From NCBI RefSeq assembly GCF_000427425.1, contig NZ_KE386495.1, positions 919,072 through 983,071 of the forward strand: a stretch of DNA of 64,000 nucleotides, in the 5' to 3' direction. The translations under genes were made by a program, and so were the position numbers. This DNA comes from Caldanaerobius polysaccharolyticus DSM 13641 (GTDB lineage: Bacteria > Bacillota > Thermoanaerobacteria > Thermoanaerobacterales > Caldanaerobiaceae). The notes below the pieces were generated by a model, which was given only the letters and a program-made list of their open reading frames with translations, had not been told where the DNA came from and ran no database searches. Of the stretch, positions 1 through 64,000 are shown piece after piece; position 1 is the first letter of the stretch; each line of letters opens with the position of its first letter.

Positions 1-294
1 GCCGTTTAACCATATTACGTCATCGTAGAGGTCCTTGATTCCTTCTAAAAGGCTTTTTGACGTGTTTGTCACGGAATACAGAGGGTTGTATTTATATAAA
101 ATCTCAGGATAAAATTCCATTATAAGTTCTTTTTTGAATCCCACTACTGCTATTATTTCGTTTATGCCGTTTTCTTTTAATAACCTTATTTGCCTACCTA
201 TTATTGTCTCATCGTTATTGATTTGGGTTAGACATTTGGGCAGTTTTCTACCCAACCTCGAGCCAATGCCAGCAGCTAGTATTACACCTTTCAT
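1..294 (-). CDS. LicC-like nucleotidyltransferase (5' part, runs off window)
   Basis: The first 98 residues are present; the 3' end lies before base 1. The protein opens with MKGVILAAGIGSRLG, the glycine-rich nucleotide-binding loop of the NTP-transferase fold, followed by KLPKCL. The segment YNPLYSVTNTSKSLLEG resembles the NPF/LYxVTNxxxSL region of choline-phosphate cytidylyltransferases (LicC type), and DVIWLNG marks the approach to the metal-binding Asp. The ATG at 294 has an AAAGGA ribosome site about 8 bases upstream. It is divergent from wall-polymer glycosyltransferase genes, so activation of a phospho-alcohol or sugar for teichoic-acid-like decoration is plausible. The exact substrate is not determined. 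Confidence 0.8.
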   Translation of the reverse strand, partial: MKGVILAAGIGSRLGRKLPKCLTQINNDETIIGRQIRLLKENGINEIIAVVGFKKELIMEFYPEILYKYNPLYSVTNTSKSLLEGIKDLYDDVIWLNG

Positions 295-401
295 CTAAGT
301 AACATCCTTTCCCGTTAATTTTTTTATATGTGTATCCTTTCATTATTATAACCTTTGTCTGCCTTATTTCCAAGCTTTTTTAGATTTTTGTTTATAATAA
401 C

Positions 402-430
402 TTGACATTGTTTCGGTTATGTCACATAAT
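402..430 (+). promoter_or_regulatory. Sigma-A promoter for the wall-polymer genes
   Basis: TTGACA (402-407), a 17-bp spacer and CATAAT (425-430), with transcription expected to start near 437, about 30 bases before the glycosyltransferase ATG. Confidence 0.65.
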
Positions 431-467
431 CTTATTATAAACATGGTAATAGCGGAGGGCATAGGGA

Positions 468-1622
468 ATGGATATAGTTTGCTTTTCAGCAGTTAATTGG
501 GATCCAATAATGACCAGGATACAGCATTTAATGAAAAGGTTTCCGAAAGGCAACAGGGTATTTTTCTTTGAGCCGCCTTCAACTTTAATTTCTCCTTTAA
601 AGGATAGGGAACGATTAGAGGATTTATACATTTGGATTAAAAATCCGAAGAAGAAATTAGATAACAATATTTACATATTAAAGTTGCCTCCGGTGTTTCC
701 TTTTTATAATAAAAATAGGATTGTAAATAGAATCAACAGTTTTTTTTTAGCGGTTTACTTAAATATTATTTTTAAAAGGTTTAATGTACAAAAGCCTCTT
801 TTTTGGATGTACCTCCCTAACAATGTAGATTTATTAAAATACGTTAAATACTCGTATTTGGTGTACGACTGCGTGGACAAGCATTCTGAATTCAGTGGGT
901 TAATAAATAAAGAACTGGTGGAGCAGTACGAAAGGGAGTTGTGCGAAAAAAGTAATGTGGTTTTTGCTACGGCTGAAACTTTGTATGAAAGTGTTAAATC
1001 GTACAACCCAAATACGTATTTAATACCTAATGGAGCGGATTTTGATTTGTTTAATTCTGCGTACACACAGAATTTAGAAAAACCGGAGGAATTTTTAAAT
1101 ATAAAAGGCAGGGTATTGGGGTACGTTGGTGTTATTAGAGATTGGGTGGACATTGATTTGATAGATTATATTGCCAGCAGACGAGAAGATTGGAGTATAG
1201 TGCTTATAGGCCCTGTGGGCAATGACGTGGACATTACCAGGCTTAGGAGTAAGCAAAATGTGCATTTTTTAGGTGCGAGAAAGCAGCAAGAGCTGCCCAG
1301 GTATATTAAGTATTTTGATGTATGCCTTAACGTGTTTAAAGTCAATGAGTTGACTAAAAATGTAAGTCCTCTTAAATTGTATGAATATATGGCAACGGGA
1401 AAACCTATAGTGTCCACCAGGATGCCGCACGTACAAAATTATACTGATGTAGTTTATATCGCCGATGATTATGAGGATTTTATAAAGAAATGCGAAATAG
1501 CTATGGGCGAAGATAAGAGCGTTGTGGAAAAGAGGATTGAATGTGCAAAACAGGCTTCATGGGACAACCGCATGAAGGATATAATGGCGATAATAGAGAA
1601 GGAGTTTGCGCTGGGGAGGTGA
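468..1622 (+). CDS. TuaH-like family GT4 glycosyltransferase
   Basis: A 384-residue cytoplasmic glycosyltransferase without a signal peptide. The start MDIVCFSAVNWDPIMTRIQH resembles TuaH-type enzymes of teichuronic acid synthesis. The second Rossmann domain (about residues 210-384) has LGYVGVIRDWVD, the acceptor/donor cleft sequence FLGARKQQELPRY and the nucleotide-sugar binding motif NVSPLKLYEYMATGKPIVST, in which the Glu of the E-x7-E-like region is usual for GT4. The ATG at 468 follows GGAGGG at 453-458. The next gene starts 7 bases after the stop, so the two are probably one transcript from the promoter at 402. Substrate unknown; a secondary cell-wall polymer sugar is likely from the neighbour. 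Confidence 0.82.
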   Translation: MDIVCFSAVNWDPIMTRIQHLMKRFPKGNRVFFFEPPSTLISPLKDRERLEDLYIWIKNPKKKLDNNIYILKLPPVFPFYNKNRIVNRINSFFLAVYLNIIFKRFNVQKPLFWMYLPNNVDLLKYVKYSYLVYDCVDKHSEFSGLINKELVEQYERELCEKSNVVFATAETLYESVKSYNPNTYLIPNGADFDLFNSAYTQNLEKPEEFLNIKGRVLGYVGVIRDWVDIDLIDYIASRREDWSIVLIGPVGNDVDITRLRSKQNVHFLGARKQQELPRYIKYFDVCLNVFKVNELTKNVSPLKLYEYMATGKPIVSTRMPHVQNYTDVVYIADDYEDFIKKCEIAMGEDKSVVEKRIECAKQASWDNRMKDIMAIIEKEFALGR

Positions 1623-1629
1623 AATTGAC

Positions 1630-2801
1630 ATGCTGGGCAAGGTTAACTACTATGCTAAAAGGCTGCTCATAAGAGTAATGAATATATGTAAGTTTCTCGT
1701 AAGAACAGAAAAAGGGAAAATAGTGCTGATGGACTATACTCCTTTTAGTGGATCTAATTCGTGGGCGTTATATGATTACATAAAAAATGAGGTAGGTTAT
1801 AAAAATGTAGAAATTGTGAGGAACAGTGAATTAGAGGGTGGAAGCGTATTAAAATACATTAAGGCCATTTTAAATCTATTGAGGGCAGAGGTTCTTTTGA
1901 CGACCCATGATTTGCCTGTATGTAAGAAATCCCAGTTGTTGATACAGATGTGGCATGGCATTCCTTTAAAAGCGATGGGGCTGTTAGACAAGACAATATC
2001 GGCAAAGGACAAAAAATACGCTATAAATAGTTTTAATAGATATAATTATATTGTATCTTCTTCCACTTTTTACAACACGTTAATGAATGCTTGTACTGGC
2101 AACTGCAAAGGCAACTACATTTTAACAGGTTTTCCTAGAAATGATTATTTATATGCACCGGGCAAGTTGAGAGCTTTGTATCCTGAGGTAAATTTTGAGG
2201 GTAAAAAGATTGTTTTGTTTGTTCCCACGTTTAGATTGGGCTACATGAACAGAAGAGAGGGTATTGAAAGGGAGAAAAATATTTTTGGCTTTGATACATT
2301 TGATGTAAATAGTTTTTTAATTTTTTAAAGAGTAATAATATAATTTTTATTGCAAAGTTACATCCTTTTGAAGAAAGCTATTATTCAAAGCTTTATGAAA
2401 ATAATGGTAGCAATAATTTTATATTTTTGTCTTCAAGCCATTTGTTTGACAAAGAGATTGATCTATACGAAATCCTGCCTGATGTAGACGTTTTAATAAC
2501 CGATTATTCAAGTATCTATTTTGATTTTTTGTTATTGGATAGACCAATAGTTTTCATAAATAATGATATTAAAGAATATATAAACGCCAGGGGATTGTTG
2601 CTAAACCCCTATGATTTTTGGACACCCGGCTTTAAAGTGGATACGCAACGCGATTTAGAGGAAAAGTTGATGTTGTCTATTAACCACCCGGATTATTATA
2701 AAAAGGAGAGAGAAACTGTAAAGAGTATTATGTTTGAAGTAGAAAATAATAAGTCAAGAGAAAAAATATGGGAAATTATTAAGAGCAAAAAATTTTATTA
2801 A
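1630..2801 (+). pseudogene. CDP-glycerol glycerophosphotransferase (TagB/TagF family), frameshifted
   Basis: Two reading frames together make one TagB/TagF-type protein of about 390 residues, the normal length. Frame one (ATG 1630 after GGGGAGGTG; an in-frame TTG at 1606 is less likely) carries the N-terminal half with IQMWHGIPLKAMG, the conserved H of this family, and VLFVPTFR. It stops at 2326-2328. The other frame resumes at 2313 with [17 protein letters not shown], and later holds the hallmark [19 protein letters not shown]. Adding one T to the six-T run at 2313-2318 fuses the frames exactly. The enzyme would transfer glycerol phosphate to a wall polymer at the membrane. Either a true mutation, slippage-based phase variation, or a sequencing error. 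Confidence 0.85.
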
Positions 2802-2833
2802 ATTTAAAATATACGAAAGAGAGGTATTTATTA

Positions 2834-5353
2834 ATGGTAAAGTTGTTTTTAAATGGAGCTTGGAAAGTCAATTATATGCCTTATGGCTCCTCTATAGGTG
2901 AAATATTGGAAGACGACTTTGTGCCGGAAGGATGGTTGGATGCATTTGTTCCTGAGGATATTCACACCACGTTAAAAAGAGCTGGGATAATAAAAGGACA
3001 TTATTTTGGCAAAGACGTGAAAGAAGAGCAATGGATAGAGGAAAATGACTGGGTATATTATAAGGAATTTTATGTGGGTGATGACTTTAAAAAGGATAAA
3101 GTGTATTTAAAATTTGATGGTTTGGATACTTTATGCGATATATATTTAAATCGCGTCAAAATAGGCCATTGCGAGAACATGTTTGTGGGATTTAGCTTCG
3201 ATGTGACGGATAAATTGCGTTATGGACGGCGCAATGTGCTGGTGGTTCGCTTTTACTCACCGGTGAAGTATGTAGAAAATAGAAGCGTATATGGGCTTTT
3301 TTCCACTACTTCCTATGATAGGTTGTTTGCTAGAAAAGCGCAAATGAATTATTCCTGGGATTTTTGCGGCAGGTGTGTTTCTTTAGGTATATGGAAAGGC
3401 GTTTATTTAGAAGCGTATGACCACAATTACATTGACAGCTATTACATTTATACTCAAAAGATAGATAATGGCGATGCTCAATTAGGTTTAGAAGTGGATT
3501 TAAAAAGCGAAATAGAATCATTAAATAATTATAGCCTTTGTGTTAAAATCGAGAAAGATGGTTACCAAGTTTATGAGTATACAGGTAAGTACGAAGATTT
3601 CAAGAAATTAGGGATAGAAATTAAAAATGCCCAGCTATGGTGGCCGCGACCTTATGGTGAGCCCAATTTATATGATTTTCAGCTGGACCTTTTAAGAGAT
3701 GGTACTGTCGTAGACAGCAAAAGGCAAAAGTTGGGGATAAGGACTGTAGAAATCATACAGGAGCCTCAGGAGGATGGAATATCGTTTATTTTTCAGGTAA
3801 ACGGCAAGCGCCTGTTTGTAAGGGGTGCCAACTGGGTACCTATAAATGTGGTTTACACTGATATAACTGATGAAGAATATGAGCGCTATATATCCTATGC
3901 CGTGCAGGGCAATATAAGCATGTTAAGGGTATGGGGCGGTGGCATTTATGAAAACGAAAAGTTCTTTGAACTGTGTGACAGGGAAGGTATAATGGTATTC
4001 CACGATTTTATGTTAGCCTGTGGCGTGTATCCTCAGGATGAGGAGTTCCTGTCCAATGTTTATCAAGAAGCCGTATATAACATTTTGAGGTTGAGAAATT
4101 ATACATCGTTGGTTTTGTGGAGCGGAAATAACGAAAATGACGAAGCTTATGGATGGGGAATGATGACCTATGGCTTTTTTAATGATAAAATCAGCAGAGA
4201 AGTGATAAAAAAGGCTGTGGAAAAATACGATCCCCATAGATATTATTTGCCCAGCTCTCCTTGCAGTCCTTTTGTGGACGCTAAAGGCGGAGACAATCCC
4301 AAATCGCCGTATCAGGGGGATATGCATATTTACATTACTTCCATGGATCCTAAGGCCGTCATGTATTACAAAAAGATAAAGACTTTTAGGCCGCGGTTTA
4401 TGAGTGAATTCGGTTTTATATGTTTGCCAGAAAAGGACACGTTCTATAAATTTAACTTTTTGAAAAAAGAACTTGATATAGAGCATATTTTATCTTCTGT
4501 ACCTGAAGCTGACAGATATATAAAAAGCGGTAGCGACTTTGACGAAATGATATACCGTACACAGCTGTATTGCTCTTATGGTTTAAAATATTGGATTGAG
4601 TACTTTAGGACATTAAAATGGACATGCGCAGGGTGCCTTTACTGGAAATTTAACGACCCTGTGGCGGATAACAATGAGGGCATGCTTTATCCCACGTTGA
4701 TGGCTACAGTGGATTTTTACAAGATGCCCAAGATGACTTACTATTACACTAAAAGGGCTTTTGAGGACGTTATATTGGTATGTGATGAGATAGAAGGAGG
4801 ATATGATATTTACTCTTGCAGTGAATTAGATGAGGACATTGAAGGGGAGTTAAAAGTTTTACATATGGACTTTGAAGGAAATGTCATTGATAAGAAGGTG
4901 ATGAATTGCACGATAAGCAAAGACAGCGCTAAAAAATTGTGTACACTGAGGTTGGACAGTCTAAATATTAAAGATAAGTACAATGAGTATATAAAAGTAG
5001 TGTTTGAATCAGGAAACAGGGTAATAGAAAACAGATACTTCTTCGTTGACATTTACGAGTTTTATAAACTCAAGTTTAAGCAAGCGAATTTGAGTATTTT
5101 AGATTGTCGTAGAGAAGGCGACGAAATTTATATAACGCTTAAAACAGACAGGTATGCAAGAAACATAAGATTAAATGTTTTGGACGTGGATTTGAGGTAC
5201 GAAGATAATTATTTCGATTTGGACGCGGGAACTGAAAAGACTTTAAAGTTGAAAATGAAGGGGTGTAATGACGCTAGCGCCTTGTTAAGTAAATTGTTAT
5301 ACATAGAGGGAGAAAACGTAAAAAGGATTACTTATCCTTTATGGAAAAGTTGA
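2834..5353 (+). CDS. GH2 beta-mannosidase
   Basis: An 839-residue glycoside hydrolase family 2 enzyme of the beta-mannosidase subgroup, which removes terminal beta-mannose from manno-oligosaccharides. No signal peptide is seen, so it acts in the cytoplasm on imported oligomers. Order: N-terminal jelly-roll domain (about 1-180), immunoglobulin-like domain, TIM barrel starting near residue 320 (LFVRGANWVPINVVYTDITD), and C-terminal beta domains. LWSGNNENDEAYG holds the acid/base Glu after the NN pair, typical of mannosidases, and RFMSEFGFICLPE holds the nucleophile Glu. ATG at 2834 has GAGAGG upstream. A strong hairpin terminator follows directly. The next operon encodes oligosaccharide uptake and xylanase. 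Confidence 0.88.
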   Translation: MVKLFLNGAWKVNYMPYGSSIGEILEDDFVPEGWLDAFVPEDIHTTLKRAGIIKGHYFGKDVKEEQWIEENDWVYYKEFYVGDDFKKDKVYLKFDGLDTLCDIYLNRVKIGHCENMFVGFSFDVTDKLRYGRRNVLVVRFYSPVKYVENRSVYGLFSTTSYDRLFARKAQMNYSWDFCGRCVSLGIWKGVYLEAYDHNYIDSYYIYTQKIDNGDAQLGLEVDLKSEIESLNNYSLCVKIEKDGYQVYEYTGKYEDFKKLGIEIKNAQLWWPRPYGEPNLYDFQLDLLRDGTVVDSKRQKLGIRTVEIIQEPQEDGISFIFQVNGKRLFVRGANWVPINVVYTDITDEEYERYISYAVQGNISMLRVWGGGIYENEKFFELCDREGIMVFHDFMLACGVYPQDEEFLSNVYQEAVYNILRLRNYTSLVLWSGNNENDEAYGWGMMTYGFFNDKISREVIKKAVEKYDPHRYYLPSSPCSPFVDAKGGDNPKSPYQGDMHIYITSMDPKAVMYYKKIKTFRPRFMSEFGFICLPEKDTFYKFNFLKKELDIEHILSSVPEADRYIKSGSDFDEMIYRTQLYCSYGLKYWIEYFRTLKWTCAGCLYWKFNDPVADNNEGMLYPTLMATVDFYKMPKMTYYYTKRAFEDVILVCDEIEGGYDIYSCSELDEDIEGELKVLHMDFEGNVIDKKVMNCTISKDSAKKLCTLRLDSLNIKDKYNEYIKVVFESGNRVIENRYFFVDIYEFYKLKFKQANLSILDCRREGDEIYITLKTDRYARNIRLNVLDVDLRYEDNYFDLDAGTEKTLKLKMKGCNDASALLSKLLYIEGENVKRITYPLWKS

Positions 5354-5382
5354 AAAGACCGAGTTTTATTCGGTCTTTTTTA
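5354..5382 (+). terminator. Intrinsic terminator after the mannosidase gene
   Basis: Stem AAGACCGA / TCGGTCTT with a short GTTTTAT loop, followed directly by TTTTTAT. It begins just after the stop codon and isolates the mannosidase from the transporter operon. The remaining stretch to 5645 holds only the promoter described at 5491 and an untranslated leader. Confidence 0.9.
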
Positions 5383-5490
5383 TGTTAAGAGAAGAAAAAC
5401 GGCGAAAAAGCAAGAGATCGTGAGAAAAATTCTGAAAAAAAAAACGGCAAATATTCAGTGAAATTGAATAAATTTGACCAAATTTGGACT

Positions 5491-5519
5491 TTGAAAACAT
5501 TTTTATAGAGAGTTAAAAT
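5491..5519 (+). promoter_or_regulatory. Probable sigma-A promoter of the oligosaccharide ABC operon
   Basis: TTGAAA (5491-5496), 17-bp spacer, TAAAAT (5514-5519). Other partial -35-like boxes (TTGACC at 5474, TTGGAC at 5484) lie just upstream but have poor spacing. The resulting leader is about 120 bases; no riboswitch was recognised in it. Confidence 0.45.
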
Positions 5520-5645
5520 GAAGGTGTAGACTTAATAAAGTTTTTTTAAAAAGGTGTGAATTGATATAAAATGAAAGGGGGGTAAGCTGTATAGGATTAT
5601 GTGATGTGTTTACCAAGACAAATCTGATAAGAAAGAGGGAATCAG

Positions 5646-6605
5646 ATGAAAGCAGAGGTATATAACGCTATAAGGCCGAGGAGCATGAGATACGTTATAC
5701 TAAGAAAAAATTTAACCGCTGTTAAAAAGGATTGGCAGCTGTATAGTCTTTTAATATTGCCATTGATTTACTATGTGATTTTCAGGTATATTCCGATGTT
5801 TGGAAACGTTATAGCTTTTAGAAAATTTTATCCTGGGGGGCCTGTCTATGGTACAGAGTGGGTGGGCTTAAGATATTTTAAAATGTTTTGGACTGATCCG
5901 ACGTTTTGGCAAGTGTTTAAAAACACCATAATACTGAGCGTAGAGTATCTGGTATTCAGTTTCCCATTTCCCATTGTATTTGCTTTATTGTTAAATGAAC
6001 TGCGAAACCAGTTATTTAAAAGATTTGTGCAAACCGTTTCATATTTGCCTCACTTTCTATCTATGGTGATCGTAGCAGGTATGATAATGGAGATACTTTC
6101 TCCTTCTACGGGCGTTGTAAATATGGTTCTCAAACATTTGACGGGAAAAACTATAAATTTTTTAGCTGAACCTCAGTGGTTTAGGACCATTTACATAGTA
6201 TCAGGTATATGGCAACAAATGGGGTGGAATGCAATAATATATTTGGCTGCATTAGCTAACATTAATCCAGAATTGTATGAGGCCGCGATAATTGATGGAG
6301 CAAATAGATGGCAGCAGACCCTTCACGTAACGATACCTGGCATTATGCCTACTATAATGATACTTTTGATTTTAAGTATAGGCGGGCTTATGTCGGTTGG
6401 TTTTGAAAAGATCTTGTTACTTTATAATCCTCTTACTTATTCTACGGCGGATGTTATATCGACATACCTTTATAGGATGGGATTGGAATCAAATAATTTC
6501 AGTTATGCGACTGCTATAGGGTTATTTGAGTCGGTAATAGGATTAATATTGTTGAGTACAGCTAATTATATTTCTAGACGATTCGCAGATATGAGTTTGT
6601 GGTAA
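5646..6605 (+). CDS. LplB-type ABC sugar permease
   Basis: A 319-residue inner-membrane permease of carbohydrate uptake transporters of the LplB/YteP kind. Six hydrophobic segments are visible, starting with LYSLLILPLIYYVIFRYIPM near residue 35, a family hallmark. The cytoplasmic coupling EAA loop is ELYEAAIIDGANRWQQTLHVTIPG, giving the contact to the ATPase. The ATG at 5646 follows GAAAGAGGGAATCAG. It pairs with the permease 14 bases downstream and the solute-binding lipoprotein. No dedicated ATPase gene is in the operon, so a shared MsmX-like ATPase from elsewhere is expected, as is usual for this subgroup. Confidence 0.88.
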   Translation: MKAEVYNAIRPRSMRYVILRKNLTAVKKDWQLYSLLILPLIYYVIFRYIPMFGNVIAFRKFYPGGPVYGTEWVGLRYFKMFWTDPTFWQVFKNTIILSVEYLVFSFPFPIVFALLLNELRNQLFKRFVQTVSYLPHFLSMVIVAGMIMEILSPSTGVVNMVLKHLTGKTINFLAEPQWFRTIYIVSGIWQQMGWNAIIYLAALANINPELYEAAIIDGANRWQQTLHVTIPGIMPTIMILLILSIGGLMSVGFEKILLLYNPLTYSTADVISTYLYRMGLESNNFSYATAIGLFESVIGLILLSTANYISRRFADMSLW

Positions 6606-6619
6606 AGGGAGGTTAGGCT

Positions 6620-7495
6620 GTGATAGGTGTTTCTAAGCAATATAGGGTATTTCAAGTGGTGAACGTGTTAGTAATGCTTTTAGTGGTTGTTGTTACGCTG
6701 TATCCGTTCTTATACTTGGTGGCGGAGTCGTTGAGCAGTGAAAAATTTGTATACGCAGGCCAGGTTACGTTACTTCCCAAAGGATTTACATTGAGGACGT
6801 ACCAAGTACTTACAAGGGAAATTTACTTCTGGTTAGGTTATAAAAACACCATTATATATACCATTATAGGTACGTTTGTGTCGTTATTTTTGTCAACCAT
6901 TTTGGCTTATCCTCTTTCAAAAAAACGTTTGAAAGGGAGAGGGATTATCCTAGGCTTTATAGTCTTTACGATGTTTTTTAGCGGGGGGTTAATACCCACT
7001 TACTTGCTTGTTAATGCGCTGGGAATGCGCAACACTATATGGGCGGTGGTCTTACCGGGAGCAATAAGCACTTATAACGTCATAATAATGAAGACGTTTT
7101 TTGAAGGTATTCCTGCCGAACTGGAAGAAGCGGCAGCGGTAGATGGTATGGATACATATGGAATATTGATTCACATTGTTCTTCCTCTTTCAATGCCGAT
7201 AATGGCTACGATGGCACTTTTTTACGCAGTAGGAATGTGGAATAGCTGGTTTGGACCTTTTATTTACCTGGATAAAAAAGAGCTATTTCCTGTGTCGCTG
7301 TATCTGAGGAATGTAATTGCTGGTGCGCAGCAGACGGCTGTAAGCAGCGGTTCTGATGTGAACGATATAACACAGATCGCAGCGACAGTAAAAGCCGCCA
7401 GTATGGTATTGACCGCTTTGCCAATATTGTGCGTATATCCTTTTTTGCAGAAATATTTCGTAAAAGGCGTTATGATTGGATCGCTGAAAGGTTAG
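6620..7495 (+). CDS. LplC/YtcP-type ABC sugar permease
   Basis: A 291-residue second permease of the same transporter. It starts at GTG 6620 behind GGGAGGTTAGGCT. Hydrophobic segment one (VNVLVMLLVVVVTLYPFLYL) is at residues 14-33, followed by the YtcP-type substrate-side sequence AGQVTLLPKGFTLRTYQVL. The EAA loop is ELEEAAAVDGMDTYGILIHIVLPL. The C terminus, FLQKYFVKGVMIGSLKG, is the conserved end of this family. The gene sits between its partner permease and the binding protein and is surely co-transcribed with both. Specificity is probably a xylo- or other hemicellulose oligosaccharide, judged from the GH10 gene behind it. Confidence 0.88.
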   Translation: MIGVSKQYRVFQVVNVLVMLLVVVVTLYPFLYLVAESLSSEKFVYAGQVTLLPKGFTLRTYQVLTREIYFWLGYKNTIIYTIIGTFVSLFLSTILAYPLSKKRLKGRGIILGFIVFTMFFSGGLIPTYLLVNALGMRNTIWAVVLPGAISTYNVIIMKTFFEGIPAELEEAAAVDGMDTYGILIHIVLPLSMPIMATMALFYAVGMWNSWFGPFIYLDKKELFPVSLYLRNVIAGAQQTAVSSGSDVNDITQIAATVKAASMVLTALPILCVYPFLQKYFVKGVMIGSLKG

Positions 7496-7577
7496 GGTTC
7501 ATTGAACTGCGAGGAGGTGGTTATTAGGAATTGTAATAAAAATATGAACTAAAATAACTTTAAAAAGGAGGATTATT

Positions 7578-9239
7578 ATGGGCAAAAAAATAAAAACATT
7601 GATAGTGATGGTTTTAGTTGTAACCCTGCTATCTGCTTTATTTACAGGGTGTAGCAAAAAGAGCACATCGACTGCGTCAAAGAATCAGCAATCTGCTGAG
7701 GAGGCAAAGCAAGCGACAAATCCTAAGGACCCAAATAATGAGCATTTCAGGTCTGATAAACCTCTTGAATTTACTATGCTGTTTAACGATAATCCAGCCT
7801 ATCCGTATAAATCAAATTGGCTATTATGGAAAGCGATTAAAGACAAAACTAATGTTACCTTGAAAGTTACGGTAGTGCCTATGAGCGATTATGCGCAAAA
7901 ACGAAGCCTTTTGATAAGCACAGGTAAAGCACCTGAGATTATACCTAAAACCTATCCAGGTGAAGAGGTACCTTTTATTCCATCAGGTGCTATACTGCCT
8001 ATAAGCGATTACGTAAACGAGATGCCGAATTTCTCAAGACAGGTCAAGGAGTGGAATCTGCAGGACGAAATAAATACGTTAAAGCAGAAAAATGGTAAAT
8101 TTTACGTTTTGCCAGGCTTACATGAAATATTCGTCCCAGATTATTCTTTGGCTATCAGACAAGATATATTTGAAAAAAACAATATACCCGTACCTAATAC
8201 ATGGGATGAATTGTATGATGCATTGAGGAAATTAAAACAAATATATCCAAATGTTATTCCGTTTTCAGATAGATGGCAAGGAAAAGCTTTATTAAGTATA
8301 GTGGCTCCTACATTCGGTGTTGCTGGAGGATGGGGAGCTGGAAGTGGTTTGTATTATTATAAAGATAAAGATGAATTTGGCTTTTATCCTATTACAGAAG
8401 ATTATAAAAATATGTTAGCGTATTTTAATAAACTTGTTAAAGAAGGGTTATTTGATCCTGAAAGTTTTACACAATCTGATGATCAAGCAATACAAAAGTT
8501 TGTTACAGGGAAATCTTTTGTGATAACTACGAATTCTCAAGAATTGCTTAATTTGAGACAAAGGATGGATGAGACTTTAGGCAAGGGTAAATACAAAGTG
8601 ATAAAAATAATACCACCTGCAGGACCAAAAGGAGCAGTTTTAGCGGGAAGTCGCCTTGAAAATGGTATAATGATTTCATCTAACGCATTAAAAGATCCTA
8701 ACTTTCACCAGATGCTGAAATTTATAGATTGGCTGTGGTACAGTAAAGAGGGGCAAACTTTAACTAAATGGGGTGTGGAAGGAACAACGTATAAAGTCGT
8801 TAATGGAAAGATAGAATTAATGCCTGATGTCACAGCCGGTTTTTTAGGATTAAATCCTAATGGTACAAAAGATTTAAGAAAAGATTTTGGGTTTGGCAGT
8901 GGTGTATTTATGTTAATGTACGGCGGACCTAAAGAGTTAGCATATTCTTATATGACGGACGAAGATAGAAAATTTACAGAAGAGGTAAATAAGACCAGGG
9001 AACTACTTCCTCCGGCACCACCTATTTTGTATGATGAAAGTCAGAGAGAGCGGGCTAATATGATAAGCCAGCCATTAATGGATTATGTTCAGCAGATGAC
9101 GTTGAAATTTATAATGGGTCAGGCATCACTGGATAAGGATTGGGATAAATTTGTGCAGCAGTGCAAGGCCAAGGGCAGTGACGAACTTACAAAGCTTGCA
9201 AATCAAGTCTACAACAGCACTAAAGATCAACTTAAATAA
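7578..9239 (+). CDS. LplA-type extracellular solute-binding lipoprotein
   Basis: A 553-residue substrate-binding lipoprotein. The N terminus has KK, a hydrophobic core and the lipobox LFTGC, so Cys25 would be lipidated and the protein anchored outside the membrane. A low-complexity Ser/Lys/Gln linker (about 26-50) leads into the binding-protein fold, with features of the large LplA group: WDELYDALRKLK, FGVAGGWGAGSG and the late FIDWLWYSKEGQTLTKWGVEG. The ATG at 7578 follows AAAAAGGAGGATTATT, the best ribosome site of the operon, fitting the higher level needed for a binding protein. It feeds the two permeases upstream. Ligand likely a plant-cell-wall oligosaccharide. Confidence 0.88.
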   Translation: MGKKIKTLIVMVLVVTLLSALFTGCSKKSTSTASKNQQSAEEAKQATNPKDPNNEHFRSDKPLEFTMLFNDNPAYPYKSNWLLWKAIKDKTNVTLKVTVVPMSDYAQKRSLLISTGKAPEIIPKTYPGEEVPFIPSGAILPISDYVNEMPNFSRQVKEWNLQDEINTLKQKNGKFYVLPGLHEIFVPDYSLAIRQDIFEKNNIPVPNTWDELYDALRKLKQIYPNVIPFSDRWQGKALLSIVAPTFGVAGGWGAGSGLYYYKDKDEFGFYPITEDYKNMLAYFNKLVKEGLFDPESFTQSDDQAIQKFVTGKSFVITTNSQELLNLRQRMDETLGKGKYKVIKIIPPAGPKGAVLAGSRLENGIMISSNALKDPNFHQMLKFIDWLWYSKEGQTLTKWGVEGTTYKVVNGKIELMPDVTAGFLGLNPNGTKDLRKDFGFGSGVFMLMYGGPKELAYSYMTDEDRKFTEEVNKTRELLPPAPPILYDESQRERANMISQPLMDYVQQMTLKFIMGQASLDKDWDKFVQQCKAKGSDELTKLANQVYNSTKDQLK

Positions 9240-9262
9240 CCGGATTCTATATGATTTTACTA

Positions 9263-9286
9263 TTGGGTGGCTTTGCGCCACCCAAT
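9263..9286 (+). terminator. Stem-loop between binding-protein and xylanase genes
   Basis: Perfect stem TTGGGTGG / CCACCCAA with a 7-8 base loop and no real U tract after it. Such hairpins behind binding-protein genes commonly protect the upstream mRNA or partly terminate, giving less xylanase than binding protein. The role is inferred. Confidence 0.5.
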
Positions 9287-9331
9287 GGTGTAATATAACG
9301 ATATAGTAAACAATAAGGGGTGAATTTGCTT

Positions 9332-10339
9332 TTGAATAATGGTATAAAAAGCCTTAAAGAAATTTACAGAGATTATTTTCCTATAGGCGCCGCTGTGGCG
9401 GTAGAAGATTTGTGCGATGAAGGGCAAAAAAATTTGCTTTTAGAGCATTTTAACAGTCTAACCGCCGAAAATGCCATGAAGTTTGAAAGGATACACCCGG
9501 AGGAAAAAAACTTTGTTTTTGAAAACAGCGATAAAATAGTAGAATTTGCGATAAAAAACAATATGAAAATAAGAGGGCACACTTTCGTATGGCATAATCA
9601 GACACCAGATTGGGTTTTTAAAGACAATTCGGGAAATAGAGTTTCCAGGGAATTACTAATTGAAAGATTGCGGTTACACATAAATGCTCTTTGCGAGCAC
9701 TACAGAGGTAAGGTATACGCGTGGGATGTGGTAAATGAAGCGGTAGAAGATAAAGAAGATCATCTGTTTAGGGAATCTGAATGGTACCAGATTATTGGCG
9801 AGGAATACATTGAGTTAGCATTCAGGATAGCAAGAGAGGCGGACCCTTATGCTCAGCTATACTATAATGACTATAATAACGAAAAGCCGTATAAGTTGGA
9901 AAAGACTTATAAATTGTTAAAAGAGTTGCTTGATAAAGGAACCCCTATTGACGGAATTGGTATTCAGGGACACTGGGATATACACGATAGTGAGTTGTTT
10001 GATAATTTAAAAAGGGCAATAGAGTTATATGCGTCGTTGGGAATTAAAATCCAGATAACAGAGCTGGATGTATCGATGTTTGCGTTTAATGACCATAGGC
10101 GCGATATAGTAGCGCCCTCTAGAGAAATGCTTGAGGTTCAGGCTCAGGTCTATAAAAAGCTTTTTGAAATATTCAGGTCTTATAAAGATGTAATTACCTC
10201 GGTTACCTTTTGGGGAATTAGCGATAAACACACATGGAAAGATAACTTTCCCGTTAAAAACAGGAAAGATTGGCCGTTGTTATTTGATGAAGAGCAAAAA
10301 CCTAAACCCGCTTTTTTTAGTGTGACGGACTTTAACTAA
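9332..10339 (+). CDS. Intracellular GH10 endo-1,4-beta-xylanase
   Basis: A 335-residue single-domain GH10 enzyme cutting beta-1,4-xylan oligomers. The fold begins YFPIGAAVAVEDL and shows NSLTAENAMKFERIHPEE, GHTFVWHNQTPDWVF, acid/base Glu in AWDVVNEAVED (about residue 140) and nucleophile Glu in IQITELDVSMF (about residue 247). VTFWGISDKHTWKD near the end completes the substrate cleft. No signal peptide is present, so it works on imported xylo-oligosaccharides. TTG 9332 is preferred because AAGGGGTGA at 9315-9323 lies 8 bases before it; the in-frame GTG at 9320 is inside that site. It follows the uptake genes and probably shares their transcript. Confidence 0.9.
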   Translation: MNNGIKSLKEIYRDYFPIGAAVAVEDLCDEGQKNLLLEHFNSLTAENAMKFERIHPEEKNFVFENSDKIVEFAIKNNMKIRGHTFVWHNQTPDWVFKDNSGNRVSRELLIERLRLHINALCEHYRGKVYAWDVVNEAVEDKEDHLFRESEWYQIIGEEYIELAFRIAREADPYAQLYYNDYNNEKPYKLEKTYKLLKELLDKGTPIDGIGIQGHWDIHDSELFDNLKRAIELYASLGIKIQITELDVSMFAFNDHRRDIVAPSREMLEVQAQVYKKLFEIFRSYKDVITSVTFWGISDKHTWKDNFPVKNRKDWPLLFDEEQKPKPAFFSVTDFN

Positions 10340-10364
10340 ATTTCAGTAAAAAAAGGGGGCGTCA

Positions 10365-11922
10365 ATGAAAAGGAGAAAATTGTTGTCATTACTGGTTAGT
10401 TTCATGTTGCTTATTACGGCTTTTATGCCGGTTAATGCTGTGGTGGCTGCAGGATCTTCGGATACATCTAGTAATTCAATCGGTAACATAGATGATGTAA
10501 CCATTAATTCTTCAGATGTCTCGACGATAAAAAATGTAATTGATAATTCCACATTTGAAAATGGAAGGAAGTACTAATTCTCAAGGCTTTAAATCAGCGA
10601 CAAGTAAGACTTCAACCGGTTATATAGTAGAAGAAGCAATTCCTCTTACAGATATAACGCCAGCCGATGGTCAAATACTCGGATTTGATGTGCAAGTAAA
10701 CGACGCTGATGATTCAGGCAAGAGAACCAGCATTGTAACATGGTGTGATCCTAGCGGCAATTCGTGGCAGGATACTTCTGGCTTTGGCAATCTTATGCTC
10801 GTGGATACAAGATTGCCGAGATCAGTAGGTAACAGTGATAGTCTTGGAGATAATGAAAAAAGTATTAGCGATGTAGGTACGATTATAAAATCAGTAGAGA
10901 TACCTGTGTCAGTGCTGAAAGCTTCTATAAACCTTGATAAAAAAATAATAGTGAAGTCAGGTTTTGTATCTGTTGCAATATCTAAAAATTCACTGGACCT
11001 CAGCGATGTTAATGGCAATATAAAAATAAGCATAAAAGACAATGGTAAATATGACAAGATGTCAGGCTTTACCCCTGTTACAAATGCGTTTGACGTATTA
11101 ATAAAAGCGGGAAATGAAGATGTAAAGATATTAAAGCCTTTAGAAATAACGTTAGATGTGCCTGCGTCTGGTATAAATGATTTAAGAAAAGCAGGCATAT
11201 ACTCCTATAATGAGTCAGCGGGTAAATGGGAATATATTGGAGGTAAGATAGATAAAGACAGTAATACAATAACATTTAAAGCATATAATTCCTCAATATA
11301 TGCGGCATTTGAATATAATAAAACCTTTGAAGACATAAAAAACCACTGGGCCAAAGATGCCATTGAGGTACTTGCTTCAAGGCATGTGGTACAGGGCATT
11401 GATGGTAGAAACTTTGCACCTGATAAAGCTGTAACAAGGGCTGAATTTGTGACGATGGTAACAAGGCTTCTTGGTATTCAAGAAAAAGCGTACAAAGGAG
11501 AATTTATCGATATTAAGTCAGGAGATTGGTATGCCAATGAAATAGAGGCGGCATATGAAGCCGGTATAATACTCGGTGACGGGAAGAGGATGAAGCCAAA
11601 TGACTATATAACCCGTGAAGAAATGGCGGCAATATCAATGAGGGTATTTGGTAAGCTTACGTCATACGATGAAGAGCAACTTAGCAAGACTACATTTGCT
11701 GATGATGATCGGGTAAGTGACTGGGCTAAGAAAGCCGTAGCAAATGCAAAAAAGGCTGGCATAATGGAGGGCGTATCTGGTAATCTTTTCGTACCGAAAA
11801 AAAATGCCACAAGGGCAGAAGCCGCAGTGGTTATTTATAGAATGTTGGATAAATTAGGTTGGGATTTTAACTTTCCATATCCCAGTGATTTTAAATGGGT
11901 AGGGTCCCACGTCACCCCATAG
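10365..11922 (+). pseudogene. Remnant of a cell-surface multidomain xylanase (signal peptide + CBM9 piece + 3 SLH)
   Basis: Frame one (10365-10577, ATG behind AAAAAGGGGGCGTC) encodes a signal peptide, LLSLLVSFMLLITAFMPVNA, and then IKNVIDNSTFENG, the usual beginning of a CBM22 module, before stopping. A second frame, open from before 10540 to 11922, continues at about 10565 with the last 70 residues of a CBM9 module (GFDVQVNDADDSGKR, IVTWCDPSGNSWQDTSGFG). A beta-rich linker and three SLH repeats follow: FEDIKNHWAKDAIE/VTRAE, FIDIKSGDWYANEIE/ITREE and FADDDRVSDWAKKAV/ATRAE. Known Thermoanaerobacterium-type XynA proteins are CBM22-GH10-CBM9-SLH, so most CBM22, all GH10 and part of CBM9 are gone and the frame is broken at the join. 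The last 20 residues are not SLH and may belong to the next remnant. Confidence 0.82.
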
Positions 11923-12392
11923 GTGGGAGTGGTGCGATTATCCATAACTCAGGAAGTTGGTGCCGGACTTTGTTTTCCCTTTGCCATCATGAGGTATTTG
12001 CGCCGCATGGAGAATTTCTTTGTAGACATAATGTTAAACGAAGAAGAGGTATTAAAGCTAAACGAAATGGTCGTGGATATGCTGGCGAAGATGATAGACA
12101 TATATGGAGAGATAGGTGCTGACGGGATAGGGTTTGCGGAGGACTGGGGTACGCAGGAGGCATTGCTAATCAATCCCAAGACGTGGAGGAAGCTGTTTAA
12201 GCCATCGTTTAAGTACCTGATAGAGGTAGGAGTAGACGCGTTGCAGCTGGACCAACCGGAGCTTATGGGTGTAGAGAGGTTAGCGGAGGGTTTATAGCCA
12301 AGGACTATCCCCAGTGGGATGCCATAAACGTCAAAGAGGAATGAGCACAGTGGGCCAGGGAAGTATTTATGGACTACAGAGCGGGTTTCTGA
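11923..12392 (+). pseudogene. Remnant of a uroporphyrinogen decarboxylase-family gene with internal deletions
   Basis: Frame one (to the TAG at 12295-12297) reads FPFAIMRYLRRMENFFVDIM, GADGIGFAEDWGTQEALL and FKPSFKYLIEVGVDALQLDQPE, characteristic of the UROD/MtaA superfamily (PF01208). The central stretch expected between FKPSFKYLI and LIEVGVDALQLDQ (the HSCG-type metal/substrate region) is missing. A second frame takes over at about 12285-12297 with GGFIAKDYPQWDAINVKEE, then a TGA (12342-12344) where this family has Trp, then AQWAREVFMDY. Thus at least two deletions plus a nonsense change. The N-terminal third is absent or fused into the tail of the SLH remnant. Original role unknown; UROD-family proteins outside haem synthesis are often methyltransferases. 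Confidence 0.72.
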
Positions 12393-12417
12393 ATTTCAGA
12401 AACCCGTTGTTTTTTTC
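12381..12417 (+). terminator. Intrinsic terminator ending the glycan/decayed region
   Basis: An 11-bp perfect stem, CGGGTTTCTGA / TCAGAAACCCG with loop ATT, then TTGTTTTTTTC. It separates the decayed genes from the GntR operon. Confidence 0.92.
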
Positions 12418-12425
12418 TAAAGGTC

Positions 12426-12454
12426 TTGACAACAGAAAAACCATATATTATACT
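12426..12454 (+). promoter_or_regulatory. Sigma-A promoter of the GntR/ABC operon
   Basis: TTGACA (12426-12431), exact 17-bp spacer, TATACT (12449-12454). One of the best promoters in the window; the -10 box lies within the operator at 12448-12471. Confidence 0.85.
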
Positions 12455-12471
12455 GTATATATACAATATAA
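12448..12471 (+). promoter_or_regulatory. Inverted-repeat operator overlapping the -10 box
   Basis: A 24-bp inverted repeat, symmetrical except for one base pair (22 of 24 positions), with core TGTATATATACA-like sequence (TGTATATATACAA). It covers the -10 box and start site, as expected for autorepression by the YtrA-type GntR regulator encoded 34 bases downstream. Confidence 0.65.
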
Positions 12472-12504
12472 ACACTCGTATGAATTAACCTACAGAGGTG
12501 AGAT

Positions 12505-12888
12505 ATGTTTATAACTATTTCCAATACGAATCCAGAACCTCTTTATGAGCAGATATACACTGAAATAAAAAAACTCATAGTGAATGAGAAATTAAAGCCA
12601 GGTGATGAACTTCCTTCAATAAGGGAATTGGCAAAGGAACTGACTGTAAGCGTCATAACAATAAAAAAAGCGTATGAATTGCTGGAACAGGAAGGATTAA
12701 TTACAACCAGGCAGGGATTAGGTTCGTTTGTGGCACAGAGGGATTATGCGACAATTAAACAGAAAATAAAGGAGGAGTTTCAAAGCAAGATGATAAATTT
12801 ACTCGATGAGGCTGAGCGTATGGGCTTGACCAGAGATGAAGTAAAACTGATTATTAATGAGATCTTAGGTAAGGAGGAACTGCGGTGA
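12505..12888 (+). CDS. YtrA-subfamily GntR transcriptional repressor
   Basis: A 127-residue regulator. The winged-helix GntR DNA-binding domain fills residues 1-75, with the signature EPLYEQIYTEIKKLIV, ELPSIRELAKELTVSVITIKKAYE and EGLITTRQGLGSFVA. The C terminus is only about 50 helical residues, the short effector/dimer tail that defines the YtrA subgroup. ATG 12505 has GAGGTGAG before it. The stop overlaps the start of the ABC ATPase gene by 4 bases, so the regulator controls its own exporter operon, probably through the inverted repeat at 12448. YtrA proteins respond to cell-envelope-active compounds in some Firmicutes; the signal here is unknown. Confidence 0.88.
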   Translation: MFITISNTNPEPLYEQIYTEIKKLIVNEKLKPGDELPSIRELAKELTVSVITIKKAYELLEQEGLITTRQGLGSFVAQRDYATIKQKIKEEFQSKMINLLDEAERMGLTRDEVKLIINEILGKEELR

Positions 12889-13778
12889 ACTATTTATTGG
12901 AAGTAAACAACTTATGTAAGAATTACCGCGAATTTCGTTTAAAGAATGTATCGTTTAAGCTCCCTGCTGGCTATATAATGGGATTTATTGGCCCCAATGG
13001 TGCTGGCAAAAGTACGACGATTAAATCTATCATGGGTTATATTAATATTGATGGGGGAGAGATCAAGGTATTGGGCAAAACCGTATCGAAAAATGATGCG
13101 GATTATAAACAAAAAATAGGTTACGTAGGTGAAGAGCAGTATTTCATTGAAAATATGACAGTGGGTTGGACAGTAAACTTTGTTTCTAAGTTTTATCGAA
13201 CATGGGATGATAAGCTGTCTATGCACTTGCTCAAAAAGTATAATATAAGTCCATCCAAAAAGATCAGGGAGCTTTCAAAAGGGACGAGGGTGAAGCTGTC
13301 GTTGATGATTGCACTGGCTCATCGTCCACAGCTTTTGATACTAGATGAACCTACATCAGGATTAGATCCGCTTGTGAGAAAAGAGATTCTTGATGAGTTG
13401 ATGGAATTTGTTCAGGATGAAAGCCATGGCGTATTTTTCTCATCTCACATCACCGAAGATATATCCAGGATTGCGGATTATGTGACATATATAAATAATG
13501 GAGAAATAGTATTATCTGATGAAAAAGATAGGCTGCTTTCAAAATGGAAAAAGGTTAAGGTAGATATAAAGTATGTGGATGAAGAGGTAAAGGAAAATCT
13601 CAGGATGTATACACAAAATGCTTTTTATTATACGGGCATCACAGGGGACGTCGAGCACTTTAAGATGATAATGAAGAGAAAATATCCTGACGCAAAAATA
13701 GATATTGATAATATAAATTTGGATGATGTGTTAATGTCTTTGGTGGAGGTTGATAAACATGCTGGCGTTAGTATATAA
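12885..13778 (+). CDS. ABC transporter ATP-binding protein
   Basis: A 297-residue ATPase partner for the following membrane protein. Walker A GPNGAGKST (about residues 36-44), Q-loop region YVGEEQYFIENMTV, signature ELSKGTRVKLSLMIALAHRP (the LSxG motif is LSKGT rather than LSGGQ, common in YtrB/EcsA-like export ATPases), Walker B LLILDEPTSGLDP and H-loop SSHITEDISRI are all present. The start overlaps the regulator stop as ATGA-like coupling, with GGAGG upstream. A 90-residue tail after the H-loop is typical of this drug/lantibiotic-type exporter group. Substrate not inferable. Confidence 0.88.
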   Translation: MNYLLEVNNLCKNYREFRLKNVSFKLPAGYIMGFIGPNGAGKSTTIKSIMGYINIDGGEIKVLGKTVSKNDADYKQKIGYVGEEQYFIENMTVGWTVNFVSKFYRTWDDKLSMHLLKKYNISPSKKIRELSKGTRVKLSLMIALAHRPQLLILDEPTSGLDPLVRKEILDELMEFVQDESHGVFFSSHITEDISRIADYVTYINNGEIVLSDEKDRLLSKWKKVKVDIKYVDEEVKENLRMYTQNAFYYTGITGDVEHFKMIMKRKYPDAKIDIDNINLDDVLMSLVEVDKHAGVSI

Positions 13779-14430
13779 GGATCTGGTGCAGAACAAGAGG
13801 ATGTTTATTTATTTTCCGCTGCTAGTGATATTTTATATGATTATATTTCATATGACTACTTATTCAGCTGGAATGTTGTTTATGGTTGCCTTCGTCGCTA
13901 TTGTCTTTTTAATACAGAGTTTTTATATGGATGAAAAGGATAAGGTGTATAGATTTTTCAAAACTCTCCCTATTAGTGATGAATTGGCTATCAAAAGTAA
14001 ATTTATATCAATTTTTGTGCAAATAGCTTTAGCAATTGCTATTAGCGTAGCTATATTGTTTCTTTCAGTTCAGCTTAATGTTTTTAGCGCAAATCTGAGT
14101 TTGTATAAAATATGGCAAACTATATTGATAGCTATGGGAGCAGGACTGATGTATATGGGTATATTTCAGGTGTTGTATTATAAATACGGATATATGGTTT
14201 CCATGAGAATAATGAGTTTTGCACCATTAATAATCGGTTTTGGATTTTCGTTTTTGGCGACCCAGTTAAGTGATGCCGGTATTATAAGCAGGTTCTTTAT
14301 AAGAATAGGGGAATATTTTAAGAATTTCTCTTATACCACTATTGTTTTTACAATATTAACACTGGGCTTAATTACCTATGTGATATGCATGTACGTGTCA
14401 ATTCACATATTTAAAAAGAAGGACATTTAA
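13759..14430 (+). CDS. ABC-2 type membrane permease
   Basis: A 223-residue polytopic protein with about six hydrophobic segments: two near residues 20-60 (IYFPLLVIFYMIIFH; MLFMVAFVAIVFLIQSFYM), then a cytoplasmic stretch DEKDKVYRFFKTLPISDELAI, typical of ABC-2 exporters controlled by YtrA-like repressors, and four more segments up to the end. ATG 13759 is chosen over an in-frame TTG at 13750 because GGAGG at 13745-13749 fits it. It overlaps the ATPase gene by 20 bases, so the two are translationally coupled. Ends HIFKKKDI, a positively charged cytoplasmic tail. Confidence 0.82.
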   Translation: MLALVYKDLVQNKRMFIYFPLLVIFYMIIFHMTTYSAGMLFMVAFVAIVFLIQSFYMDEKDKVYRFFKTLPISDELAIKSKFISIFVQIALAIAISVAILFLSVQLNVFSANLSLYKIWQTILIAMGAGLMYMGIFQVLYYKYGYMVSMRIMSFAPLIIGFGFSFLATQLSDAGIISRFFIRIGEYFKNFSYTTIVFTILTLGLITYVICMYVSIHIFKKKDI

Positions 14431-14488
14431 ATAAACTAACACGTGGAAAACTTATACAAATAATACCTTTGAAAGGTGGTATTTATGC

Positions 14489-14659
14489 ATGTACAGAGCC
14501 GGGAATTTAATTCTGATTGTAGGTGCGCTTATACTGGCGATCAGCGGGTTGAGTACAATTGGTAATTTTGTTGCTCCCAATAATCCATTAATGTCTATAT
14601 TAAGAGTAATTGCTGCGGTGTTTGTAATCGGCGGGTCAATTATGAGGAGGAAAAAATAA
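14489..14659 (+). CDS. Small membrane protein, 56 residues
   Basis: A 56-residue frame with two hydrophobic segments, NLILIVGALILAISGLSTI (6-24) and ILRVIAAVFVIGGSIM (37-52), joined by a short polar turn with APNNP, ending RRKK. GAAAGGTGG lies 8 bases before the ATG at 14489; a nearer ATG at 14485 is in another frame and runs only into out-of-frame sequence. It follows the ABC operon by 58 bases and precedes a terminator, so it may be the last gene of that transcript. Family not recognised; the hairpin-like topology and charged tail are consistent with a small inner-membrane protein. Confidence 0.55.
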   Translation: MYRAGNLILIVGALILAISGLSTIGNFVAPNNPLMSILRVIAAVFVIGGSIMRRKK

Positions 14660-14696
14660 ATTTAACGGAGATTTTACTTTAATTCCATCATAAATG

Positions 14697-14731
14697 AAAG
14701 CGGGCTTCAAAAATCTTCTCCAGCCCGCTTT
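14697..14731. terminator. Two-way terminator between the exporter operon and tRNA-Leu
   Basis: Stem AAAGCGGGCT / AGCCCGCTTT with a 15-base loop. Short U tracts follow in both directions, so it can end the plus-strand small-protein transcript and the minus-strand tRNA. Confidence 0.7.
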
Positions 14732-14738
14732 ATAAGTA

Positions 14739-14825
14739 TGCCGAAGGTGGGAGTCGAACCCACACGGGGGGGTAAGCCCCACTGGATTTTGAGTCCAGCG
14801 CGTCTGCCAGTTCCACCACTTCGGC
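14739..14825 (-). tRNA. tRNA-Leu (anticodon CAA)
   Basis: On the minus strand a full 87-base class II tRNA: acceptor GCCGAAG pairing with CTTCGGC, discriminator A at 14739, D arm with TGGCAGACG, anticodon stem CTGGA/TCCAG around loop CTCAAAA (anticodon CAA, reading UUG), a long variable arm and a T arm with GGTTCGACT. The CCA end is not encoded. A consensus promoter lies 13 bases upstream (14838-14866). Confidence 0.95.
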
Positions 14826-14837
14826 ATGACATAGGAT

Positions 14838-14866
14838 AATATATCATATTTTGCGCAAATAATCAA
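14838..14866 (-). promoter_or_regulatory. Promoter of tRNA-Leu(CAA)
   Basis: Minus strand TTGATT (14866-14861), 17-bp spacer, TATATT (14843-14838), placing the start very close to the mature tRNA 5' end at 14825. Confidence 0.7.
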
Positions 14867-14927
14867 TACCCCTTTTCATTTTTTTATAACAGTATAAAAT
14901 AATATAAAAAACGATGGAGGGTTGCAA

Positions 14928-16064
14928 TTGAGGTATTTAACAGCGGGCGAATCCCATGGTAGGTGCCTTACAGCGATAATCGAAGGTATACCTTCAAATG
15001 TACATATAAGTGTTGACAGGATCAATGAAGAATTAAAAAGGCGGCAGGCTGGTTATGGTAGAGGACTCAGGATGAAAATAGAGTCTGATAAAGTCCAAAT
15101 TTTGTCTGGCGTGAGAAATTCAAAGACAACCGGTGCTCCTATATCCCTTATGATAGAAAACAGGGATTGGCCTAATTGGGAGAAGATCATGGACCCTATT
15201 GTATCTAGCGGTGAACGCGTAGTTACAAGGCCCAGGCCAGGCCATGCCGATTTAAGCGGTGCTATAAAATACGGATTGCAAGACATAAGAGATGTGCTGG
15301 AAAGATCTAGTGCCAGGGAGACAGCTATAAGAGTGGCTGTGGGAGCAATAGCAATACAATTGCTTGAGCTGTTTGGCATTTATGTGCGCTCTCACGTGGT
15401 CTCTATTGGTGGGATAAAAGCTAAAAATGTAGGGGAGTTTAATGAAGAATTTTGGAGAAAAGTTGATAAATCTGAGGTGTTCTGCGGCGATGGTGATGCC
15501 GAGGTTAAGATGAAAGACCTTATTGATAAAGCAAAGGCTGAAGGCGACACCCTGGGCGGAATTTTTGAAGTTATTGTAACGGGGTTGCCTGTGGGCATCG
15601 GGAGTTACGTGCAGTGGGATAGAAAGCTCGATGCTAGGTTGGCTTATGCCCTCATGAGCATCCAGGCTGTAAAAGGCGTGGAATTTGGCTATGGGTTTAA
15701 AGCGGCGGATATGCCCGGATCGATGGTGCATGATGAGATATATTATAGCGAGGAGAAGGGTTATTACAGGATTACTAATGGGGCTGGTGGCATAGAAGGG
15801 GGTATGACCAATGGACAGCCTGTGGTGGTTAGGTGTGCTGTAAAACCTATACCCACATTGTACAAACCCCTTAAAAGCGTAGATATGCGCACAAAACAGC
15901 CTGTAGAGGCTTCTGTGGAGAGATCTGATGTGTGTGCTGTGCCAGCTGCCAGCGTTGTGGGTAAGGCAGTGGTAGCATGGGAAATCGCCTCTGCGTTGTT
16001 AGAAAGGTATGGTGGTGACAACATTGAGGATATATTAAAAAATTATAGAGAGATCGGGTCTTGA
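14928..16064 (+). CDS. aroC: Chorismate synthase
   Basis: Makes chorismate from 5-enolpyruvylshikimate 3-phosphate with reduced FMN, the last common step of aromatic amino acid synthesis. 378 residues, normal length. [20 protein letters not shown] contains the active-site His of [43 protein letters not shown] and [12 protein letters not shown] are the family signatures binding FMN and substrate. The TTG at 14928 is preferred: GGAGGG (14916-14921) ends 6 bases before it, whereas the in-frame TTG at 14922 touches the site. It stands alone, without other aro genes, and ends in its own terminator. Confidence 0.95.
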
Positions 16065-16096
16065 AGAAAAACGGTTATAATCGTTTTTCTTTTTTT
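16065..16096 (+). terminator. Intrinsic terminator after aroC
   Basis: Stem AGAAAAACG / CGTTTTTCT with loop GTTATAAT, then TTTTTT. It starts one base after the aroC stop. A TATAAT box at 16108-16113 soon after probably belongs to the polA promoter, though no good -35 box is visible. Confidence 0.85.
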
Positions 16097-16159
16097 GTAT
16101 TTTGCGCTATAATATCACTAGATCACCTTTGTGATAAGAATGACGTGAGGAGAGATATA

Positions 16160-18784
16160 ATGCCTAACCTTGTTTTAATAGATGGCAACAGCCTGGTGTA
16201 CAAAGCCTATTACGCATTGCCTATGTTGACTAACAGCCAGGGACTTTATACCAATGGCGTATACGGCTTTACTATGATGCTTTTTAAGATTTTTGACGAT
16301 TATAAACCCGATTACATAGGGGTGGCTTTTGATAAAAAAGCGCCTACCTTTAGGCATAGAGAATACGATAAGTACAAAGCCAACCGAAAAGGAATGCCGG
16401 AAGAATTGGTACAACAGATTCCTGTACTTAAAGACGTTATAAAGGCTTTCAATATACCTATATTAGAGATAGAAGGTTACGAAGCCGATGACATAATTGG
16501 CGCATTGGCAAAAAAGGCCGAGAGCGATGGAATGAGCGTTTTTATCGTTACAGGAGATAGGGACTCGTTGCAGCTGGTCTCTGACAACATATCGTCGGTG
16601 ATAAGCAAAAAAGGCACTACTGATGTAGAGATCTATACTCCCAGTGAGGTTTTTAAAAGGTTCGGAGTACATCCGTATCAAATTCCCGATTATAAAGGTT
16701 TGGTAGGGGATAAGTCGGACAATATTCCGGGAGTGCCTGGCATAGGAGAGAAAACCGCAGCGTCACTTTTGACCGAGTATCAAACTCTGGAGAATCTATT
16801 TCAAAATGTAGACTCCATTAAAAAGAAAAGGATAAGAGATCTGCTTATAGAGTATAGAGAACAGGCGATTTTAAGTAAAAAACTGGCTACAATTCAGGTG
16901 GATATCCCTATAGAAGCGGATATGGCTGAACTTAGAGCAACTAAATGGAATAATAAAGCACTAAGAGAGTTGTTTTCCAAGCTAGAATTTAAAAGCCTTA
17001 TGGGTAGATTGCCAGCAGATGCCACAGAGTTGTCTGACAGTGGCCTGGATCTTGATGTAGTGCCTACCGCAGAGGTACTTCGCGAGCTGTCTGAAGGGCT
17101 TATATCAGTAGATTACCTACTCCAGGATGAAAGACTTATGTATCTGGCTTTTTACAATGGCAACAGGGGATTTTTTTTGCGCGTTGAGGACAGCGAGGAG
17201 ATGATGTTATGGGATCTTAAAGCTTTGCTTGAAGATGAAAAGATAAAAAAGCTCACATACAATATCAAACCCCTCATGACGTATCTGGGCAAAAAGGGTA
17301 TTATGCTTAGGGGGGTGGAATTTGATGCAGCGATTGCAGCCTACCTCATCAATTCCATAGATAACGAGTACCCTCTTTCTACCATAACTAGGGATTATCT
17401 GGGGTATAGCATAAAGGAAGAGTACGAACTGCTGGGACAGGGTAAAGCTCGAGTCAGTTATAAGGACGTGAAAGAAGAAGACGTAAGAAAATATGCGGCT
17501 GGACGCGTAAAGTCTATATTTGAGCTTTACGAACCGATGTGCGCTAAGTTAAGAGAGGATGGCAGTTATGAGCTTTACGAAAGAATAGAAATGCCGCTTA
17601 TTACTGTTTTATCCAGTATGGAACAGGTGGGCTTTAAGATAGATAAGGCCGAGCTAGATGAGCTAGCACAAGAGTTTGATTTTGATATAGACAGGCTTAC
17701 ACGAGAGATATATGAGCTGGCAGGAGAAGAGTTTAACATAAATTCTCCCAAGCAGCTTAGCTACATTTTGTTTGATAAATTGAAACTCCCTGTTATAAAA
17801 AAGACCAAGACGGGTTATTCCACTGATGCGGAAGTTTTAGAAGAGCTATCGTCTCAGCACGATATAGTGGATAAAATATTGCGTTACAGGACGTTGGTTA
17901 AATTGCGAAATACGTATGTATCCGGTTTTATGAAATTGCTGGGCGATGATGATAGATTGCATACTACGTTTATGCAGACGGTGACGTCAACTGGCAGGAT
18001 ATCCAGTACGGAACCTAATCTTCAAAATATACCTGTAAGGGATGATTTGGGAAGGCGAATAAGAAGGGTGTTTATACCTAGCGACGAAGATCACGTAATT
18101 CTGTCTGCTGATTATTCTCAGATAGAATTAAGGATTTTAGCTCATTTATCAGAAGATGCTAATTTAATTGAAGCTTTTATAAGCGACGAAGATATCCATG
18201 CCAGAACTGCTTCAGAGGTGTTTGGGGTACCTATAGAGGATGTTACACCGCAGATGAGGAGAAGTGCTAAAGCTGTGAACTTCGGCATCGTATACGGTAT
18301 AAGCGATTTTGGCCTGGCAAGGGATCTAAAGGTATCAAGAAAAGAAGCCCAAATGTATATCGACAGCTATTTTAAGAGGTATCCAGGTGTAAAGGCATAT
18401 TTGGACAGGTGCGTTGAGGAGGCGAGAAAGAACGGCTACGTGACCACCATATACAAGCGAAGGAGGTATATCCCGGAGATAAACTCTAGAAATTATAGCG
18501 TAAGGTCTTTTGGAGAACGAATAGCTATGAATACGCCTATTCAGGGTTCTGCAGCGGATATTATTAAGGCGGCAATGTGCGTAGTCTATGAGCGCCTCAA
18601 AAAAGCCGGGCTGACTTCAAAGTTGCTGCTTCAGGTTCACGATGAATTGATACTGGATGTGGCTCGCTCAGAACTTCGGCAGGTAATGGATATCGTAAAA
18701 GAGGGCATGGAGAATGTAGTGAAATTAAAAGTACCTCTTGTAGTGGACATAAGTGTAGGTGAAAACTGGTTTGAGGCCAAATGA
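16160..18784 (+). CDS. polA: DNA polymerase I, proofreading domain degenerate
   Basis: An 874-residue replication/repair polymerase. Residues 1-290 are the 5' nuclease (LVLIDGNSLVYKAYYALP, EADDIIGALAK, VTGDRDSLQLV, GDKSDNIPGVPGIGEKTA). Residues 300-465 match the 3'-5' exonuclease fold but the metal ligands are missing: no DxE, the exo II Asp is replaced in TYNIKPLMTYL, and exo III reads YAAGRVKSIF. Residues 470-874 are the polymerase: TSTGRISSTEPNLQNIPVR, motif A LSADYSQIELRILAHLS, O-helix RRSAKAVNFGIVYG, motif C LLQVHDELILD. ATG 16160 follows GAGGAGAG; an upstream in-frame extension lacks homology. The coaE gene follows by 14 bases, a common Firmicute arrangement. Confidence 0.95.
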   Translation: MPNLVLIDGNSLVYKAYYALPMLTNSQGLYTNGVYGFTMMLFKIFDDYKPDYIGVAFDKKAPTFRHREYDKYKANRKGMPEELVQQIPVLKDVIKAFNIPILEIEGYEADDIIGALAKKAESDGMSVFIVTGDRDSLQLVSDNISSVISKKGTTDVEIYTPSEVFKRFGVHPYQIPDYKGLVGDKSDNIPGVPGIGEKTAASLLTEYQTLENLFQNVDSIKKKRIRDLLIEYREQAILSKKLATIQVDIPIEADMAELRATKWNNKALRELFSKLEFKSLMGRLPADATELSDSGLDLDVVPTAEVLRELSEGLISVDYLLQDERLMYLAFYNGNRGFFLRVEDSEEMMLWDLKALLEDEKIKKLTYNIKPLMTYLGKKGIMLRGVEFDAAIAAYLINSIDNEYPLSTITRDYLGYSIKEEYELLGQGKARVSYKDVKEEDVRKYAAGRVKSIFELYEPMCAKLREDGSYELYERIEMPLITVLSSMEQVGFKIDKAELDELAQEFDFDIDRLTREIYELAGEEFNINSPKQLSYILFDKLKLPVIKKTKTGYSTDAEVLEELSSQHDIVDKILRYRTLVKLRNTYVSGFMKLLGDDDRLHTTFMQTVTSTGRISSTEPNLQNIPVRDDLGRRIRRVFIPSDEDHVILSADYSQIELRILAHLSEDANLIEAFISDEDIHARTASEVFGVPIEDVTPQMRRSAKAVNFGIVYGISDFGLARDLKVSRKEAQMYIDSYFKRYPGVKAYLDRCVEEARKNGYVTTIYKRRRYIPEINSRNYSVRSFGERIAMNTPIQGSAADIIKAAMCVVYERLKKAGLTSKLLLQVHDELILDVARSELRQVMDIVKEGMENVVKLKVPLVVDISVGENWFEAK

Positions 18785-18798
18785 CAAGGTGATGGGAT

Positions 18799-19395
18799 AT
18801 GAAAGTTGTCGGGCTTACAGGTGGCATAGGAAGCGGTAAGACTACGATTTCGCGTATTTTGAGGGATTTGGGCGCATATATAATAGATGAAGATGTGGTT
18901 TCCAGGATTCTAATGCAAAAAGGCCAGAAGGTCTATGATGACATTGTGGGCTATTTCGGAGATGGAATCTTAAAAGAAAATGGCGAGATAGATAGAAAAA
19001 AATTGGGGAGTATCGTATTTGCGGATAAGGAAAAATTACAGGTGTTAAATGAGATAACCCATCCAGCCATGGTAGAGTATACTAAGCGCGAGATAGAAAG
19101 GATTATATCTCAAAAAAAACATAAGCTCATAGTTATCGATGCGGCTATTTTAGTGGAGATGGGCCTTGACAAGTTGGTAGATGAAATATGGGTTGTTTAC
19201 GTGGACAGGAGTACCCAGATAAAGAGGGTTATGGCTAGGGATGGTTTATCTTATTCAGAGGCTTTGAATAGAATAAGCGCTCAGATGCCTGCAGAGGAAC
19301 GATTAAAATTTGGCGATGAAATCATAGACAACACCAGACCACTAGACGAAGTGAGGGCACAGGTGGAAATGTTGTTTTATAAAGCTATAGAATAA
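18799..19395 (+). CDS. coaE: Dephospho-CoA kinase
   Basis: Final step of coenzyme A synthesis: phosphorylates the 3'-hydroxyl of dephospho-CoA. 198 residues. Walker A GLTGGIGSGKTT at residues 5-16, IDEDVVSR of the substrate lid, LNEITHPAMVEY and IDAAILVEMGLDKLVDEIWVVYVD are the family signatures, and DRSTQIKRVMARDGLS is the lid helix. ATG 18799 follows AAGGTGATGGGAT. Downstream of polA and upstream of a lytic transglycosylase at 15-base spacing, presumably one operon. Confidence 0.95.
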   Translation: MKVVGLTGGIGSGKTTISRILRDLGAYIIDEDVVSRILMQKGQKVYDDIVGYFGDGILKENGEIDRKKLGSIVFADKEKLQVLNEITHPAMVEYTKREIERIISQKKHKLIVIDAAILVEMGLDKLVDEIWVVYVDRSTQIKRVMARDGLSYSEALNRISAQMPAEERLKFGDEIIDNTRPLDEVRAQVEMLFYKAIE

Positions 19396-19410
19396 TATGG
19401 GGGTTTTGTA

Positions 19411-19977
19411 ATGCTTTTTTTAACTAAAAAAGGGTTGTTTATACTTGTATTTACATTGATAGTTATCGCTATTATAGCTCTTACCAACGCCTCAAAGGTC
19501 GCAATAAGGTACATGTACCCCCTTAAGTACAGAGAGTACGTATACAAGTATTCAGGGGAATATGATATAGATCCTTTTTTCGTCTTTGCGGTCATAAAAG
19601 CAGAGAGCAATTTTAGACCTGACGCCGTTTCTAAAAAAGGTGCTATAGGTTTGATGCAGATAACCCCAGAAACAGGTCGGTGGATCGCGTCTAAGCTAAA
19701 AATCGCAGGCTATAACGACAGTATGTTGTTTGACCCTGAGATGAATATTATGATGGGCACATGGTACTTAAAAGATTTAAATGGCGAATTTGGTGATATT
19801 AAGTTGATCGTTGCTGCTTATAACAGTGGAAGGGGGAATGTGGCTGCATGGCTTAAAAACAAGAAGTACAGTAAAGATGGTAGAAATTTAGATGATATCC
19901 CTTATTTAGAGACGGATAAATACGTTAAAAAGGTTTTGAACAATTATAAAATTTATAGGGCTTTGTATTCAAAGTGA
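19411..19977 (+). CDS. Membrane-anchored lytic transglycosylase (SLT domain)
   Basis: A 188-residue peptidoglycan-cleaving protein. An N-terminal hydrophobic stretch (GLFILVFTLIVIAIIALTNA, residues 8-27) acts as signal anchor without an obvious cleavage site. The SLT (goose-lysozyme-like) domain follows: FVFAVIKAESNFRPDAVS holds the catalytic Glu, KGAIGLMQITPETG the GLMQ motif, and AAYNSGRGNV the AYNxG motif. ATG 19411 has GGGGGT upstream. It is common directly after polA-coaE in Clostridia, and may assist wall turnover or sporulation. Confidence 0.9.
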   Translation: MLFLTKKGLFILVFTLIVIAIIALTNASKVAIRYMYPLKYREYVYKYSGEYDIDPFFVFAVIKAESNFRPDAVSKKGAIGLMQITPETGRWIASKLKIAGYNDSMLFDPEMNIMMGTWYLKDLNGEFGDIKLIVAAYNSGRGNVAAWLKNKKYSKDGRNLDDIPYLETDKYVKKVLNNYKIYRALYSK

Positions 19978-19993
19978 TAAAACAAAAGAAAGG

Positions 19994-21031
19994 ATGTTGA
20001 CAGTGGAGGAATTGAAGAGCTTAAAAGATTTAAAGAAAGTAACCGTAAGCGGTGATAGGCTTTACTCTGCAACCCACGAGGAGATTCTAAGCGGTTATAC
20101 TACAGATGTGTATTTTTTAAGGACAATGGATATACTAGATAGATTGGGATTAAAAAATAAAGTAGTGACAGCAGAGATATTTGCGCGTAAAAAGGGAATA
20201 CTGGCAGGCATTGAAGAGGCTATTGGTGTTTTAAAAAACAAAAAGGTTGAAATCTGGGCAATGCCCGAGGGTACTTCGTTTGAGGCAAAAGAGACGATAA
20301 TGCGCATAAGAGGTCCTTACAGCGAATTTGGGATATATGAGACGGTTATACTGGGTATGCTTGCCAGTTCCAGTGGATGGGCTACGGCAGCTGCGGAAGC
20401 AAAGGCAGCCAGCAAAGGCAAGCCTCTCCTTTGTTTTGGCGCGAGGCATGTGCACCCTGCAGTAGCTCCTGTGATGGAAAGGGCCGCATTGGTAGGCGGT
20501 GCAGACAATGCCAGTTGTATACTGGGGGCTAAACTGTACGGGAAAGAACCAGTGGGCACTGTTCCTCATGCTGCTTTTTTGATTGCGGGGGATACTTTGG
20601 AGGTGGCTTTGGCCTACGATGAAATCACCCCTCCCGATGAAGCTATTACCATACTGGTGGATACGTTTAAAGATGAGGCGGAGGAGTCGATAAGAGTTGC
20701 GCAGGCATTGGGTAAGAGGTTATATGGCATCAGATTGGATACGCCAGGAGAGCGAGGCGGCGTGACGGTGGAGCTGGTAAAAGAGGTTAGAGCCAGATTG
20801 GATCAAAGGGGATTTAATCATGTAAAAATTGTGGTTTCAGGAGGTTTATATCCTGAAAAAATTTCCGAGTTAGCCGATTATGTAGATGCCTTTGGTGTGG
20901 GAAGTTACATATCCGGCGCTCATCCCATAGATATGACCATGGATATAAAAGAAGTAGAAGGTCAGCCTATCGCAAAACGAGGTAGGATACCTGGCATAAT
21001 AGACAACGATAAACTGGTTAAGGTGAAGTAG
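19994..21031 (+). CDS. pncB: Nicotinate phosphoribosyltransferase
   Basis: Recycles nicotinate into NAD by forming nicotinate mononucleotide from PRPP. 345 residues, the shorter clostridial/archaeal type. YTTDVYFLRTMDIL near the N terminus positions the substrate; SGWATAAAEAKAASKGKPLLCFGARHVHPA is split by conserved Ala/Gly and includes the catalytic His of ARHVHP; IRLDTPGERGG and VVSGGLYPEKISELADYVDAFGVGSYIS give the phosphate-binding loops. ATG 19994 is close to AGAAAGG; the in-frame GTG at 20003 has the better distance and may be the true start. A terminator follows. Confidence 0.88.
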   Translation: MLTVEELKSLKDLKKVTVSGDRLYSATHEEILSGYTTDVYFLRTMDILDRLGLKNKVVTAEIFARKKGILAGIEEAIGVLKNKKVEIWAMPEGTSFEAKETIMRIRGPYSEFGIYETVILGMLASSSGWATAAAEAKAASKGKPLLCFGARHVHPAVAPVMERAALVGGADNASCILGAKLYGKEPVGTVPHAAFLIAGDTLEVALAYDEITPPDEAITILVDTFKDEAEESIRVAQALGKRLYGIRLDTPGERGGVTVELVKEVRARLDQRGFNHVKIVVSGGLYPEKISELADYVDAFGVGSYISGAHPIDMTMDIKEVEGQPIAKRGRIPGIIDNDKLVKVK

Positions 21032-21058
21032 GTCGAGCACCAAAAATTAATACCATGA

Positions 21059-21086
21059 AAAAAAGCGAGTATAAACTCGCTTTTTT
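21059..21086. terminator. Two-way terminator between pncB and tRNA-Leu(GAG)
   Basis: Stem AAAAAAGCGAG / CTCGCTTTTTT, loop TATAAA. U tracts on both strands let it end pncB and the convergent tRNA. Confidence 0.92.
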
Positions 21087-21098
21087 ATTAACAATATA

Positions 21099-21182
21099 TG
21101 CCGAGAGCGGGATTCGAACCCGCACAAGGTTGCCCTCACTACCCCCTCAAAGTAGCGTGTCTGCCAATTCCACCATCTCGGC
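21099..21182 (-). tRNA. tRNA-Leu (anticodon GAG)
   Basis: Minus-strand class II tRNA of 84 bases: acceptor GCCGAGA with matching TCTCGGC, discriminator A at 21099, TGGCAGACACG in the D arm, anticodon loop TTGAGGG (GAG, reading CUC/CUU), long variable arm, T arm GGTTCGAATCC. CCA is not encoded. A perfect promoter lies upstream. Confidence 0.95.
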
Positions 21183-21222
21183 GATTTTGTTTTGGGGTTT
21201 TACCTCAACCACCACAAGCACT

Positions 21223-21251
21223 ATTATATAATTGTTTTTATGTCTTGTCAA
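21223..21251 (-). promoter_or_regulatory. Promoter of tRNA-Leu(GAG)
   Basis: Minus strand TTGACA (21251-21246), 17-bp spacer, TATAAT (21228-21223): a full consensus, as common for tRNA genes. Confidence 0.85.
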
Positions 21252-21273
21252 TATTCTTACTGCGTGGTCGTGG

Positions 21274-22002
21274 TTATTTTGTGATAGTGAGATCCTTGAT
21301 ATTGATTCTCACTTTATCACTCTCTTTTTCTCTTAGCTGTTTCTTATAATTGTCAAAATAACTAGCAACTTTTTCGGGGATTTTTCTGTCCTCGGCTGGC
21401 ATCTGGTACAATATCCTTTCTCTTAGTTTGCTAATAGAAAGGGCTTTCTGGTATTGTTTAATAATCTGTTGCCAGTACTCGCTTTCACTTATTCCTAAAC
21501 CCTTAATAAATTGTTTATTGTTGTTTATGGAATCAATAACATTCTTTTTGTTCTCTTCTGATAATTTTATATTGCCCATCAATACCTCGTTATCTGTTTT
21601 TCTAACATTCTCCATAAATTTTTTAGCTTCTTCATAGGAAACACTACATCCTAATCTTTTGGCTTCCTGATATAATAATTCATTGTCAATAATTTTGTTT
21701 AACATTTGATAGGCATCCAATGGTTTTTGTATCTCAACCCCATGCTGCTTAAATAATTCTATATTTTTTTTCTGTTCCTCATATCTTAACTTGTCTAAAG
21801 CCAGCGCTATATATAAATCTTTTTTTGTAATATTGGTGTCACCGACTTTAGCTATAACTTCATCATCTACATTGGAATTTTTTATCTTAGAAATCTCTTG
21901 TCCTGTTAAATACCACAGGTTTCCCCTAATCACAAAAGCCCCTAAAAGTAAAATTAGCGTAAACGTTAAAATCAGTATTAAAAAAAACCTCCTTTTAATC
22001 AT
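21274..22002 (-). CDS. Membrane-anchored SurA-N-domain protein (PrsA-like)
   Basis: A 242-residue protein with an N-terminal anchor, FFLILILTFTLILLLGAFVI (residues 5-24), and a SurA-N-like chaperone domain: VIAKVGDTNITKKDLYIALAL, MLNKIIDNELLYQEAKRLG and EEAKKFMENVR match SurA/PrsA N-terminal helices. No parvulin peptidyl-prolyl isomerase domain follows, so it is likely a holdase-type extracytoplasmic chaperone or a relative with other use. The C terminus is charged and helical. ATG at 22002 has GGGAGG 9 bases upstream; promoter at 22054-22081. It is divergent from the sugar-acid operon with no obvious functional tie. Confidence 0.75.
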   Translation of the reverse strand: MIKRRFFLILILTFTLILLLGAFVIRGNLWYLTGQEISKIKNSNVDDEVIAKVGDTNITKKDLYIALALDKLRYEEQKKNIELFKQHGVEIQKPLDAYQMLNKIIDNELLYQEAKRLGCSVSYEEAKKFMENVRKTDNEVLMGNIKLSEENKKNVIDSINNNKQFIKGLGISESEYWQQIIKQYQKALSISKLRERILYQMPAEDRKIPEKVASYFDNYKKQLREKESDKVRINIKDLTITK

Positions 22003-22053
22003 TTTGCAACCTCCCTACGAGAAAATCCTCAGCATAAATTTGTATTTTTCTAA

Positions 22054-22081
22054 ATTATACTTAATTTTGCAAATTTGTCAA
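22054..22081 (-). promoter_or_regulatory. Promoter of the SurA-like gene
   Basis: Minus strand TTGACA (22081-22076), 16-bp spacer, TATAAT (22059-22054). A TATAAT on the plus strand at 22131-22136 likely serves the divergent KDPG aldolase operon, without a convincing -35 box, which suggests activator or repressor control. Confidence 0.7.
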
Positions 22082-22186
22082 CTGGTTTTTGGGTGACATT
22101 GTGGTACTGTTTTTTCAAAAGTCTGTATGTTATAATGATACTGGATGCACGCAGCAGGCGGAAAATGCCAAAAAGGGGGAAGACAG

Positions 22187-22834
22187 TTGCACAGAGAACA
22201 GGTGCTTAAGGCCATTAGTGATAGCGGTGTTATTGCCATTGTGAGGGGAATATCAAAAAATTGCCTTGAAAACGTAATTAATGCCCTGAATGAAGGTGGT
22301 ATAATTTGCGTAGAAATAGCATCAAATAGTGATGATGCTCTTTCGATGGTGAGCTTTATGGCAGAAAAATACGCTGATAGGGTCTTAACTGGTGTGGGAA
22401 CGATTACCGACGGAAAAACGGCGCGGGAATTTATAAAGGCTGGTGCCCGATTTATATTGAGTCCCAGTTTACACAGGGATGTGATTGATGCTGCCAGGGA
22501 AAATGGAGTGGTCTCTATACCTGGGGCATATACGCCTACAGAAATATTTAATGCCTATCAGTGGGGAGGAGATATCGTAAAAGTGTTTCCCTCAGCAACA
22601 GGAGGTGTAAATTACATAAAACAGATACGAGCTCCATTTTCGCACATACCGCTATTGGCTGTGGGAGGAGTTACTGTAGAAAATGCGGCTGATTTTGTGG
22701 CGGCGGGATGTGTAGGAGTAGGGGTGGGCAGCAACCTTGTGAATCCGGAGAGGATCTCGAAGGGGGATTTTGAATGGATTAAAAGAACTGCCCGTATGTT
22801 TAAGGATGCTGTAGAAAATGGGAGGGGGTTGTGA
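22187..22834 (+). CDS. KDPG / KDPGal aldolase
   Basis: Class I aldolase splitting 2-keto-3-deoxy-6-phospho-gluconate or -galactonate into pyruvate and glyceraldehyde 3-phosphate. 215 residues from TTG 22187, which has AAGGGGGA 6 bases before it; the in-frame ATG at 22145 would add an unlikely Cys/Gly/Lys-rich leader over the ribosome site. GVIAIVRGI, catalytic Glu in VEIASNSDDA, GVGTITDGKTA, FILSPSLHRDVI and the Schiff-base Lys in DIVKVFPSATGG are the Eda signatures. First gene of an operon with KDG kinase and a galactonate dehydratase-like enzyme, which makes a DgoA-like role in galactonate catabolism attractive. Confidence 0.9.
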   Translation: MHREQVLKAISDSGVIAIVRGISKNCLENVINALNEGGIICVEIASNSDDALSMVSFMAEKYADRVLTGVGTITDGKTAREFIKAGARFILSPSLHRDVIDAARENGVVSIPGAYTPTEIFNAYQWGGDIVKVFPSATGGVNYIKQIRAPFSHIPLLAVGGVTVENAADFVAAGCVGVGVGSNLVNPERISKGDFEWIKRTARMFKDAVENGRGL

Positions 22835-22838
22835 AATT

Positions 22839-23786
22839 ATGCCAGAAGTCGTCACATTGGGTGAAGCAATGGTGGTGTTTAATCCCAGTGATTATTTGCC
22901 ATTGGATTATGTGCACTCCTTTACTAAAGGCATGGCCGGTGCTGAAGCTAATTTTTCCATAGGAATTGCACGCCTTGGCCATGAGGTGGGTTGGATAAGC
23001 AGGGTAGGAGACGATCCTTTCGGCAGGTTTATTTTAAAAAGCCTGAGGGGTGAAGGTGTAGATATATCAAGGGTAAAAGTGGATGTCGAACACCCTACAG
23101 GGGTATACTTTAAAGAAAAGAAAAGCGCTAGAAATATAAACGTTTACTATTATAGAAAGGGTTCTGCTGCTAGCTTTATGTCTTCCGAGGACCTGGATGA
23201 GGGATACATAGCTTCGGCTAAGTTATTGCATATCACAGGTATAACCCCTGCTCTGTCTTCGTCGTGCCGTGATGCGGTATATAGGGCGATGCAAATTGCG
23301 AAAAAAAACGGCGTCATGGTATCTTTTGACCCTAATATAAGGTTGAAGCTGTGGAGCATTGAAGAGTGCAGAAAAACACTTTTGGATATAGCAAGATACG
23401 CTGATATCGTCCTGCCGGGTCAGGAGGAAGGCAGGCTTTTGTTAGGCACTGATAGCCCTGAGGAGATAGCCAAAAGCTTTTTAGATATCGGTGCTAAAAC
23501 CGTGGTCGTTAAGCTTGGCCCTGAGGGAGCTATGGCCATGACCGATAATGAAACGGTGTACGATTCGGCACCGGATGTTCCAGTGGTGGATACAGTAGGG
23601 GCAGGAGATGGTTTTGCAGCAGGATTTATAGCAGGTGTACTAAATGGTTGGGATATAAAGCGATGTTTGAGGTTGGCTAATGACGTAGGTTCGATGGTAG
23701 TAGCCTCTAATGGGGATGTAGAGGGTTTGCCTACTATGGAAGAAGTAGAGGTTTTCAGGGGGACAATTAAGAAGGTTGATAGATGA
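22839..23786 (+). CDS. kdgK: 2-keto-3-deoxysugar-acid kinase (PfkB family)
   Basis: Phosphorylates 2-keto-3-deoxygluconate or its galactonate epimer, feeding the aldolase just upstream. 315 residues of the ribokinase/PfkB fold: VTLGEAMVVFNP at the N terminus, GGxEAN-like motif as GMAGAEANFSIGIARLG (substrate lid), SFDPNIRLKLW as in KdgK, and the anion hole/catalytic base DTVGAGDGFAAGFIAGVL. ATG 22839 is used because GGAGGGGG is 10 bases upstream; an ATG at 22818 lies within the preceding gene and that site. Gap of 4 bases to the aldolase gene shows tight coupling. A PfkB-type kinase replaces the DgoK type known in enterobacteria. Confidence 0.88.
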   Translation: MPEVVTLGEAMVVFNPSDYLPLDYVHSFTKGMAGAEANFSIGIARLGHEVGWISRVGDDPFGRFILKSLRGEGVDISRVKVDVEHPTGVYFKEKKSARNINVYYYRKGSAASFMSSEDLDEGYIASAKLLHITGITPALSSSCRDAVYRAMQIAKKNGVMVSFDPNIRLKLWSIEECRKTLLDIARYADIVLPGQEEGRLLLGTDSPEEIAKSFLDIGAKTVVVKLGPEGAMAMTDNETVYDSAPDVPVVDTVGAGDGFAAGFIAGVLNGWDIKRCLRLANDVGSMVVASNGDVEGLPTMEEVEVFRGTIKKVDR

Positions 23787-23801
23787 AGGGGGAGTATGTC
23801 G

Positions 23802-24950
23802 ATGAAAATACAGAGCTTGGAGTTATTTAAAGTTCCTCCCAGGTGGTTATTTCTGAAAATTACTACTGACGAAGGGATAACCGGTTGGGGAGAGCCTATT
23901 GTGGAAGGCAAAGCGGATACTGTAGCGGCAGCCGTAAAAGAAATGGAAGATTACTTAATAGGTAGAAGCCCTATGGATATTGAAGATATATGGCAGGTGC
24001 TCTACAGGGGTCAGTTTTACAGAGGCGGGCCTGTTTTGATGAGCGCTATATCGGGCATTGAGCAAGCATTATGGGATATAAAAGGCAAGTATTTAAATGT
24101 GCCTGTGTACGAAATGTTGGGAGGAGCAGTTAGGGATAAAATCAGGGTGTACAGCTGGATAGGAGGAGATAGGCCGTCTGATGTAGCAAAAGCAGCTAAA
24201 GAGAAATACGATCAGGGCTATTCGGCTGTCAAAATGAATGCTACTGAGGAAATGGAGTGGATAGACAGCTTCAAAAAAGTTGAAGATGTGATAGATCGGG
24301 TTCAATCCATCCGAGAGGTACTGGGGTATGATATAGATATCGCGTTGGATTTCCATGGGCGCGTTCATAAGAGCATGGCTAGAGTGATGATGAAAGAACT
24401 TGAACCGTATAAGCTGATGTTCGTGGAAGAGCCTGTACTTACTGAAAATGAAGAGGCGTTTGTGGAATTGAGAAGGCATTGTGCCATACCAATAGCCACG
24501 GGCGAGCGCAATTATACAAGATGGGGGTTTAAAAGGATATTGCACGATGGTGGCGTTGATATAATACAACCTGATTTAAGTCATACCGGTGGAATTCTTG
24601 AGGCAAAGAAAATTGCTGCTATGGCAGAAGCTTATGACGTGGCGGTTGCTCCCCATTGCCCGTTAGGCCCCATTGCGTTAGCGGCATGTCTTCAGCTGGA
24701 TTTCTGTACTCCTAATGTCTTTATACAGGAACAAAGTTTGGGAATACATTATAACAAAGGTTCAGATCTATTGGACTATCTCAAAGATCCCCAGGTGTTT
24801 CAGTACGATAAGGGTTATGTAGCTAAGTTGACAAAGCCTGGTTTAGGGATTGAGATAGATGAAGAAAAGGTAAGGGAGATGGCTAAAATAGGGCACCAAT
24901 GGAAAAACCCCGTTTGGCGCACCAGGGACGGGGTTGTGGCGGAGTGGTGA
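23802..24950 (+). CDS. Galactonate dehydratase-like enolase-superfamily enzyme
   Basis: A 382-residue mandelate-racemase/enolase-superfamily dehydratase close to D-galactonate dehydratase (DgoD). N-terminal capping domain LFLKITTDEGITGWGEP and RGGPVLMSAISGIEQALWDIKGK; barrel with metal ligands Asp in IALDFHGRV, Glu in FVEEPVL and Glu in IATGERNYTRW, and catalytic His in IQPDLSHTGG / VAVAPHCPLGP. It would convert a sugar acid to its 2-keto-3-deoxy form, completing dehydratase-kinase-aldolase (De Ley-Doudoroff type) with the two genes upstream. ATG 23802 suits AAGGGGGAG better than ATG 23796. Exact sugar acid stereochemistry cannot be read from sequence alone. Confidence 0.85.
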   Translation: MKIQSLELFKVPPRWLFLKITTDEGITGWGEPIVEGKADTVAAAVKEMEDYLIGRSPMDIEDIWQVLYRGQFYRGGPVLMSAISGIEQALWDIKGKYLNVPVYEMLGGAVRDKIRVYSWIGGDRPSDVAKAAKEKYDQGYSAVKMNATEEMEWIDSFKKVEDVIDRVQSIREVLGYDIDIALDFHGRVHKSMARVMMKELEPYKLMFVEEPVLTENEEAFVELRRHCAIPIATGERNYTRWGFKRILHDGGVDIIQPDLSHTGGILEAKKIAAMAEAYDVAVAPHCPLGPIALAACLQLDFCTPNVFIQEQSLGIHYNKGSDLLDYLKDPQVFQYDKGYVAKLTKPGLGIEIDEEKVREMAKIGHQWKNPVWRTRDGVVAEW

Positions 24951-24970
24951 TGTAAAGTTAATATCAGTTA

Positions 24971-25005
24971 AGGGAATAGCCGGAGCACGGTTGTTCCCTA
25001 TTTTT
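24971..25005 (+). terminator. Weak terminator after the sugar-acid operon
   Basis: Stem AGGGAA / TTCCCT with a 17-base GC-containing loop, then ATTTTTA. Between here and the kdp promoter at 25208 the AT-rich sequence shows no gene with a ribosome site and no recognised riboswitch. Confidence 0.5.
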
Positions 25006-25207
25006 ATGCTTATAACACTTTCACCTTCCTGACGTCTACATATTTATCAATGATATAAGTAAATAATATTTATGAGAATATAAAATTATATTCGAGTGTA
25101 TTATGAAAAATCGCGAGATAAAAAGAGCAGTTGAGCGCGAAGAAGAAAAATCCCATACTAAATTCAAAAATAACGTTTTTTTATCTAAAACGCCGCGGGA
25201 AGCAGAC

Positions 25208-25236
25208 TTGACTGTTATTTTAGATAGATCTACAAT
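25208..25236 (+). promoter_or_regulatory. Promoter of the kdp operon
   Basis: TTGACT (25208-25213), 17-bp spacer, TACAAT (25231-25236). Transcription from about 25243 gives a leader of 90 bases to kdpF containing the 12-codon frame at 25278. Confidence 0.6.
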
Positions 25237-25277
25237 GAGATGCAAATGGCGTGGATAGTCAGGAGGGAGTTTTTATC

Positions 25278-25316
25278 ATGCATTCTAAGTTTAATATTGG
25301 TAGCTATGGTAAATAA
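25278..25316 (+). CDS. Possible 12-residue leader peptide of the kdp operon
   Basis: ATG with an excellent AGGAGGGAG site 8 bases upstream opens a 12-codon frame, MHSKFNIGSYGK, ending at TAA 17 bases before kdpF. It may be a regulatory leader or just an upstream frame that couples translation to kdpF. Speculative; supported only by the ribosome site and the position after the promoter. Confidence 0.35.
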   Translation: MHSKFNIGSYGK

Positions 25317-25332
25317 GTACAAAAAAGGTGGT

Positions 25333-25416
25333 ATGTTGATGGTCGTCTTGTATTTGGTCTTTATATTTCTCTTGTTATATCTTTTTTACGCACTATTAAA
25401 TCCTGAAAAGTTTTAG
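25333..25416 (+). CDS. kdpF: KdpF, small subunit of the Kdp potassium pump
   Basis: A 27-residue single-span membrane peptide that stabilises the KdpFABC complex. The sequence after a hydrophobic core ends LYLFYALLNPEKF, matching the C-terminal YALLxPEKF signature of KdpF. AAAAAAGGTGG precedes ATG 25333. It sits directly before kdpA, the standard order. Confidence 0.88.
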   Translation: MLMVVLYLVFIFLLLYLFYALLNPEKF

Positions 25417-25429
25417 GAGGAATAGTTTT

Positions 25430-27115
25430 ATGCAAATTGTAGGTGTGATTGTCATAATAGTTATAGCTATTTTATTGTCTATACCTTTGGGAAGATATAT
25501 ATACCATATATATGAGATGAAAAGATCTAGACTTGAATTTATTTTCAAGCCAATAGAGGATGTTGTATACAGAATAACGGGAATTGATCCATCGTTAAGC
25601 ATGAATTGGAAACAATATGCGGTGGCGTTGTTGACATTTAATTTAGTGATGCTGCTGGTCGCATTTTTTTTGCTTTTAGGGCAATCTTATTTGCCATACA
25701 ATCCAACCTGAGCAAAAAGTATGAATTTACTTTTAGCTTTTAATACAGCAATAAGTTTTGTGACCAATACCGATATTCAGCATTATTCAGGTGAAAGCGA
25801 TATAAGCTTTGCAAATCAAATGATAGTAATTGTATTTCTTATGTTTACGTCTGCTGCCACGGGACTTGCTTCTGCAGCAGCTGTTATGCGCGGCATTGCT
25901 GGCAATGGCAAAGAAGAAGGATTAGGCAATTTTTATGTGGATGTTGTAAGAACTATTGTAAGATTATTATTGCCGCTCTCTGTTATTATGACCTTGATTT
26001 TAGTATGGCAGGGAGTTCCTATGACCTTTGAGGGAAGGATGGACTTAAGGTCAATTCAGAGCACTGCTCAGTCTATAATTAGAGGACCAGTGGCTGCTCT
26101 TGAATCGATTAAGCACCTAGGGACAAACGGAGGAGGTTTTTTCAGCGCTAATTCAGCGCATCCTTTTGAAAATCCAACTCCTTTGAGTAATGCCATCGAA
26201 ATATTGGCTATGATGATTATCCCGTCAGCTTTAATATATACTTACGGCCTGAAGGTAAAAAACAAGAGACACGCATGGATATTGTATGGATCTCTCATGT
26301 TAGTCTTTGTGTTATTCTTGGCAGCAGGTATATTTTTTGAATCTCATCCTGGTAATATTTACAATAGACTGCAGGTTAATGCTGTAGCGGGCAATATGGA
26401 AGGAAAAGAGGTAAGATTTGGGGCAGAGCAATCGGCTATGTTTGCAACTGTAACCACGGCGTTTAGCACTGGTTCTGTGAACAGCATGCATGATTCTTAC
26501 ACGCCGTTAGGAGGAGCTATACCTTTGAGCCTCATGATGATCAATACGATATTCGGAGGCGATGGTGTCGGTTTAATAAATATACTTACATACGCCATAT
26601 TAACCGTATTTATTACCGGTTTAATGGTGGGGCGAACTCCAGAGTTTTTAGGGAAAAAGATAGAAACAAAGGAGATGAAATGCATAGCGCTGGCTATTTT
26701 AATACATCCTATGCTCATACTTTTTTCTACGGCGATTTCGGTAATGTTACCAGCGGGAAGAGCTTCTATAACTAATCCGGGTTTTCACGGCATTACTCAG
26801 GTGGTTTATGAATTTGCCTCTGCAGCGGCTAATAACGGTTCAGAATTCGCAGGGTTTATTGGCAATACACCGTTCATGAACATCATGACAGCTGCAGTGA
26901 TGTTTATAGGGAGGTATGCGTCGATTTTCTTGTTATTAGCAGTGGCAGGATTTTTGGCGAAAAAGGTACCAGCGCAGCCGACGCCTGGTACGTTTAGAAC
27001 AGATACGCTGTTATTTGGCCTTATATTTATATCCATAATATTCATAGTAGGTGCCTTGACATTTTTCCCAGCATTGATATTAGGTCCTGTATCGGAATTT
27101 CTAAAAAGTTTATAA
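25430..27115 (+). pseudogene. kdpA: KdpA potassium-channel subunit, interrupted by an in-frame TGA
   Basis: Total length with the stop read through is 561 codons, the normal size of KdpA, the K+-selective subunit. The first 93 codons (MQIVGVIVIIVIAILLS, LEFIFKPIEDVVYRITGID, NWKQYAVALLTFNLV, LPYNPT) end at TGA 25709-25711; the same frame continues at once with AKSMNLLLAFNTAISFVTNT. Related clostridial proteins run on here as NPTxAKxM...LAFNTAISF, so a single changed base (GGA to TGA would fit) made the stop. Selectivity loops are intact: TNGGGFFSANSAHPFENPTP, NNGSEFAGF. Reinitiation at ATG 25721 lacks a good ribosome site and would lose the first membrane spans. ATG 25430 has AGGAGGAAT upstream. 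Confidence 0.88.
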
Positions 27116-27130
27116 TTGGGGTGTTGGAGC

Positions 27131-29138
27131 ATGAATAGCCTTGTAAAAAACGCGATTTTAGATTCTTTCAGAAAAATTAGATCCCAGATCTATGATAAAA
27201 AATCCTATAATGTTTGTGGTAGAAATAGGGGCATTTTTATCCTTGTTAACGACCATTTTTCCTGTTTTTTTTGGCAGTACGGCTAAAGATGTATGGTATG
27301 ATGGCACTATTACCTTAATATTATTTATAACCGTTTTGTTTGCCAATTTTGCTGAAGCCATTGCAGAAGGCAGGGGTAAAGCGCAAGCGGAGACTTTGAA
27401 AAAGACAAAAAAAGAAACCATAGCGAGGGTCATAGATAAAAATGGTAATATACATGAAAAGAGCTCGTCACAACTAAAAAAAGGGGATGTGGTATTAGTA
27501 AAAGCTGGCGAATTGATTCCAGGCGATGGTGAGATCATCGAAGGTATTGCGGCTATTGATGAGTCAGCTATTACAGGCGAATCAGCCCCGGTTATAAAGG
27601 AAGCAGGTGGAGATTTCAGTTCTGTAACAGGTGGCACAAAGGTTATAAGCAATGAGATAAAGGTCAGGATAACAGTATCCCAAGGGGAGTCTTTTCTTGA
27701 CAAGATGATAAGGCTGGTAGAAGGTGCTAATAGACAGAAATCACCTAATGAAATAGCATTGAGCACTTTATTGGTTAGTCTTACCATTGTATTTTTAGCT
27801 GTGGTCATGAGCTTTAAACCCATTGCGGCTTATATAGGTATTAATGTAAGCATTACCACCCTTTTGGCTTTACTAGTGTGCCTTATACCTACTACGATAG
27901 GTGGCTTGCTGTCCGCTATAGGAATAGCAGGTATGGATAGAGTTGCCAGGTTTAACGTTATAGCTAAATCAGGTAAGGCTGTGGAAGCGGCTGGGGATAT
28001 AGATACGATGCTTTTGGATAAAACAGGTACCATAACTTACGGCAATAGAATGGCCGATGATTTCATACCCATTGGTAGACATTCTGAAGAAGAGGTAATG
28101 CATTACGCTATGCTAGCGTCTCTAAAGGATTCCACTCCTGAGGGAAGGTCAATAGTGGATCTGGCTAAAAGAAGAGGCGCGAATATCGATGAGAGCGTAC
28201 TTAAAAACGCAAGGGTGATTGAGTTCAGCGCGCAGACTCGAATGAGCGGATTGGATCTTGCGGATGGCACTATTGTGCGCAAAGGCGCTGCTGATATGGC
28301 TGTAAAGCTTGTGAAAGATGCCGGCGGTGAAATACCTGAGGATTTAGATACAGAAGTAGAGAAGATATGCAGGTTGGGCGGTACACCCCTCGTGGTGGTG
28401 AAAAATAATGAAATAATCGGAGTTATATACTTGAAGGATACTATAAAACCTGGCATGCAGGAAAGATTTAAACAGCTGAGAAAAATGGGCATAAAGACCG
28501 TGATGGTTACTGGTGACAATCCCCTTACGGCTGCCACGATTGCTAAAGAGGCTGGGGTGGACGATTTTATCGCTGAGAGCAAACCTGAAGACAAGATTAA
28601 TGCGATTAAAGCTGAACAGGCAAAAGGGCGACTTGTAGCTATGACAGGAGATGGAACCAACGATGCCCCGGCATTAGCGCAAGCAGATGTAGGCCTTGCG
28701 ATGAATAGCGGCACTATGGCGGCCAAGGAAGTAGCAAATATGGTAGATCTGGACTCAAACCCGACAAAGATAATCGAAGTAGTAGCTATAGGGAAGCAAC
28801 TTCTTATGACCCGAGGAGCCCTTACCACCTTTAGTATAGCTAACGACGTGGCTAAGTACTTCGCTATACTCCCAGCGATTATATCTGGAGCTTTGCCATC
28901 TATTAATGCGTTAAATATAATGGGTTTATCATCGCCACAAAGGGCTATACTATCTGCTCTTATTTTTAACGCGGTTATTATTCCCGCCCTCATACCGCTG
29001 GCTATGAAGGGAGTAAAATACAGGCCTATGGGGGCAGAAGCACTTCTCTTTAGAAACATTCTATTATACGGGCTTGGAGGTATTATTACGCCTTTTATTG
29101 GGATAAAATTAATAGATATGATAATATCACTATTATAA
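27131..29138 (+). pseudogene. kdpB: KdpB ATPase subunit, frameshifted near the N terminus
   Basis: The P-type ATPase that powers Kdp. ATG 27131 (after GGGGTGTTGGAGC) opens [16 protein letters not shown], the known KdpB start, then the frame breaks. The other frame reads [19 protein letters not shown] and stays open to 29138. Removing one A from the five-A run at 27172-27176 restores a 668-residue protein of family length. Core motifs are intact: [12 protein letters not shown] (actuator TGES), [11 protein letters not shown] (phosphorylated Asp), KGAADM (ATP site), [18 protein letters not shown]. Starting internally at ATG 27192 would lose about 20 residues and has no ribosome site, so expression is doubtful unless the extra A is a sequencing error. 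Confidence 0.85.
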
Positions 29139-29154
29139 TGCGGAGGATGTAAAT

Positions 29155-29727
29155 ATGTGGAATAACGTGTGGAGATCGGTAAAATTGAGCGTCGTGTTGA
29201 TTTTTTTACTGGGAATTGTTTATCCGATGCTGATGGCACTAGTTGCCGGTTCTATTTTCCCGTATCAGGCTAATGGGAGTATAATATATTTGAACGGTGT
29301 GCCAGTCGGTTCAGAGCTTATCGGACAGAAATTTACGGGCAGCCGTTGGTTTCATGGAAGGCCCTCATATGTAGACTATAATCCTTTAAAATCGGGTGGA
29401 AGCAATTTGGCCTTGAGCAACCCGGCTCTGGAAGCTAAACTGAAAAAAAACATAGAGGAGGTAATAAAAGAAAATCCAGGTATAAAAAAATTAGATATCC
29501 CTGTGGATTTAATTACAGCTTCGGCGTCGGGCCTGGATCCTGATATATCAGTTGATGCAGCTTATATTCAAGCAAGAAGAGTAGCGCAAGCCAATGGCCT
29601 TGATTATAACAAGGTAAAGGAATTGATTGATAAAAACATTGAAAAAAGCGTTTTGGGCATTTTTGGACAACCTAGGGTTAATGTGTTGAAATTGAATTTG
29701 GCCTTGTACAATTTAGTGCGCCGCTGA
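29155..29727 (+). CDS. kdpC: KdpC, accessory subunit of the Kdp pump
   Basis: A 190-residue protein with one N-terminal membrane span (LSVVLIFLLGIVYPMLMALV, residues 11-30) and an extracytoplasmic domain. GSELIGQKFTGSRWFHGRPS and YNPLKSGGSNLALSNP are the KdpC signatures, with SASGLDPDISVDAAYIQARRVA near the end. ATG 29155 follows CGGAGGATGTAAAT. Thought to raise the ATP affinity of KdpB. Intact, in contrast to the two genes ahead of it. Confidence 0.93.
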   Translation: MWNNVWRSVKLSVVLIFLLGIVYPMLMALVAGSIFPYQANGSIIYLNGVPVGSELIGQKFTGSRWFHGRPSYVDYNPLKSGGSNLALSNPALEAKLKKNIEEVIKENPGIKKLDIPVDLITASASGLDPDISVDAAYIQARRVAQANGLDYNKVKELIDKNIEKSVLGIFGQPRVNVLKLNLALYNLVRR

Positions 29728-29739
29728 GGTGGATTAGAG

Positions 29740-30882
29740 TTGGAAAATAGGGCTTCGGATTATTTTTTAAAAGAGGTACAGAGGGCGAATAAAGGGAGAC
29801 TGAAGATTTACATCGGAGCTGCTCCTGGAGTAGGCAAAACATACAAGATGTTAAGAGACGCTAATGAACTAAAAAGGCAGGGTATAGACGTGGTTATAGG
29901 TTTTGTAGAGACCTATGGAAGAAAAGAAACAGAGGAGCAAATAGGAGATTTGGAAAAATTGCCATTAAAGAGGATACTATATAATGGTATAGAGCTTGAG
30001 GAAATGGATCTCGAAGGTATAATTAAAAGAAAACCCCAATTAGTCGTGGTGGATGAATTGGCCCATAGGAACGCCCCTGGATCAAAAAATAAAAAGCGCT
30101 ACGAAGATGTATTGGACCTGATTGAAAATGGAATAAGCGTCATGACTGCTGTCAACATTCAACACCTGGAAAGCCTTAACGATTATGTAAACAGGATGAC
30201 TGGCATAAAAGTCGGACAGACGATTCCGGATTATATATTTGAATACGCCGATGAAATTGAAGTAGTTGATATTTCCCCTCAAGCGCTAAGAGAGAGAATA
30301 AAGCAAGGTAAGGTGTATAGCAGCGATAAAATAGAGATGGCTTTAAACAACTTTTTCAGAGAAGGCAATTTAACAGCGTTAAGAGAACTGGCTCTTAGAG
30401 AAGTGGCTAATGAAGTAGACGAGCGCCTTTTAGAGTACAGGAATAGAAAAAACGTGGAAGGGTTGACTGGTGCTCAGGAAAGAATTCTGGTTTGCATAAA
30501 TTTAAGGTATAATTCTGAGTATTTGATAAGAAGAGGCTGGAGAATAGCTAAGATGTTAAAAGCTAAGCTTTACGTGCTACACGTATATAGAGAAGGGGAA
30601 TTGAGAGATGCCGAGAAATTAAAAAAATTGGATGCGGTAAAACAGCTTTGCGATGAACTTAATGCGGAATTTAAAATGGTAATGTCTTCGGATCCTATAG
30701 AGACTATAATAAATTACGCTAAAGATCAGGCTATAACGCAAATTGTATTGGGCCCCTCAGCGAGGAGGAGGATTGACGAGATTTTAAGGGGTTCTATTGT
30801 ACGGCGCATCATGGAAAAGACGAGGTTTATAGATATTCTGGTAGTGGCAGACCCCCTTTATAGGGAGATGAAGGAAACTTAG
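29740..30882 (+). CDS. Short KdpD: KdpD domain plus Usp domain, no histidine kinase
   Basis: A 380-residue cytoplasmic protein equal to the N-terminal part of the sensor kinase KdpD. Residues 15-225 are the KdpD domain, with Walker A GAAPGVGKTYKML and Walker B-like VVVDELAHRNAPGSKN. Residues 240-375 are the universal-stress-protein domain (ERILVCINLRYNSEYLIRRG; IVLGPSARRRIDEILRGS; DILVVADP). The membrane spans and kinase domains that normally follow are absent, and no kdpE lies in the window. In some bacteria such short KdpD forms exist and Usp domains of KdpD can bind c-di-AMP; whether this one does is inference. TTG 29740 has GAGGTGG upstream, 12 bases after kdpC. Confidence 0.88.
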   Translation: MENRASDYFLKEVQRANKGRLKIYIGAAPGVGKTYKMLRDANELKRQGIDVVIGFVETYGRKETEEQIGDLEKLPLKRILYNGIELEEMDLEGIIKRKPQLVVVDELAHRNAPGSKNKKRYEDVLDLIENGISVMTAVNIQHLESLNDYVNRMTGIKVGQTIPDYIFEYADEIEVVDISPQALRERIKQGKVYSSDKIEMALNNFFREGNLTALRELALREVANEVDERLLEYRNRKNVEGLTGAQERILVCINLRYNSEYLIRRGWRIAKMLKAKLYVLHVYREGELRDAEKLKKLDAVKQLCDELNAEFKMVMSSDPIETIINYAKDQAITQIVLGPSARRRIDEILRGSIVRRIMEKTRFIDILVVADPLYREMKET

Positions 30883-30892
30883 ATTAGAGTTG

Positions 30893-30947
30893 AATGCTGC
30901 GAAAAATCCATCTCATTTAGAGAATGGGATAAAAGCAGCATTTTTAA
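30893..30947 (+). terminator. Terminator of the kdp operon
   Basis: Outer stem AATGCTGC / GCAGCATT with inner pairing (ATCC/GGAT, CATT/AATG), then TTTTT. The following bases to about 31140 are very AT-rich; one 35-codon hydrophobic frame at 30970-31077 lacks a ribosome site and is not called. A weak promoter (TTGGAC 31148, AATAAT 31171) precedes the next gene. Confidence 0.75.
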
Positions 30948-31209
30948 TATATTTACAAAATTATATAAAATGTGTAAAATGGGGTTGTATATAATTTTAG
31001 GTATTGTATTGCCGTTTTCGATAATATATTTAGCAATGAATTATATTTTAAAATACAATTTCCATTTTAATTATTGAGACTTATAATTTTTTGAAATATC
31101 TCTATGCGAAAATTAAAACTAAAGGTGAATTAAGTGCATAGCTGGTATTGGACAGATTCTTCGTTTTGGTAATAATATGAGTAAGAGAGAGGGGAGGGGG
31201 TGAGCTTTC

Positions 31210-32076
31210 GTGAAAAAGATTCTTACTATTTTTGTGATTACTATATTGACATTAATGCCGACTTTTTCGGTTTTTGCAGTGACTCCAATAAATACCTTGA
31301 TTCAACAACAGACGTTAGATCTGGCGAAAGAAAAAGGTCAGGTAGAACGTGCAATTGGCGATAGCCAGTTAAGTCCTAAAAAATTTTTAGTCGATAAAAA
31401 AGGTGAACTGGGACGCAAAGAGTTAATGGATGTAAGTAAACCTGACGAATTGATATACGGAAAAGCATATAAAGTGTTTATTGCTAATAAAGAGGTTGTC
31501 CAGAACTTAATTGAGAAGAAAAATATTTCTAATGCTCTGTTAAATGCACCTTATGAGTGGGAAGTGCCTGTAAAATTTAACGGCAAGGAAGTGGCGTCAG
31601 TTACCTTAGCATTTTTGAATAACAGGTGGGAAGTTGGCGAAATCGGCGGTTATCTTTCGCCCGCTTCCATTGATTTTGTCAGCAACCCTGATGGTATAAC
31701 TTCGTATTTTGATAACAATAATTTGAAAGAGGCAGAAAAATTTATCCATTTAAGAATACCTTCGCTACATTCCGATTTTCTTTATCTTGATGCAAATAAC
31801 AGAGAATATTTTGTTCCCATTATTCACGGCGAAGGTAAAAGTGAGCTTTATGGTCTTAAGGACAAAAAGATATATACAAAGGACGAGATAATTTTGGCTA
31901 TTGGCCCTATTCTTAAAGCCGGTTTGAATGATACAGGAATGACAACAGGTCGTCCCTCTGTTGCTAGCAAGGATGGTCTAAATAATCAAGTATACTATTT
32001 AATTGGGTTGACAATTTTTGTTGCTTTTATAACAATTTTTTACTATGTAAGATTAAAACAAAATCAAAAATTTTAA
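31210..32076 (+). CDS. Secreted/membrane-tethered protein of unknown function
   Basis: A 288-residue protein not recognised from its sequence. An N-terminal signal peptide (KKILTIFVITILTLMPTFSV with FAV before the mature part) and a C-terminal hydrophobic span (YYLIGLTIFVAFITIFYYV, about 263-281) followed by RLKQNQKF imply an extracellular domain tethered at its C terminus. The domain has alternating beta-like segments (YEWEVPVKFNGKEVASVTLA; NRWEVGEIGG) and no cysteines. GTG 31210 follows GAGGGGAGGGGGTGAGC. It sits between kdp and GDPD genes in its own transcription unit. Possibly a Gram-positive envelope protein; no catalytic motif was seen. Confidence 0.7.
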   Translation: MKKILTIFVITILTLMPTFSVFAVTPINTLIQQQTLDLAKEKGQVERAIGDSQLSPKKFLVDKKGELGRKELMDVSKPDELIYGKAYKVFIANKEVVQNLIEKKNISNALLNAPYEWEVPVKFNGKEVASVTLAFLNNRWEVGEIGGYLSPASIDFVSNPDGITSYFDNNNLKEAEKFIHLRIPSLHSDFLYLDANNREYFVPIIHGEGKSELYGLKDKKIYTKDEIILAIGPILKAGLNDTGMTTGRPSVASKDGLNNQVYYLIGLTIFVAFITIFYYVRLKQNQKF

Positions 32077-32372
32077 TGCATTTATGTGTGTACGATATAT
32101 CCGTAGTCCAATGCGGTTAAAGTTCGCTACAGGCTTTAATAGCACCAATTGTTAATTCGTAACGAATATGCATATCTCGTTTTTGCCACTTCCTGTCGAG
32201 TAGAACCGATGTAATTTTTATCATGTTTTTGCTTTGCGACATGCTTTGACACACCTTATGTAAATATTCGCGATATTGTTTGGAGAGTGATAATAGAAAT
32301 GGACGAGATTATTAAAGTTACAAAGGTTTCTCGTGAACTATTTATATCTTATAGTAAAGGGAAGGTGATAAC
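32077..32372. other. Gene-poor interval, 296 bases
   Basis: No convincing gene or terminator. Short open stretches occur on the minus strand around 32130-32260 in two frames, which could be an eroded gene, but no family was recognised. A 25-codon plus-strand frame (ATG 32299, weak TGGAGAG site) runs to a TAA at 32374-32376 that overlaps the proposed GDPD start, possibly a coupling leader. Confidence 0.4.
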
Positions 32373-33119
32373 ATAAAGCCGTTAGTTATTGCCCATAGAG
32401 GGGATTCTGTCAATGCCCCTGAAAATACGATGGCATCATTTCAAAAGGCGATGGATGTAGGAGCTGATGGTATTGAGCTGGATGTGCATATGAGTAAGGA
32501 CGATCATCTTGTAGTCATTCACGATGAACGAGTGGATAGAACCACTGACGGCACCGGGTATGTAAGGGACTATACTTTGAAAGAGCTAAAAGAGCTTGAC
32601 GCGGGAATTAAATTTAGCCCAAAATTTGCAGGTGAAAAAATACCAACACTGGAGGAGGTTTTAGAGCTTATTGATAATAAAAATATATTGCTGAATATAG
32701 AAGTAAAAAGTGGAGTCGTAAATTATCCCGGCATAGAAAAAAAGCTGGTTGAGACTGTAAGAAAATATGATATTGCCGAAAGGGTTATATTGTCATCTTT
32801 TAACTATAATAGTATCAGAGGTATAAAAAGGTTTGACTGTGAACTGAAAGTAGGTCTGTTGTATGAATACGCCTTGACAAAACCATGGTATATAGCTCGC
32901 AGAATGGGCGTTTATTCGCTTCATCCATATTACTTTAATATAACACAGGAATTGGTAAGTAGCTGTAAAAAATATGATATCAAATTATTTCCATGGACTG
33001 TGGATAAAAAAGAAGATATGCGGAAAATGATCGAAATAGGTGTTGATGGTATTATAACGGATAATCCTGGTTTGCTTATAGAAGTGAGGGATAAAGGTCG
33101 TGGTAACGATGAATTATAA
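32373..33119 (+). CDS. Glycerophosphodiester phosphodiesterase, probable ATA start
   Basis: Hydrolyses glycerophosphodiesters to glycerol 3-phosphate and an alcohol. The coding homology starts at 32373: residues 2 onward read KPLVIAHRGDSVNAPENTMASF, with the essential HRG and PENT motifs, followed by ELDVHMSKDDHLVVIHDE (metal ligands) and the late GVDGIITDNPGLL. The frame is closed upstream by TAA at 32355, and no ATG, GTG or TTG lies between that stop and ATG 32430, which is past the catalytic His. ATA 32373 is at the right distance from GGGAAGGTGAT. So either ATA serves as a rare start or ATG has mutated. With ATA, 248 residues, normal length; no signal peptide, cytoplasmic. Confidence 0.82.
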   Translation: MKPLVIAHRGDSVNAPENTMASFQKAMDVGADGIELDVHMSKDDHLVVIHDERVDRTTDGTGYVRDYTLKELKELDAGIKFSPKFAGEKIPTLEEVLELIDNKNILLNIEVKSGVVNYPGIEKKLVETVRKYDIAERVILSSFNYNSIRGIKRFDCELKVGLLYEYALTKPWYIARRMGVYSLHPYYFNITQELVSSCKKYDIKLFPWTVDKKEDMRKMIEIGVDGIITDNPGLLIEVRDKGRGNDEL

Positions 33120-33155
33120 AAGTACACATTTTTTGATATACATTGACACGGTATG

Positions 33156-33167
33156 CATTATATAATG
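33156..33167. promoter_or_regulatory. Palindrome at the promoter of the second ABC exporter
   Basis: Perfect 12-bp palindrome CATTATATAATG embracing a TATAAT (33161-33166). TTGACA at 33143 is too near for a standard spacer, so promoter architecture is unclear; the palindrome may be an operator. Confidence 0.35.
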
Positions 33168-33229
33168 TAGTAAAAGTAAAATATGTTTTGCAAAATATAA
33201 CAATCAAAAAGGTTGGAAGGATGTAGCGT

Positions 33230-33964
33230 ATGCTAAAAGTTAATAATCTGTACAAGGAATATAAGTCAAAAAAAGTAGTCGCATTAAATAGAATAAACAT
33301 GAATGTTGAAAAAAATGAAATAGTGGGTTTATTAGGACCTAACGGAGCGGGTAAGACGACGCTAATTAAGGCGATTAGCGGATTGGTAAATCCTGATTCA
33401 GGAGAGATAATAATTAATGATATTAAATTAAATGAAAAAACTAGACGTAAGATAATGGGTAAATTAGGTGTTGTATTAGAAGGAACAAGAAATCTATATT
33501 GGACTTTATCCGTTAAGGACAATTATTATTATTTTGCCAGCATAAAGGGCAAAAAGAACTATGAAATTGAGAAGAATATAGAAAAATATGCTAACGTGTT
33601 AAAAACTAGGGACTTTTTAAATTGTAAAATAAAAATATTGTCGACAGGACAAAAGCAAAGGGTAGCTATTACTGCAGCTTTACTGCATGAACCGGAATTG
33701 TTGATCTTAGACGAACCTTCTAACGGCCTCGATATAGAATCCAGAAATTTACTGATAAATGGCATTAAATACTTCAGGGATAATTTGAAAACAACTTTTT
33801 TAATAAGCTCTCATGATGTAGATTTTATAAGCAAAGTCGTAGATAAAATCGTAATAATTGATAATGGAAATATTGTCGATGAATTCTTAAATCAAGGTAT
33901 TTCCCCTGAGGATATTGAAAACAAGTATAAAGAGCTATTAATAAAAGAAGGCAATTCAAGGTAG
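33230..33964 (+). CDS. ABC exporter ATP-binding protein
   Basis: A 244-residue ATPase: Walker A GLLGPNGAGKTTLIKAISG at about 35-50, Q-loop GVVLEGTRNLYWTLS (Glu replaces Gln, seen in some ABC-2 exporters), signature ILSTGQKQRVAITAALLH (LSTGQ), Walker B LLILDEPSNGLDIE, H-loop ISSHDVDFISKV. ATG 33230 follows GGTTGGAAGGATG. It pairs with the membrane protein 26 bases downstream. The LSTGQ and N-for-D changes place it with ABC-2 type exporters such as those for antibiotics or lantibiotics; substrate unknown. Confidence 0.85.
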   Translation: MLKVNNLYKEYKSKKVVALNRINMNVEKNEIVGLLGPNGAGKTTLIKAISGLVNPDSGEIIINDIKLNEKTRRKIMGKLGVVLEGTRNLYWTLSVKDNYYYFASIKGKKNYEIEKNIEKYANVLKTRDFLNCKIKILSTGQKQRVAITAALLHEPELLILDEPSNGLDIESRNLLINGIKYFRDNLKTTFLISSHDVDFISKVVDKIVIIDNGNIVDEFLNQGISPEDIENKYKELLIKEGNSR

Positions 33965-33990
33965 GTTTTAGAGAGGAGAGAAATAGGATA

Positions 33991-34764
33991 ATGGTATATT
34001 TACATATTTTGTTTGCAGAAATAAAGCGTAGCTTAAAAGAAAGCTTTTCATATAATGTGGGATTTATTAGCAGCATTCTATTATTGGTTGTCTTATATTG
34101 TAGCTTAATTTTCATGAATACAGGAACTCTACTCGGTAGTTATTATAAAAATGCGGAAGGTTCAAAAACGCTTTTACTTATAGGGTATATTTTTTGGAGT
34201 TATTCAATAATAGCTATAAATGAAGTAAGCAGTGAAATTGAGAAGGAAGCTGTCAAAGGCACGTTAGAACAAAAATTTATGTCTATAGCTCCGTATTCTC
34301 TTTTATTAGCAGGCAGTATTATTAGTAGCATACTTGTCAGCAGCGTTGTTGCAGGTATTATAATTACTCTTTCAAGAATTATATTTGGGATAAATATAAT
34401 AATAAATCCGGGCGTCATTCTATCGCTATTTATAACTTTATTAGGCATGTATGGAATGGGACTAATTCTCGGCGGAATTTCTTTCATAGTAAAGAAAATC
34501 AGTAAAATAACTGAGATAATTCAAATCGTATTGTTATTTATAACTGACACCCTGACGAAGACCTCATTTTTAAAATTTAATTGGATCATACCGTTAACGT
34601 TAGGAAATGATATTGCTAGAAGATTTGCAAGTAGCTTGACAGTGCCCTTTGATAGTTGGATAGTGCTTGTATTTGTAAGCTCGATTTGGCTTGTAACAGG
34701 TATTGCGGTTTTTAATATTTGTAGTAAGTATGTAAAGAAAAACGGATTATTGGGGACATATTGA
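33991..34764 (+). CDS. ABC-2 type exporter permease
   Basis: A 257-residue membrane protein with about six hydrophobic segments (for example VGFISSILLLVVLYCSLIF at 24-42 and GIIITLSRIIFGINIIINP mid-protein) and the ABC-2 amphipathic element EIEKEAVKGTLEQKFMSIAP between spans two and three. TLEQKFMSP-like sequence is typical of ABC-2 permeases that follow ATPases of the upstream type. ATG 33991 is preceded by GAGAGGAGAG. No regulator gene is adjacent. The gene ends before the promoter of the thiamine operon; no strong terminator is visible. Confidence 0.8.
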   Translation: MVYLHILFAEIKRSLKESFSYNVGFISSILLLVVLYCSLIFMNTGTLLGSYYKNAEGSKTLLLIGYIFWSYSIIAINEVSSEIEKEAVKGTLEQKFMSIAPYSLLLAGSIISSILVSSVVAGIIITLSRIIFGINIIINPGVILSLFITLLGMYGMGLILGGISFIVKKISKITEIIQIVLLFITDTLTKTSFLKFNWIIPLTLGNDIARRFASSLTVPFDSWIVLVFVSSIWLVTGIAVFNICSKYVKKNGLLGTY

Positions 34765-34813
34765 ATGACAGGACTAAACCATATAACGGACGCACAACCA
34801 ATAAAAGGTTTCC

Positions 34814-34842
34814 TTGATAGCTAAGATATATTGTGTTAAAAT
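34814..34842 (+). promoter_or_regulatory. Promoter of the thiamine operon
   Basis: TTGATA (34814-34819), 17-bp spacer, TAAAAT (34837-34842), placed to begin transcription about 15 bases before the TPP riboswitch. Confidence 0.6.
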
Positions 34843-34864
34843 AAGTATAGAATTAAATATCAAT

Positions 34865-34967
34865 GCAAAAGGGGAGCTAAGGGGAAAAACTTGGCTGAGA
34901 GTAGGCATTAAATCCCTGCCTTGACCCTTTGAACCTGAGACGGATAATGCCGGCGTAGGGATATTGC
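34865..34967 (+). promoter_or_regulatory. TPP (THI-box) riboswitch
   Basis: Contains the conserved THI-box pieces in order: GGGGAGC, GGCTGAGAGTAGGC, TTGACCCTTTGAACCTGA and CGGATAATGCCGGCGTAGGGA. P1 can form from GCAA (34865-34868) and TTGC (34964-34967). A terminator hairpin at 35010 provides the off state, so thiSGHE should be shut down when thiamine pyrophosphate is plentiful. Confidence 0.96.
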
Positions 34968-35009
34968 AGGATTCGAGTATTTGATTTCGTAAGGTAAAGT
35001 TGATATCTA

Positions 35010-35041
35010 AAAAAGCGCTGGCTGATGGCAGCGCTTTTTTA
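35010..35041 (+). terminator. Riboswitch-controlled attenuator terminator
   Basis: Stem AAAAAGCGCTG / CAGCGCTTTTTT with an 8-base loop, between the TPP aptamer and thiS. It is the expected expression platform of the riboswitch. Confidence 0.92.
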
Positions 35042-35062
35042 ATTTAGGAAGAGGTGGAAAAA

Positions 35063-35269
35063 TTGATTTTTTTAAATGATCAACGTGTTGATTTTTGTGG
35101 TACCCTTGAAGAACTTTTAAAAAAACAGGGATACAATATCCACGCTGTGGCGGTTTTGGTCAATGATGAAGTAATAAAAAAAGATCAATGGAGTTGTTAT
35201 CAATTGAAGGACAACGACAGGGTTGATGTGGTTGCCATTATGGGGGGAGGGGCTTTATATGAGTTTTAA
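35063..35269 (+). CDS. thiS: ThiS sulfur-carrier protein with C-terminal extension
   Basis: A small ubiquitin-like protein that carries sulfur for thiazole synthesis as a C-terminal thiocarboxylate. 68 residues from TTG 35063, chosen because GAAGAGGTGG is about 6 bases upstream; GTG 35054 is inside that site. MIFLNDQRVDFCGTLEELL and VLVNDEVIKKDQW match the fold. Normally ThiS ends in Gly-Gly; here it reads AIMGGGALYEF, five residues beyond the glycines. The GGG codons are also the SD of thiG, whose start overlaps the end of thiS by 11 bases. A processing step or a recent change at the end is needed for function. Confidence 0.88.
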   Translation: MIFLNDQRVDFCGTLEELLKKQGYNIHAVAVLVNDEVIKKDQWSCYQLKDNDRVDVVAIMGGGALYEF

Positions 35270-36035
35270 AGTGGGCGATCGGACATTGAAGTCCAGGTTG
35301 TTTATAGGAACGGGAAAATTGCCTTCTTATGCTCTCATTTCACCTATTGTGGAAAAGACGGGTGTGGATGTTCTTACAGTAGCAGTGAGAAAAATAAATC
35401 CTGATCAAAAAGGCGAAAATGTGTTGGATTATATACCCAAAGACTGTGTTATAATGGTCAATACATCGGGAGCCAGGAATCACAAGGAAGCAGTCAAGAT
35501 TGCTGAAATAGGCAGTGAACTTACGGGATCTGATTGGATTAAAATTGAGATAGAAACCGATTCTAAGTACTTGATGCCTGATAATATGGAGACGTTGAAA
35601 GCAGCAGATATACTGGTAGAAAAGGGTTTTAAAGTATTCCCGTATATATCCCCTGATCTAGTGGTGGCAAAAAAGTTAGAGAAGATAGGCGTTTCTGCGG
35701 TTATGCCTTTAGCTTCACCCATTGGCACAAACAAGGGTATTGGATGTGAGACATTGCTAAAGGCTATAATAAATGAAATAAATGTGCCTGTTATAATAGA
35801 TGCGGGTATTGGAAGGCCATCTCACGCTGCCCATGCAATGGAGTTAGGCGCTGATGCTGTCTTAATAAATACAGCTATTGCCACAGCTAAGGACCCGGTA
35901 AGGATGGCGGTTGCTTTTTCTAAGGCTGTGGAAGGGGGAAGAATTGCCTATGAAATAGGCATTTTGCAGGAAAGAGAGTATGCGGAAGCTTCGTCGCCCC
36001 TCACAGGGTTTTTAAGGGGTGTTGGAGATGATTGA
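35259..36035 (+). CDS. thiG: Thiazole synthase
   Basis: Joins deoxyxylulose phosphate, dehydroglycine and ThiS-borne sulfur into the thiazole phosphate. 258 residues. ATG 35259 follows the GGGGGGAGGGG run 6 bases away; an in-frame TTG at 35223 is inside thiS. SFKVGDRTLKSRLFIGTGK is the usual start; the Schiff-base Lys lies in LTVAVRKINP, followed by GCETLLKAII, VIIDAGIGRPSHAAHAMELG and the conserved DAVLINTAIATAKDPV. Partner of ThiS and ThiH in the complex. Confidence 0.96.
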   Translation: MSFKVGDRTLKSRLFIGTGKLPSYALISPIVEKTGVDVLTVAVRKINPDQKGENVLDYIPKDCVIMVNTSGARNHKEAVKIAEIGSELTGSDWIKIEIETDSKYLMPDNMETLKAADILVEKGFKVFPYISPDLVVAKKLEKIGVSAVMPLASPIGTNKGIGCETLLKAIINEINVPVIIDAGIGRPSHAAHAMELGADAVLINTAIATAKDPVRMAVAFSKAVEGGRIAYEIGILQEREYAEASSPLTGFLRGVGDD

Positions 36036-37137
36036 AGAAACTATTGAAGAGGCTGAAGGCATATACCAAAACGTGATAGAGCATAGCTTGACAAAAGATG
36101 AAGTGATAAATATATTGCTGAAAGACCATATCAGCAGAGAAGATGCATTAAAGCTTATGCTCTTTGACGATGATGAAGTATTGGAGCTCATGGCGAAAAA
36201 GGCCAAAGAGCTGACTGATATGTATTTTGGCAAGAGCATTCTCCTGTATACACCTCTCTATATATCCAATTATTGTAATGGTGGATGTGTGTACTGCGGT
36301 TATTCTTCATTAAAAAGAGGTGTAAAAAGGCAGAGGTTGGACTATGAGCAGATTGAGGCGGAGCTTAGAGCTATAAAAGAAAAAGGGTTTGACAGCATAA
36401 TTATATTGACAGGAGAGGATAGAGAAAAGTCTTCAGTAGATTATATAGGAAAAGCCGTAGAACTGGCTTGCAACATGTTTTCAGAAGTCATAGCAGAAGT
36501 ATACGCCATGACGTATGAAGAGTACAGGGAACTAGTCAAAAGGGGCTTAACAGGTATAACGATATTTCAGGAGACGTATAATAGGGGACTATACGAAAAG
36601 CTTCACCTGCGAGGGCAAAAAAAGGACTATAGTTTCAGGATAAATGCCCCTGAAAGGGCTATAATGGCAGGAGTCAGACAGGTTAGCATAGGTGCGCTTT
36701 TGGGCTTAGATGTCCCTGTAAAGGATATGTTTATGACGTTACTACATGGCGAATACCTCATGAATCAATACCCGGATGTAGAAGTATCTATATGTTTACC
36801 GCGGTTAAGACCTGCAGGTGTAAATTTGAAAGGATTTTACCATCTGGATGATAAAAACTTTGTAAGGTTTATTCTGACAACCAGGTTGTTTTTAAAGCGG
36901 GCAGGCATTAACATATCTACAAGGGAAAGCTCATATTTAAGAGATAATTTAATTGGATTGGGAGTTACTAAGATGTCGGCTGGCTCAAAGACTACCGTGG
37001 GAGGCTATGCGCAGGACAGCGAAGAGCGAGGCCAATTCGATGTAAATGATTCCAGGGATGTGAATGAGATAGTGGATGCTATAAGGAAAAGAGGCTATAG
37101 GCCAGAATTTATAAATTGGGTAAGGGGATTGGTATGA
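36028..37137 (+). CDS. thiH: Tyrosine lyase, radical SAM (dehydroglycine for thiazole)
   Basis: The anaerobic-type enzyme that cleaves tyrosine to dehydroglycine and p-cresol, feeding ThiG. 369 residues; ATG 36028 has AAGGGGTG upstream and overlaps thiG by 8 bases. Radical SAM cluster motif CNGGCVYCGY (CxxxCxxC) near residue 85, IIILTGEDREKS as the GGE-like region, TIFQETYNRGLYEKLHLRGQKKDY, a ThiH signature, and the C-terminal GSKTTVGGYAQDSEERGQF with conserved Gly residues. Use of ThiH rather than ThiO is consistent with a strict anaerobe. Confidence 0.95.
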   Translation: MIEETIEEAEGIYQNVIEHSLTKDEVINILLKDHISREDALKLMLFDDDEVLELMAKKAKELTDMYFGKSILLYTPLYISNYCNGGCVYCGYSSLKRGVKRQRLDYEQIEAELRAIKEKGFDSIIILTGEDREKSSVDYIGKAVELACNMFSEVIAEVYAMTYEEYRELVKRGLTGITIFQETYNRGLYEKLHLRGQKKDYSFRINAPERAIMAGVRQVSIGALLGLDVPVKDMFMTLLHGEYLMNQYPDVEVSICLPRLRPAGVNLKGFYHLDDKNFVRFILTTRLFLKRAGINISTRESSYLRDNLIGLGVTKMSAGSKTTVGGYAQDSEERGQFDVNDSRDVNEIVDAIRKRGYRPEFINWVRGLV

Positions 37138-37793
37138 ATAAAAAAGAAAAATTGGTGTATTTCATGAATCCTAGTATATACTGCTTGACAGCAGAAAGCC
37201 TATCTAAGGGCAGGGACAACATATCCGTGGTAAAAGAGATGTTAAAGGCTGGTGTAAAAATAATTCAGTATCGAGAAAAGAAAAAGAGTTTAAAGGAAAA
37301 ATATTATGAATGCATGAAAATACGCGAGATGACCAAAGAATACAATGCGGTTTTTATAGTTAATGATCACGTAGATCTGTGTGCCATGGTAAAAGCGGAC
37401 GGGATCCACATAGGGCAGGATGATTACCCATTAACAGCGGTGAGGGAGTATTTAGGCGATGATTACATAATAGGTGTGTCTACCCATTCGCCGGAACAGC
37501 TCAGGGCTGCTGCGGCAGAGGGGGCTGACTATGTGGGTGTTGGCCCTATATTTGAGACCCACACCAAAGAGGATGTAGTGGCGCCTGTGGGGTTTGAATA
37601 CCTTGAGTGGGCGGTTAAAAATTCACCTGTTCCCATTGTGGCAATAGGAGGGATAAAAGAGCACAACATAAAGGAAGTGGCCAGAAGGGGAGCTAAGTGT
37701 ATAGCTTTAGTGAGTGAAATTGTGGGTGCAGACGATATAATGGGCAAGATTAAAAGCTTGTATACCGCTATTAACGCAAAAAGCCTGGCTTAA
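37134..37793 (+). CDS. thiE: Thiamine phosphate synthase
   Basis: Couples hydroxymethylpyrimidine pyrophosphate and thiazole phosphate to thiamine phosphate. 219 residues from ATG 37134, which overlaps the thiH stop as ATGA and follows AAGGGGATTGG. IIQYREKKKSLKEKYYE binds the pyrophosphate, IVNDHVDLCAMVKADGIHIGQDD is the family signature, and IGVSTHSPEQLRAAAAEGADYVGVGPIFETHTK and VAIGGIKEHNIKEV complete the barrel. Last gene of the thi operon; thiC, thiD and thiL are not in the window. Confidence 0.95.
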   Translation: MNKKEKLVYFMNPSIYCLTAESLSKGRDNISVVKEMLKAGVKIIQYREKKKSLKEKYYECMKIREMTKEYNAVFIVNDHVDLCAMVKADGIHIGQDDYPLTAVREYLGDDYIIGVSTHSPEQLRAAAAEGADYVGVGPIFETHTKEDVVAPVGFEYLEWAVKNSPVPIVAIGGIKEHNIKEVARRGAKCIALVSEIVGADDIMGKIKSLYTAINAKSLA

Positions 37794-37807
37794 TATTGCC
37801 GGGCTTT
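37780..37807. terminator. Two-way terminator between thiE and the convergent kinase-fold gene
   Basis: A 10-bp stem, AAAGCCTGGC / GCCGGGCTTT, with an 8-base loop, embedded in the last codons of both convergent genes, which overlap by 4 bases. U tracts follow on each strand. Confidence 0.8.
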
Positions 37808-38797
37808 ATTGCATTTTTCCTTGATGTTATAAAGTTCATCTCTTTTGGGAGGTGTCAATGGTTTTTTTTCACCATTTGGCAAGATGACATAGATGCCTTT
37901 ATCTATAACCTTGCCTATTACGGTAGCATCGATACCGGCATCTCTGAGCTTGTTCGCCACATCATATCCGTTGCTAGCGGATATAAGTAAAGAACCACTG
38001 GATATGAGTCCTAAGGGGTTTATATTAAAAAAATTGCATATAGAGCGCGTTTCTTGTCGTATTGGTACTTTGTCCAGATATATCTCCATTCCTACGCCTG
38101 AGGCTTGGGCGACTTCATAAGTCGCTCCTAGCAGCCCACCTTCTGTGATGTCGTGCATGGCGTTGACGCCTGAAGCTGATGCTATAAGTCCCTCTTTGAC
38201 CACGCAGATTTCCTTTAAAAAGCCTTTTGCGCTTTCTACCATTTCGCGCCCGAAGTTTTTAAGCAATATGTCTTCGTAATCATGGGCGATAATCGCTGTT
38301 CCTTCAAGGCCTATTGCTTTAGTCACTAAGATATCATCGCCGACTTTGGCATGGGATGCGGTGACGAAAGAATTCTTTTTTGCCACCCCTAGTGCCGTTG
38401 TGCATATCACAGGCTTTGTAACGGTTGGCGTGACCTCGCTGTGTCCGCCCAGCACTTCTATGCCCAGCTCTTTAGCTGCCTTGTCGATAGACTCCATTAT
38501 CTCTTTAAAGACCGATTCAGATGCCTTATCAGGCAATAAAATTGTGACAAGGATTCCTAAGGGATTGGCTCCACAGGCAGCTACATCGTTGCAGGATATA
38601 ATGACAGATAAGTAACCGCTATTTTTTTCTGCCGCTGTAATGGGATCTGTAGATAAAACAGCTACAACTTCGCCAAAGTCAACGATGCTGCAGTCCATGC
38701 CGAGGCCAGCATGGGCAATGACTTCACTTCTTTTTACTCCTGTGTTTTTATAAGCGTATTTTTTAAGCAATTCGGGTAGAATTTTTCCCGTCTCCAA
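37790..38797 (-). CDS. AIR-synthase/HypE/ThiL-fold protein
   Basis: A 335-residue member of the PurM/HypE/SelD/ThiL ATP-binding fold. VIAHAGLGMDCSIVDFG and VLSTDPITA are the N-terminal Mg-ATP region, SCNDVAACGANPLGILVTILLP the dimer/nucleotide signature, EVLGGHSEVTP the glycine loop, and MHDITEGGLLGATYEVA the C-terminal domain motif as in HypE and PurM. It does not end in the essential C-terminal Cys of HypE, so it is not a standard hydrogenase maturation factor. Beside the thiamine genes and an ECF S component it might act as a ThiL-like kinase, but this is inference. TTG 38797 has GGAGATGAT upstream; 6 bases after the S-component gene. Confidence 0.72.
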   Translation of the reverse strand: METGKILPELLKKYAYKNTGVKRSEVIAHAGLGMDCSIVDFGEVVAVLSTDPITAAEKNSGYLSVIISCNDVAACGANPLGILVTILLPDKASESVFKEIMESIDKAAKELGIEVLGGHSEVTPTVTKPVICTTALGVAKKNSFVTASHAKVGDDILVTKAIGLEGTAIIAHDYEDILLKNFGREMVESAKGFLKEICVVKEGLIASASGVNAMHDITEGGLLGATYEVAQASGVGMEIYLDKVPIRQETRSICNFFNINPLGLISSGSLLISASNGYDVANKLRDAGIDATVIGKVIDKGIYVILPNGEKKPLTPPKRDELYNIKEKCNKARQY

Positions 38798-38803
38798 CTG
38801 AAA

Positions 38804-39292
38804 TCATCTCCTGACCGTGTTTTTCAGCCTTTTGTATACCATAACTGCTATAATTGCTCCCAATGTAACCTGTATTAAATCCCCTGCGAATTCCAGGGGT
38901 ATAGCGCCTATGCCGTATATTAATCCTGCGGATATAGAATAACCGATCAGCATAACAGGAGCGCCGAGGGTTATGGCTAAGATGGCGTCTTTCTTGCGGT
39001 TTACGCTGCCTACTATAAATCCTTCCAAGCCCTTTATAACAAAAGTAAAAGGTGCCCATATGGGATATCCGCTTATGAGATCAGCTAAGGCAGAGCCTAC
39101 TCCTCCCAGTATACCTCCGGTCTTACCACCGTAAAGCAGTGCTACCAGGTATATTACCGCTTCACCGAGGTTAAAATAAATACTTGGCTTGGGAATGGCA
39201 AATTTAGTGACGGCAGTTGCTGCGATGAGCAAGGCCATGAGAAGGCCTAAGACAGCTATGTGTTTAGTTTTTTCGCTCAATTTAGCACGCAC
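38804..39292 (-). CDS. ECF transporter S component (vitamin uptake)
   Basis: A 162-residue integral membrane protein with about five to six hydrophobic segments: IAVLGLLMALLIAATAVTKF, FNLGEAVIYLVALLYGGKTG, GVGSALADLISGYPIWAPFT, then VIKGLEGFIVGSV and a last pair ending VKRLKN-like basic residues. The pattern FNLGEA...GG.. GA..D...GYP.WAP...KG.EG is that of the ECF-ribofla_trS/PF07155 S components, which give substrate specificity to an ECF module encoded elsewhere. Position beside thiamine genes suggests a thiamine precursor, but no TPP riboswitch precedes it, so the substrate remains open. GTG 39292 is close to AGAAAGG; a downstream TTG is an alternative. Confidence 0.82.
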   Translation of the reverse strand: MRAKLSEKTKHIAVLGLLMALLIAATAVTKFAIPKPSIYFNLGEAVIYLVALLYGGKTGGILGGVGSALADLISGYPIWAPFTFVIKGLEGFIVGSVNRKKDAILAITLGAPVMLIGYSISAGLIYGIGAIPLEFAGDLIQVTLGAIIAVMVYKRLKNTVRR

Positions 39293-39372
39293 ATCCTTTC
39301 TTACACTATTTTGCTTTATTATTATTCTATCATATCATAAACTTGGCCAAAAGCCCTAGGTTTATGAGTTAA

Positions 39373-39402
39373 AAATAAATCCGGTTACGACCGGATTTAT
39401 TT
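39373..39402 (-). terminator. Terminator of the lipoprotein gene
   Basis: Minus-strand stem AAATAAATCCGGT / ACCGGATTTATTT with a 4-base loop, followed by TTTAAC; it includes the stop codon of the lipoprotein gene. Confidence 0.85.
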
Positions 39403-40188
39403 CTTTAATGCCTTTTCTAGTGAGTCGATATTAGTATTTAATATTTCACTCTCTATTTTTACCAGAGATTTGTCTCTAGCGTCAATGGCTTTTTCCAACT
39501 CTTTTATAGAATAATCGATTTTGTTAGCAATCGATAGCTGCTTTTGTTGAATTGATGCCCTCAAGGTGGCCCATTCTCTGTTGAGAGAGGCGATGCCGGA
39601 TTTTGCTTCTGGCCAATTGTCATGATACGCCTTTAAAAAAATATCGCGAACCTGGTATGTTACTCTATATATTTCAGGGGTGTTTTTTGCTTTAAATAAA
39701 GCCATAAAGTCAGGTATGAATTTATATACTTCGTTGGTAGCTACCGCTATAGTTGAAGGGTTATTGGTTTTTAAGCTGGCTGTTAAGGCATTTAAACTGT
39801 TGGAGAATTGTTCTATTATTTGGCTGCTGGCGCCGTTTTTTGCAAGCTCTGGCTGTATATCATTCCAATCCTTGTGTATTTTGTCTACGGCTTTTGTAGC
39901 GTCTGATAGGGCTTTTTGCTCAGGTGATGGTGTGGCTTGCTTTTTACCAAAACTTTCTGATGCTGATGGCTTTGGCGTCATCTTTTCGCTAATAGTCTTT
40001 TCCAGCGGTTTATAAAGCTTGTCTAAATCCTCCTTGAGAGAGGTTAAAGGCTTAGGCAATTCGGCGCTGGTTTTTTTGAGGTTTTCAGGGGTGTTAGGTT
40101 TCTTTTTAGGTTTACAGCTGTTTAGATTAATTATGATTATAGTTGCCAATAATAACGTAATGCTTATCTTAAGTAGTTTATTATTCAT
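39397..40188 (-). CDS. Lipoprotein of unknown function
   Basis: A 263-residue predicted lipoprotein: hydrophobic N terminus ITLLLATIIIINL followed by the lipobox LNSC (Cys25), then a Pro/Lys/Ser-rich linker to about residue 90 and a helical, Lys/Glu-rich domain with heptad-like spacing up to the end (NEVYKFIPDFMALFKAK; REWATLRASIQQKQLS; IKELEKAIDARDKSL). No catalytic motif recognised. Helical bundles of this type occur in surface-associated clostridial lipoproteins. ATG at 40188 follows AGGTGATAAACT. It lies 65 bases after the flippase gene; a promoter is visible in between. Confidence 0.7.
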   Translation of the reverse strand: MNNKLLKISITLLLATIIIINLNSCKPKKKPNTPENLKKTSAELPKPLTSLKEDLDKLYKPLEKTISEKMTPKPSASESFGKKQATPSPEQKALSDATKAVDKIHKDWNDIQPELAKNGASSQIIEQFSNSLNALTASLKTNNPSTIAVATNEVYKFIPDFMALFKAKNTPEIYRVTYQVRDIFLKAYHDNWPEAKSGIASLNREWATLRASIQQKQLSIANKIDYSIKELEKAIDARDKSLVKIESEILNTNIDSLEKALKK

Positions 40189-40210
40189 AGTTTATCACCT
40201 CATATGTATT

Positions 40211-40238
40211 ATTCTACTGTGTATGTTTTATTATCCAA
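40211..40238 (-). promoter_or_regulatory. Possible promoter of the lipoprotein gene
   Basis: Minus strand TTGGAT (40238-40233), 16-bp spacer, TAGAAT (40216-40211). Moderate match. Confidence 0.4.
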
Positions 40239-40253
40239 GCTGTAAACTGAGAC

Positions 40254-41792
40254 CTACCTTATTCTAAATAATTTTTTAATGGCGTTAATTGTTATAACTC
40301 CAAAGCACATAAGGATTATAGTGTATAGTAAACACCCAAAGCCCAGCGATATTAGCAGGTTTACAGCCTTGTTTATTCCTGTTAAGGATAAATAAACAAA
40401 AGAATATTTTAACCCAAAGTACGTAAAAAAGGCGGCCAGACACGGGTATATAAAGCTATTAAGGCCTATAGATATATTTGTGTGCTTTTTGAGAGATGTG
40501 TAATCCAGTGCATTTAGTATCGCATAACTTATTATTATGCCAATTATGTAACCGTTGATTCCTAGCTGTGGTACAGCTACAAGCACGTATGTAAAATACA
40601 ATCTTATACATGCTGCTATAAATGAATTTCTAAAGGTAATGACCTGCAGGTTTAGGCCATTTAGTATGCTGGCAAATACCTGGTTTAAAAAGATAGGCGC
40701 AATGGTAAAAGAAAGCCAGAATAGCATTTGCCCTACATGGTCAGCTGAATAAAGCATACCGGCTATTGGCTCGGGTAGCGAGAGGAATATTGCCATGGTT
40801 AAAAAGCCTATTATAAGAGATACGTCAACAGCTTGCCTTACTCTCCGATTTATTAGATGGCGGTTTTTTGTGGAGTAGGCTTCGGAAATGGCCGGTATTA
40901 GCGTTACTGCAAGAGAATTGGTTATTATTGAAGGAAAAAAAATAAGCGGCATTGCCATTCCCGTAAATTCCCCATATATGCTGACGGCTTGTGTACTATT
41001 TAAACCAGCTACTAAAAGCCGTTGTGGTATCAATATGTTGTCTAGGGCTGATAGCGCGTTAATAATGACCCTATTTACTGTAAGGGGTATGGAGATGGCC
41101 ATTATATCGCCAAAGTAGCTTTTAGTGTTTAAACGGATATCTCGATATATTTTCCTTTCCCTGTGAAAAGCGTAGGATAGGTAAAAAAAGCCGAATATTT
41201 CTCCGGCTATATTGCCCAACATGGCTATGGCCGACGATACCGAATAAGGTATGTTTACGCCGTTTAAAAAATACAGTAAACCCAAGACGATTATTACCCT
41301 GGACACTTGTTCGATGATATTTGCAATGGCATTAGGAGTTACATCTTGCATACCCTCGAAAAAGCCCCTGATTATAGAAGACGTGGCGATGATGAAGATC
41401 GCCGGTGCAAAAATAAGCAGGGTGGCGAAAGTCCTGTTATCTCTAAGTATATTGGATGAAAGCCATTTAGAACTTAACAACAAAAACAATGAAATGATGA
41501 GGCTCAGTGAAATCACGATCTTGAGGGCGGTGTTTACTATATTGAAGGAACACCTGTGATTGTTGCGAGCGGATTCCCTGGAAACCAGAGAAGATACAGC
41601 CACGGAAAATCCGCCTGTGACCAGCGAAAGTGAAAGGATGTATATGGGGAAAACCAACTGGTAGATACCCATGCCTTCTGCCCCTATTAAATTTGATAAT
41701 ATTATTCTGTATATAAAACCGATTATTCTTGTTATGAAATTTGCGATTGTTAAAATAAAAGCCCCCTGAATAAACGTCTTTTTTTTGACCAA
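40254..41792 (-). CDS. SpoVB/MurJ-type lipid flippase
   Basis: A 512-residue MOP-superfamily flippase with about 14 hydrophobic segments. The opening FIQGAFILTIANFITRIIGFIYR, and GAEGMGIYQLVFPIYILSLSLVTGG, are typical of SpoVB and YtgP-like proteins of spore-formers, which move undecaprenyl-linked precursors such as lipid II across the membrane for cortex or wall synthesis. FFEGMQDVTPNAIANIIEQ is the second-half hallmark. TTG start at 41792 follows CCGGAGGAAT. It lies 61 bases behind the ABC exporter pair on the same strand; no spore-specific promoter was recognised. Presence of a SpoVB-like gene suggests but does not prove sporulation. Confidence 0.85.
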   Translation of the reverse strand: MVKKKTFIQGAFILTIANFITRIIGFIYRIILSNLIGAEGMGIYQLVFPIYILSLSLVTGGFSVAVSSLVSRESARNNHRCSFNIVNTALKIVISLSLIISLFLLLSSKWLSSNILRDNRTFATLLIFAPAIFIIATSSIIRGFFEGMQDVTPNAIANIIEQVSRVIIVLGLLYFLNGVNIPYSVSSAIAMLGNIAGEIFGFFYLSYAFHRERKIYRDIRLNTKSYFGDIMAISIPLTVNRVIINALSALDNILIPQRLLVAGLNSTQAVSIYGEFTGMAMPLIFFPSIITNSLAVTLIPAISEAYSTKNRHLINRRVRQAVDVSLIIGFLTMAIFLSLPEPIAGMLYSADHVGQMLFWLSFTIAPIFLNQVFASILNGLNLQVITFRNSFIAACIRLYFTYVLVAVPQLGINGYIIGIIISYAILNALDYTSLKKHTNISIGLNSFIYPCLAAFFTYFGLKYSFVYLSLTGINKAVNLLISLGFGCLLYTIILMCFGVITINAIKKLFRIR

Positions 41793-41853
41793 TATGGGAT
41801 TCCTCCGGCATATAATATCTTATTAATTTATATTCAGGGAGGCTCAAATTATG

Positions 41854-43647
41854 CTATATTTTAGCGTTTTGCAATTGATACAATTTGTAGTAAATACCAT
41901 GCTTTGCCAGCAGTTCTTGATGCCTACCCATCTCCCTTATGCGCCCTTTATGTATGACTATTATGTTGTCGGCATGCTGAATAGTCGATAAACGATGAGC
42001 CACGATTATGGTGGTGCGATTTTTAGATAATTTAATGAGCGAATCTTGAATTAACTGTTCGGTTTCTGTATCGATGTTGGCAGTGGCTTCATCCAGGACT
42101 AATATTGTGGGGTCAAAAGCCAGCGCTCTAGCAAAAGCGATGAGCTGTCTTTGACCTTGTGAAAGGGTAGACCCTCTTTCGGTGACAGGCTCATCGTATT
42201 TTTTGGGCAGCTTTTGTATGAATTTATCGGCATTCACGTATGTGGCTACTTCTTTAAGCTTTTCATCGCTTATCTCCTCATTATTCAACCTTATGTTTGA
42301 TTTAATGTCACCTGTAAACAAGAACACATCTTGAAGCACTACAGCAATATGTCGCCTAAGCACAGATTGAGGCATATCTTTGATGTTTACGCCATCAACG
42401 AGTATTTCTCCCTTTTGTATGTCGTATAGCCTGCCAATAAGGCTTATAATGGAGGATTTTCCGGCACCCGTTGCGCCTACAAATGCCACTGTTTGTCCTG
42501 GCTCTATTGTAAAGCTTACGTCTTTCAAAACCCAATCTTCCCCATTATAAGCGAACCAGACGTTTTTAAACTCAATTCGACCTTTTATTGTCTCCGGTAT
42601 AACGGGCTTTTCAGGGTCTTTTATACCTGTTGGAGTAGTTAAAAGCGTATATATCTTTTCAGCGGCTGCCATGGAGGATTGCACCATGTCGTATTTTTCT
42701 GATAGGTCAATTATGGGTTGAAATAATTGGTTAATGTAGTTAAAAAACGCAAATAATACACCAAAGGTTATAAATCCTCGCAGTACCTGACCGCCGCCTA
42801 TCCATATAAGTATCGTTAAGGCTAAGAACCTGTAGAATTCGTTTAAAGGACGGAAGATGGAAAAAATCTTTAATTGGTAAAAGCTTACCCTCATATAGTC
42901 TTTGTTTATATCATCGAATTTATCATATATCATCTTTTCGCGGTTAAAAATCTGTATTACCCTCATTCCTGAAATGTATTCAGATAGAGATGCGTATATC
43001 CTCGCTATTCTCGTCCTTATCATCCTGTACGCCTTCCGGTCATATCTTCTAAATATTATTGTAGATACCGCGATAAGAGGTACAACAGTTAGGGATAAAA
43101 GAGCTAACCTGTAGTCCATTTTGATCATTACAATTACAGTGCCTGTTATTAAGAGCATATCTTGAATTAAGAATACCAATACGTTTGTGAACATATCGTT
43201 TATGGCGTCTGTATCGCTGGTGATTCTTGTGACCAGTCTGCCCACGGGATTTTTGTCAAAAAAGGACAGGGACATCTGTTGAAGGTGTGCAAATATATCG
43301 TTTCTGATGTTGTAAAGTATCTTCTGGCCTATGTACTGCAGGAGGACAGACTGCAAGAAATTAAATATTGCTCCGGCTACGATCACTAAAAAGTAAAGAA
43401 ATCCCAGGAGTATAACGCCTCTGTATTTTATAGCTGGATCCAGGTTTTTTACGTTTAAATAATCGTCAATAACCATTTTGAATATGTACGGACCAACTAG
43501 ATTTGCACCTGTGATGATTGCAAGAAGCAAGAAAACCGCAATAAAATGCTTTGCATATGGCCTTGCATATCTCATCATGTATTTCAAAACGTTTTTGTCA
43601 TATAAGTTTACCTGAGGATTTTCTTCGTCAATATATCCTTTTGGCAA
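41854..43647 (-). CDS. Heterodimeric ABC exporter, catalytically consensus half
   Basis: A 597-residue half-transporter: six spans in residues 30-320 with ILYNIRNDIFAHLQQMSLSFFDKNPVGRLVTRITSD (coupling helix region, shown in two parts: NIRNDIFAHLQQ and SFFDKNPVGRL), then an ATPase domain. Walker A GATGAGKSS, Q-loop AVVLQDVFLFTGDI, signature LSQGQRQLIAFARA (deviant), Walker B ILVLDEATANID with the catalytic Glu, H-loop IVAHRLSTI. Together with the next gene upstream on its strand (12 bases apart), which has a canonical signature but lacks the Glu, this forms the asymmetric pair known from BmrCD and TM287/288-like multidrug exporters. TTG start after GAGGTGATGGAAA. Confidence 0.9.
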   Translation of the reverse strand: MPKGYIDEENPQVNLYDKNVLKYMMRYARPYAKHFIAVFLLLAIITGANLVGPYIFKMVIDDYLNVKNLDPAIKYRGVILLGFLYFLVIVAGAIFNFLQSVLLQYIGQKILYNIRNDIFAHLQQMSLSFFDKNPVGRLVTRITSDTDAINDMFTNVLVFLIQDMLLITGTVIVMIKMDYRLALLSLTVVPLIAVSTIIFRRYDRKAYRMIRTRIARIYASLSEYISGMRVIQIFNREKMIYDKFDDINKDYMRVSFYQLKIFSIFRPLNEFYRFLALTILIWIGGGQVLRGFITFGVLFAFFNYINQLFQPIIDLSEKYDMVQSSMAAAEKIYTLLTTPTGIKDPEKPVIPETIKGRIEFKNVWFAYNGEDWVLKDVSFTIEPGQTVAFVGATGAGKSSIISLIGRLYDIQKGEILVDGVNIKDMPQSVLRRHIAVVLQDVFLFTGDIKSNIRLNNEEISDEKLKEVATYVNADKFIQKLPKKYDEPVTERGSTLSQGQRQLIAFARALAFDPTILVLDEATANIDTETEQLIQDSLIKLSKNRTTIIVAHRLSTIQHADNIIVIHKGRIREMGRHQELLAKHGIYYKLYQLQNAKI

Positions 43648-43658
43648 TTTCCATCACC

Positions 43659-45410
43659 TCATTCTTCTTGCTCGATGTTTTCTTCAAGCTGTTGTTTCTG
43701 ATACAATTCTTTGTAAAATCCATCTATTGAGATTAGCTCTTGGTGGGTTCCTCTCTGGACGATTTTGCCTTCATCCAGCACTATTATTTCGTCTGCGTCT
43801 TTTACTGCTGATATTCGGTGGGATATTATGATACAGGTTCTGCTTTTCATAAACTCCTTTAAATTTTTAAGGATTCTCTCTTCGGTTTGAGCGTCTACGG
43901 CCGAAAGGCAATCATCCAGGATCAATATCTTGGGGTTTTTTATGACAGCGCGGGCAATGGCTGTTCTTTGCTTTTGTCCTCCAGATAGAGTAACACCTCT
44001 TTCCCCTAATACCGTGTCATATCCGTCTTTGAAACTCATGATTTCCTCATGTATGCCTGCTAATCTTGCGGCATCCTGTATCTTTTCCAGAGGTATATCT
44101 TCTGGCGAAAAGGCTATGTTCTCTTTTATAGTCGATGAAAACAAAAAAGTATCTTGAGGGACATAACCTATGTTTTCCCTCAAGGTTTTTAGAGGGATTT
44201 TGTTTATATCTATTCCATCGATGAAAATCGTGCCTTCAGGCACTTTGTAAAGGTGAAGCAGCAGATTTGCAAGGGTACTCTTCCCGCACCCTGTGCGCCC
44301 TATAATCGCCAGCGTTTTTCCGCTTTTTATTTCGATGTTTATGTCCTTTAAAGCAGGTTCTAAATTTTGAGCGTAACTAAATGTCAAATGCTGTACTTTA
44401 ATATTTCCTTGTAATTCCTCTATGTTCACCACGTCAGGGCCGTCTACAATATCCGGTTTGGTTTTCATTATAGCGTTTATTCTTTTTAGGGAAGCGCTTC
44501 CCCTTTGGAATATGTTTATAACCCATCCCAGCGAGGTTAAAGGGCCCAGGAGCATGCCGATGTAAGAATTGAAGGCTACAAAGTCGCCTAATGTAATGGT
44601 TTTGTTTATTACTAAAAAACCACCGTATATGATGATTATGACAGTGCTTATGGTGGACAAAATTTGCATTGAAGAGCTGAAAGTGGATGACAACTTTACC
44701 ATTGCCATGTTGGCGTGGAAATTCTGGCTGTTAGCTTTGTCAAATTTTTTTATTTCTCCAGCTTCCTGAACGTAAGACTTTATTACCCGTATCCCCATTA
44801 TGTTTTCTTCTGCTTTGTCTGTCATATTTGCAAAGGCTTCCTGAACTCTCCTGAAGCTTTCTCTTATTTTTTGGCCGAAAATGACCACTATCGCAAACAT
44901 AAAGGGGCCTGGTATCAACCCTGCTATTGCCAGTTTTATATCGATGGTTTTTATGACCAGTATAATGCTGGTGGTGAATAGTACAATTGTGTCCATTAGA
45001 TTTGTCATTCCCCTTGCTATGGACATCCTGACGGCCTGGATATCGTTTGTCGCATGGGCCATAAGGTCTCCTGTTTTGTGATGATTGTAGTAGTCTGGTG
45101 AAAGCAATAAGAGGTGCGAGAAAAGATCTCTCCTCATCTCATATTCCAGCCATCTGGCGGTGCCCATAAAGCCTATTCTCCAGAAAAACCTTAGTATGAA
45201 AGTTATTATTGCTATGGCTAGTATGATGAGCACGTATTTTATAAGCTGGTCATAAGGCATGGTCTTGTTTTTTAATCCGTCGGTTATGTTTCCTATCAGC
45301 CTGGGTATGTACGCCTGAATAAGATCTAGTATCGTCAATGATACTGCGCCTGCAATATAAGGCCATTTATGGCGCATAAAAAAATCCTTTAATACGGCGT
45401 ATTCTTTCAA
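43659..45410 (-). CDS. Heterodimeric ABC exporter, degenerate half
   Basis: A 583-residue half-transporter and first gene of the pair. Six membrane spans (LTILDLIQAYIPRLIGNIT; LIKYVLIILAIAIITFILR, etc.), coupling element YNHHKTGDLMAHATND, then an ATPase domain with Walker A GRTGCGKST, Q-loop YVPQDTFLFSSTI, signature LSGGQKQRTAIARA (canonical), Walker B ILILDDCLSAVD where Asp replaces the catalytic Glu, and H-loop IISHRISAV. The Asp is the mark of the non-hydrolysing site of heterodimeric exporters, matched by the partner. TTG start at 45410 behind GGGAAGGGGAG. Drug, lipid or peptide export is likely; substrate unknown. An extended -10 TGATATAAT for this strand lies at 45445-45453. Confidence 0.9.
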   Translation of the reverse strand: MKEYAVLKDFFMRHKWPYIAGAVSLTILDLIQAYIPRLIGNITDGLKNKTMPYDQLIKYVLIILAIAIITFILRFFWRIGFMGTARWLEYEMRRDLFSHLLLLSPDYYNHHKTGDLMAHATNDIQAVRMSIARGMTNLMDTIVLFTTSIILVIKTIDIKLAIAGLIPGPFMFAIVVIFGQKIRESFRRVQEAFANMTDKAEENIMGIRVIKSYVQEAGEIKKFDKANSQNFHANMAMVKLSSTFSSSMQILSTISTVIIIIYGGFLVINKTITLGDFVAFNSYIGMLLGPLTSLGWVINIFQRGSASLKRINAIMKTKPDIVDGPDVVNIEELQGNIKVQHLTFSYAQNLEPALKDINIEIKSGKTLAIIGRTGCGKSTLANLLLHLYKVPEGTIFIDGIDINKIPLKTLRENIGYVPQDTFLFSSTIKENIAFSPEDIPLEKIQDAARLAGIHEEIMSFKDGYDTVLGERGVTLSGGQKQRTAIARAVIKNPKILILDDCLSAVDAQTEERILKNLKEFMKSRTCIIISHRISAVKDADEIIVLDEGKIVQRGTHQELISIDGFYKELYQKQQLEENIEQEE

Positions 45411-45495
45411 AGGATTTCTCCCCTTCCCTGATTTTTTCTAAATTATTATATCACAATTATTTATATAATAAAACTATTTGTAATATAATCGATTA

Positions 45496-45524
45496 TTGAA
45501 TTTTTACTGCTTTAATTATATAAT
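45496..45524 (+). promoter_or_regulatory. Promoter of citrate synthase
   Basis: TTGAAT (45496-45501), 17-bp spacer, TATAAT (45519-45524). It shares the intergenic region with the divergent ABC exporter promoter. Confidence 0.7.
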
Positions 45525-45586
45525 TAAGGAAATCTCATAAACACGTGTACTCGGTCTGCAAACATATTGATTAGGAGGGGTATGGA

Positions 45587-46936
45587 GTGATTGATTTTAA
45601 CAAATTTCTGGATAAAATGTCTGCTGTTGCTGAAAACAATAACGCTATTGACCCTGAATACTACACAAAGTATGAAGTAAAAAGAGGGTTGAGAAATAGA
45701 AATGGGTCTGGGGTTTTAGTAGGGTTGACAGAAATAGGTGAAGTCCACGGGTATACCATCGATGAAAGCGAGAGGGTTCCTGTAGAAGGTCGCCTGTATT
45801 ACAGGGGCATTGATGTCAGTGAGATGGTAGAAGGGTTTCAAAAAGATAAAAGGTTTGGATTTGAAGAGACCTGTTACCTGCTGCTTTTTGGACACCTTCC
45901 TGATAAAAATCAGCTAGCTGAATTTGTGGACATTTTAGGGAATTTGAGGCGATTACCTGACGGTTTTACGGAAGATATGATATTAAAAGCGCCTAGCCCC
46001 GATATAATGAATAAGCTGGCGAGAAGCGTACTGGCTTCTTATTCCTATGATGATAACCCCGATGACACGAGCATAAAAAATGTTTTAAGGCAGAGCATTG
46101 AGCTGATTGCCCGTTTTCCGACTATGGTGGCTTACGGATATCAGGCGAAATCCCATTATCATGACAACAACAGCCTGTACATTCATCCGCCAAGGCCTGA
46201 TCTGTACACCGCTGAAAATTTTCTCTACATGATAAGGCCTGACAACAAGTACACCAGATCCGAAGCTGAAATACTGGACCTGGCGATGGTGTTGCATGCT
46301 GAGCATGGCGGTGGCAACAATTCTACATTTGCGGTTCACGTAGTTACATCTACCGGTACAGATACCTATTCGGCCATTGCTGCCGCTATCGGGTCGCTAA
46401 AAGGTCCTAAGCACGGTGGAGCTAATTTAAAGGTAATGGGCATGATAGAAGACATCAAAAACCATGTATCTGATTGGAATGATGATGAGGAAATAGCAGA
46501 ATATCTTAAGAAAATAATCAACAAAGAAGCTTACGATAAGTCGGGACTGATTTACGGCATGGGCCATGCGGTGTATACCCTTTCTGATCCGAGAGCAGTG
46601 CTTTTGAAGAAAAAGGCAGCAGAACTGGCTGTAGAAAAGAATATGGAAGAGGAATTTAACCTGTACCTGAAAATTGAACAGCTGGCGCCAAGGGTTTTTG
46701 CGGAGATGAAACAGTCCAATAAGGACATTTCCGTCAATGTAGATTTTTACTCAGGTTTTGTGTATAAGATGCTTGATCTGCCGCAGTCGCTGTATACGCC
46801 GATTTTTGCTATGGCCAGAATTGCTGGGTGGTGTGCTCACAGGATAGAGGAATTGGTAAGCGGCCAGAGGATTATAAGGCCGGCTTATAAGAGCGTTTCA
46901 GGACATAGACCGTATATTCCGTTAGATCAGAGATAA
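45587..46936 (+). CDS. Citrate synthase
   Basis: Condenses acetyl-CoA and oxaloacetate to citrate. 449 residues, longer at the N terminus than the 370-residue Gram-positive type. GRLYYRGIDVSEMVEG is the family opening; the active-site His lie in HAEHGGGNNSTFAVHVV and GMGHAVYTLSDPRAV, and the catalytic Asp in NVDFYSGFVYKMLDLP; SGQRIIRPAYKS binds the CoA/oxaloacetate end. GTG 45587 has AGGAGGGG 6 bases before it; an ATG at 45582 meets an immediate stop. It has its own promoter. In this anaerobe it probably feeds a partial TCA path to 2-oxoglutarate for the glutamate synthesis genes that follow. Confidence 0.92.
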   Translation: MIDFNKFLDKMSAVAENNNAIDPEYYTKYEVKRGLRNRNGSGVLVGLTEIGEVHGYTIDESERVPVEGRLYYRGIDVSEMVEGFQKDKRFGFEETCYLLLFGHLPDKNQLAEFVDILGNLRRLPDGFTEDMILKAPSPDIMNKLARSVLASYSYDDNPDDTSIKNVLRQSIELIARFPTMVAYGYQAKSHYHDNNSLYIHPPRPDLYTAENFLYMIRPDNKYTRSEAEILDLAMVLHAEHGGGNNSTFAVHVVTSTGTDTYSAIAAAIGSLKGPKHGGANLKVMGMIEDIKNHVSDWNDDEEIAEYLKKIINKEAYDKSGLIYGMGHAVYTLSDPRAVLLKKKAAELAVEKNMEEEFNLYLKIEQLAPRVFAEMKQSNKDISVNVDFYSGFVYKMLDLPQSLYTPIFAMARIAGWCAHRIEELVSGQRIIRPAYKSVSGHRPYIPLDQR

Positions 46937-47107
46937 ATGAAATTTTTAAAAATTCATATTGCAAAAATAAAAAAAAACACTTATAATATTAACTACTATA
47001 TTACCTATATGTATCGCAATTTTTGTTTTATAATTTATTATTTTAAGGAATAATTTGCAAGATCCAAAAAATAATTTTGCATATTTGTAATGGCAAGGGG
47101 GAAAATC

Positions 47108-48229
47108 ATGGTAAGGGAAGGGAATGTGAGAATACCATCAGGATGTGCTATAAGCGGCATATTGAATAAAAAAGGCGATAGGATATCCGGCCAGATGATT
47201 ACGGACTCTATTGCGACGATGCATGACAGGTCCAATGGGCTGGGTGGCGGTTTTGCGGCTTACGGTATCTACCCTGAATATCGAGATTATTATGCTTTTC
47301 ACATGTTTTACGACGACATAGTGGCAAAGCAGGATACCGAGCGCTATTTAAAGGAGAATTATAACGTCTCCTATGAAGAAAGAATACCTACCAGAAAGAC
47401 AAAGGGCATTGAAAACGAACCTATTATATACAGGTATTTTGCAAAGCCGAAATTGGAATGCCTTAATACTGCTGAGCTGGATGAAGATGAGTTTACTTCA
47501 AGGTTTGTCTTTTACGTAAACAGCAATATAAAAGGGGCTTATGTTTTTTCCAGCGGCAAGAATATGGGCGTTTTTAAAGCAGTGGGCTACCCTGAAGATG
47601 TTTCTAATTTTTATAAGTTGGAAAATTATTATGGTTATATCTGGACATCTCATGGCAGATTCCCCACCAACACCCCTGGTTGGTGGGGAGGGGCACATCC
47701 CTTTAGCATTTTGAACTTTGCTGTGGTTCACAATGGCGAGTTGTCTTCGTATGAGGCAAATCGGGAGTTCTTAGAGCAGTTTGGCTACAAGTGTACTCTT
47801 CAGACTGATACAGAGGTAGCGGCATATATATTTGACCTTCTTGTGAGAAAACACAATCTGTCATTTGAATTGGCATGCAAGATAGTGGCATCTCCTCTAT
47901 GGCGTGCCGTGGACAGGATGGATGAAAAAGATAAGAAGTTGTATAAAAGCCTTAAGATCGTATACGGAAGAGCGCTTTTAAATGGGCCTTTTTCCATAAT
48001 ATTATCCCATTCTCAGGGGATAGTGGCTATAAACGATAGATTGAAGCTGAGGCCTTTAACAGCTGCGTCCAAAGGCGATTTGATGATGGTTGCCAGTGAA
48101 GAGTCGGCTATAAGGGAAGTTATAAAAAAGCCGGAAAGGGTATGGATACCTAAAGGCGGTGAACCCGTTATAGGTTATGTAGAAAGCGAACAGTCAGAGG
48201 AGAAATCAGCGAAGGAGGTGCCGGCATGA
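47108..48229 (+). CDS. Split glutamate synthase: class II glutaminase domain protein
   Basis: The amidotransferase part of an archaeal-type GOGAT, releasing ammonia from glutamine. 373 residues from ATG 47108 (AAGGGGGA 6 bases upstream; ATG 47090 lies before that site). The probable nucleophile Cys is in IPSGCAISGILNKKG, behind a short propeptide of about 12 residues that would have to be removed. WTSHGRFPTNTPGWWGGAHPF and AVVHNGELSSYEANRE are the Ntn-hydrolase glutamine-binding signatures; LQTDTEVAAYIFD follows. Its stop overlaps the next gene by 4 bases: first of five co-transcribed GOGAT genes. Confidence 0.88.
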   Translation: MVREGNVRIPSGCAISGILNKKGDRISGQMITDSIATMHDRSNGLGGGFAAYGIYPEYRDYYAFHMFYDDIVAKQDTERYLKENYNVSYEERIPTRKTKGIENEPIIYRYFAKPKLECLNTAELDEDEFTSRFVFYVNSNIKGAYVFSSGKNMGVFKAVGYPEDVSNFYKLENYYGYIWTSHGRFPTNTPGWWGGAHPFSILNFAVVHNGELSSYEANREFLEQFGYKCTLQTDTEVAAYIFDLLVRKHNLSFELACKIVASPLWRAVDRMDEKDKKLYKSLKIVYGRALLNGPFSIILSHSQGIVAINDRLKLRPLTAASKGDLMMVASEESAIREVIKKPERVWIPKGGEPVIGYVESEQSEEKSAKEVPA

Positions 48230-49731
48230 GCCTGAGCCTTTTGACCCCTGAATTTAAAGTAATACGGGATTATGATAGGTGCATCAATTGCAAGGTGTGC
48301 ATGAGGCAGTGTGCCTTTGAAGTGCATTATTACGATGAAGATGCTGATAAGATGATGGCAGATGACATGAAGTGCGTGGATTGCTTAAGGTGTGTGACAC
48401 TGTGTCCAACTCAGGCGCTTACCATAATAAAGCATCCCCAGGTTTTCAGGGATAACGCCAACTGGGTATCAGAGGCTATAAGGGATATATATAAGCAGGC
48501 GGAAACAGGCGGGGTTTTACTGGCATCCATGGGTAATCCCAAAGATTACCCTATTTATTGGGATAAAATGGTGATAAATGCCAGCCAAGTCACCAATCCT
48601 TCCATTGATCCGCTAAGGGAGCCAATGGAATTAAAGACTTTTATCGGCAGAAAACCCGATAGGGTGGAGGTAGATGAAAACGGCCAGCTTAAGACGGAAA
48701 TGCCTCCTCAGATAGAGCTGAACACGCCTATCATGTTTTCTGCTATGTCGTATGGTTCCATAAGCTATAACGCTCATGCTTCTTTGGCAAGGGCTGCGAA
48801 GGAGCTGGGTATATGTTATAACACCGGTGAAGGAGGGCTTCATAAGGATTTTTACCAATATGGCCCTAATACTATTGTTCAGGTAGCTTCAGGACGGTTC
48901 GGGGTAAATAAGGATTATTTAAATGCAGGAGCAGCCGTTGAAATAAAGATAGGGCAGGGGGCAAAGCCAGGGATAGGCGGTCATCTGCCTGGCGAGAAAG
49001 TAAGTGAGGATGTATCGCAGACCAGGATGATACCTGTGGGCAGTGACGCTATTTCACCTGCACCCCATCACGATATATACTCCATAGAAGACCTGGCACA
49101 GCTTATTTATTCCTTGAAAGAAGCTACAAACTATGAGAAGCCTGTAGGGGTAAAGATCGCTGCAGTGAACAATGTGGCTGCAATAGCATCGGGAATTGCC
49201 AGAGCCGGTGCTGACTATATCGCTATAGATGGCTTTAGGGGTGGTACAGGCGCAGCGCCTAAGAGGATAAGGGATAGTGTGGGTATACCTATAGAATTTG
49301 CAATAGCAGCCGTAGATGCCCGTTTGAGGTCGGAGGGCATAAGGCACCAGGTATCTATTGTGGCAGCAGGTAGTATAAGAAACAGCACTGATATAATAAA
49401 AGCAATAGCATTGGGCGCTGATGCGGTGTACATCGGTTCCGCTGCGCTCATAGCCCTGGGATGTCATATGTGCCAGCAATGCCATACAGGTAAGTGCAAT
49501 TGGGGTATAGCAACACAGGACCCCAACCTGGTAAAGAGGTTGAATCCCGATATTGGCGCGAGAAGGCTTGTAAACCTCATAAACGCCTGGAGCCACGAGA
49601 TAAAGGAAATCCTCGGAGGTATGGGCATAAACGATATTGAAAGCCTTAAGGGCAACAGGCTTATGCTTAGAGGTGTGGGATTGACCGAAAAAGAGCTGGA
49701 AATCCTGGGGATAAAAGCTGCTGGAGAGTAA
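48226..49731 (+). CDS. Split glutamate synthase: FMN/Fe-S catalytic subunit
   Basis: A 501-residue protein making glutamate from 2-oxoglutarate and ammonia. N-terminal ferredoxin domain with two 4Fe-4S sites (CINCKVCMRQCAF; CVDCLRCVTLCPTQAL), then the GltB central FMN barrel from residue 150: FSAMSYGSISYNAHASLARA, GEGGLHKDFY, IKIGQGAKPGIGGHLPGEKV, DGFRGGTGAAPKR, and the 3Fe-4S Cys cluster CHMCQQCHTGKCNWGIATQD. Lacks the glutaminase and GXGXG domains, which are separate genes here. The built-in ferredoxin suggests reduced ferredoxin or the accessory Fe-S/flavin proteins as electron donors rather than a GltD subunit. Confidence 0.93.
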   Translation: MSLSLLTPEFKVIRDYDRCINCKVCMRQCAFEVHYYDEDADKMMADDMKCVDCLRCVTLCPTQALTIIKHPQVFRDNANWVSEAIRDIYKQAETGGVLLASMGNPKDYPIYWDKMVINASQVTNPSIDPLREPMELKTFIGRKPDRVEVDENGQLKTEMPPQIELNTPIMFSAMSYGSISYNAHASLARAAKELGICYNTGEGGLHKDFYQYGPNTIVQVASGRFGVNKDYLNAGAAVEIKIGQGAKPGIGGHLPGEKVSEDVSQTRMIPVGSDAISPAPHHDIYSIEDLAQLIYSLKEATNYEKPVGVKIAAVNNVAAIASGIARAGADYIAIDGFRGGTGAAPKRIRDSVGIPIEFAIAAVDARLRSEGIRHQVSIVAAGSIRNSTDIIKAIALGADAVYIGSAALIALGCHMCQQCHTGKCNWGIATQDPNLVKRLNPDIGARRLVNLINAWSHEIKEILGGMGINDIESLKGNRLMLRGVGLTEKELEILGIKAAGE

Positions 49732-49744
49732 AGGGGGTAAAAGC

Positions 49745-50188
49745 GTGAAAAAAGTATACGCGAAGGAAGAAGTATGCATTGGTTGTAAGCTGTGTGAAGT
49801 ATACTGCATAACATCCCATTCTAAATCCAAAGACGTGATAAAGGCGTATAAGCTGGAGCAGCCTAGACCTGTGGCCAGGTTGGTTGTAGAGGAGGACAAA
49901 CCGGTTTCTTTTTCCCTTCAATGCAGGCACTGTGATAAAGCGCCGTGCACTAAAGCGTGCATCACAGGCGCGATGAGAAAAGATCCTGTTACAGGTGTGG
50001 TCACGTGCGATACCGACAAATGTGTTGGATGCTGGTCGTGCATAATGATATGTCCTTTTGGGGTTATTAATAGAGACACAAATAAAAAGGTGGCATCAAA
50101 ATGCGATTTGTGCGCAGAAACAGGTACGCCCGCATGTGTTGCCAATTGCCCCAATGAAGCGTTGGTGTACGAGGAAAGGGTGGTTTGA
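49745..50188 (+). CDS. Four-cluster ferredoxin subunit of the split GOGAT operon
   Basis: A 147-residue HycB/DmsB-like iron-sulfur protein with four Cys groups: CIGCKLCEVYCITSH, CRHCDKAPCTKACITGAM, CDTDKCVGCWSCIMICPFG and CDLCAETGTPACVANCPNE. These would bind four 4Fe-4S clusters and shuttle electrons between the flavoprotein encoded next and the FMN subunit encoded before. GTG 49745 follows AAAGGGGGTAAAAGC. The stop overlaps the start region of the flavoprotein gene. Confidence 0.9.
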   Translation: MKKVYAKEEVCIGCKLCEVYCITSHSKSKDVIKAYKLEQPRPVARLVVEEDKPVSFSLQCRHCDKAPCTKACITGAMRKDPVTGVVTCDTDKCVGCWSCIMICPFGVINRDTNKKVASKCDLCAETGTPACVANCPNEALVYEERVV

Positions 50189-50190
50189 TG

Positions 50191-51459
50191 ATGAGGTACG
50201 TTATAATAGGAAATTCTGCTGCAGCAGTAGGCGCTATAGAATCTATCAGAAAGTACGATAAAGACAATGAGATCATGGTTATCTCTGAAGAGCCTTATCA
50301 CGTGTATTCAAGGCCATTGATATCCTATTTCCTCGGCAATAAGGTTGAAAAAGACAGGATGATTTATAGAGAACAGGATTTTTACCAAAAAAATAAAGTC
50401 ACTACTGTCCTTGGTTGCAAAGCGACTAAAGTGGATACCCGTGCTAAAGAAGTGCTGCTGGAAGACGGAAAAAAGGTAGGTTTTGATAGATTATTGGTGG
50501 CTACGGGAGGCAAGCCGTTTATACCATCGGTGAAAGGATTGGATAAGGAAAATATCCATACCTTTGTCAAAATGGATGACGCAATAAGGTTAAAAGAATC
50601 CGCAAAACCTGGCTCAAAGGCCGTAGTAGTTGGCGGTGGTTTGATAGGTTTTAAAGCGTCAGAAGGTTTAAGGGACTTGGGCGTGGACGTTACTGTTGTA
50701 GAGCTAGCCGATAGAGTGCTTAGCGCTATACTGGACGTCCAGGGAGGACTGATGGTGCAAAAGAGGCTGGAACGCTTTGGTATACACGTAATCACTCAAA
50801 ACACCGTAGAAGAAGTCGTTGGAGACAGAAAAGTAAAAGGCGTGATTTTAAAGGACGGAAAGATGTTGGAATGCGACAATCTAATTATAGCTATTGGCGT
50901 TGTACCCAATAAAGAGGTAGTGGAGGGAACTGATGTTGCTGTAAATAGAGGCATAATCGTTGATAGGCATATGATGACCAATATACCGGGAATATACGCT
51001 GCGGGAGATGTGGCAGAAGCGTACGATATGTTAGCGCAGCAGAACAGGGTTATACCAATTTGGCCCAACGCGTATATGCAGGGAGAAGTGGCAGGTGCAA
51101 ACATGGCAGGCTGTGACATGATTTACGACGGCAGTTTTGCCATGAATTCTATAGGTTTTGAGGATGTGCACATGATAACAGCAGGCGTGATAAATCCTCC
51201 CTCCGAAGACTATGAGGTGTTGGTCAAGGCAGACGAGCAAAACACGGTTTATAAAAAACTGGTGCTAAAGGACAACAGATTGGTTGGTTTTATAGAGATT
51301 GGAAAGATCGATAGGGCGGGTATATATACCAATCTTATAAAAGAAAAAGTGGATGTGTCATCGTTTAAAGATAAATTATTAAAAGATGATTTTGGGTACG
51401 TGGACCTTCCTAAAAAATACAGGAAGCAAAAGATGCTGGGGATGGTGGTGCCTGCATGA
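50191..51459 (+). CDS. FAD/NAD(P)-dependent oxidoreductase of the GOGAT operon
   Basis: A 422-residue pyridine-nucleotide-disulfide-type flavoprotein. FAD loop YVIIGNSAAAVGAIESI at the N terminus, NAD(P) loop VVVGGGLIGFKASEGLRDLG near residue 150 with an acidic VVEL end that favours NADH, and FAD motif IPGIYAAGDVAEAYD near 280. It resembles NADH:rubredoxin/nitrite reductase-type reductases without extra domains. It probably supplies electrons from NADH to the ferredoxin subunit for GOGAT. ATG 50191 and 50188 are both possible; AAAGGGTGG fits 50191 slightly better. Overlaps the next gene as ATGA. Confidence 0.88.
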   Translation: MRYVIIGNSAAAVGAIESIRKYDKDNEIMVISEEPYHVYSRPLISYFLGNKVEKDRMIYREQDFYQKNKVTTVLGCKATKVDTRAKEVLLEDGKKVGFDRLLVATGGKPFIPSVKGLDKENIHTFVKMDDAIRLKESAKPGSKAVVVGGGLIGFKASEGLRDLGVDVTVVELADRVLSAILDVQGGLMVQKRLERFGIHVITQNTVEEVVGDRKVKGVILKDGKMLECDNLIIAIGVVPNKEVVEGTDVAVNRGIIVDRHMMTNIPGIYAAGDVAEAYDMLAQQNRVIPIWPNAYMQGEVAGANMAGCDMIYDGSFAMNSIGFEDVHMITAGVINPPSEDYEVLVKADEQNTVYKKLVLKDNRLVGFIEIGKIDRAGIYTNLIKEKVDVSSFKDKLLKDDFGYVDLPKKYRKQKMLGMVVPA

Positions 51460-52190
51460 AGATTATTGATGCGTCAGGTATGTACTATAGAGAATTAAAT
51501 GAAAGGATAAAAGAAGAGATAAAAAAGGGAGAAAAAGAAATTTATCTTAAAAATGTAAACGGTCAAAGGTATATAGGCGATGGCATAAGCTCGGATGCCA
51601 AGATTATCATTGAAGGCACTCCTGGCAACGACATGGCGGCTTTTATGGATGGGCTCACTATAGAAGTAAAAGGCAATGGGCAGGATGCCATAGGTAATAC
51701 CATGAATGAAGGCAAAGTCATAGTACATGGTCATGCTGGCGACGTGATTGGATATGCTATGAGAGGCGGTGTTATATACGTAAGAGACGATGTGGGCTAT
51801 CGAGTGGGAATCCACATGAAAGAGTATATGGATAAAGTGCCTGCTATTGTCGTGGGAGGTTGTGCAGGAGATTTCTTTGGAGAATATATGGCAGGAGGTA
51901 TCCTCATACTCCTGGGCCTCAATAGGGGAGAAAAGGATATAGTAGGAGATTTTTGCGGCACGGGTATGCACGGCGGCGTCATGTATATTAGGGGAGATGT
52001 AGAAGATTATAAGCTGGGAAAAGAAGTAAAAAAAGTCCCTCTGGACGATAGGGATATGAGCATAATATCTGCGTATGTAGAAGAATACGCGAAGCTGTTT
52101 AACGTGGATTTTAATGAAATAATGAAAGAAGATTTTATAAAGCTTTATCCTTACAACAAGAGGCCTTATGGCAAGTTGTATACCCACTGA
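51456..52190 (+). CDS. Split glutamate synthase: GXGXG beta-helix subunit
   Basis: A 244-residue protein matching the C-terminal GltB domain (GXGXG/FwdC-like right-handed beta-helix). Repeated turns: IIEGTPGNDMAAFMDG, IEVKGNGQDAIGNTMNEG, VIVHGHAGDVIGYAMRGG, IYVRDDVGYRVGIHM, VVGGCAGDFFGEYMAGG, VGDFCGTGMHGGVMYIRG. In full-length GltB it links the ammonia tunnel to the FMN domain, so it completes the enzyme. ATG 51456 overlaps the flavoprotein stop by 4 bases. It closes the five-gene operon; glnA follows after 148 bases with its own promoter. Confidence 0.9.
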   Translation: MKIIDASGMYYRELNERIKEEIKKGEKEIYLKNVNGQRYIGDGISSDAKIIIEGTPGNDMAAFMDGLTIEVKGNGQDAIGNTMNEGKVIVHGHAGDVIGYAMRGGVIYVRDDVGYRVGIHMKEYMDKVPAIVVGGCAGDFFGEYMAGGILILLGLNRGEKDIVGDFCGTGMHGGVMYIRGDVEDYKLGKEVKKVPLDDRDMSIISAYVEEYAKLFNVDFNEIMKEDFIKLYPYNKRPYGKLYTH

Positions 52191-52206
52191 CCATTTGAAA
52201 TGGCGG

Positions 52207-52235
52207 TTGCGCTGTGCGTTTTGATATGATATAAT
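52207..52235 (+). promoter_or_regulatory. Promoter of glnA
   Basis: TTGCGC (52207-52212), 17-bp spacer, extended -10 TGATATAAT with TATAAT at 52230-52235. Transcription starts near 52242, giving a leader of about 97 bases. Confidence 0.7.
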
Positions 52236-52264
52236 AGACATAAAAGAAAATAGTGATAAAAAAA

Positions 52265-52307
52265 GGGCAAGGGCGTCCTCAGAGGCATGAAATATGCTTT
52301 TTCTGAG
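52265..52307 (+). promoter_or_regulatory. Structured glnA leader, possible ANTAR target
   Basis: Hairpin one: GGGC (52265-52268), six-base loop AAGGGC, GTCC (52275-52278); the loop has A at 1 and G at 4, the known ANTAR-hairpin rule. Hairpin two: CTCAGA (52278-52283) with TCTGAG (52302-52307), inner GCAT/ATGC; its loop does not fit that rule. TACGCTTTTTG follows. With an ANTAR gene directly after glnA, antitermination control is a reasonable guess. Confidence 0.45.
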
Positions 52308-52338
52308 TACGCTTTTTGTGTATGGAGGAGGATTTTAG

Positions 52339-53670
52339 ATGGCCAGTTATTTGTCTAAGGAAGACGTATTGAGAATTGCCCATGAAAGAGGAGTTGAGCT
52401 GATACATTTACAGTTTTCTGATATATTTGGGATAATGAAGAATGTTACAATACCCATTGAAGAACTGGAAAGGGCGTTAAATAATGAACTGATGTTTGAC
52501 GGATCTTCTATAGACGGATTTGTGAGGATAGAAGAATCGGATATGTATTTAAGGCCTGATCCTTCTACATTTGTGATTTTTCCGTGGAAATACGATGGTG
52601 TTGAAGCGAGATTGATTTGCGATATATATAACCCTGATGGCACGCCTTTTGAAGGCTGTCCCAGAAACGCTCTGAAAAAAGTGATAAAAGAAGCCGCTGA
52701 TATGGGGTTTAAAATGAATGTGGGACCTGAATGCGAGTTTTATCTTTTCCTCACTGACGAAAAGGGGAATGCGACGACTATTACTCACGATGAAGCCAGT
52801 TACTTTGACATGGCTCCTGTAGATTTAGGTGAGAATGCCAGAAGGGATATGGTGAGAACGTTAAAAGAAATGGGATTTGAAATCGAAGCTTCTCATCACG
52901 AGGTAGGGCCAGGTCAACATGAAATAGATTTTAAGTATGATGACGCCTTGTCTACAGCTGATAAAATATTGACGTTTAAAATGGTGGTTAGAATAATAGC
53001 TCAAAAACATGGATTGCATGCTACTTTTATGCCAAAACCCGTATTTGGTATAGCAGGTTCAGGGATGCACATGAACCAATCATTAGTAAAAGATGGCAAA
53101 AACGCATTTTACGATCCTGAAGGGGAATTGAAATTAAGTGAAATAGCTTATAATTACATTGGAGGTATAATGAAACACGCCAAGGCTATCACTGCAATAA
53201 CCAATCCCACAGTGAACTCATATAAGAGATTGGTCTCAGGTTATGAGGCGCCTGTGCATATTGCGTGGTCTGCCAGAAATAGAAGTCCGTTGATCAGAGT
53301 TCCCGCTAAGAGAGGGATGGCCACAAGGATCGAATTGCGAAGTCCGGATCCTACTGCAAATCCCTACCTCGCTATTGCGGTGATGTTAAAAGCGGGTATC
53401 GATGGGATTAAGAACAAAATAAAGCCGCCGGCTCCTGTAAACAGAAACATATTCGATTTAACAGACAGCGAATTAAAAGAGCTGAATATAAGCAGTTTAC
53501 CTGGTACGCTGGAAGAAGCTTTAAACTGCCTTGAAGAGGATCCTTTGATAATGTCAGCATTGGGTCCCCATATCTCGAAAAGGTACATTGAGGCTAAACG
53601 CATAGAATGGGATGAGTTCAGGGTATACGTGACCCAATGGGAATTGGATAAATACCTTCAAAAGTATTGA
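52339..53670 (+). CDS. glnA: Glutamine synthetase type I
   Basis: Makes glutamine from glutamate, ammonia and ATP. 443 residues, the GSI-alpha length, without the adenylylation-loop insertion of GSI-beta. Beta-grasp start [22 protein letters not shown]; latch [19 protein letters not shown]; metal/substrate motif [31 protein letters not shown]-site [26 protein letters not shown] and [30 protein letters not shown] are signatures. ATG 52339 has GGAGGAGGA upstream. Own promoter and leader; next gene is the ANTAR regulator, 24 bases on. Supplies glutamine to the split GOGAT upstream. Confidence 0.96.
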
Positions 53671-53694
53671 GAGGACGTAGGGGGGGTATGGGTC

Positions 53695-54264
53695 GTGGCA
53701 CAGTACAAGATTATAATAGCCGATAGCAATGATAGCACGCGTGCAACCCTTAAGTCCATTTTGATGCAAAACGGTTATTTCGTATACGAGACCCAAGACG
53801 GTTCTTCTACGGTTCGCCTTGCCAGGAGCTTAAAGCCTGATTTGGTAATAGTGGATAACAATATAATCGGTATTAACGGCTTTGAGATAATAAAGATTTT
53901 TGAAGAAGGCAGGATTTCTCCCATATTATTTATCTCTAACACTATTGGAAAGGAATTCATGGAAGAATTAAGGGAAAAATGCAATTTCACTTATATAACC
54001 AGGAGTTTGGACAGAAATAGCCTTATACAGATTATAGATTATATAATATACACTTCGAAGAAAATCGCAAAAATGCTTGATGAAATTGAGCAATTAAAGC
54101 GCACGCTGGAATCTCGCAAAAAGATAGAAAAAGCTAAGGGTTTGTTGATGAAAGTAAAAAATATGTCTGAAGACGACGCATATAAGTATATGAGAAAGAG
54201 GAGCATGGATAAAGGCATTCCCATGGAGCAGATAGCCGATGCCATAATAATCATGTATTCGTAA
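53695..54264 (+). CDS. ANTAR RNA-binding antiterminator with degenerate receiver
   Basis: A 189-residue regulator. N-terminal receiver-like domain (1-120): [19 protein letters not shown], with candidate phospho-Asp in [15 protein letters not shown] (D54); but the usual acidic pair is reduced to AD-S, and the conserved Lys-Pro near residue 105 is replaced ([11 protein letters not shown]), so normal phosphorylation is doubtful. A coiled coil [20 protein letters not shown] leads to the ANTAR three-helix domain, [27 protein letters not shown] and [12 protein letters not shown] 53695 follows GGGGGGT 7 bases away. Placed after glnA as in many Clostridia, it likely controls glnA or nitrogen genes by antitermination at the leader described. 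Confidence 0.88.
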
Positions 54265-54356
54265 TTTGCTTTCCAGCCGCTCTTTTTATTTCTTATATAT
54301 TTATATATTTAACTTGTATTTGTCTGATCTCGTCTTTTTCCATAATCTGCGGTTAT

Positions 54357-54371
54357 GAAAAGTGGTATAAT
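54357..54371 (+). promoter_or_regulatory. Extended -10 promoter of the Memo/AMMECR1 operon
   Basis: TGGTATAAT, TATAAT at 54366-54371 with TGn upstream; no good -35. Start expected near 54378. Confidence 0.5.
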
Positions 54372-54413
54372 AGAATAGAGACGATGAAATTTACCTTTTT
54401 TGAGGTGGTAATT

Positions 54414-55820
54414 ATGGGTAGAATTCTATCTGCGTATTTGATGCCTCATCCTCCTATAATAGTTCCGGATGTAGGGCGAGGGGAAGAAGAGAAACTGCAA
54501 ACTACTATTTCTAGCTTAAATAAAGTGGCAGATCAGGTGAAAGATTTAAGGCCGGATACCATTATAGTCATATCTCCCCATGGGTATGTATTCAGAGATG
54601 CCGTGTCTATAAATGCGCAATCACATTTGAGGGGAACCCTGACCAGGTTTGGAGCTCCTGGGGTAGATATAGCTTGTGAAAGCGATATAGATTTAGTAGA
54701 TATGGTGATTGATGAGGCTGAGAAAAAAGGTATTCCCGTTGTTAAAATAGACCGCGATGCTTTAAAAAAATATTCTCTGCCAGAAGAGCTGGATCATGGT
54801 GCAATTGTTCCCCTTTACTTTGTCACTAAACGGTATACCCTTTTTAAGTTAATACACATGGCTTTTGGATTTTTACCCTATGAACAGCTCTATGAATTTG
54901 GAGTTGCTATTCAAAAGGCTGTGGAGAAATCCGATAAAAATGTGACATTCATTGCCAGCGGGGATCTCTCCCACGTTTTGACCCCTGACAGCCCCAATGG
55001 TTATTCACCTAAGGGTAAGGTTTTTGACGAGAAATTGATGAATCTACTAGGAAAAATGGACGTCGTGGGCGTGATTAATATGGACAGAAACCTGATCCAG
55101 GAAGCGGCTGAATGTGGTTTTAGATCCGTATGTGTCATGTTGGGTGTCTTGGATGGTTATGAGGTTGATGCCAGAGTTTTATCCCACGAAGGGCCTTTTG
55201 GAGTTGGGTACGGCGTAGCTGAATTTTTGGTAAAAAAACCTGGAAAACAAAGCCTTGTAGACACACTGTATGATATCAAAAAAAATCGGATAGCTCGCAT
55301 TAGGGAAAACGAAGATCCTTATGTAAAGCTGGCAAGGCAGAGCCTTGAATACTATGTAGAACACAAAAAGCCGTTGCCGCTGCCTGACGGTTTACCTGAG
55401 GAGATGCTAAAACAAAAAGCTGGGGTATTTGTATCGATTCATAAAAATGGCGATTTGAGAGGATGCATAGGCACGATTTATCCACAGAGAGAAAACGTAG
55501 CTCTGGAGATAATAATGAACGCCATCAGTGCCGGATTTGAAGACCCTAGGTTTTATCCTGTAGAAAAAAACGAGTTATACGAGCTTGAGTATTCTGTGGA
55601 CGTTTTAATGCCACCAGAGGCCGTAAGGTCAAAAAGCGAACTGGATCCTAAAAGATACGGTGTTATCGTGAGGAGCGGTTATAAATCGGGTCTTTTGTTG
55701 CCGGATTTAGAGGGCGTGGATACAGTGGATAAACAGATTTCCATAGCCCTTAGAAAAGCAGGTATAAGGAGTGGAGAAAGCTATACTATTGAGAGGTTTG
55801 AGGTAGTGAGACATAAATGA
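54414..55820 (+). CDS. Memo-AMMECR1 fusion (AmmeMemoRadiSam proteins B and A)
   Basis: A 468-residue fusion. Residues 1-265 are a Memo / class III extradiol dioxygenase-like domain: [21 protein letters not shown] (metal His), [29 protein letters not shown] and [20 protein letters not shown] carry the conserved His/Asp/Glu set. Residues 300-468 are AMMECR1: [23 protein letters not shown] with the LRGCIG signature, [12 protein letters not shown] and [14 protein letters not shown] 54414 follows GAGGTGGT; an ATG at 54384 lies upstream of that. The radical SAM partner overlaps its end by 4 bases. The three components usually co-occur, and their reaction is still poorly known. Confidence 0.92.
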
Positions 55821-56800
55821 AAAAAGCTATGTACTATGAAAGATGTGAGGACAAAGTTGTACAATGTGAACTCTGCCCCCACCGCTGTAGGATACGCGAA
55901 AGCGCATATGGGATATGCGGGGTTAGAAGAAATCTTGATGGAGATCTTATAGCAGAAAGTTACGGTAAAATCACTGGTATAGCTATGGATCCTGTAGAAA
56001 AAAAGCCTCTTTACCATTTTTACCCTGGGAAGTATATACTTTCTATAGGGTCTTTTGGCTGTAATCTTAAATGCTCTTTTTGCCAGAACTGGCACATTTC
56101 ACAGAAACGCGCAGACTTCAGATTGATAAGTCCAGAAGAATTAGTAAGCATAGCGGAAATGCAAGAGGGAAATGTAGGAATTGCGTATACCTATAATGAG
56201 CCATCAGTGGGGTATGAATACGTCTATGAATGCGCGCAGCTAGCGAAGCAGCGGGGTTTAAAAAATGTAATGGTGACCAACGGCTACATAAGTATCCAAC
56301 CTTTAAACGATATACTTCAATACGTCGACGCGATGAACATAGATGTGAAGTCTTTTTCTGACGAATACTACAAAAAGCTTTGTGGAGGGAAATTGAACGA
56401 TGTAATAAAGTCGGTGGAAACTGCTTATGCCAGATGCCATGTGGAGTTGACTACGCTAATCGTCACAGGAGAAAATGATGACTTAAAAGAGATAAAAGAG
56501 CTGGCGAAATGGGTTGCTAGTATAGATAGAGACATTCCTTTGCATTTTACGCGATATTATCCTGCCTACAAAATGAAAAATCCGGCTACCCCTGTAGAAA
56601 CGCTTTTAAAAGCTTATCAGATAGGCAAAGAGTACCTCAACTACGTGTATATAGGCAATGTAGTGGGTATTGATCGCAACACCTATTGTCCGGAGTGTGG
56701 TAACCTACTTATAAAGAGGATGGACTGGGTCGAGGTTGAGGGCATAACAGATGAGAAGAAATGTTCCAGATGTGGTAAAAATATAAAAATTCAAATTTGA
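55817..56800 (+). CDS. AmmeMemoRadiSam-system radical SAM enzyme
   Basis: A 327-residue radical SAM protein of the PflA-like subgroup. A leading Cys motif [19 protein letters not shown] (second cluster or Zn site) precedes the radical SAM motif [14 protein letters not shown], a C-x3-C-x2-C. The barrel has [26 protein letters not shown] and [16 protein letters not shown]; near the C terminus [11 protein letters not shown] and [10 protein letters not shown] form a Zn-ribbon. ATG 55817 overlaps the Memo-AMMECR1 stop by 4 bases (ATGA). The pair is conserved in archaea and anaerobes; a peptide- or tRNA-modifying function has been proposed, without proof. Confidence 0.92.
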
Positions 56801-56825
56801 CTTATAGTCAGCTTCTTTATATAAT
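56797..56825 (+). promoter_or_regulatory. Promoter of the UspA-like gene
   Basis: TTGACT (56797-56802), 17-bp spacer, TATAAT (56820-56825). The -35 box overlaps the stop codon of the radical SAM gene. Confidence 0.75.
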
Positions 56826-56868
56826 ATGATTGGGAGTTGGTTGGTCTTTTTATGGGAAGGGGATAGCG

Positions 56869-57282
56869 ATGATTAAAAACTTTGATCCTGGAACTCAAAG
56901 CAGGATAATGGTGTGCATAACCCCTCAAAGAAGTTGTATTAGGCTTATCGAGAGAGGAGCGCAAAGGGCAAAGGAGACTGGTGGCGAGTTTTGCGTGGTT
57001 TATGTCAATAAATCGGATGATATTTCAAAGGATATAAAGGAACATAAGATACTCTTAGATTTGTTTGACATTGCAAAAAAAATGGGTGGTACAGTGACAA
57101 TTCTAACAGGTAAAAGGGTATATGAGACCTTAGCGCAGTTTGCAAAAGAAAACAGCATAACTGAAATAATAGTAGGGAAGTCGCTTCGTTCTGTCTTTGA
57201 AGTTATAAGGTATGGTGAAGTGATAAATCCGTTGAAAAAACAGATAGAGAAGAGCAATATATACCTTGAGGTTGTGGACTAA
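56869..57282 (+). CDS. UspA-like protein (KdpD-type Usp domain)
   Basis: A 137-residue stand-alone universal-stress-protein domain. RIMVCITPQRSCIRLIERGAQ and EFCVVYVNKSDD start the fold; LDLFDIAKKMGGTVTIL and LAQFAKENSITEIIVGKSLR end it, the same pattern as the Usp part of KdpD (RILVCINLRYNS.., IVLGPSARRR) encoded at 29740, though more distant. The nucleotide-binding G-x2-G-x9-G motif is only partly kept (VGKSLRS). ATG 56869 has GGAAGGGGATAGCG; an in-frame ATG at 56830 lacks a site. Own promoter. Its terminator was split by an IS insertion (57283). Confidence 0.78.
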   Translation: MIKNFDPGTQSRIMVCITPQRSCIRLIERGAQRAKETGGEFCVVYVNKSDDISKDIKEHKILLDLFDIAKKMGGTVTILTGKRVYETLAQFAKENSITEIIVGKSLRSVFEVIRYGEVINPLKKQIEKSNIYLEVVD

Positions 57283-57298
57283 AGGACTTTTTAGTCCT
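57283..57298. repeat. Left target-site duplication of the IS element
   Basis: 16-bp AGGACTTTTTAGTCCT, itself a near-perfect hairpin, repeated exactly at 58871-58886. Confidence 0.85.
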
Positions 57299-58870
57299 CA
57301 GACTGTAGACAAAGTCCAAGGAATCCCTTATAATAAAAAGGATTCCTTGATTTTTATATTTTTGTAAAAAATAAAGAACGAACAAAAAAGAAGGAGAGGA
57401 AAAGATGCTAACAATAAAGAAAGATGACGCAAGAAACCAAGTAGAACTTATATCGATAGATCAATTAGTCCCCCAAGACCACTTAGTAAGAAAAATAGAA
57501 AAAGCAATTGATTTTGATTTCATATATGATCTAGTGAAAGACAAATATTGTGAAAACAATGGACGCCCAAGCATTGACCCTGTAGTATTAGTCAAAATAG
57601 TATTAATTCAGTACCTATTTGGTATTCCATCAATGAGAAAAACAATAGCGGAAATACAAACAAATGTAGCTTACCGATGGTTTTTAGGATATGGATTAAA
57701 CGAGGAAATACCCCATTTCTCTACCTTCGGCAAAAACTACGAAAGAAGATTTAAAGACACAGACATTTTCGAAAAGATATTTACAAAGATACTAGAAGAA
57801 GCCATAAAGCACAAATTCATAAATCCAGAAGAAGTATTCATAGATGCAACCCATGTAAAAGCGAGTGCTAATAAGAGAAAGTATTATAAAGAAATAATAG
57901 AAAAAGAGAGTAAAAACTATCAGGCAAAATTAGAAGAAGAAATAGCAAAAGATAGGGAATTACATGGTAAGAAGCCATTAAAGCGAACAGAAAAAGTTGA
58001 GACAAAAGAAGTAAAAGTTAGTAAAACAGATCCTGACAGTGGGATGTTAAACAAAAATGAGAAAGAGAAATGTTTTGCATATTCCTTTCACACGGCCTGC
58101 GACAAAAATGGATTTGTTTTAGCAGCAAAAGTAACAGGTGCAAGCGTACATGATAGCGTAATGTTCGAAGAAGTATTAGATGAGGTGATAAAAAACACAG
58201 GAAAACCCAAGGCAGTAGCGGTAGACGCAGGCTATAAAACACCGTACATAATGAAGACGATGCTTGACAGAGAGATAATACCAGTAGTACCTTACACAAG
58301 GCCAATGACAAAAGATGGTTTTATGAAAAAACACCAATACGTGTATGACGAATATTATGACTGTTACATATGTCCTCAAAATGAAATATTAACATACGTT
58401 ACGACTAACAGAGAAGGATATAGGGAATACAAATCAAATCCAGAGAAATGCAAGGACTGTCCATTAAGGGACAGATGTACAGCGAGCAGAGATTATACAA
58501 AAAGGATATATAGGCACGTATGGGAAGGATATGTAGAAGAAGCGGAGCATTTAAGGCATACACCATATAATAAAGAAGTATATGCGAGAAGGAAAGAGAC
58601 AATAGAGAGAGTATTTGCAGATATGAAAGAGAAGCATGGTTTGCGATGGACAACGTTAAGAGGTATAAAGAAATTGTCCATGCAGGCGATGCTTGTTTTC
58701 GCATGCATGAATTTAAAAAAATTAGCGACATGGCTATGGAAAAGGAGCAAGAATCCCACACCTTTGCGCGAACTTTATCCAATATTTGCTAAAATATATA
58801 CAATTATATCCAAACGCAAAGCAAACCCCACTTTTTACGTGTATAAAAAGTGGGGTTTGTCGTCAATCTG
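57299..58870 (+). mobile_element. IS1182-like insertion sequence
   Basis: 1572 bp. Ends are imperfect inverted repeats: left CAGACTGTAGACAAA, right (complement) CAGATTGACGACAAA, 12 of 15 identical. A 16-bp direct repeat flanks it. Rejoining the flanks gives AAAGGACT-TTTT-AGTCCTTT followed by a U-rich tract, so the element entered the terminator of the UspA-like gene. Inside, hairpins near both ends (GGAATCC/GGATTCC at 57320-57350; AACCCCACTTTTTA/TAAAAAGTGGGGTT at 58826-58860) may shield the transposase from outside transcription. Confidence 0.9.
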
Positions 58871-58871
58871 A
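57405..58871 (+). CDS. IS1182-family DDE transposase
   Basis: A 488-residue transposase, apparently intact. N-terminal DUF772 region: IDQLVPQDHLVRKIEKAIDF, GRPSIDPVVLVKIVLIQYLF, TNVAYRWFLGY. Catalytic DDE: Asp in VFIDATHVKASANK, Asp in AVDAGYKTPYIMK and Glu in RKETIERVFADMKEKHGLR; a Cys-rich insertion CYICPQNE...CKDCPLRDRC lies between. ATG 57405 is behind GAAGGAGAGG. The stop TGA takes its last base from the target duplication. Low-GC codon use (many ATA, AGA, AAA) looks unlike the neighbouring genes, fitting recent arrival. Confidence 0.93.
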   Translation: MLTIKKDDARNQVELISIDQLVPQDHLVRKIEKAIDFDFIYDLVKDKYCENNGRPSIDPVVLVKIVLIQYLFGIPSMRKTIAEIQTNVAYRWFLGYGLNEEIPHFSTFGKNYERRFKDTDIFEKIFTKILEEAIKHKFINPEEVFIDATHVKASANKRKYYKEIIEKESKNYQAKLEEEIAKDRELHGKKPLKRTEKVETKEVKVSKTDPDSGMLNKNEKEKCFAYSFHTACDKNGFVLAAKVTGASVHDSVMFEEVLDEVIKNTGKPKAVAVDAGYKTPYIMKTMLDREIIPVVPYTRPMTKDGFMKKHQYVYDEYYDCYICPQNEILTYVTTNREGYREYKSNPEKCKDCPLRDRCTASRDYTKRIYRHVWEGYVEEAEHLRHTPYNKEVYARRKETIERVFADMKEKHGLRWTTLRGIKKLSMQAMLVFACMNLKKLATWLWKRSKNPTPLRELYPIFAKIYTIISKRKANPTFYVYKKWGLSSI

Positions 58872-58886
58872 GGACTTTTTAGTCCT
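58871..58886. repeat. Right target-site duplication of the IS element
   Basis: Exact copy of the 16-bp AGGACTTTTTAGTCCT at 57283-57298, followed by TTTTATTATTTTTT, the original terminator U tract. Confidence 0.85.
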
Positions 58887-58987
58887 TTTATTATTTTTTT
58901 CTAAAAATTTAATACCAGGTATTTAATTTAAAAATAAACTTGTTTATAATATTTATGAAGGAGATGAAAAGCGGTAGGAGTGATGAA

Positions 58988-59818
58988 ATGAATGAGTTGA
59001 TTAACATTATAACGTCTATAAGGTTTAACGACGTCATTGATATAGCCATAATTGCTTATATAGTGTACAAGGTATTCCAGATAATAAGGCGGACGAGGGC
59101 GGAACAGCTATTAAAAGGTCTTTTTATTTTATTGGTAGCCACCAAACTCAGTGAGGTGTTGCAGCTCAGGACTATAAACTGGATGTTGAGAAACGCTATG
59201 ACAGTGGGAGTTATAGCCCTTTTGATCGTATTTCAACCTGAGCTCAGAAATGCGCTGGAGTCATTGGGTAGGAATAAAGTTTTTACAAAGTTTATATTTT
59301 CTGCTTCGGACAGGGAAAGCAGTGTGGAAATCGTAGATGAAATAGTAAAGGCCGTTAAATATTTATCAAAATCCAGTATAGGTGCACTTATCGTTATTGA
59401 ACGTGAGACAGGATTGAACGATATAATAAATACCGGTACTAGAATGGAATCCTTTATTTCGGGTGAGTTGCTCATAAATATTTTTATTCCCAATACGCCT
59501 TTACACGACGGTGCCGTCTTGATTAGAGGCAACAAAGTAATGGCAGCAGGGTGTTTTTTGCCTTTGTCTCAAAACAGCAATATAAGTAAAGAGCTAGGCA
59601 CGAGGCATAGAGCTGGCATTGGCATTACCGAAATATCAGATGCTATATGCGTTATAGTTTCGGAGGAAACAGGTGTTATATCGCTGGCGCAAAACGGCAG
59701 GCTTTCCAGGTATCTGGATACAAAGACGCTTAGGGAAGTGCTATTAAGTGAACTAAAAAAGAAGCAGATAGATTTTAAAGGAAATAACTGGTTTAAGTGG
59801 GTGAATAGGCATGAGTAA
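58988..59818 (+). CDS. cdaA: Diadenylate cyclase CdaA
   Basis: Makes the second messenger c-di-AMP from two ATP. 276 residues: three N-terminal hydrophobic segments (IDIAIIAYIVYKVFQII, GLFILLVATKLSEVL, AVTVGVIALLIVF-like) and the DAC domain with the DGA motif in LHDGAVLIRG and the RHR motif in LGTRHRAGIGITE; NTGTRMESFISGELL precedes. ATG 58988 is chosen for TAGGAGTGAT, 6 bases before; an in-frame ATG at 58940 overlaps the likely -10 TATAAT (58945-58950). The start of cdaR overlaps its end by 8 bases. c-di-AMP controls K+ uptake in Firmicutes, giving a link to the kdp genes at 25 kb. Confidence 0.95.
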   Translation: MNELINIITSIRFNDVIDIAIIAYIVYKVFQIIRRTRAEQLLKGLFILLVATKLSEVLQLRTINWMLRNAMTVGVIALLIVFQPELRNALESLGRNKVFTKFIFSASDRESSVEIVDEIVKAVKYLSKSSIGALIVIERETGLNDIINTGTRMESFISGELLINIFIPNTPLHDGAVLIRGNKVMAAGCFLPLSQNSNISKELGTRHRAGIGITEISDAICVIVSEETGVISLAQNGRLSRYLDTKTLREVLLSELKKKQIDFKGNNWFKWVNRHE

Positions 59819-60998
59819 AGATCTGGGCTGGAAGATATTTTCGGTCATAATCGCGTTTTTTTTATGGATGTATGTCACTAGCACAGAAAATCCTATTATA
59901 ACATACGAGTTGTCTAATATTCCTGTCAACGTAAAAAACGAAAACATAATCCAGCAGGCGGGTTTGGTAGTTTTAGATAAAAAAGAGGAGAGGGTGGACG
60001 TAAAGGTAAAGGGGAGGAGAAACGATATTATAGCTTTAAATTCTTCTAGTATTATAGCGCAATTAGACATGAGCGAGTTTAAAGGAAGAGGATGGAATAA
60101 TTTCCCTGTAAATATAATAGGTTTGCCTGGGAGCATCCAGATTGTAAGCGTCCAGCCTAGTTCCATAAGGATGTATCTTGATACACTGGTAAAGCAGCAG
60201 GCTAAAGTGAGCATAAGGGTAACTGGAATTCCAAGAGAGGGGTATATAAATACGGACCCCATAGTAAGACCTGATGAGGTGTATGTAAAAGGCCCACAGA
60301 GTTTGGTTAAGAACATCGAGAGCGCCACTGCCCAAGTTAATATAAGCAATAAAAGAGATACCCTTAATCTGTCATTGCCGGTATTTCTGATAGATAAAAA
60401 CGGTAAAGAAGTTAAAAACGTTGAGTACAATCCTAAAATTGTAGATGTAACGGTTCCCATATATAAAAAGAAAGATGTGCCGATCAATGTAAATTTCACC
60501 AAGGGATTGCCTGATGATTTGCGGTTGGTTGATTACAGCGTTGATCCTCCTTACATAACTATTGCGGCAAGGGATGACATACTCAACAGGGTGAACAATT
60601 TGAACACCATGCCTTTGGATATATCTAAGTATACTAAAAGCGCTAAAGTCCAGGTTAGGTTGGATGTACCCGAGGGCGTAATCCTCGTCAATGAGAGCAA
60701 CAAAGTCACTGTTAATATGAATATTCAGAAGATTATGACCAAAGATTACGTAAAAAAGGGTATAATAGTGAGGAGTTCCGATGATGCTAAAGGCAGTGTC
60801 ACGACGCCCGAAGTGAGGCTGACTTTAAAAGGAACGGAGGGCGATCTAAACAGCATTAAGGATTCTGATATTACGGTGTATGTAGATATAACCGGGTTGA
60901 TGTCAGGAAAACATAAAGTGCCTATAAAGGTGGAAGTGCCGCAAAATATACAGGTGTTAAGCATAAGTCCGGATAAAGCGGATGTGAACGTGCAATGA
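59811..60998 (+). CDS. cdaR: CdaR (YbbR-domain regulator of CdaA)
   Basis: A 395-residue membrane-anchored protein: signal anchor GWKIFSVIIAFFLWMYVTST (residues 5-24) and four YbbR repeats outside the membrane, each with a PxxVxVxG-like strand such as VDVKVKGRRNDI, PDEVYVKGPQSLVKNI, and PEVRLTLKGTEGDL. It binds and regulates CdaA. ATG 59811 overlaps cdaA by 8 bases, the standard cdaA-cdaR pair. The usual third gene, glmM, is absent here; a terminator follows instead. Confidence 0.93.
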   Translation: MSKDLGWKIFSVIIAFFLWMYVTSTENPIITYELSNIPVNVKNENIIQQAGLVVLDKKEERVDVKVKGRRNDIIALNSSSIIAQLDMSEFKGRGWNNFPVNIIGLPGSIQIVSVQPSSIRMYLDTLVKQQAKVSIRVTGIPREGYINTDPIVRPDEVYVKGPQSLVKNIESATAQVNISNKRDTLNLSLPVFLIDKNGKEVKNVEYNPKIVDVTVPIYKKKDVPINVNFTKGLPDDLRLVDYSVDPPYITIAARDDILNRVNNLNTMPLDISKYTKSAKVQVRLDVPEGVILVNESNKVTVNMNIQKIMTKDYVKKGIIVRSSDDAKGSVTTPEVRLTLKGTEGDLNSIKDSDITVYVDITGLMSGKHKVPIKVEVPQNIQVLSISPDKADVNVQ

Positions 60999-61022
60999 GG
61001 TCTCAGCTGAGACCTCATTTTT
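60994..61022 (+). terminator. Intrinsic terminator after cdaR
   Basis: A 13-bp palindromic stem, AATGAGGTCTCAG / CTGAGACCTCATT, followed by TTTATT. It begins within the stop codon of cdaR. Confidence 0.9.
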
Positions 61023-61027
61023 ATTGC

Positions 61028-61056
61028 TTGAAATCCGGTTGAAAGAGGTGTATTAT
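61028..61056 (+). promoter_or_regulatory. Promoter of the ATPase-kor operon
   Basis: TTGAAA (61028-61033), 17-bp spacer, TATTAT (61051-61056); start near 61063. Confidence 0.6.
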
Positions 61057-61101
61057 ATTAGTAGCTGGTATTTATAGCAGGTACTAAATGGAGCGATGAG
61101 T

Positions 61102-61773
61102 ATGAAAGAGCTTTATATAGTAGTAGGCCATTACGGTTCAGGTAAGACAGAGCTGTCGCTGAATTATGCGCTTAAAGCGATAAAAGAAGGCAAAGGGCCC
61201 GTTAATTTGGTGGACCTGGATGTAGTAAACCCTTATTTCAGGGCGAGGGACTTCACTGAAAAGTTAAAAAATTTCGGCGTAAATATCATTAGTGCTGAAG
61301 ATCATTACAGAAATGCCGATATGCCAGCGATTTCGCCTCGAATTTTTGCATCGCTACAGGATGATAGGCTGACGATTTTTGATGTAGGCGGCGATGAGGC
61401 TGGAGCACTGGCTTTAGGGTACTTTTTCAATTATCTTTCCGCGATGACTTACGAGATGTGGTATGTGGTAAACGCTAACAGACCTATGACATCTACGGCA
61501 TTGAAGGCGTATGAATACCTCACAGGTATTGAGCGGGCGTCTAGGATTAAGGCGACCCATTTGGTGAACAATACCCATTTAATGGAGGAAACGTCGCCAG
61601 CAGACATAAAAAGAGGAGACATCCTGTGTCGTGAACTGTCTAAGTTAACGGGCTTGCCCATAAAATTCGTCGTAGGTAAAAAGGAAATATTAGAAGACGT
61701 AGAAGGGGTAGGTGGAGAAAAACTTTATATTGGCATTATTAATAGCTGGTTGAGAGGAGGAGGTAGCGAGTGA
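61102..61773 (+). CDS. P-loop ATPase of the kor operon
   Basis: A 223-residue soluble ATPase of unknown exact role. Walker A IVVGHYGSGKTELSLNYAL at residues 5-20, then NLVDLDVVNPYFRARDF (deviant switch I as in MinD/ParA-like proteins), IFDVGGDEAGALALGYF (Walker B) and ATHLVNNTHLMEETS. It is regularly found just before the four-subunit 2-oxoacid ferredoxin oxidoreductase genes in Clostridia, which points to a help in assembly or Fe-S/thiamine cofactor loading, unproven. ATG 61102 fits GGAG better than ATG 61096. Its stop overlaps korD. Confidence 0.78.
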   Translation: MKELYIVVGHYGSGKTELSLNYALKAIKEGKGPVNLVDLDVVNPYFRARDFTEKLKNFGVNIISAEDHYRNADMPAISPRIFASLQDDRLTIFDVGGDEAGALALGYFFNYLSAMTYEMWYVVNANRPMTSTALKAYEYLTGIERASRIKATHLVNNTHLMEETSPADIKRGDILCRELSKLTGLPIKFVVGKKEILEDVEGVGGEKLYIGIINSWLRGGGSE

Positions 61774-61985
61774 AAGGAAAGGTAACGTTTAAGCAGGATT
61801 TGTGTAAAGGCTGCGAGCTGTGCACCACGGTATGTCCTGTAAAAATTGTAAAGATGTCTGATAAATTAAATGCTAAAGGCTATCACCCTTCGACTGTTGA
61901 TGAGGCAGATATGCCTAAGTGCATTGGGTGTGCCTTTTGCGCCATGATATGTCCTGATTGTGCTATAGAGGTAGAAAGATTATGA
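61770..61985 (+). CDS. korD: KorD-like ferredoxin subunit of 2-oxoacid:ferredoxin oxidoreductase
   Basis: A 71-residue delta subunit with two 4Fe-4S motifs, CKGCELCTTVCPVKIV and CIGCAFCAMICPDCAIEV. It passes electrons from the thiamine-dependent beta subunit to free ferredoxin. GTG 61770 overlaps the ATPase stop by 4 bases; the SD lies at the end of that gene (GGAGGAGGTAGCGA). First of the korDABC set; the order is that of 2-oxoglutarate:ferredoxin oxidoreductases. Confidence 0.9.
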   Translation: MKGKVTFKQDLCKGCELCTTVCPVKIVKMSDKLNAKGYHPSTVDEADMPKCIGCAFCAMICPDCAIEVERL

Positions 61986-62003
61986 TTCTGGAGGTGATAC
62001 GAT

Positions 62004-63062
62004 ATGAAGGTATTGATGAAAGGCAATGAAGCGATGGCAGAGGCAGCTGTTATGAGTGGCTGCAGGTATTATTTTGGATACCCTATTACCCCTCAAAACG
62101 AGGTAACGGCTTATATGGCCAAAAGACTGCCAGAGGTCGGCGGCGTATTTTTGCAGGCAGAAAGCGAAGTTTCCGCTATAAACATGGTGTATGGGGCAGG
62201 AGGAGCCGGTGGTCGTGTCATGATATCCTCCAGCAGTCCAGGGATAAGCTTGATGCAGGAAGGTATATCTTATATAGCGGGTGCGGAAATACCGTGTGTC
62301 ATTGTCAATGTAATGCGAGGAGGACCCGGGCTGGGCAATATAACAGCAGCACAGTCTGATTACCTGCAGGCCACTAAAGGCGGAGGACATGGGGATTATC
62401 ACTTAATTGTTCTGGCACCTGCTTCTATTCAGGAAATCGCTGATATGATGAGCAAGGCCTTTGATCAGGCTGATAAGTACAGAAATCCGGTAATGGTGCT
62501 GATGGACGGTATTTTAGGGCAGATGATGGAACCTGTGGAGTTCAAGCAAAAGCCTTCTGACGATAACCTTTCAAGGTCCAAAGAATGGGCTACCACGGGA
62601 ATGGGCAATAGAGATAAGCCTAATCTCATCACATCGCTTTACATAGAGCCTGAAGCGCTGGAACGGCATAATTATCACCTGAAAGAGAAATACGAGAAGA
62701 TAAAGCAAAATGAGGTTATGTATGAAAGTTATAACACGGAAGGAGCAGACGTGGTTGTAGTAGCATATGGCATAACCTCCAGGATAGTGAAAACGGCTAT
62801 ATCCATGGCCTCAGGTGAAGGTATAAGGCTAGGGCTTCTGCGGCCTATAACGTTGTGGCCTTTTCCTTATAAGGCTTTTGAAAAATTAAACGGCGTTAAA
62901 GCATTGCTTACAGTAGAGATGAGCCTTGAACAGATGCACGAAGATGTTTTACTGGCAGCGACTGGTAGAATACCTGTTTACTTTCTAGGTAAACCTGGAG
63001 GAGTGGTGATTGAACCGGTGGAGATCGTAAATATGGCTAAATCAATTTTAGGGAGGTGTTAA
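62004..63062 (+). CDS. korA: 2-oxoacid:ferredoxin oxidoreductase alpha subunit (KorA)
   Basis: A 352-residue alpha subunit that binds the pyrimidine/CoA side of the enzyme converting 2-oxoglutarate (or another 2-oxoacid) plus CoA to the acyl-CoA, CO2 and reduced ferredoxin. GNEAMAEAAVMSGCRYYFGYPITPQNEV is the domain I signature (the PITP loop), followed by GAGGAGGRVMISSSSPGISLMQEG, RGGPGLGNITAAQSDYLQATKGGGHGD and, in domain II, VVVAYGITSRIVKTA with LRPITLWPFP. ATG 62004 has GGAGGTGAT upstream. The last codons overlap the region of korB's start. Substrate 2-oxoglutarate is inferred from the GOGAT context and PITP-type alpha. Confidence 0.92.
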   Translation: MKVLMKGNEAMAEAAVMSGCRYYFGYPITPQNEVTAYMAKRLPEVGGVFLQAESEVSAINMVYGAGGAGGRVMISSSSPGISLMQEGISYIAGAEIPCVIVNVMRGGPGLGNITAAQSDYLQATKGGGHGDYHLIVLAPASIQEIADMMSKAFDQADKYRNPVMVLMDGILGQMMEPVEFKQKPSDDNLSRSKEWATTGMGNRDKPNLITSLYIEPEALERHNYHLKEKYEKIKQNEVMYESYNTEGADVVVVAYGITSRIVKTAISMASGEGIRLGLLRPITLWPFPYKAFEKLNGVKALLTVEMSLEQMHEDVLLAATGRIPVYFLGKPGGVVIEPVEIVNMAKSILGRC

Positions 63063-63064
63063 AG

Positions 63065-63811
63065 TTGGCGGTTGTATTTCAAAAACCCAGGAGCATGACA
63101 GACAAACCAATGCACTATTGCCCAGGTTGTACCCACGGTATAGTGCATAGGCTTATTGGAGAAGTGATAGATGAATTGGGCATACAGAGAAAGGCCATTG
63201 GAGTAGCCTCCGTAGGATGTTCGGTTTTTATTTACGACTATATAAATTGCGACTTTCAGGAAGCTTCCCATGGAAGAGCTCCGGCTGTGGCTACGGGCAT
63301 AAAGAGAGTTATTCCCGATAGCGTGGTGTTCACTTATCAGGGGGATGGAGACCTGGCTGCCATCGGTACCGGTGAGATCGTCCATGCGGCGGCTAGAGGT
63401 GAGAGGATAACGGTCGTATACGTCAACAACGCGGTATACGGCATGACAGGTGGCCAGATGGCTCCGACCACTTTATTGGGCCAAAAAACCCTTACTACCC
63501 CTTATGGCAGAAATGCCGATGTAAACGGATACCCTATAAGGATATGCGAGATGCTTTCCACTCTTGACGGTGCAAAGTATATCGCCAGGGTTTCCGTCCA
63601 CGACATCAAACATATTAGGGTTGCGAAAAAAGCGATTAAAGAGGCCTTTGTAAACCAGATAAAAGGCATAGGATTTTCCCTTGTTGAGGTTTTGTCCACA
63701 TGCCCCACTAATTGGGGTTTGACGCCAATAGAATCCATTAAGTGGCTAGAACATAATCTTATACCTTATTATCCACTGAAGGTATTTAAATCGCCGGAGG
63801 TGGCGGATTAA
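63065..63811 (+). CDS. korB: 2-oxoacid:ferredoxin oxidoreductase beta subunit (KorB)
   Basis: The 248-residue thiamine-pyrophosphate subunit. [18 protein letters not shown] is the N-terminal motif, [16 protein letters not shown] the Fe-S-proximal Cys region, and the TPP/Mg motif is [20 protein letters not shown] (GDGD) completed by [19 protein letters not shown] (NN). TTG 63065 is preferred since GGGAGG is 8 bases before; an in-frame GTG at 63056 is inside the site. It overlaps korC by one base (TAATG). Confidence 0.93.
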
Positions 63812-64000
63812 TGGAACAGAGGGTGATAATGGCAGGTTTTGGAGGGCAAGGCATAATGTCTATGGGGCAGCTTCTGGCCTATGCAGGAATGCTGGAAGGC
63901 AAAAAGGTCTCGTGGTTGCCTTCCTATGGTCCTGAGCAAAGAGGCGGCACAGCCAACTGCCACGTGGTTGTAACCGATGGCGATCCAGGCTCTCCTTTGG
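63811..64000 (+). CDS. korC: 2-oxoacid:ferredoxin oxidoreductase gamma subunit (KorC), 5' part
   Basis: The first 63 residues of the gamma subunit. [20 protein letters not shown] is the Gly-rich start of the gamma family, followed by [20 protein letters not shown], the second signature. ATG 63811 shares its A with the korB stop and has CCGGAGGTGG upstream. The gene continues beyond the window. Confidence 0.93.

Follow-up and report, generated by a model that had tools for sequence, protein, structure and literature searches.

The closest described counterpart of the locus reported here is the AmmeMemoRadiSam system, which is represented by three NCBIfam models, AmmeMemoSam_A (TIGR04335), AmmeMemoSam_B (TIGR04336), and AmmeMemoSam_rS (TIGR04337), for proteins A and B and a radical SAM enzyme. 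PMC11081632 names H49, H81, and C244 as the iron ligands of human MEMO1, notes that in structures C244 occupies the place of the dioxygenase glutamate, and states the primary molecular function of MEMO1 as unknown. PMC6393860 tabulates the archaeal AMMECR1 family among the uncharacterized proteins of top priority, and the LRGCIG motif of AMMECR1 includes a glycine that a variant in a human family alters (PMC5502304). PMC7159879 cites Burroughs et al. 2019 (J Biol Chem 294:10211) for "Memo-Ammecr1 systems", and PMC7694686 refers to it for 15 superfamily families; it may well describe the LigB-AMMECR1 fusion, for which a search of titles and abstracts within a limited library found no paper. In its lineage, the locus is the normal form of this known, widespread, and unexplained enzyme system, and the useful correction made here concerns its first domain, which is LigB-type and carries the cysteine of Memo.

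The locus lies in a window of 64,000 nucleotides, the whole stretch of DNA that was analysed, and comprises two genes on the forward strand. A ribosome-binding site (GAGGTGG, 54402-54408, + strand), read in the sequence, precedes by 5 bases the ATG at 54414 of the LigB-type/AMMECR1 fusion gene (54414-55820, 468 amino acids, stop codon 55818-55820 included), which was identified by its open reading frame, Pfam, NCBIfam, and a confident AlphaFold2 model (mean pLDDT 95.3, pTM 0.88). The second gene (55817-56800, 327 amino acids, stop included) encodes the AmmeMemoRadiSam radical SAM enzyme. The profiles, all over their cut-offs, support the proposal of the initial annotation that two genes supply a three-part system. 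The overlap that it also described is present, the radical SAM gene starting at 55817 within ATGA and sharing 4 bases with the fusion gene, but it is incidental and no conserved trait because 15 of 77 measured pairs overlap, the remaining 62 having gaps of 3 to 579 bases (radical SAM starts estimated from the profile).

Protein A scored over the cut-off in 53 of 61 genomes (that of the window and 60 relatives), and 51 of these 53 matches were in frames of at least 450 residues. When 149 genomes were drawn evenly from the phylum, curated cut-offs identified the AMMECR1 protein in 113 and the radical SAM enzyme in 111. Any frame running from stop to stop over 420 or more residues was counted here as a fusion, and a profile check of the LigB-type half covered the 81 fused frames from loci that were fetched; 101 of the 113 AMMECR1 matches were in open frames of this length. 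Both genes occur in 110 genomes, and in 105 of them the radical SAM gene was directly downstream. Because of these last two proportions, the fusion is the ordinary form of the AmmeMemoRadiSam system in this lineage, and the idea that the arrangement is something special finds no support; fusion and overlap were both rejected as rarities.

The initial annotation had named independent phylogenetic profiles, along with a lack of interaction, as what would speak against it. On the first count the outcome favours it: the profiles are far from independent, with both genes in 110 of the 149 genomes, AMMECR1 only in 3, radical SAM only in 1, and neither in 35 (Fisher p = 2e-29, a statistic that ignores shared ancestry, which inflates the counts). 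One AMMECR1-only genome (G107) has an adjoining radical SAM match of 219.2 bits against the cut-off of 220, in another (G138) the radical SAM gene is cut by a contig end, and in the radical SAM-only genome (G047) the AMMECR1 match is interrupted and 2 bits below the cut-off. Genome G059, given as 99% complete, has no radical SAM match, and its fusion (L174, contig 13, 1289-2704) is an intact frame with the metal-site and LRGCIG residues.

The AMMECR1 domain of the fusion (residues 304-465, 55323-55808) scores 156.8 bits against Pfam AMMECR1 (PF01871; cut-off 25) and 130.5 bits against AmmeMemoSam_A (cut-off 99), and its model is matched by PH0010 (1vaj) at Z 21.4. The LRGCIG motif (residues 348-353, 55455-55472) is the obvious candidate for a functional site on AMMECR1, since all 105 AMMECR1 domains share its L, R, G, C, and final G. 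Glycyl radical enzymes typically have an invariant glycine in a motif of the RxGY/F type. The RxGY-like glycine of the fusion, G422, is Gly in 71 of 81 LigB-fused and 9 of 10 Memo-fused domains, and a classical glycyl-radical motif was rejected given the variation of this candidate.

The radical SAM protein scores 325.9 bits against AmmeMemoSam_rS (cut-off 220) and gave a confident AlphaFold2 model (pLDDT 97.7, pTM 0.93). The cysteines of its CX3CX2C radical SAM cluster (C82, C86, C89; 56060-56083) and four N-terminal cysteines (C17, C20, C24, C34; 55865-55918) are invariant in 66 sequences, and a C-terminal zinc-ribbon-like set (C291, C294, C316, C319; 56687-56773) has each cysteine in at least 90% of them. 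The nearest solved fold is that of the pyruvate formate-lyase (PFL)-activating enzyme (3CB8), with Z 24.9 over residues 46-279 and the next family at 18.4; Foldseek gives the same ranking. This likeness and the adjacency of the genes are what an activase would be expected to show, that is, an enzyme that abstracts a hydrogen from the fusion as the PFL-activating enzyme does and installs a radical or a lasting modification, and peptide-processing conflict systems do contain a relative of the radical SAM domain found in Memo-AMMECR1 systems (PMC7159879). Such a role is unlikely in the light of the inconstant G422, a PFLA model score of 59.7 bits against a cut-off of 231.75, and the intact fusion of G059, which has no radical SAM match to accompany it.

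The initial annotation placed Memo and AMMECR1 in one chain. The fused chain and its AMMECR1 half stand, but the N-terminal half is LigB-type by profile and by fold, and the label "Memo" is in need of correction. Pfam LigB (PF02900) covers residues 7-268 (54432-55217) with 207.4 bits (cut-off 26.3), compared with 35 bits for Pfam Memo (PF01875; cut-off 27) on residues 40-258 and 37.9 bits for AmmeMemoSam_B (cut-off 26) on residues 127-258 only, about half of the protein B part. Among solved folds, TK2203 (5HEE) best fits model residues 1-277 (Z 34.0, 260 residues, 2.8 A), followed by aminophenol, homoprotocatechuate, gallate, and protocatechuate dioxygenases, in accord with Foldseek; several dioxygenases fit at Z 23-30, with aminophenol dioxygenase at 30.1, LigAB at 26.1, and Memo1 at 20.5. 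Judged by the best score over the whole domain, the protein thus falls outside the Memo family, family score and fold agree on the LigB type, and the cysteine in the third-ligand column is a Memo character.

Conservation was assessed in 59 non-redundant fusions (76 full-length ones thinned to less than 85% identity), in all of which H12, H56, D127, D184, S186, H187, and C234 are unchanging. His12 (54447-54449) and His56 (54579-54581) are the predicted first and second metal ligands, His12 corresponding to LigB H12 and MEMO1 H49 as named in PMC11081632, and Asp184-Leu-Ser-His187 (54963-54974) is a putative acid-base site. They are joined by Glu233-Cys234 (55110-55115), a LigB-type beside a Memo-type ligand position, in which residue 233 is Glu in 54 of the 59 fusions, Gln in 3, and Met in 2. 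A motif pattern missed this residue in 7 of 88 LigB-type frames, and a profile alignment was used instead, covering 86 of the 88; the remaining two are fragments of one broken copy (L003). The third-ligand column is Cys in 86/86 frames (81 fused, 5 unfused) and the residue ahead of it Glu in 79, Gln in 5, and Met in 2, so that, wherever a fusion lacks one member of the pair, the Glu is the one lost.

When aligned by profile with 34 sequences of canonical Memo, C234 falls on the invariant Memo cysteine (probability 98.8%, 15% identity), which we equate with MEMO1 C244; all 34 have Cys in this column, without Glu before it. Alignment with solved structures places E233 on Glu251 of aminophenol dioxygenase, an iron ligand (PMC11081632). 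The residues aligned with the dioxygenase Glu and the Memo Cys are therefore neighbours in the sequence of the fusion. TK2203 and an archaeal relative (L186) have Asp at the position of Cys234.

With LigB as the best Pfam family and mostly dioxygenases among the best-fitting folds, the domain might be taken for an ordinary extradiol dioxygenase of the LigB/HpaD/AmnB type, opening rings with O2 through His12, His56, and Glu233 while the Cys is structural. The two His and one Glu of the dioxygenase type are present in the window, and with Glu233 there and in 79/86 frames, a 2-His-1-carboxylate site could therefore be formed. Against this, the Cys is unchanging whereas the Glu is lost to Gln or Met in 7/86 relatives, the NCBIfam dioxygenase models score far below their cut-offs (HpaD_Fe, 62.1 of 315.95 bits), and the gene is tightly linked to that of a radical SAM enzyme (110 of 149 genomes). 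Radical SAM enzymes are a class that is generally oxygen-sensitive. We regard an ordinary dioxygenase as quite improbable: O2-dependent ring opening is the less likely chemistry because the unchanging residue predicted as third ligand is a Memo-type Cys and the partner a radical SAM enzyme.

We instead infer that the LigB-type domain takes Memo's place in a known three-part pathway, with iron and radical chemistry as proposed below, a reading to which we give a probability of roughly 0.5. Its architectural part is well supported, comprising the fusion, adjacency, co-occurrence, invariant residues, and lack of a canonical Memo in our sample, and a LigB-type domain with Memo's cysteine fills Memo's place in the system here. 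The domain is probably an iron enzyme independent of oxygen. It would bind Fe(II) via His12, His56, and Cys234, with Glu233 nearby and proton transfer by His187 and perhaps His128, and its chemistry would more likely be that of a lyase, a hydrolase, or a redox enzyme than the opening of rings with O2. The radical SAM enzyme, resembling the PFL-activating enzyme, may make a radical on a substrate held in the LRGCIG pocket of the AMMECR1 domain, and the iron domain may then finish or reverse the change on the same compound. Taken by itself, this combination of iron domain, radical SAM, and AMMECR1 chemistry is tentative, and we would sooner bet against it than for it.

Most likely the parts belong to a single pathway, with the radical SAM enzyme and the iron domain both acting on a compound bound by AMMECR1; the linkage is the component of this reading that was directly observed. 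The fusion of G059, with no radical SAM match in its genome, counts against a single pathway, and to our knowledge humans have MEMO1 and AMMECR1 without such a radical SAM enzyme. Candidate substrates are side chains of a protein or peptide, and nucleotides, the latter suggested by general background on these families. A protein or peptide is favoured by the PFL-activating-enzyme fold and the related domain in conflict systems, and by RiPP recognition elements to which Memo-like domains are attached (PMC12710340). It is also conceivable, as a distinctly long shot, that the radical SAM enzyme equips the invariant Gly-Cys of LRGCIG, the motif affected by a human disease variant, with a radical or a lasting modification, that the LigB-type domain uses it for oxygen-free chemistry at a mixed Glu-Cys iron site, and that this domain represents a surviving intermediate form between Memo and the dioxygenases that open rings.

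A separate canonical Memo in the window's genome was rejected, the single PF01875 match being on the fusion itself. PF01875 is a poor detector of the LigB-type domain (the window's genome scored in one search and not in that of the 149 genomes), and the absence of canonical Memo was therefore judged by inspecting all 22 matches in the 149 genomes rather than by a tally. None is a canonical Memo: 9 are secreted-looking proteins and 13 lie on the fusion or, in one genome (G125), on an unfused LigB-type frame that precedes AMMECR1. Canonical Memo was searched with a stricter profile; an iterated Memo profile drifted into LigB. Secreted-looking (by eye) Memo relatives from nine genomes of the phylum (L132-L140) have Asp in the third-ligand column in 9/9 and are perhaps a family of their own.

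Unfused LigB-type, AMMECR1, and radical SAM genes occur in a row in Sporomusa (L029), Halanaerobium (L034, L041, L059), and one further locus (L121). The fusion is not required for the system, since Sporomusa and Halanaerobium have the three as separate genes. More distant arrangements were sought among 80 named loci, the best 80 of the radical SAM relatives listed and hence biased to relatives of the window's protein, 35 of them with and 45 without a LigB-type gene. For 42 of the latter, the genome was searched for Memo, AMMECR1, and LigB, giving a PF01875 match in 38, an AMMECR1 match in 37, and LigB over the cut-off in 8, with 3 weak ones on Memo genes. Memo and AMMECR1 share one frame in 18 of the 42, which we take as true Memo-AMMECR1 fusions; they were called by common contig, strand, and frame length, with an hmmscan check of one (L092). 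Canonical Memo is close to the radical SAM gene in only three of the 45 listed loci without a LigB-type gene (L063, L071, L092) and in none of the other 42, so outside the LigB-type group the linkage of Memo and radical SAM is loose.

In the AMMECR1 tree, the bootstrap of which is unsettled, ten Memo-fused domains and one unfused domain (L164) are separated by a 100/100 branch from the LigB-fused domains; a further domain labelled unfused (L053) is merely cut by a contig end. D396 and Q441 are present in 81/81 LigB-fused domains, and the ten Memo-fused domains have S or T and F or T instead. From this split and these residue differences, a Memo-superfamily domain thus seems to have been fused ahead of AMMECR1 more than once. 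Two natural variants deserve mention: a radical SAM-canonical Memo fusion (L063, 3977-5845), closely preceded by AMMECR1 as a gene of its own, in a MAG that carries the label Ilyobacter polytropus, and a canonical Memo-AMMECR1 fusion (L092, 2528-4084) in an Omnitrophota MAG, the frame of which overlaps the radical SAM frame. The latter has a hydrophobic N-terminal stretch by eye and is perhaps exported.

Upstream of the fusion, the row at 49745-54264 holds by eye a ferredoxin-like protein, an oxidoreductase, a glutamate-synthase-like domain, and a glutamine synthetase, together with an ANTAR response regulator (profile match). A genome of the same genus (G001, L175) keeps this gene order, with 1.9 kb to the fusion versus about 150 bases in the window. 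Downstream, a transposase-like frame (57405-58871, by eye) lies between KdpD/Usp-like and cdaA-like genes. Matches to these two genes are 140 bases apart in G001, and the frame is probably a recent insertion because that gap has no room for it. Scans for promoters and terminators gave no more matches than chance would (11 vs a mean of 11.8, and 1 vs 2.7); one promoter-like match (11/12), part of this chance-level count, lies at 56797-56825, at the end of the radical SAM gene and ahead of the KdpD/Usp-like gene. A nucleotide search of a plasmid collection gave no match to either gene. In the 35 LigB-type loci listed, the recurrent neighbours beyond the radical SAM gene look housekeeping and gave no functional clue. 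That the two proteins merely share a housekeeping operon and have no joint function is very unlikely: genes resembling by eye those for ribosomal S9 and L13, cwlD, cdaA, ybbR, and glmM recur in the neighbourhood, any one of them in 4 to 11 of these loci, but presence and absence are near-identical across the 149 genomes and other fusions join the same parts (radical SAM-Memo in L063, Memo-AMMECR1 in L092).

The Glu-Cys pair is a natural variation on the residue that separates Memo from the dioxygenases, and it makes the question of Memo's role testable by mutation of Cys234 and Glu233 and by use of the natural Gln and Met versions. The system resembles AmmeMemoRadiSam in having all three models over cut-off with the genes side by side, and differs in that the protein B part is a weak, half-length match and the domain is LigB-type. 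TK2203 is the nearest solved fold of this domain, although it is a 262-residue chain without AMMECR1 and has Asp where the fusion has Cys234. The beta subunit type of 2-aminophenol 1,6-dioxygenase (3VSG/3VSH; Z 30.1) shares the fold and the Glu ligand aligned with Glu233, whereas it has Val after this Glu instead of Cys and opens rings with O2. The third-ligand Cys is shared with human MEMO1 and canonical prokaryotic Memo (PF01875; fold Z 20.5), in contrast to their 15% identity to the fusion domain and the missing Glu before the Cys in 34 sequences. Likewise, the radical SAM protein has its nearest solved fold in the PFL-activating enzyme, from which it differs by an additional N-terminal part with four cysteines and by a ribbon at the C-terminus, and its score falls far under the PFLA cut-off.
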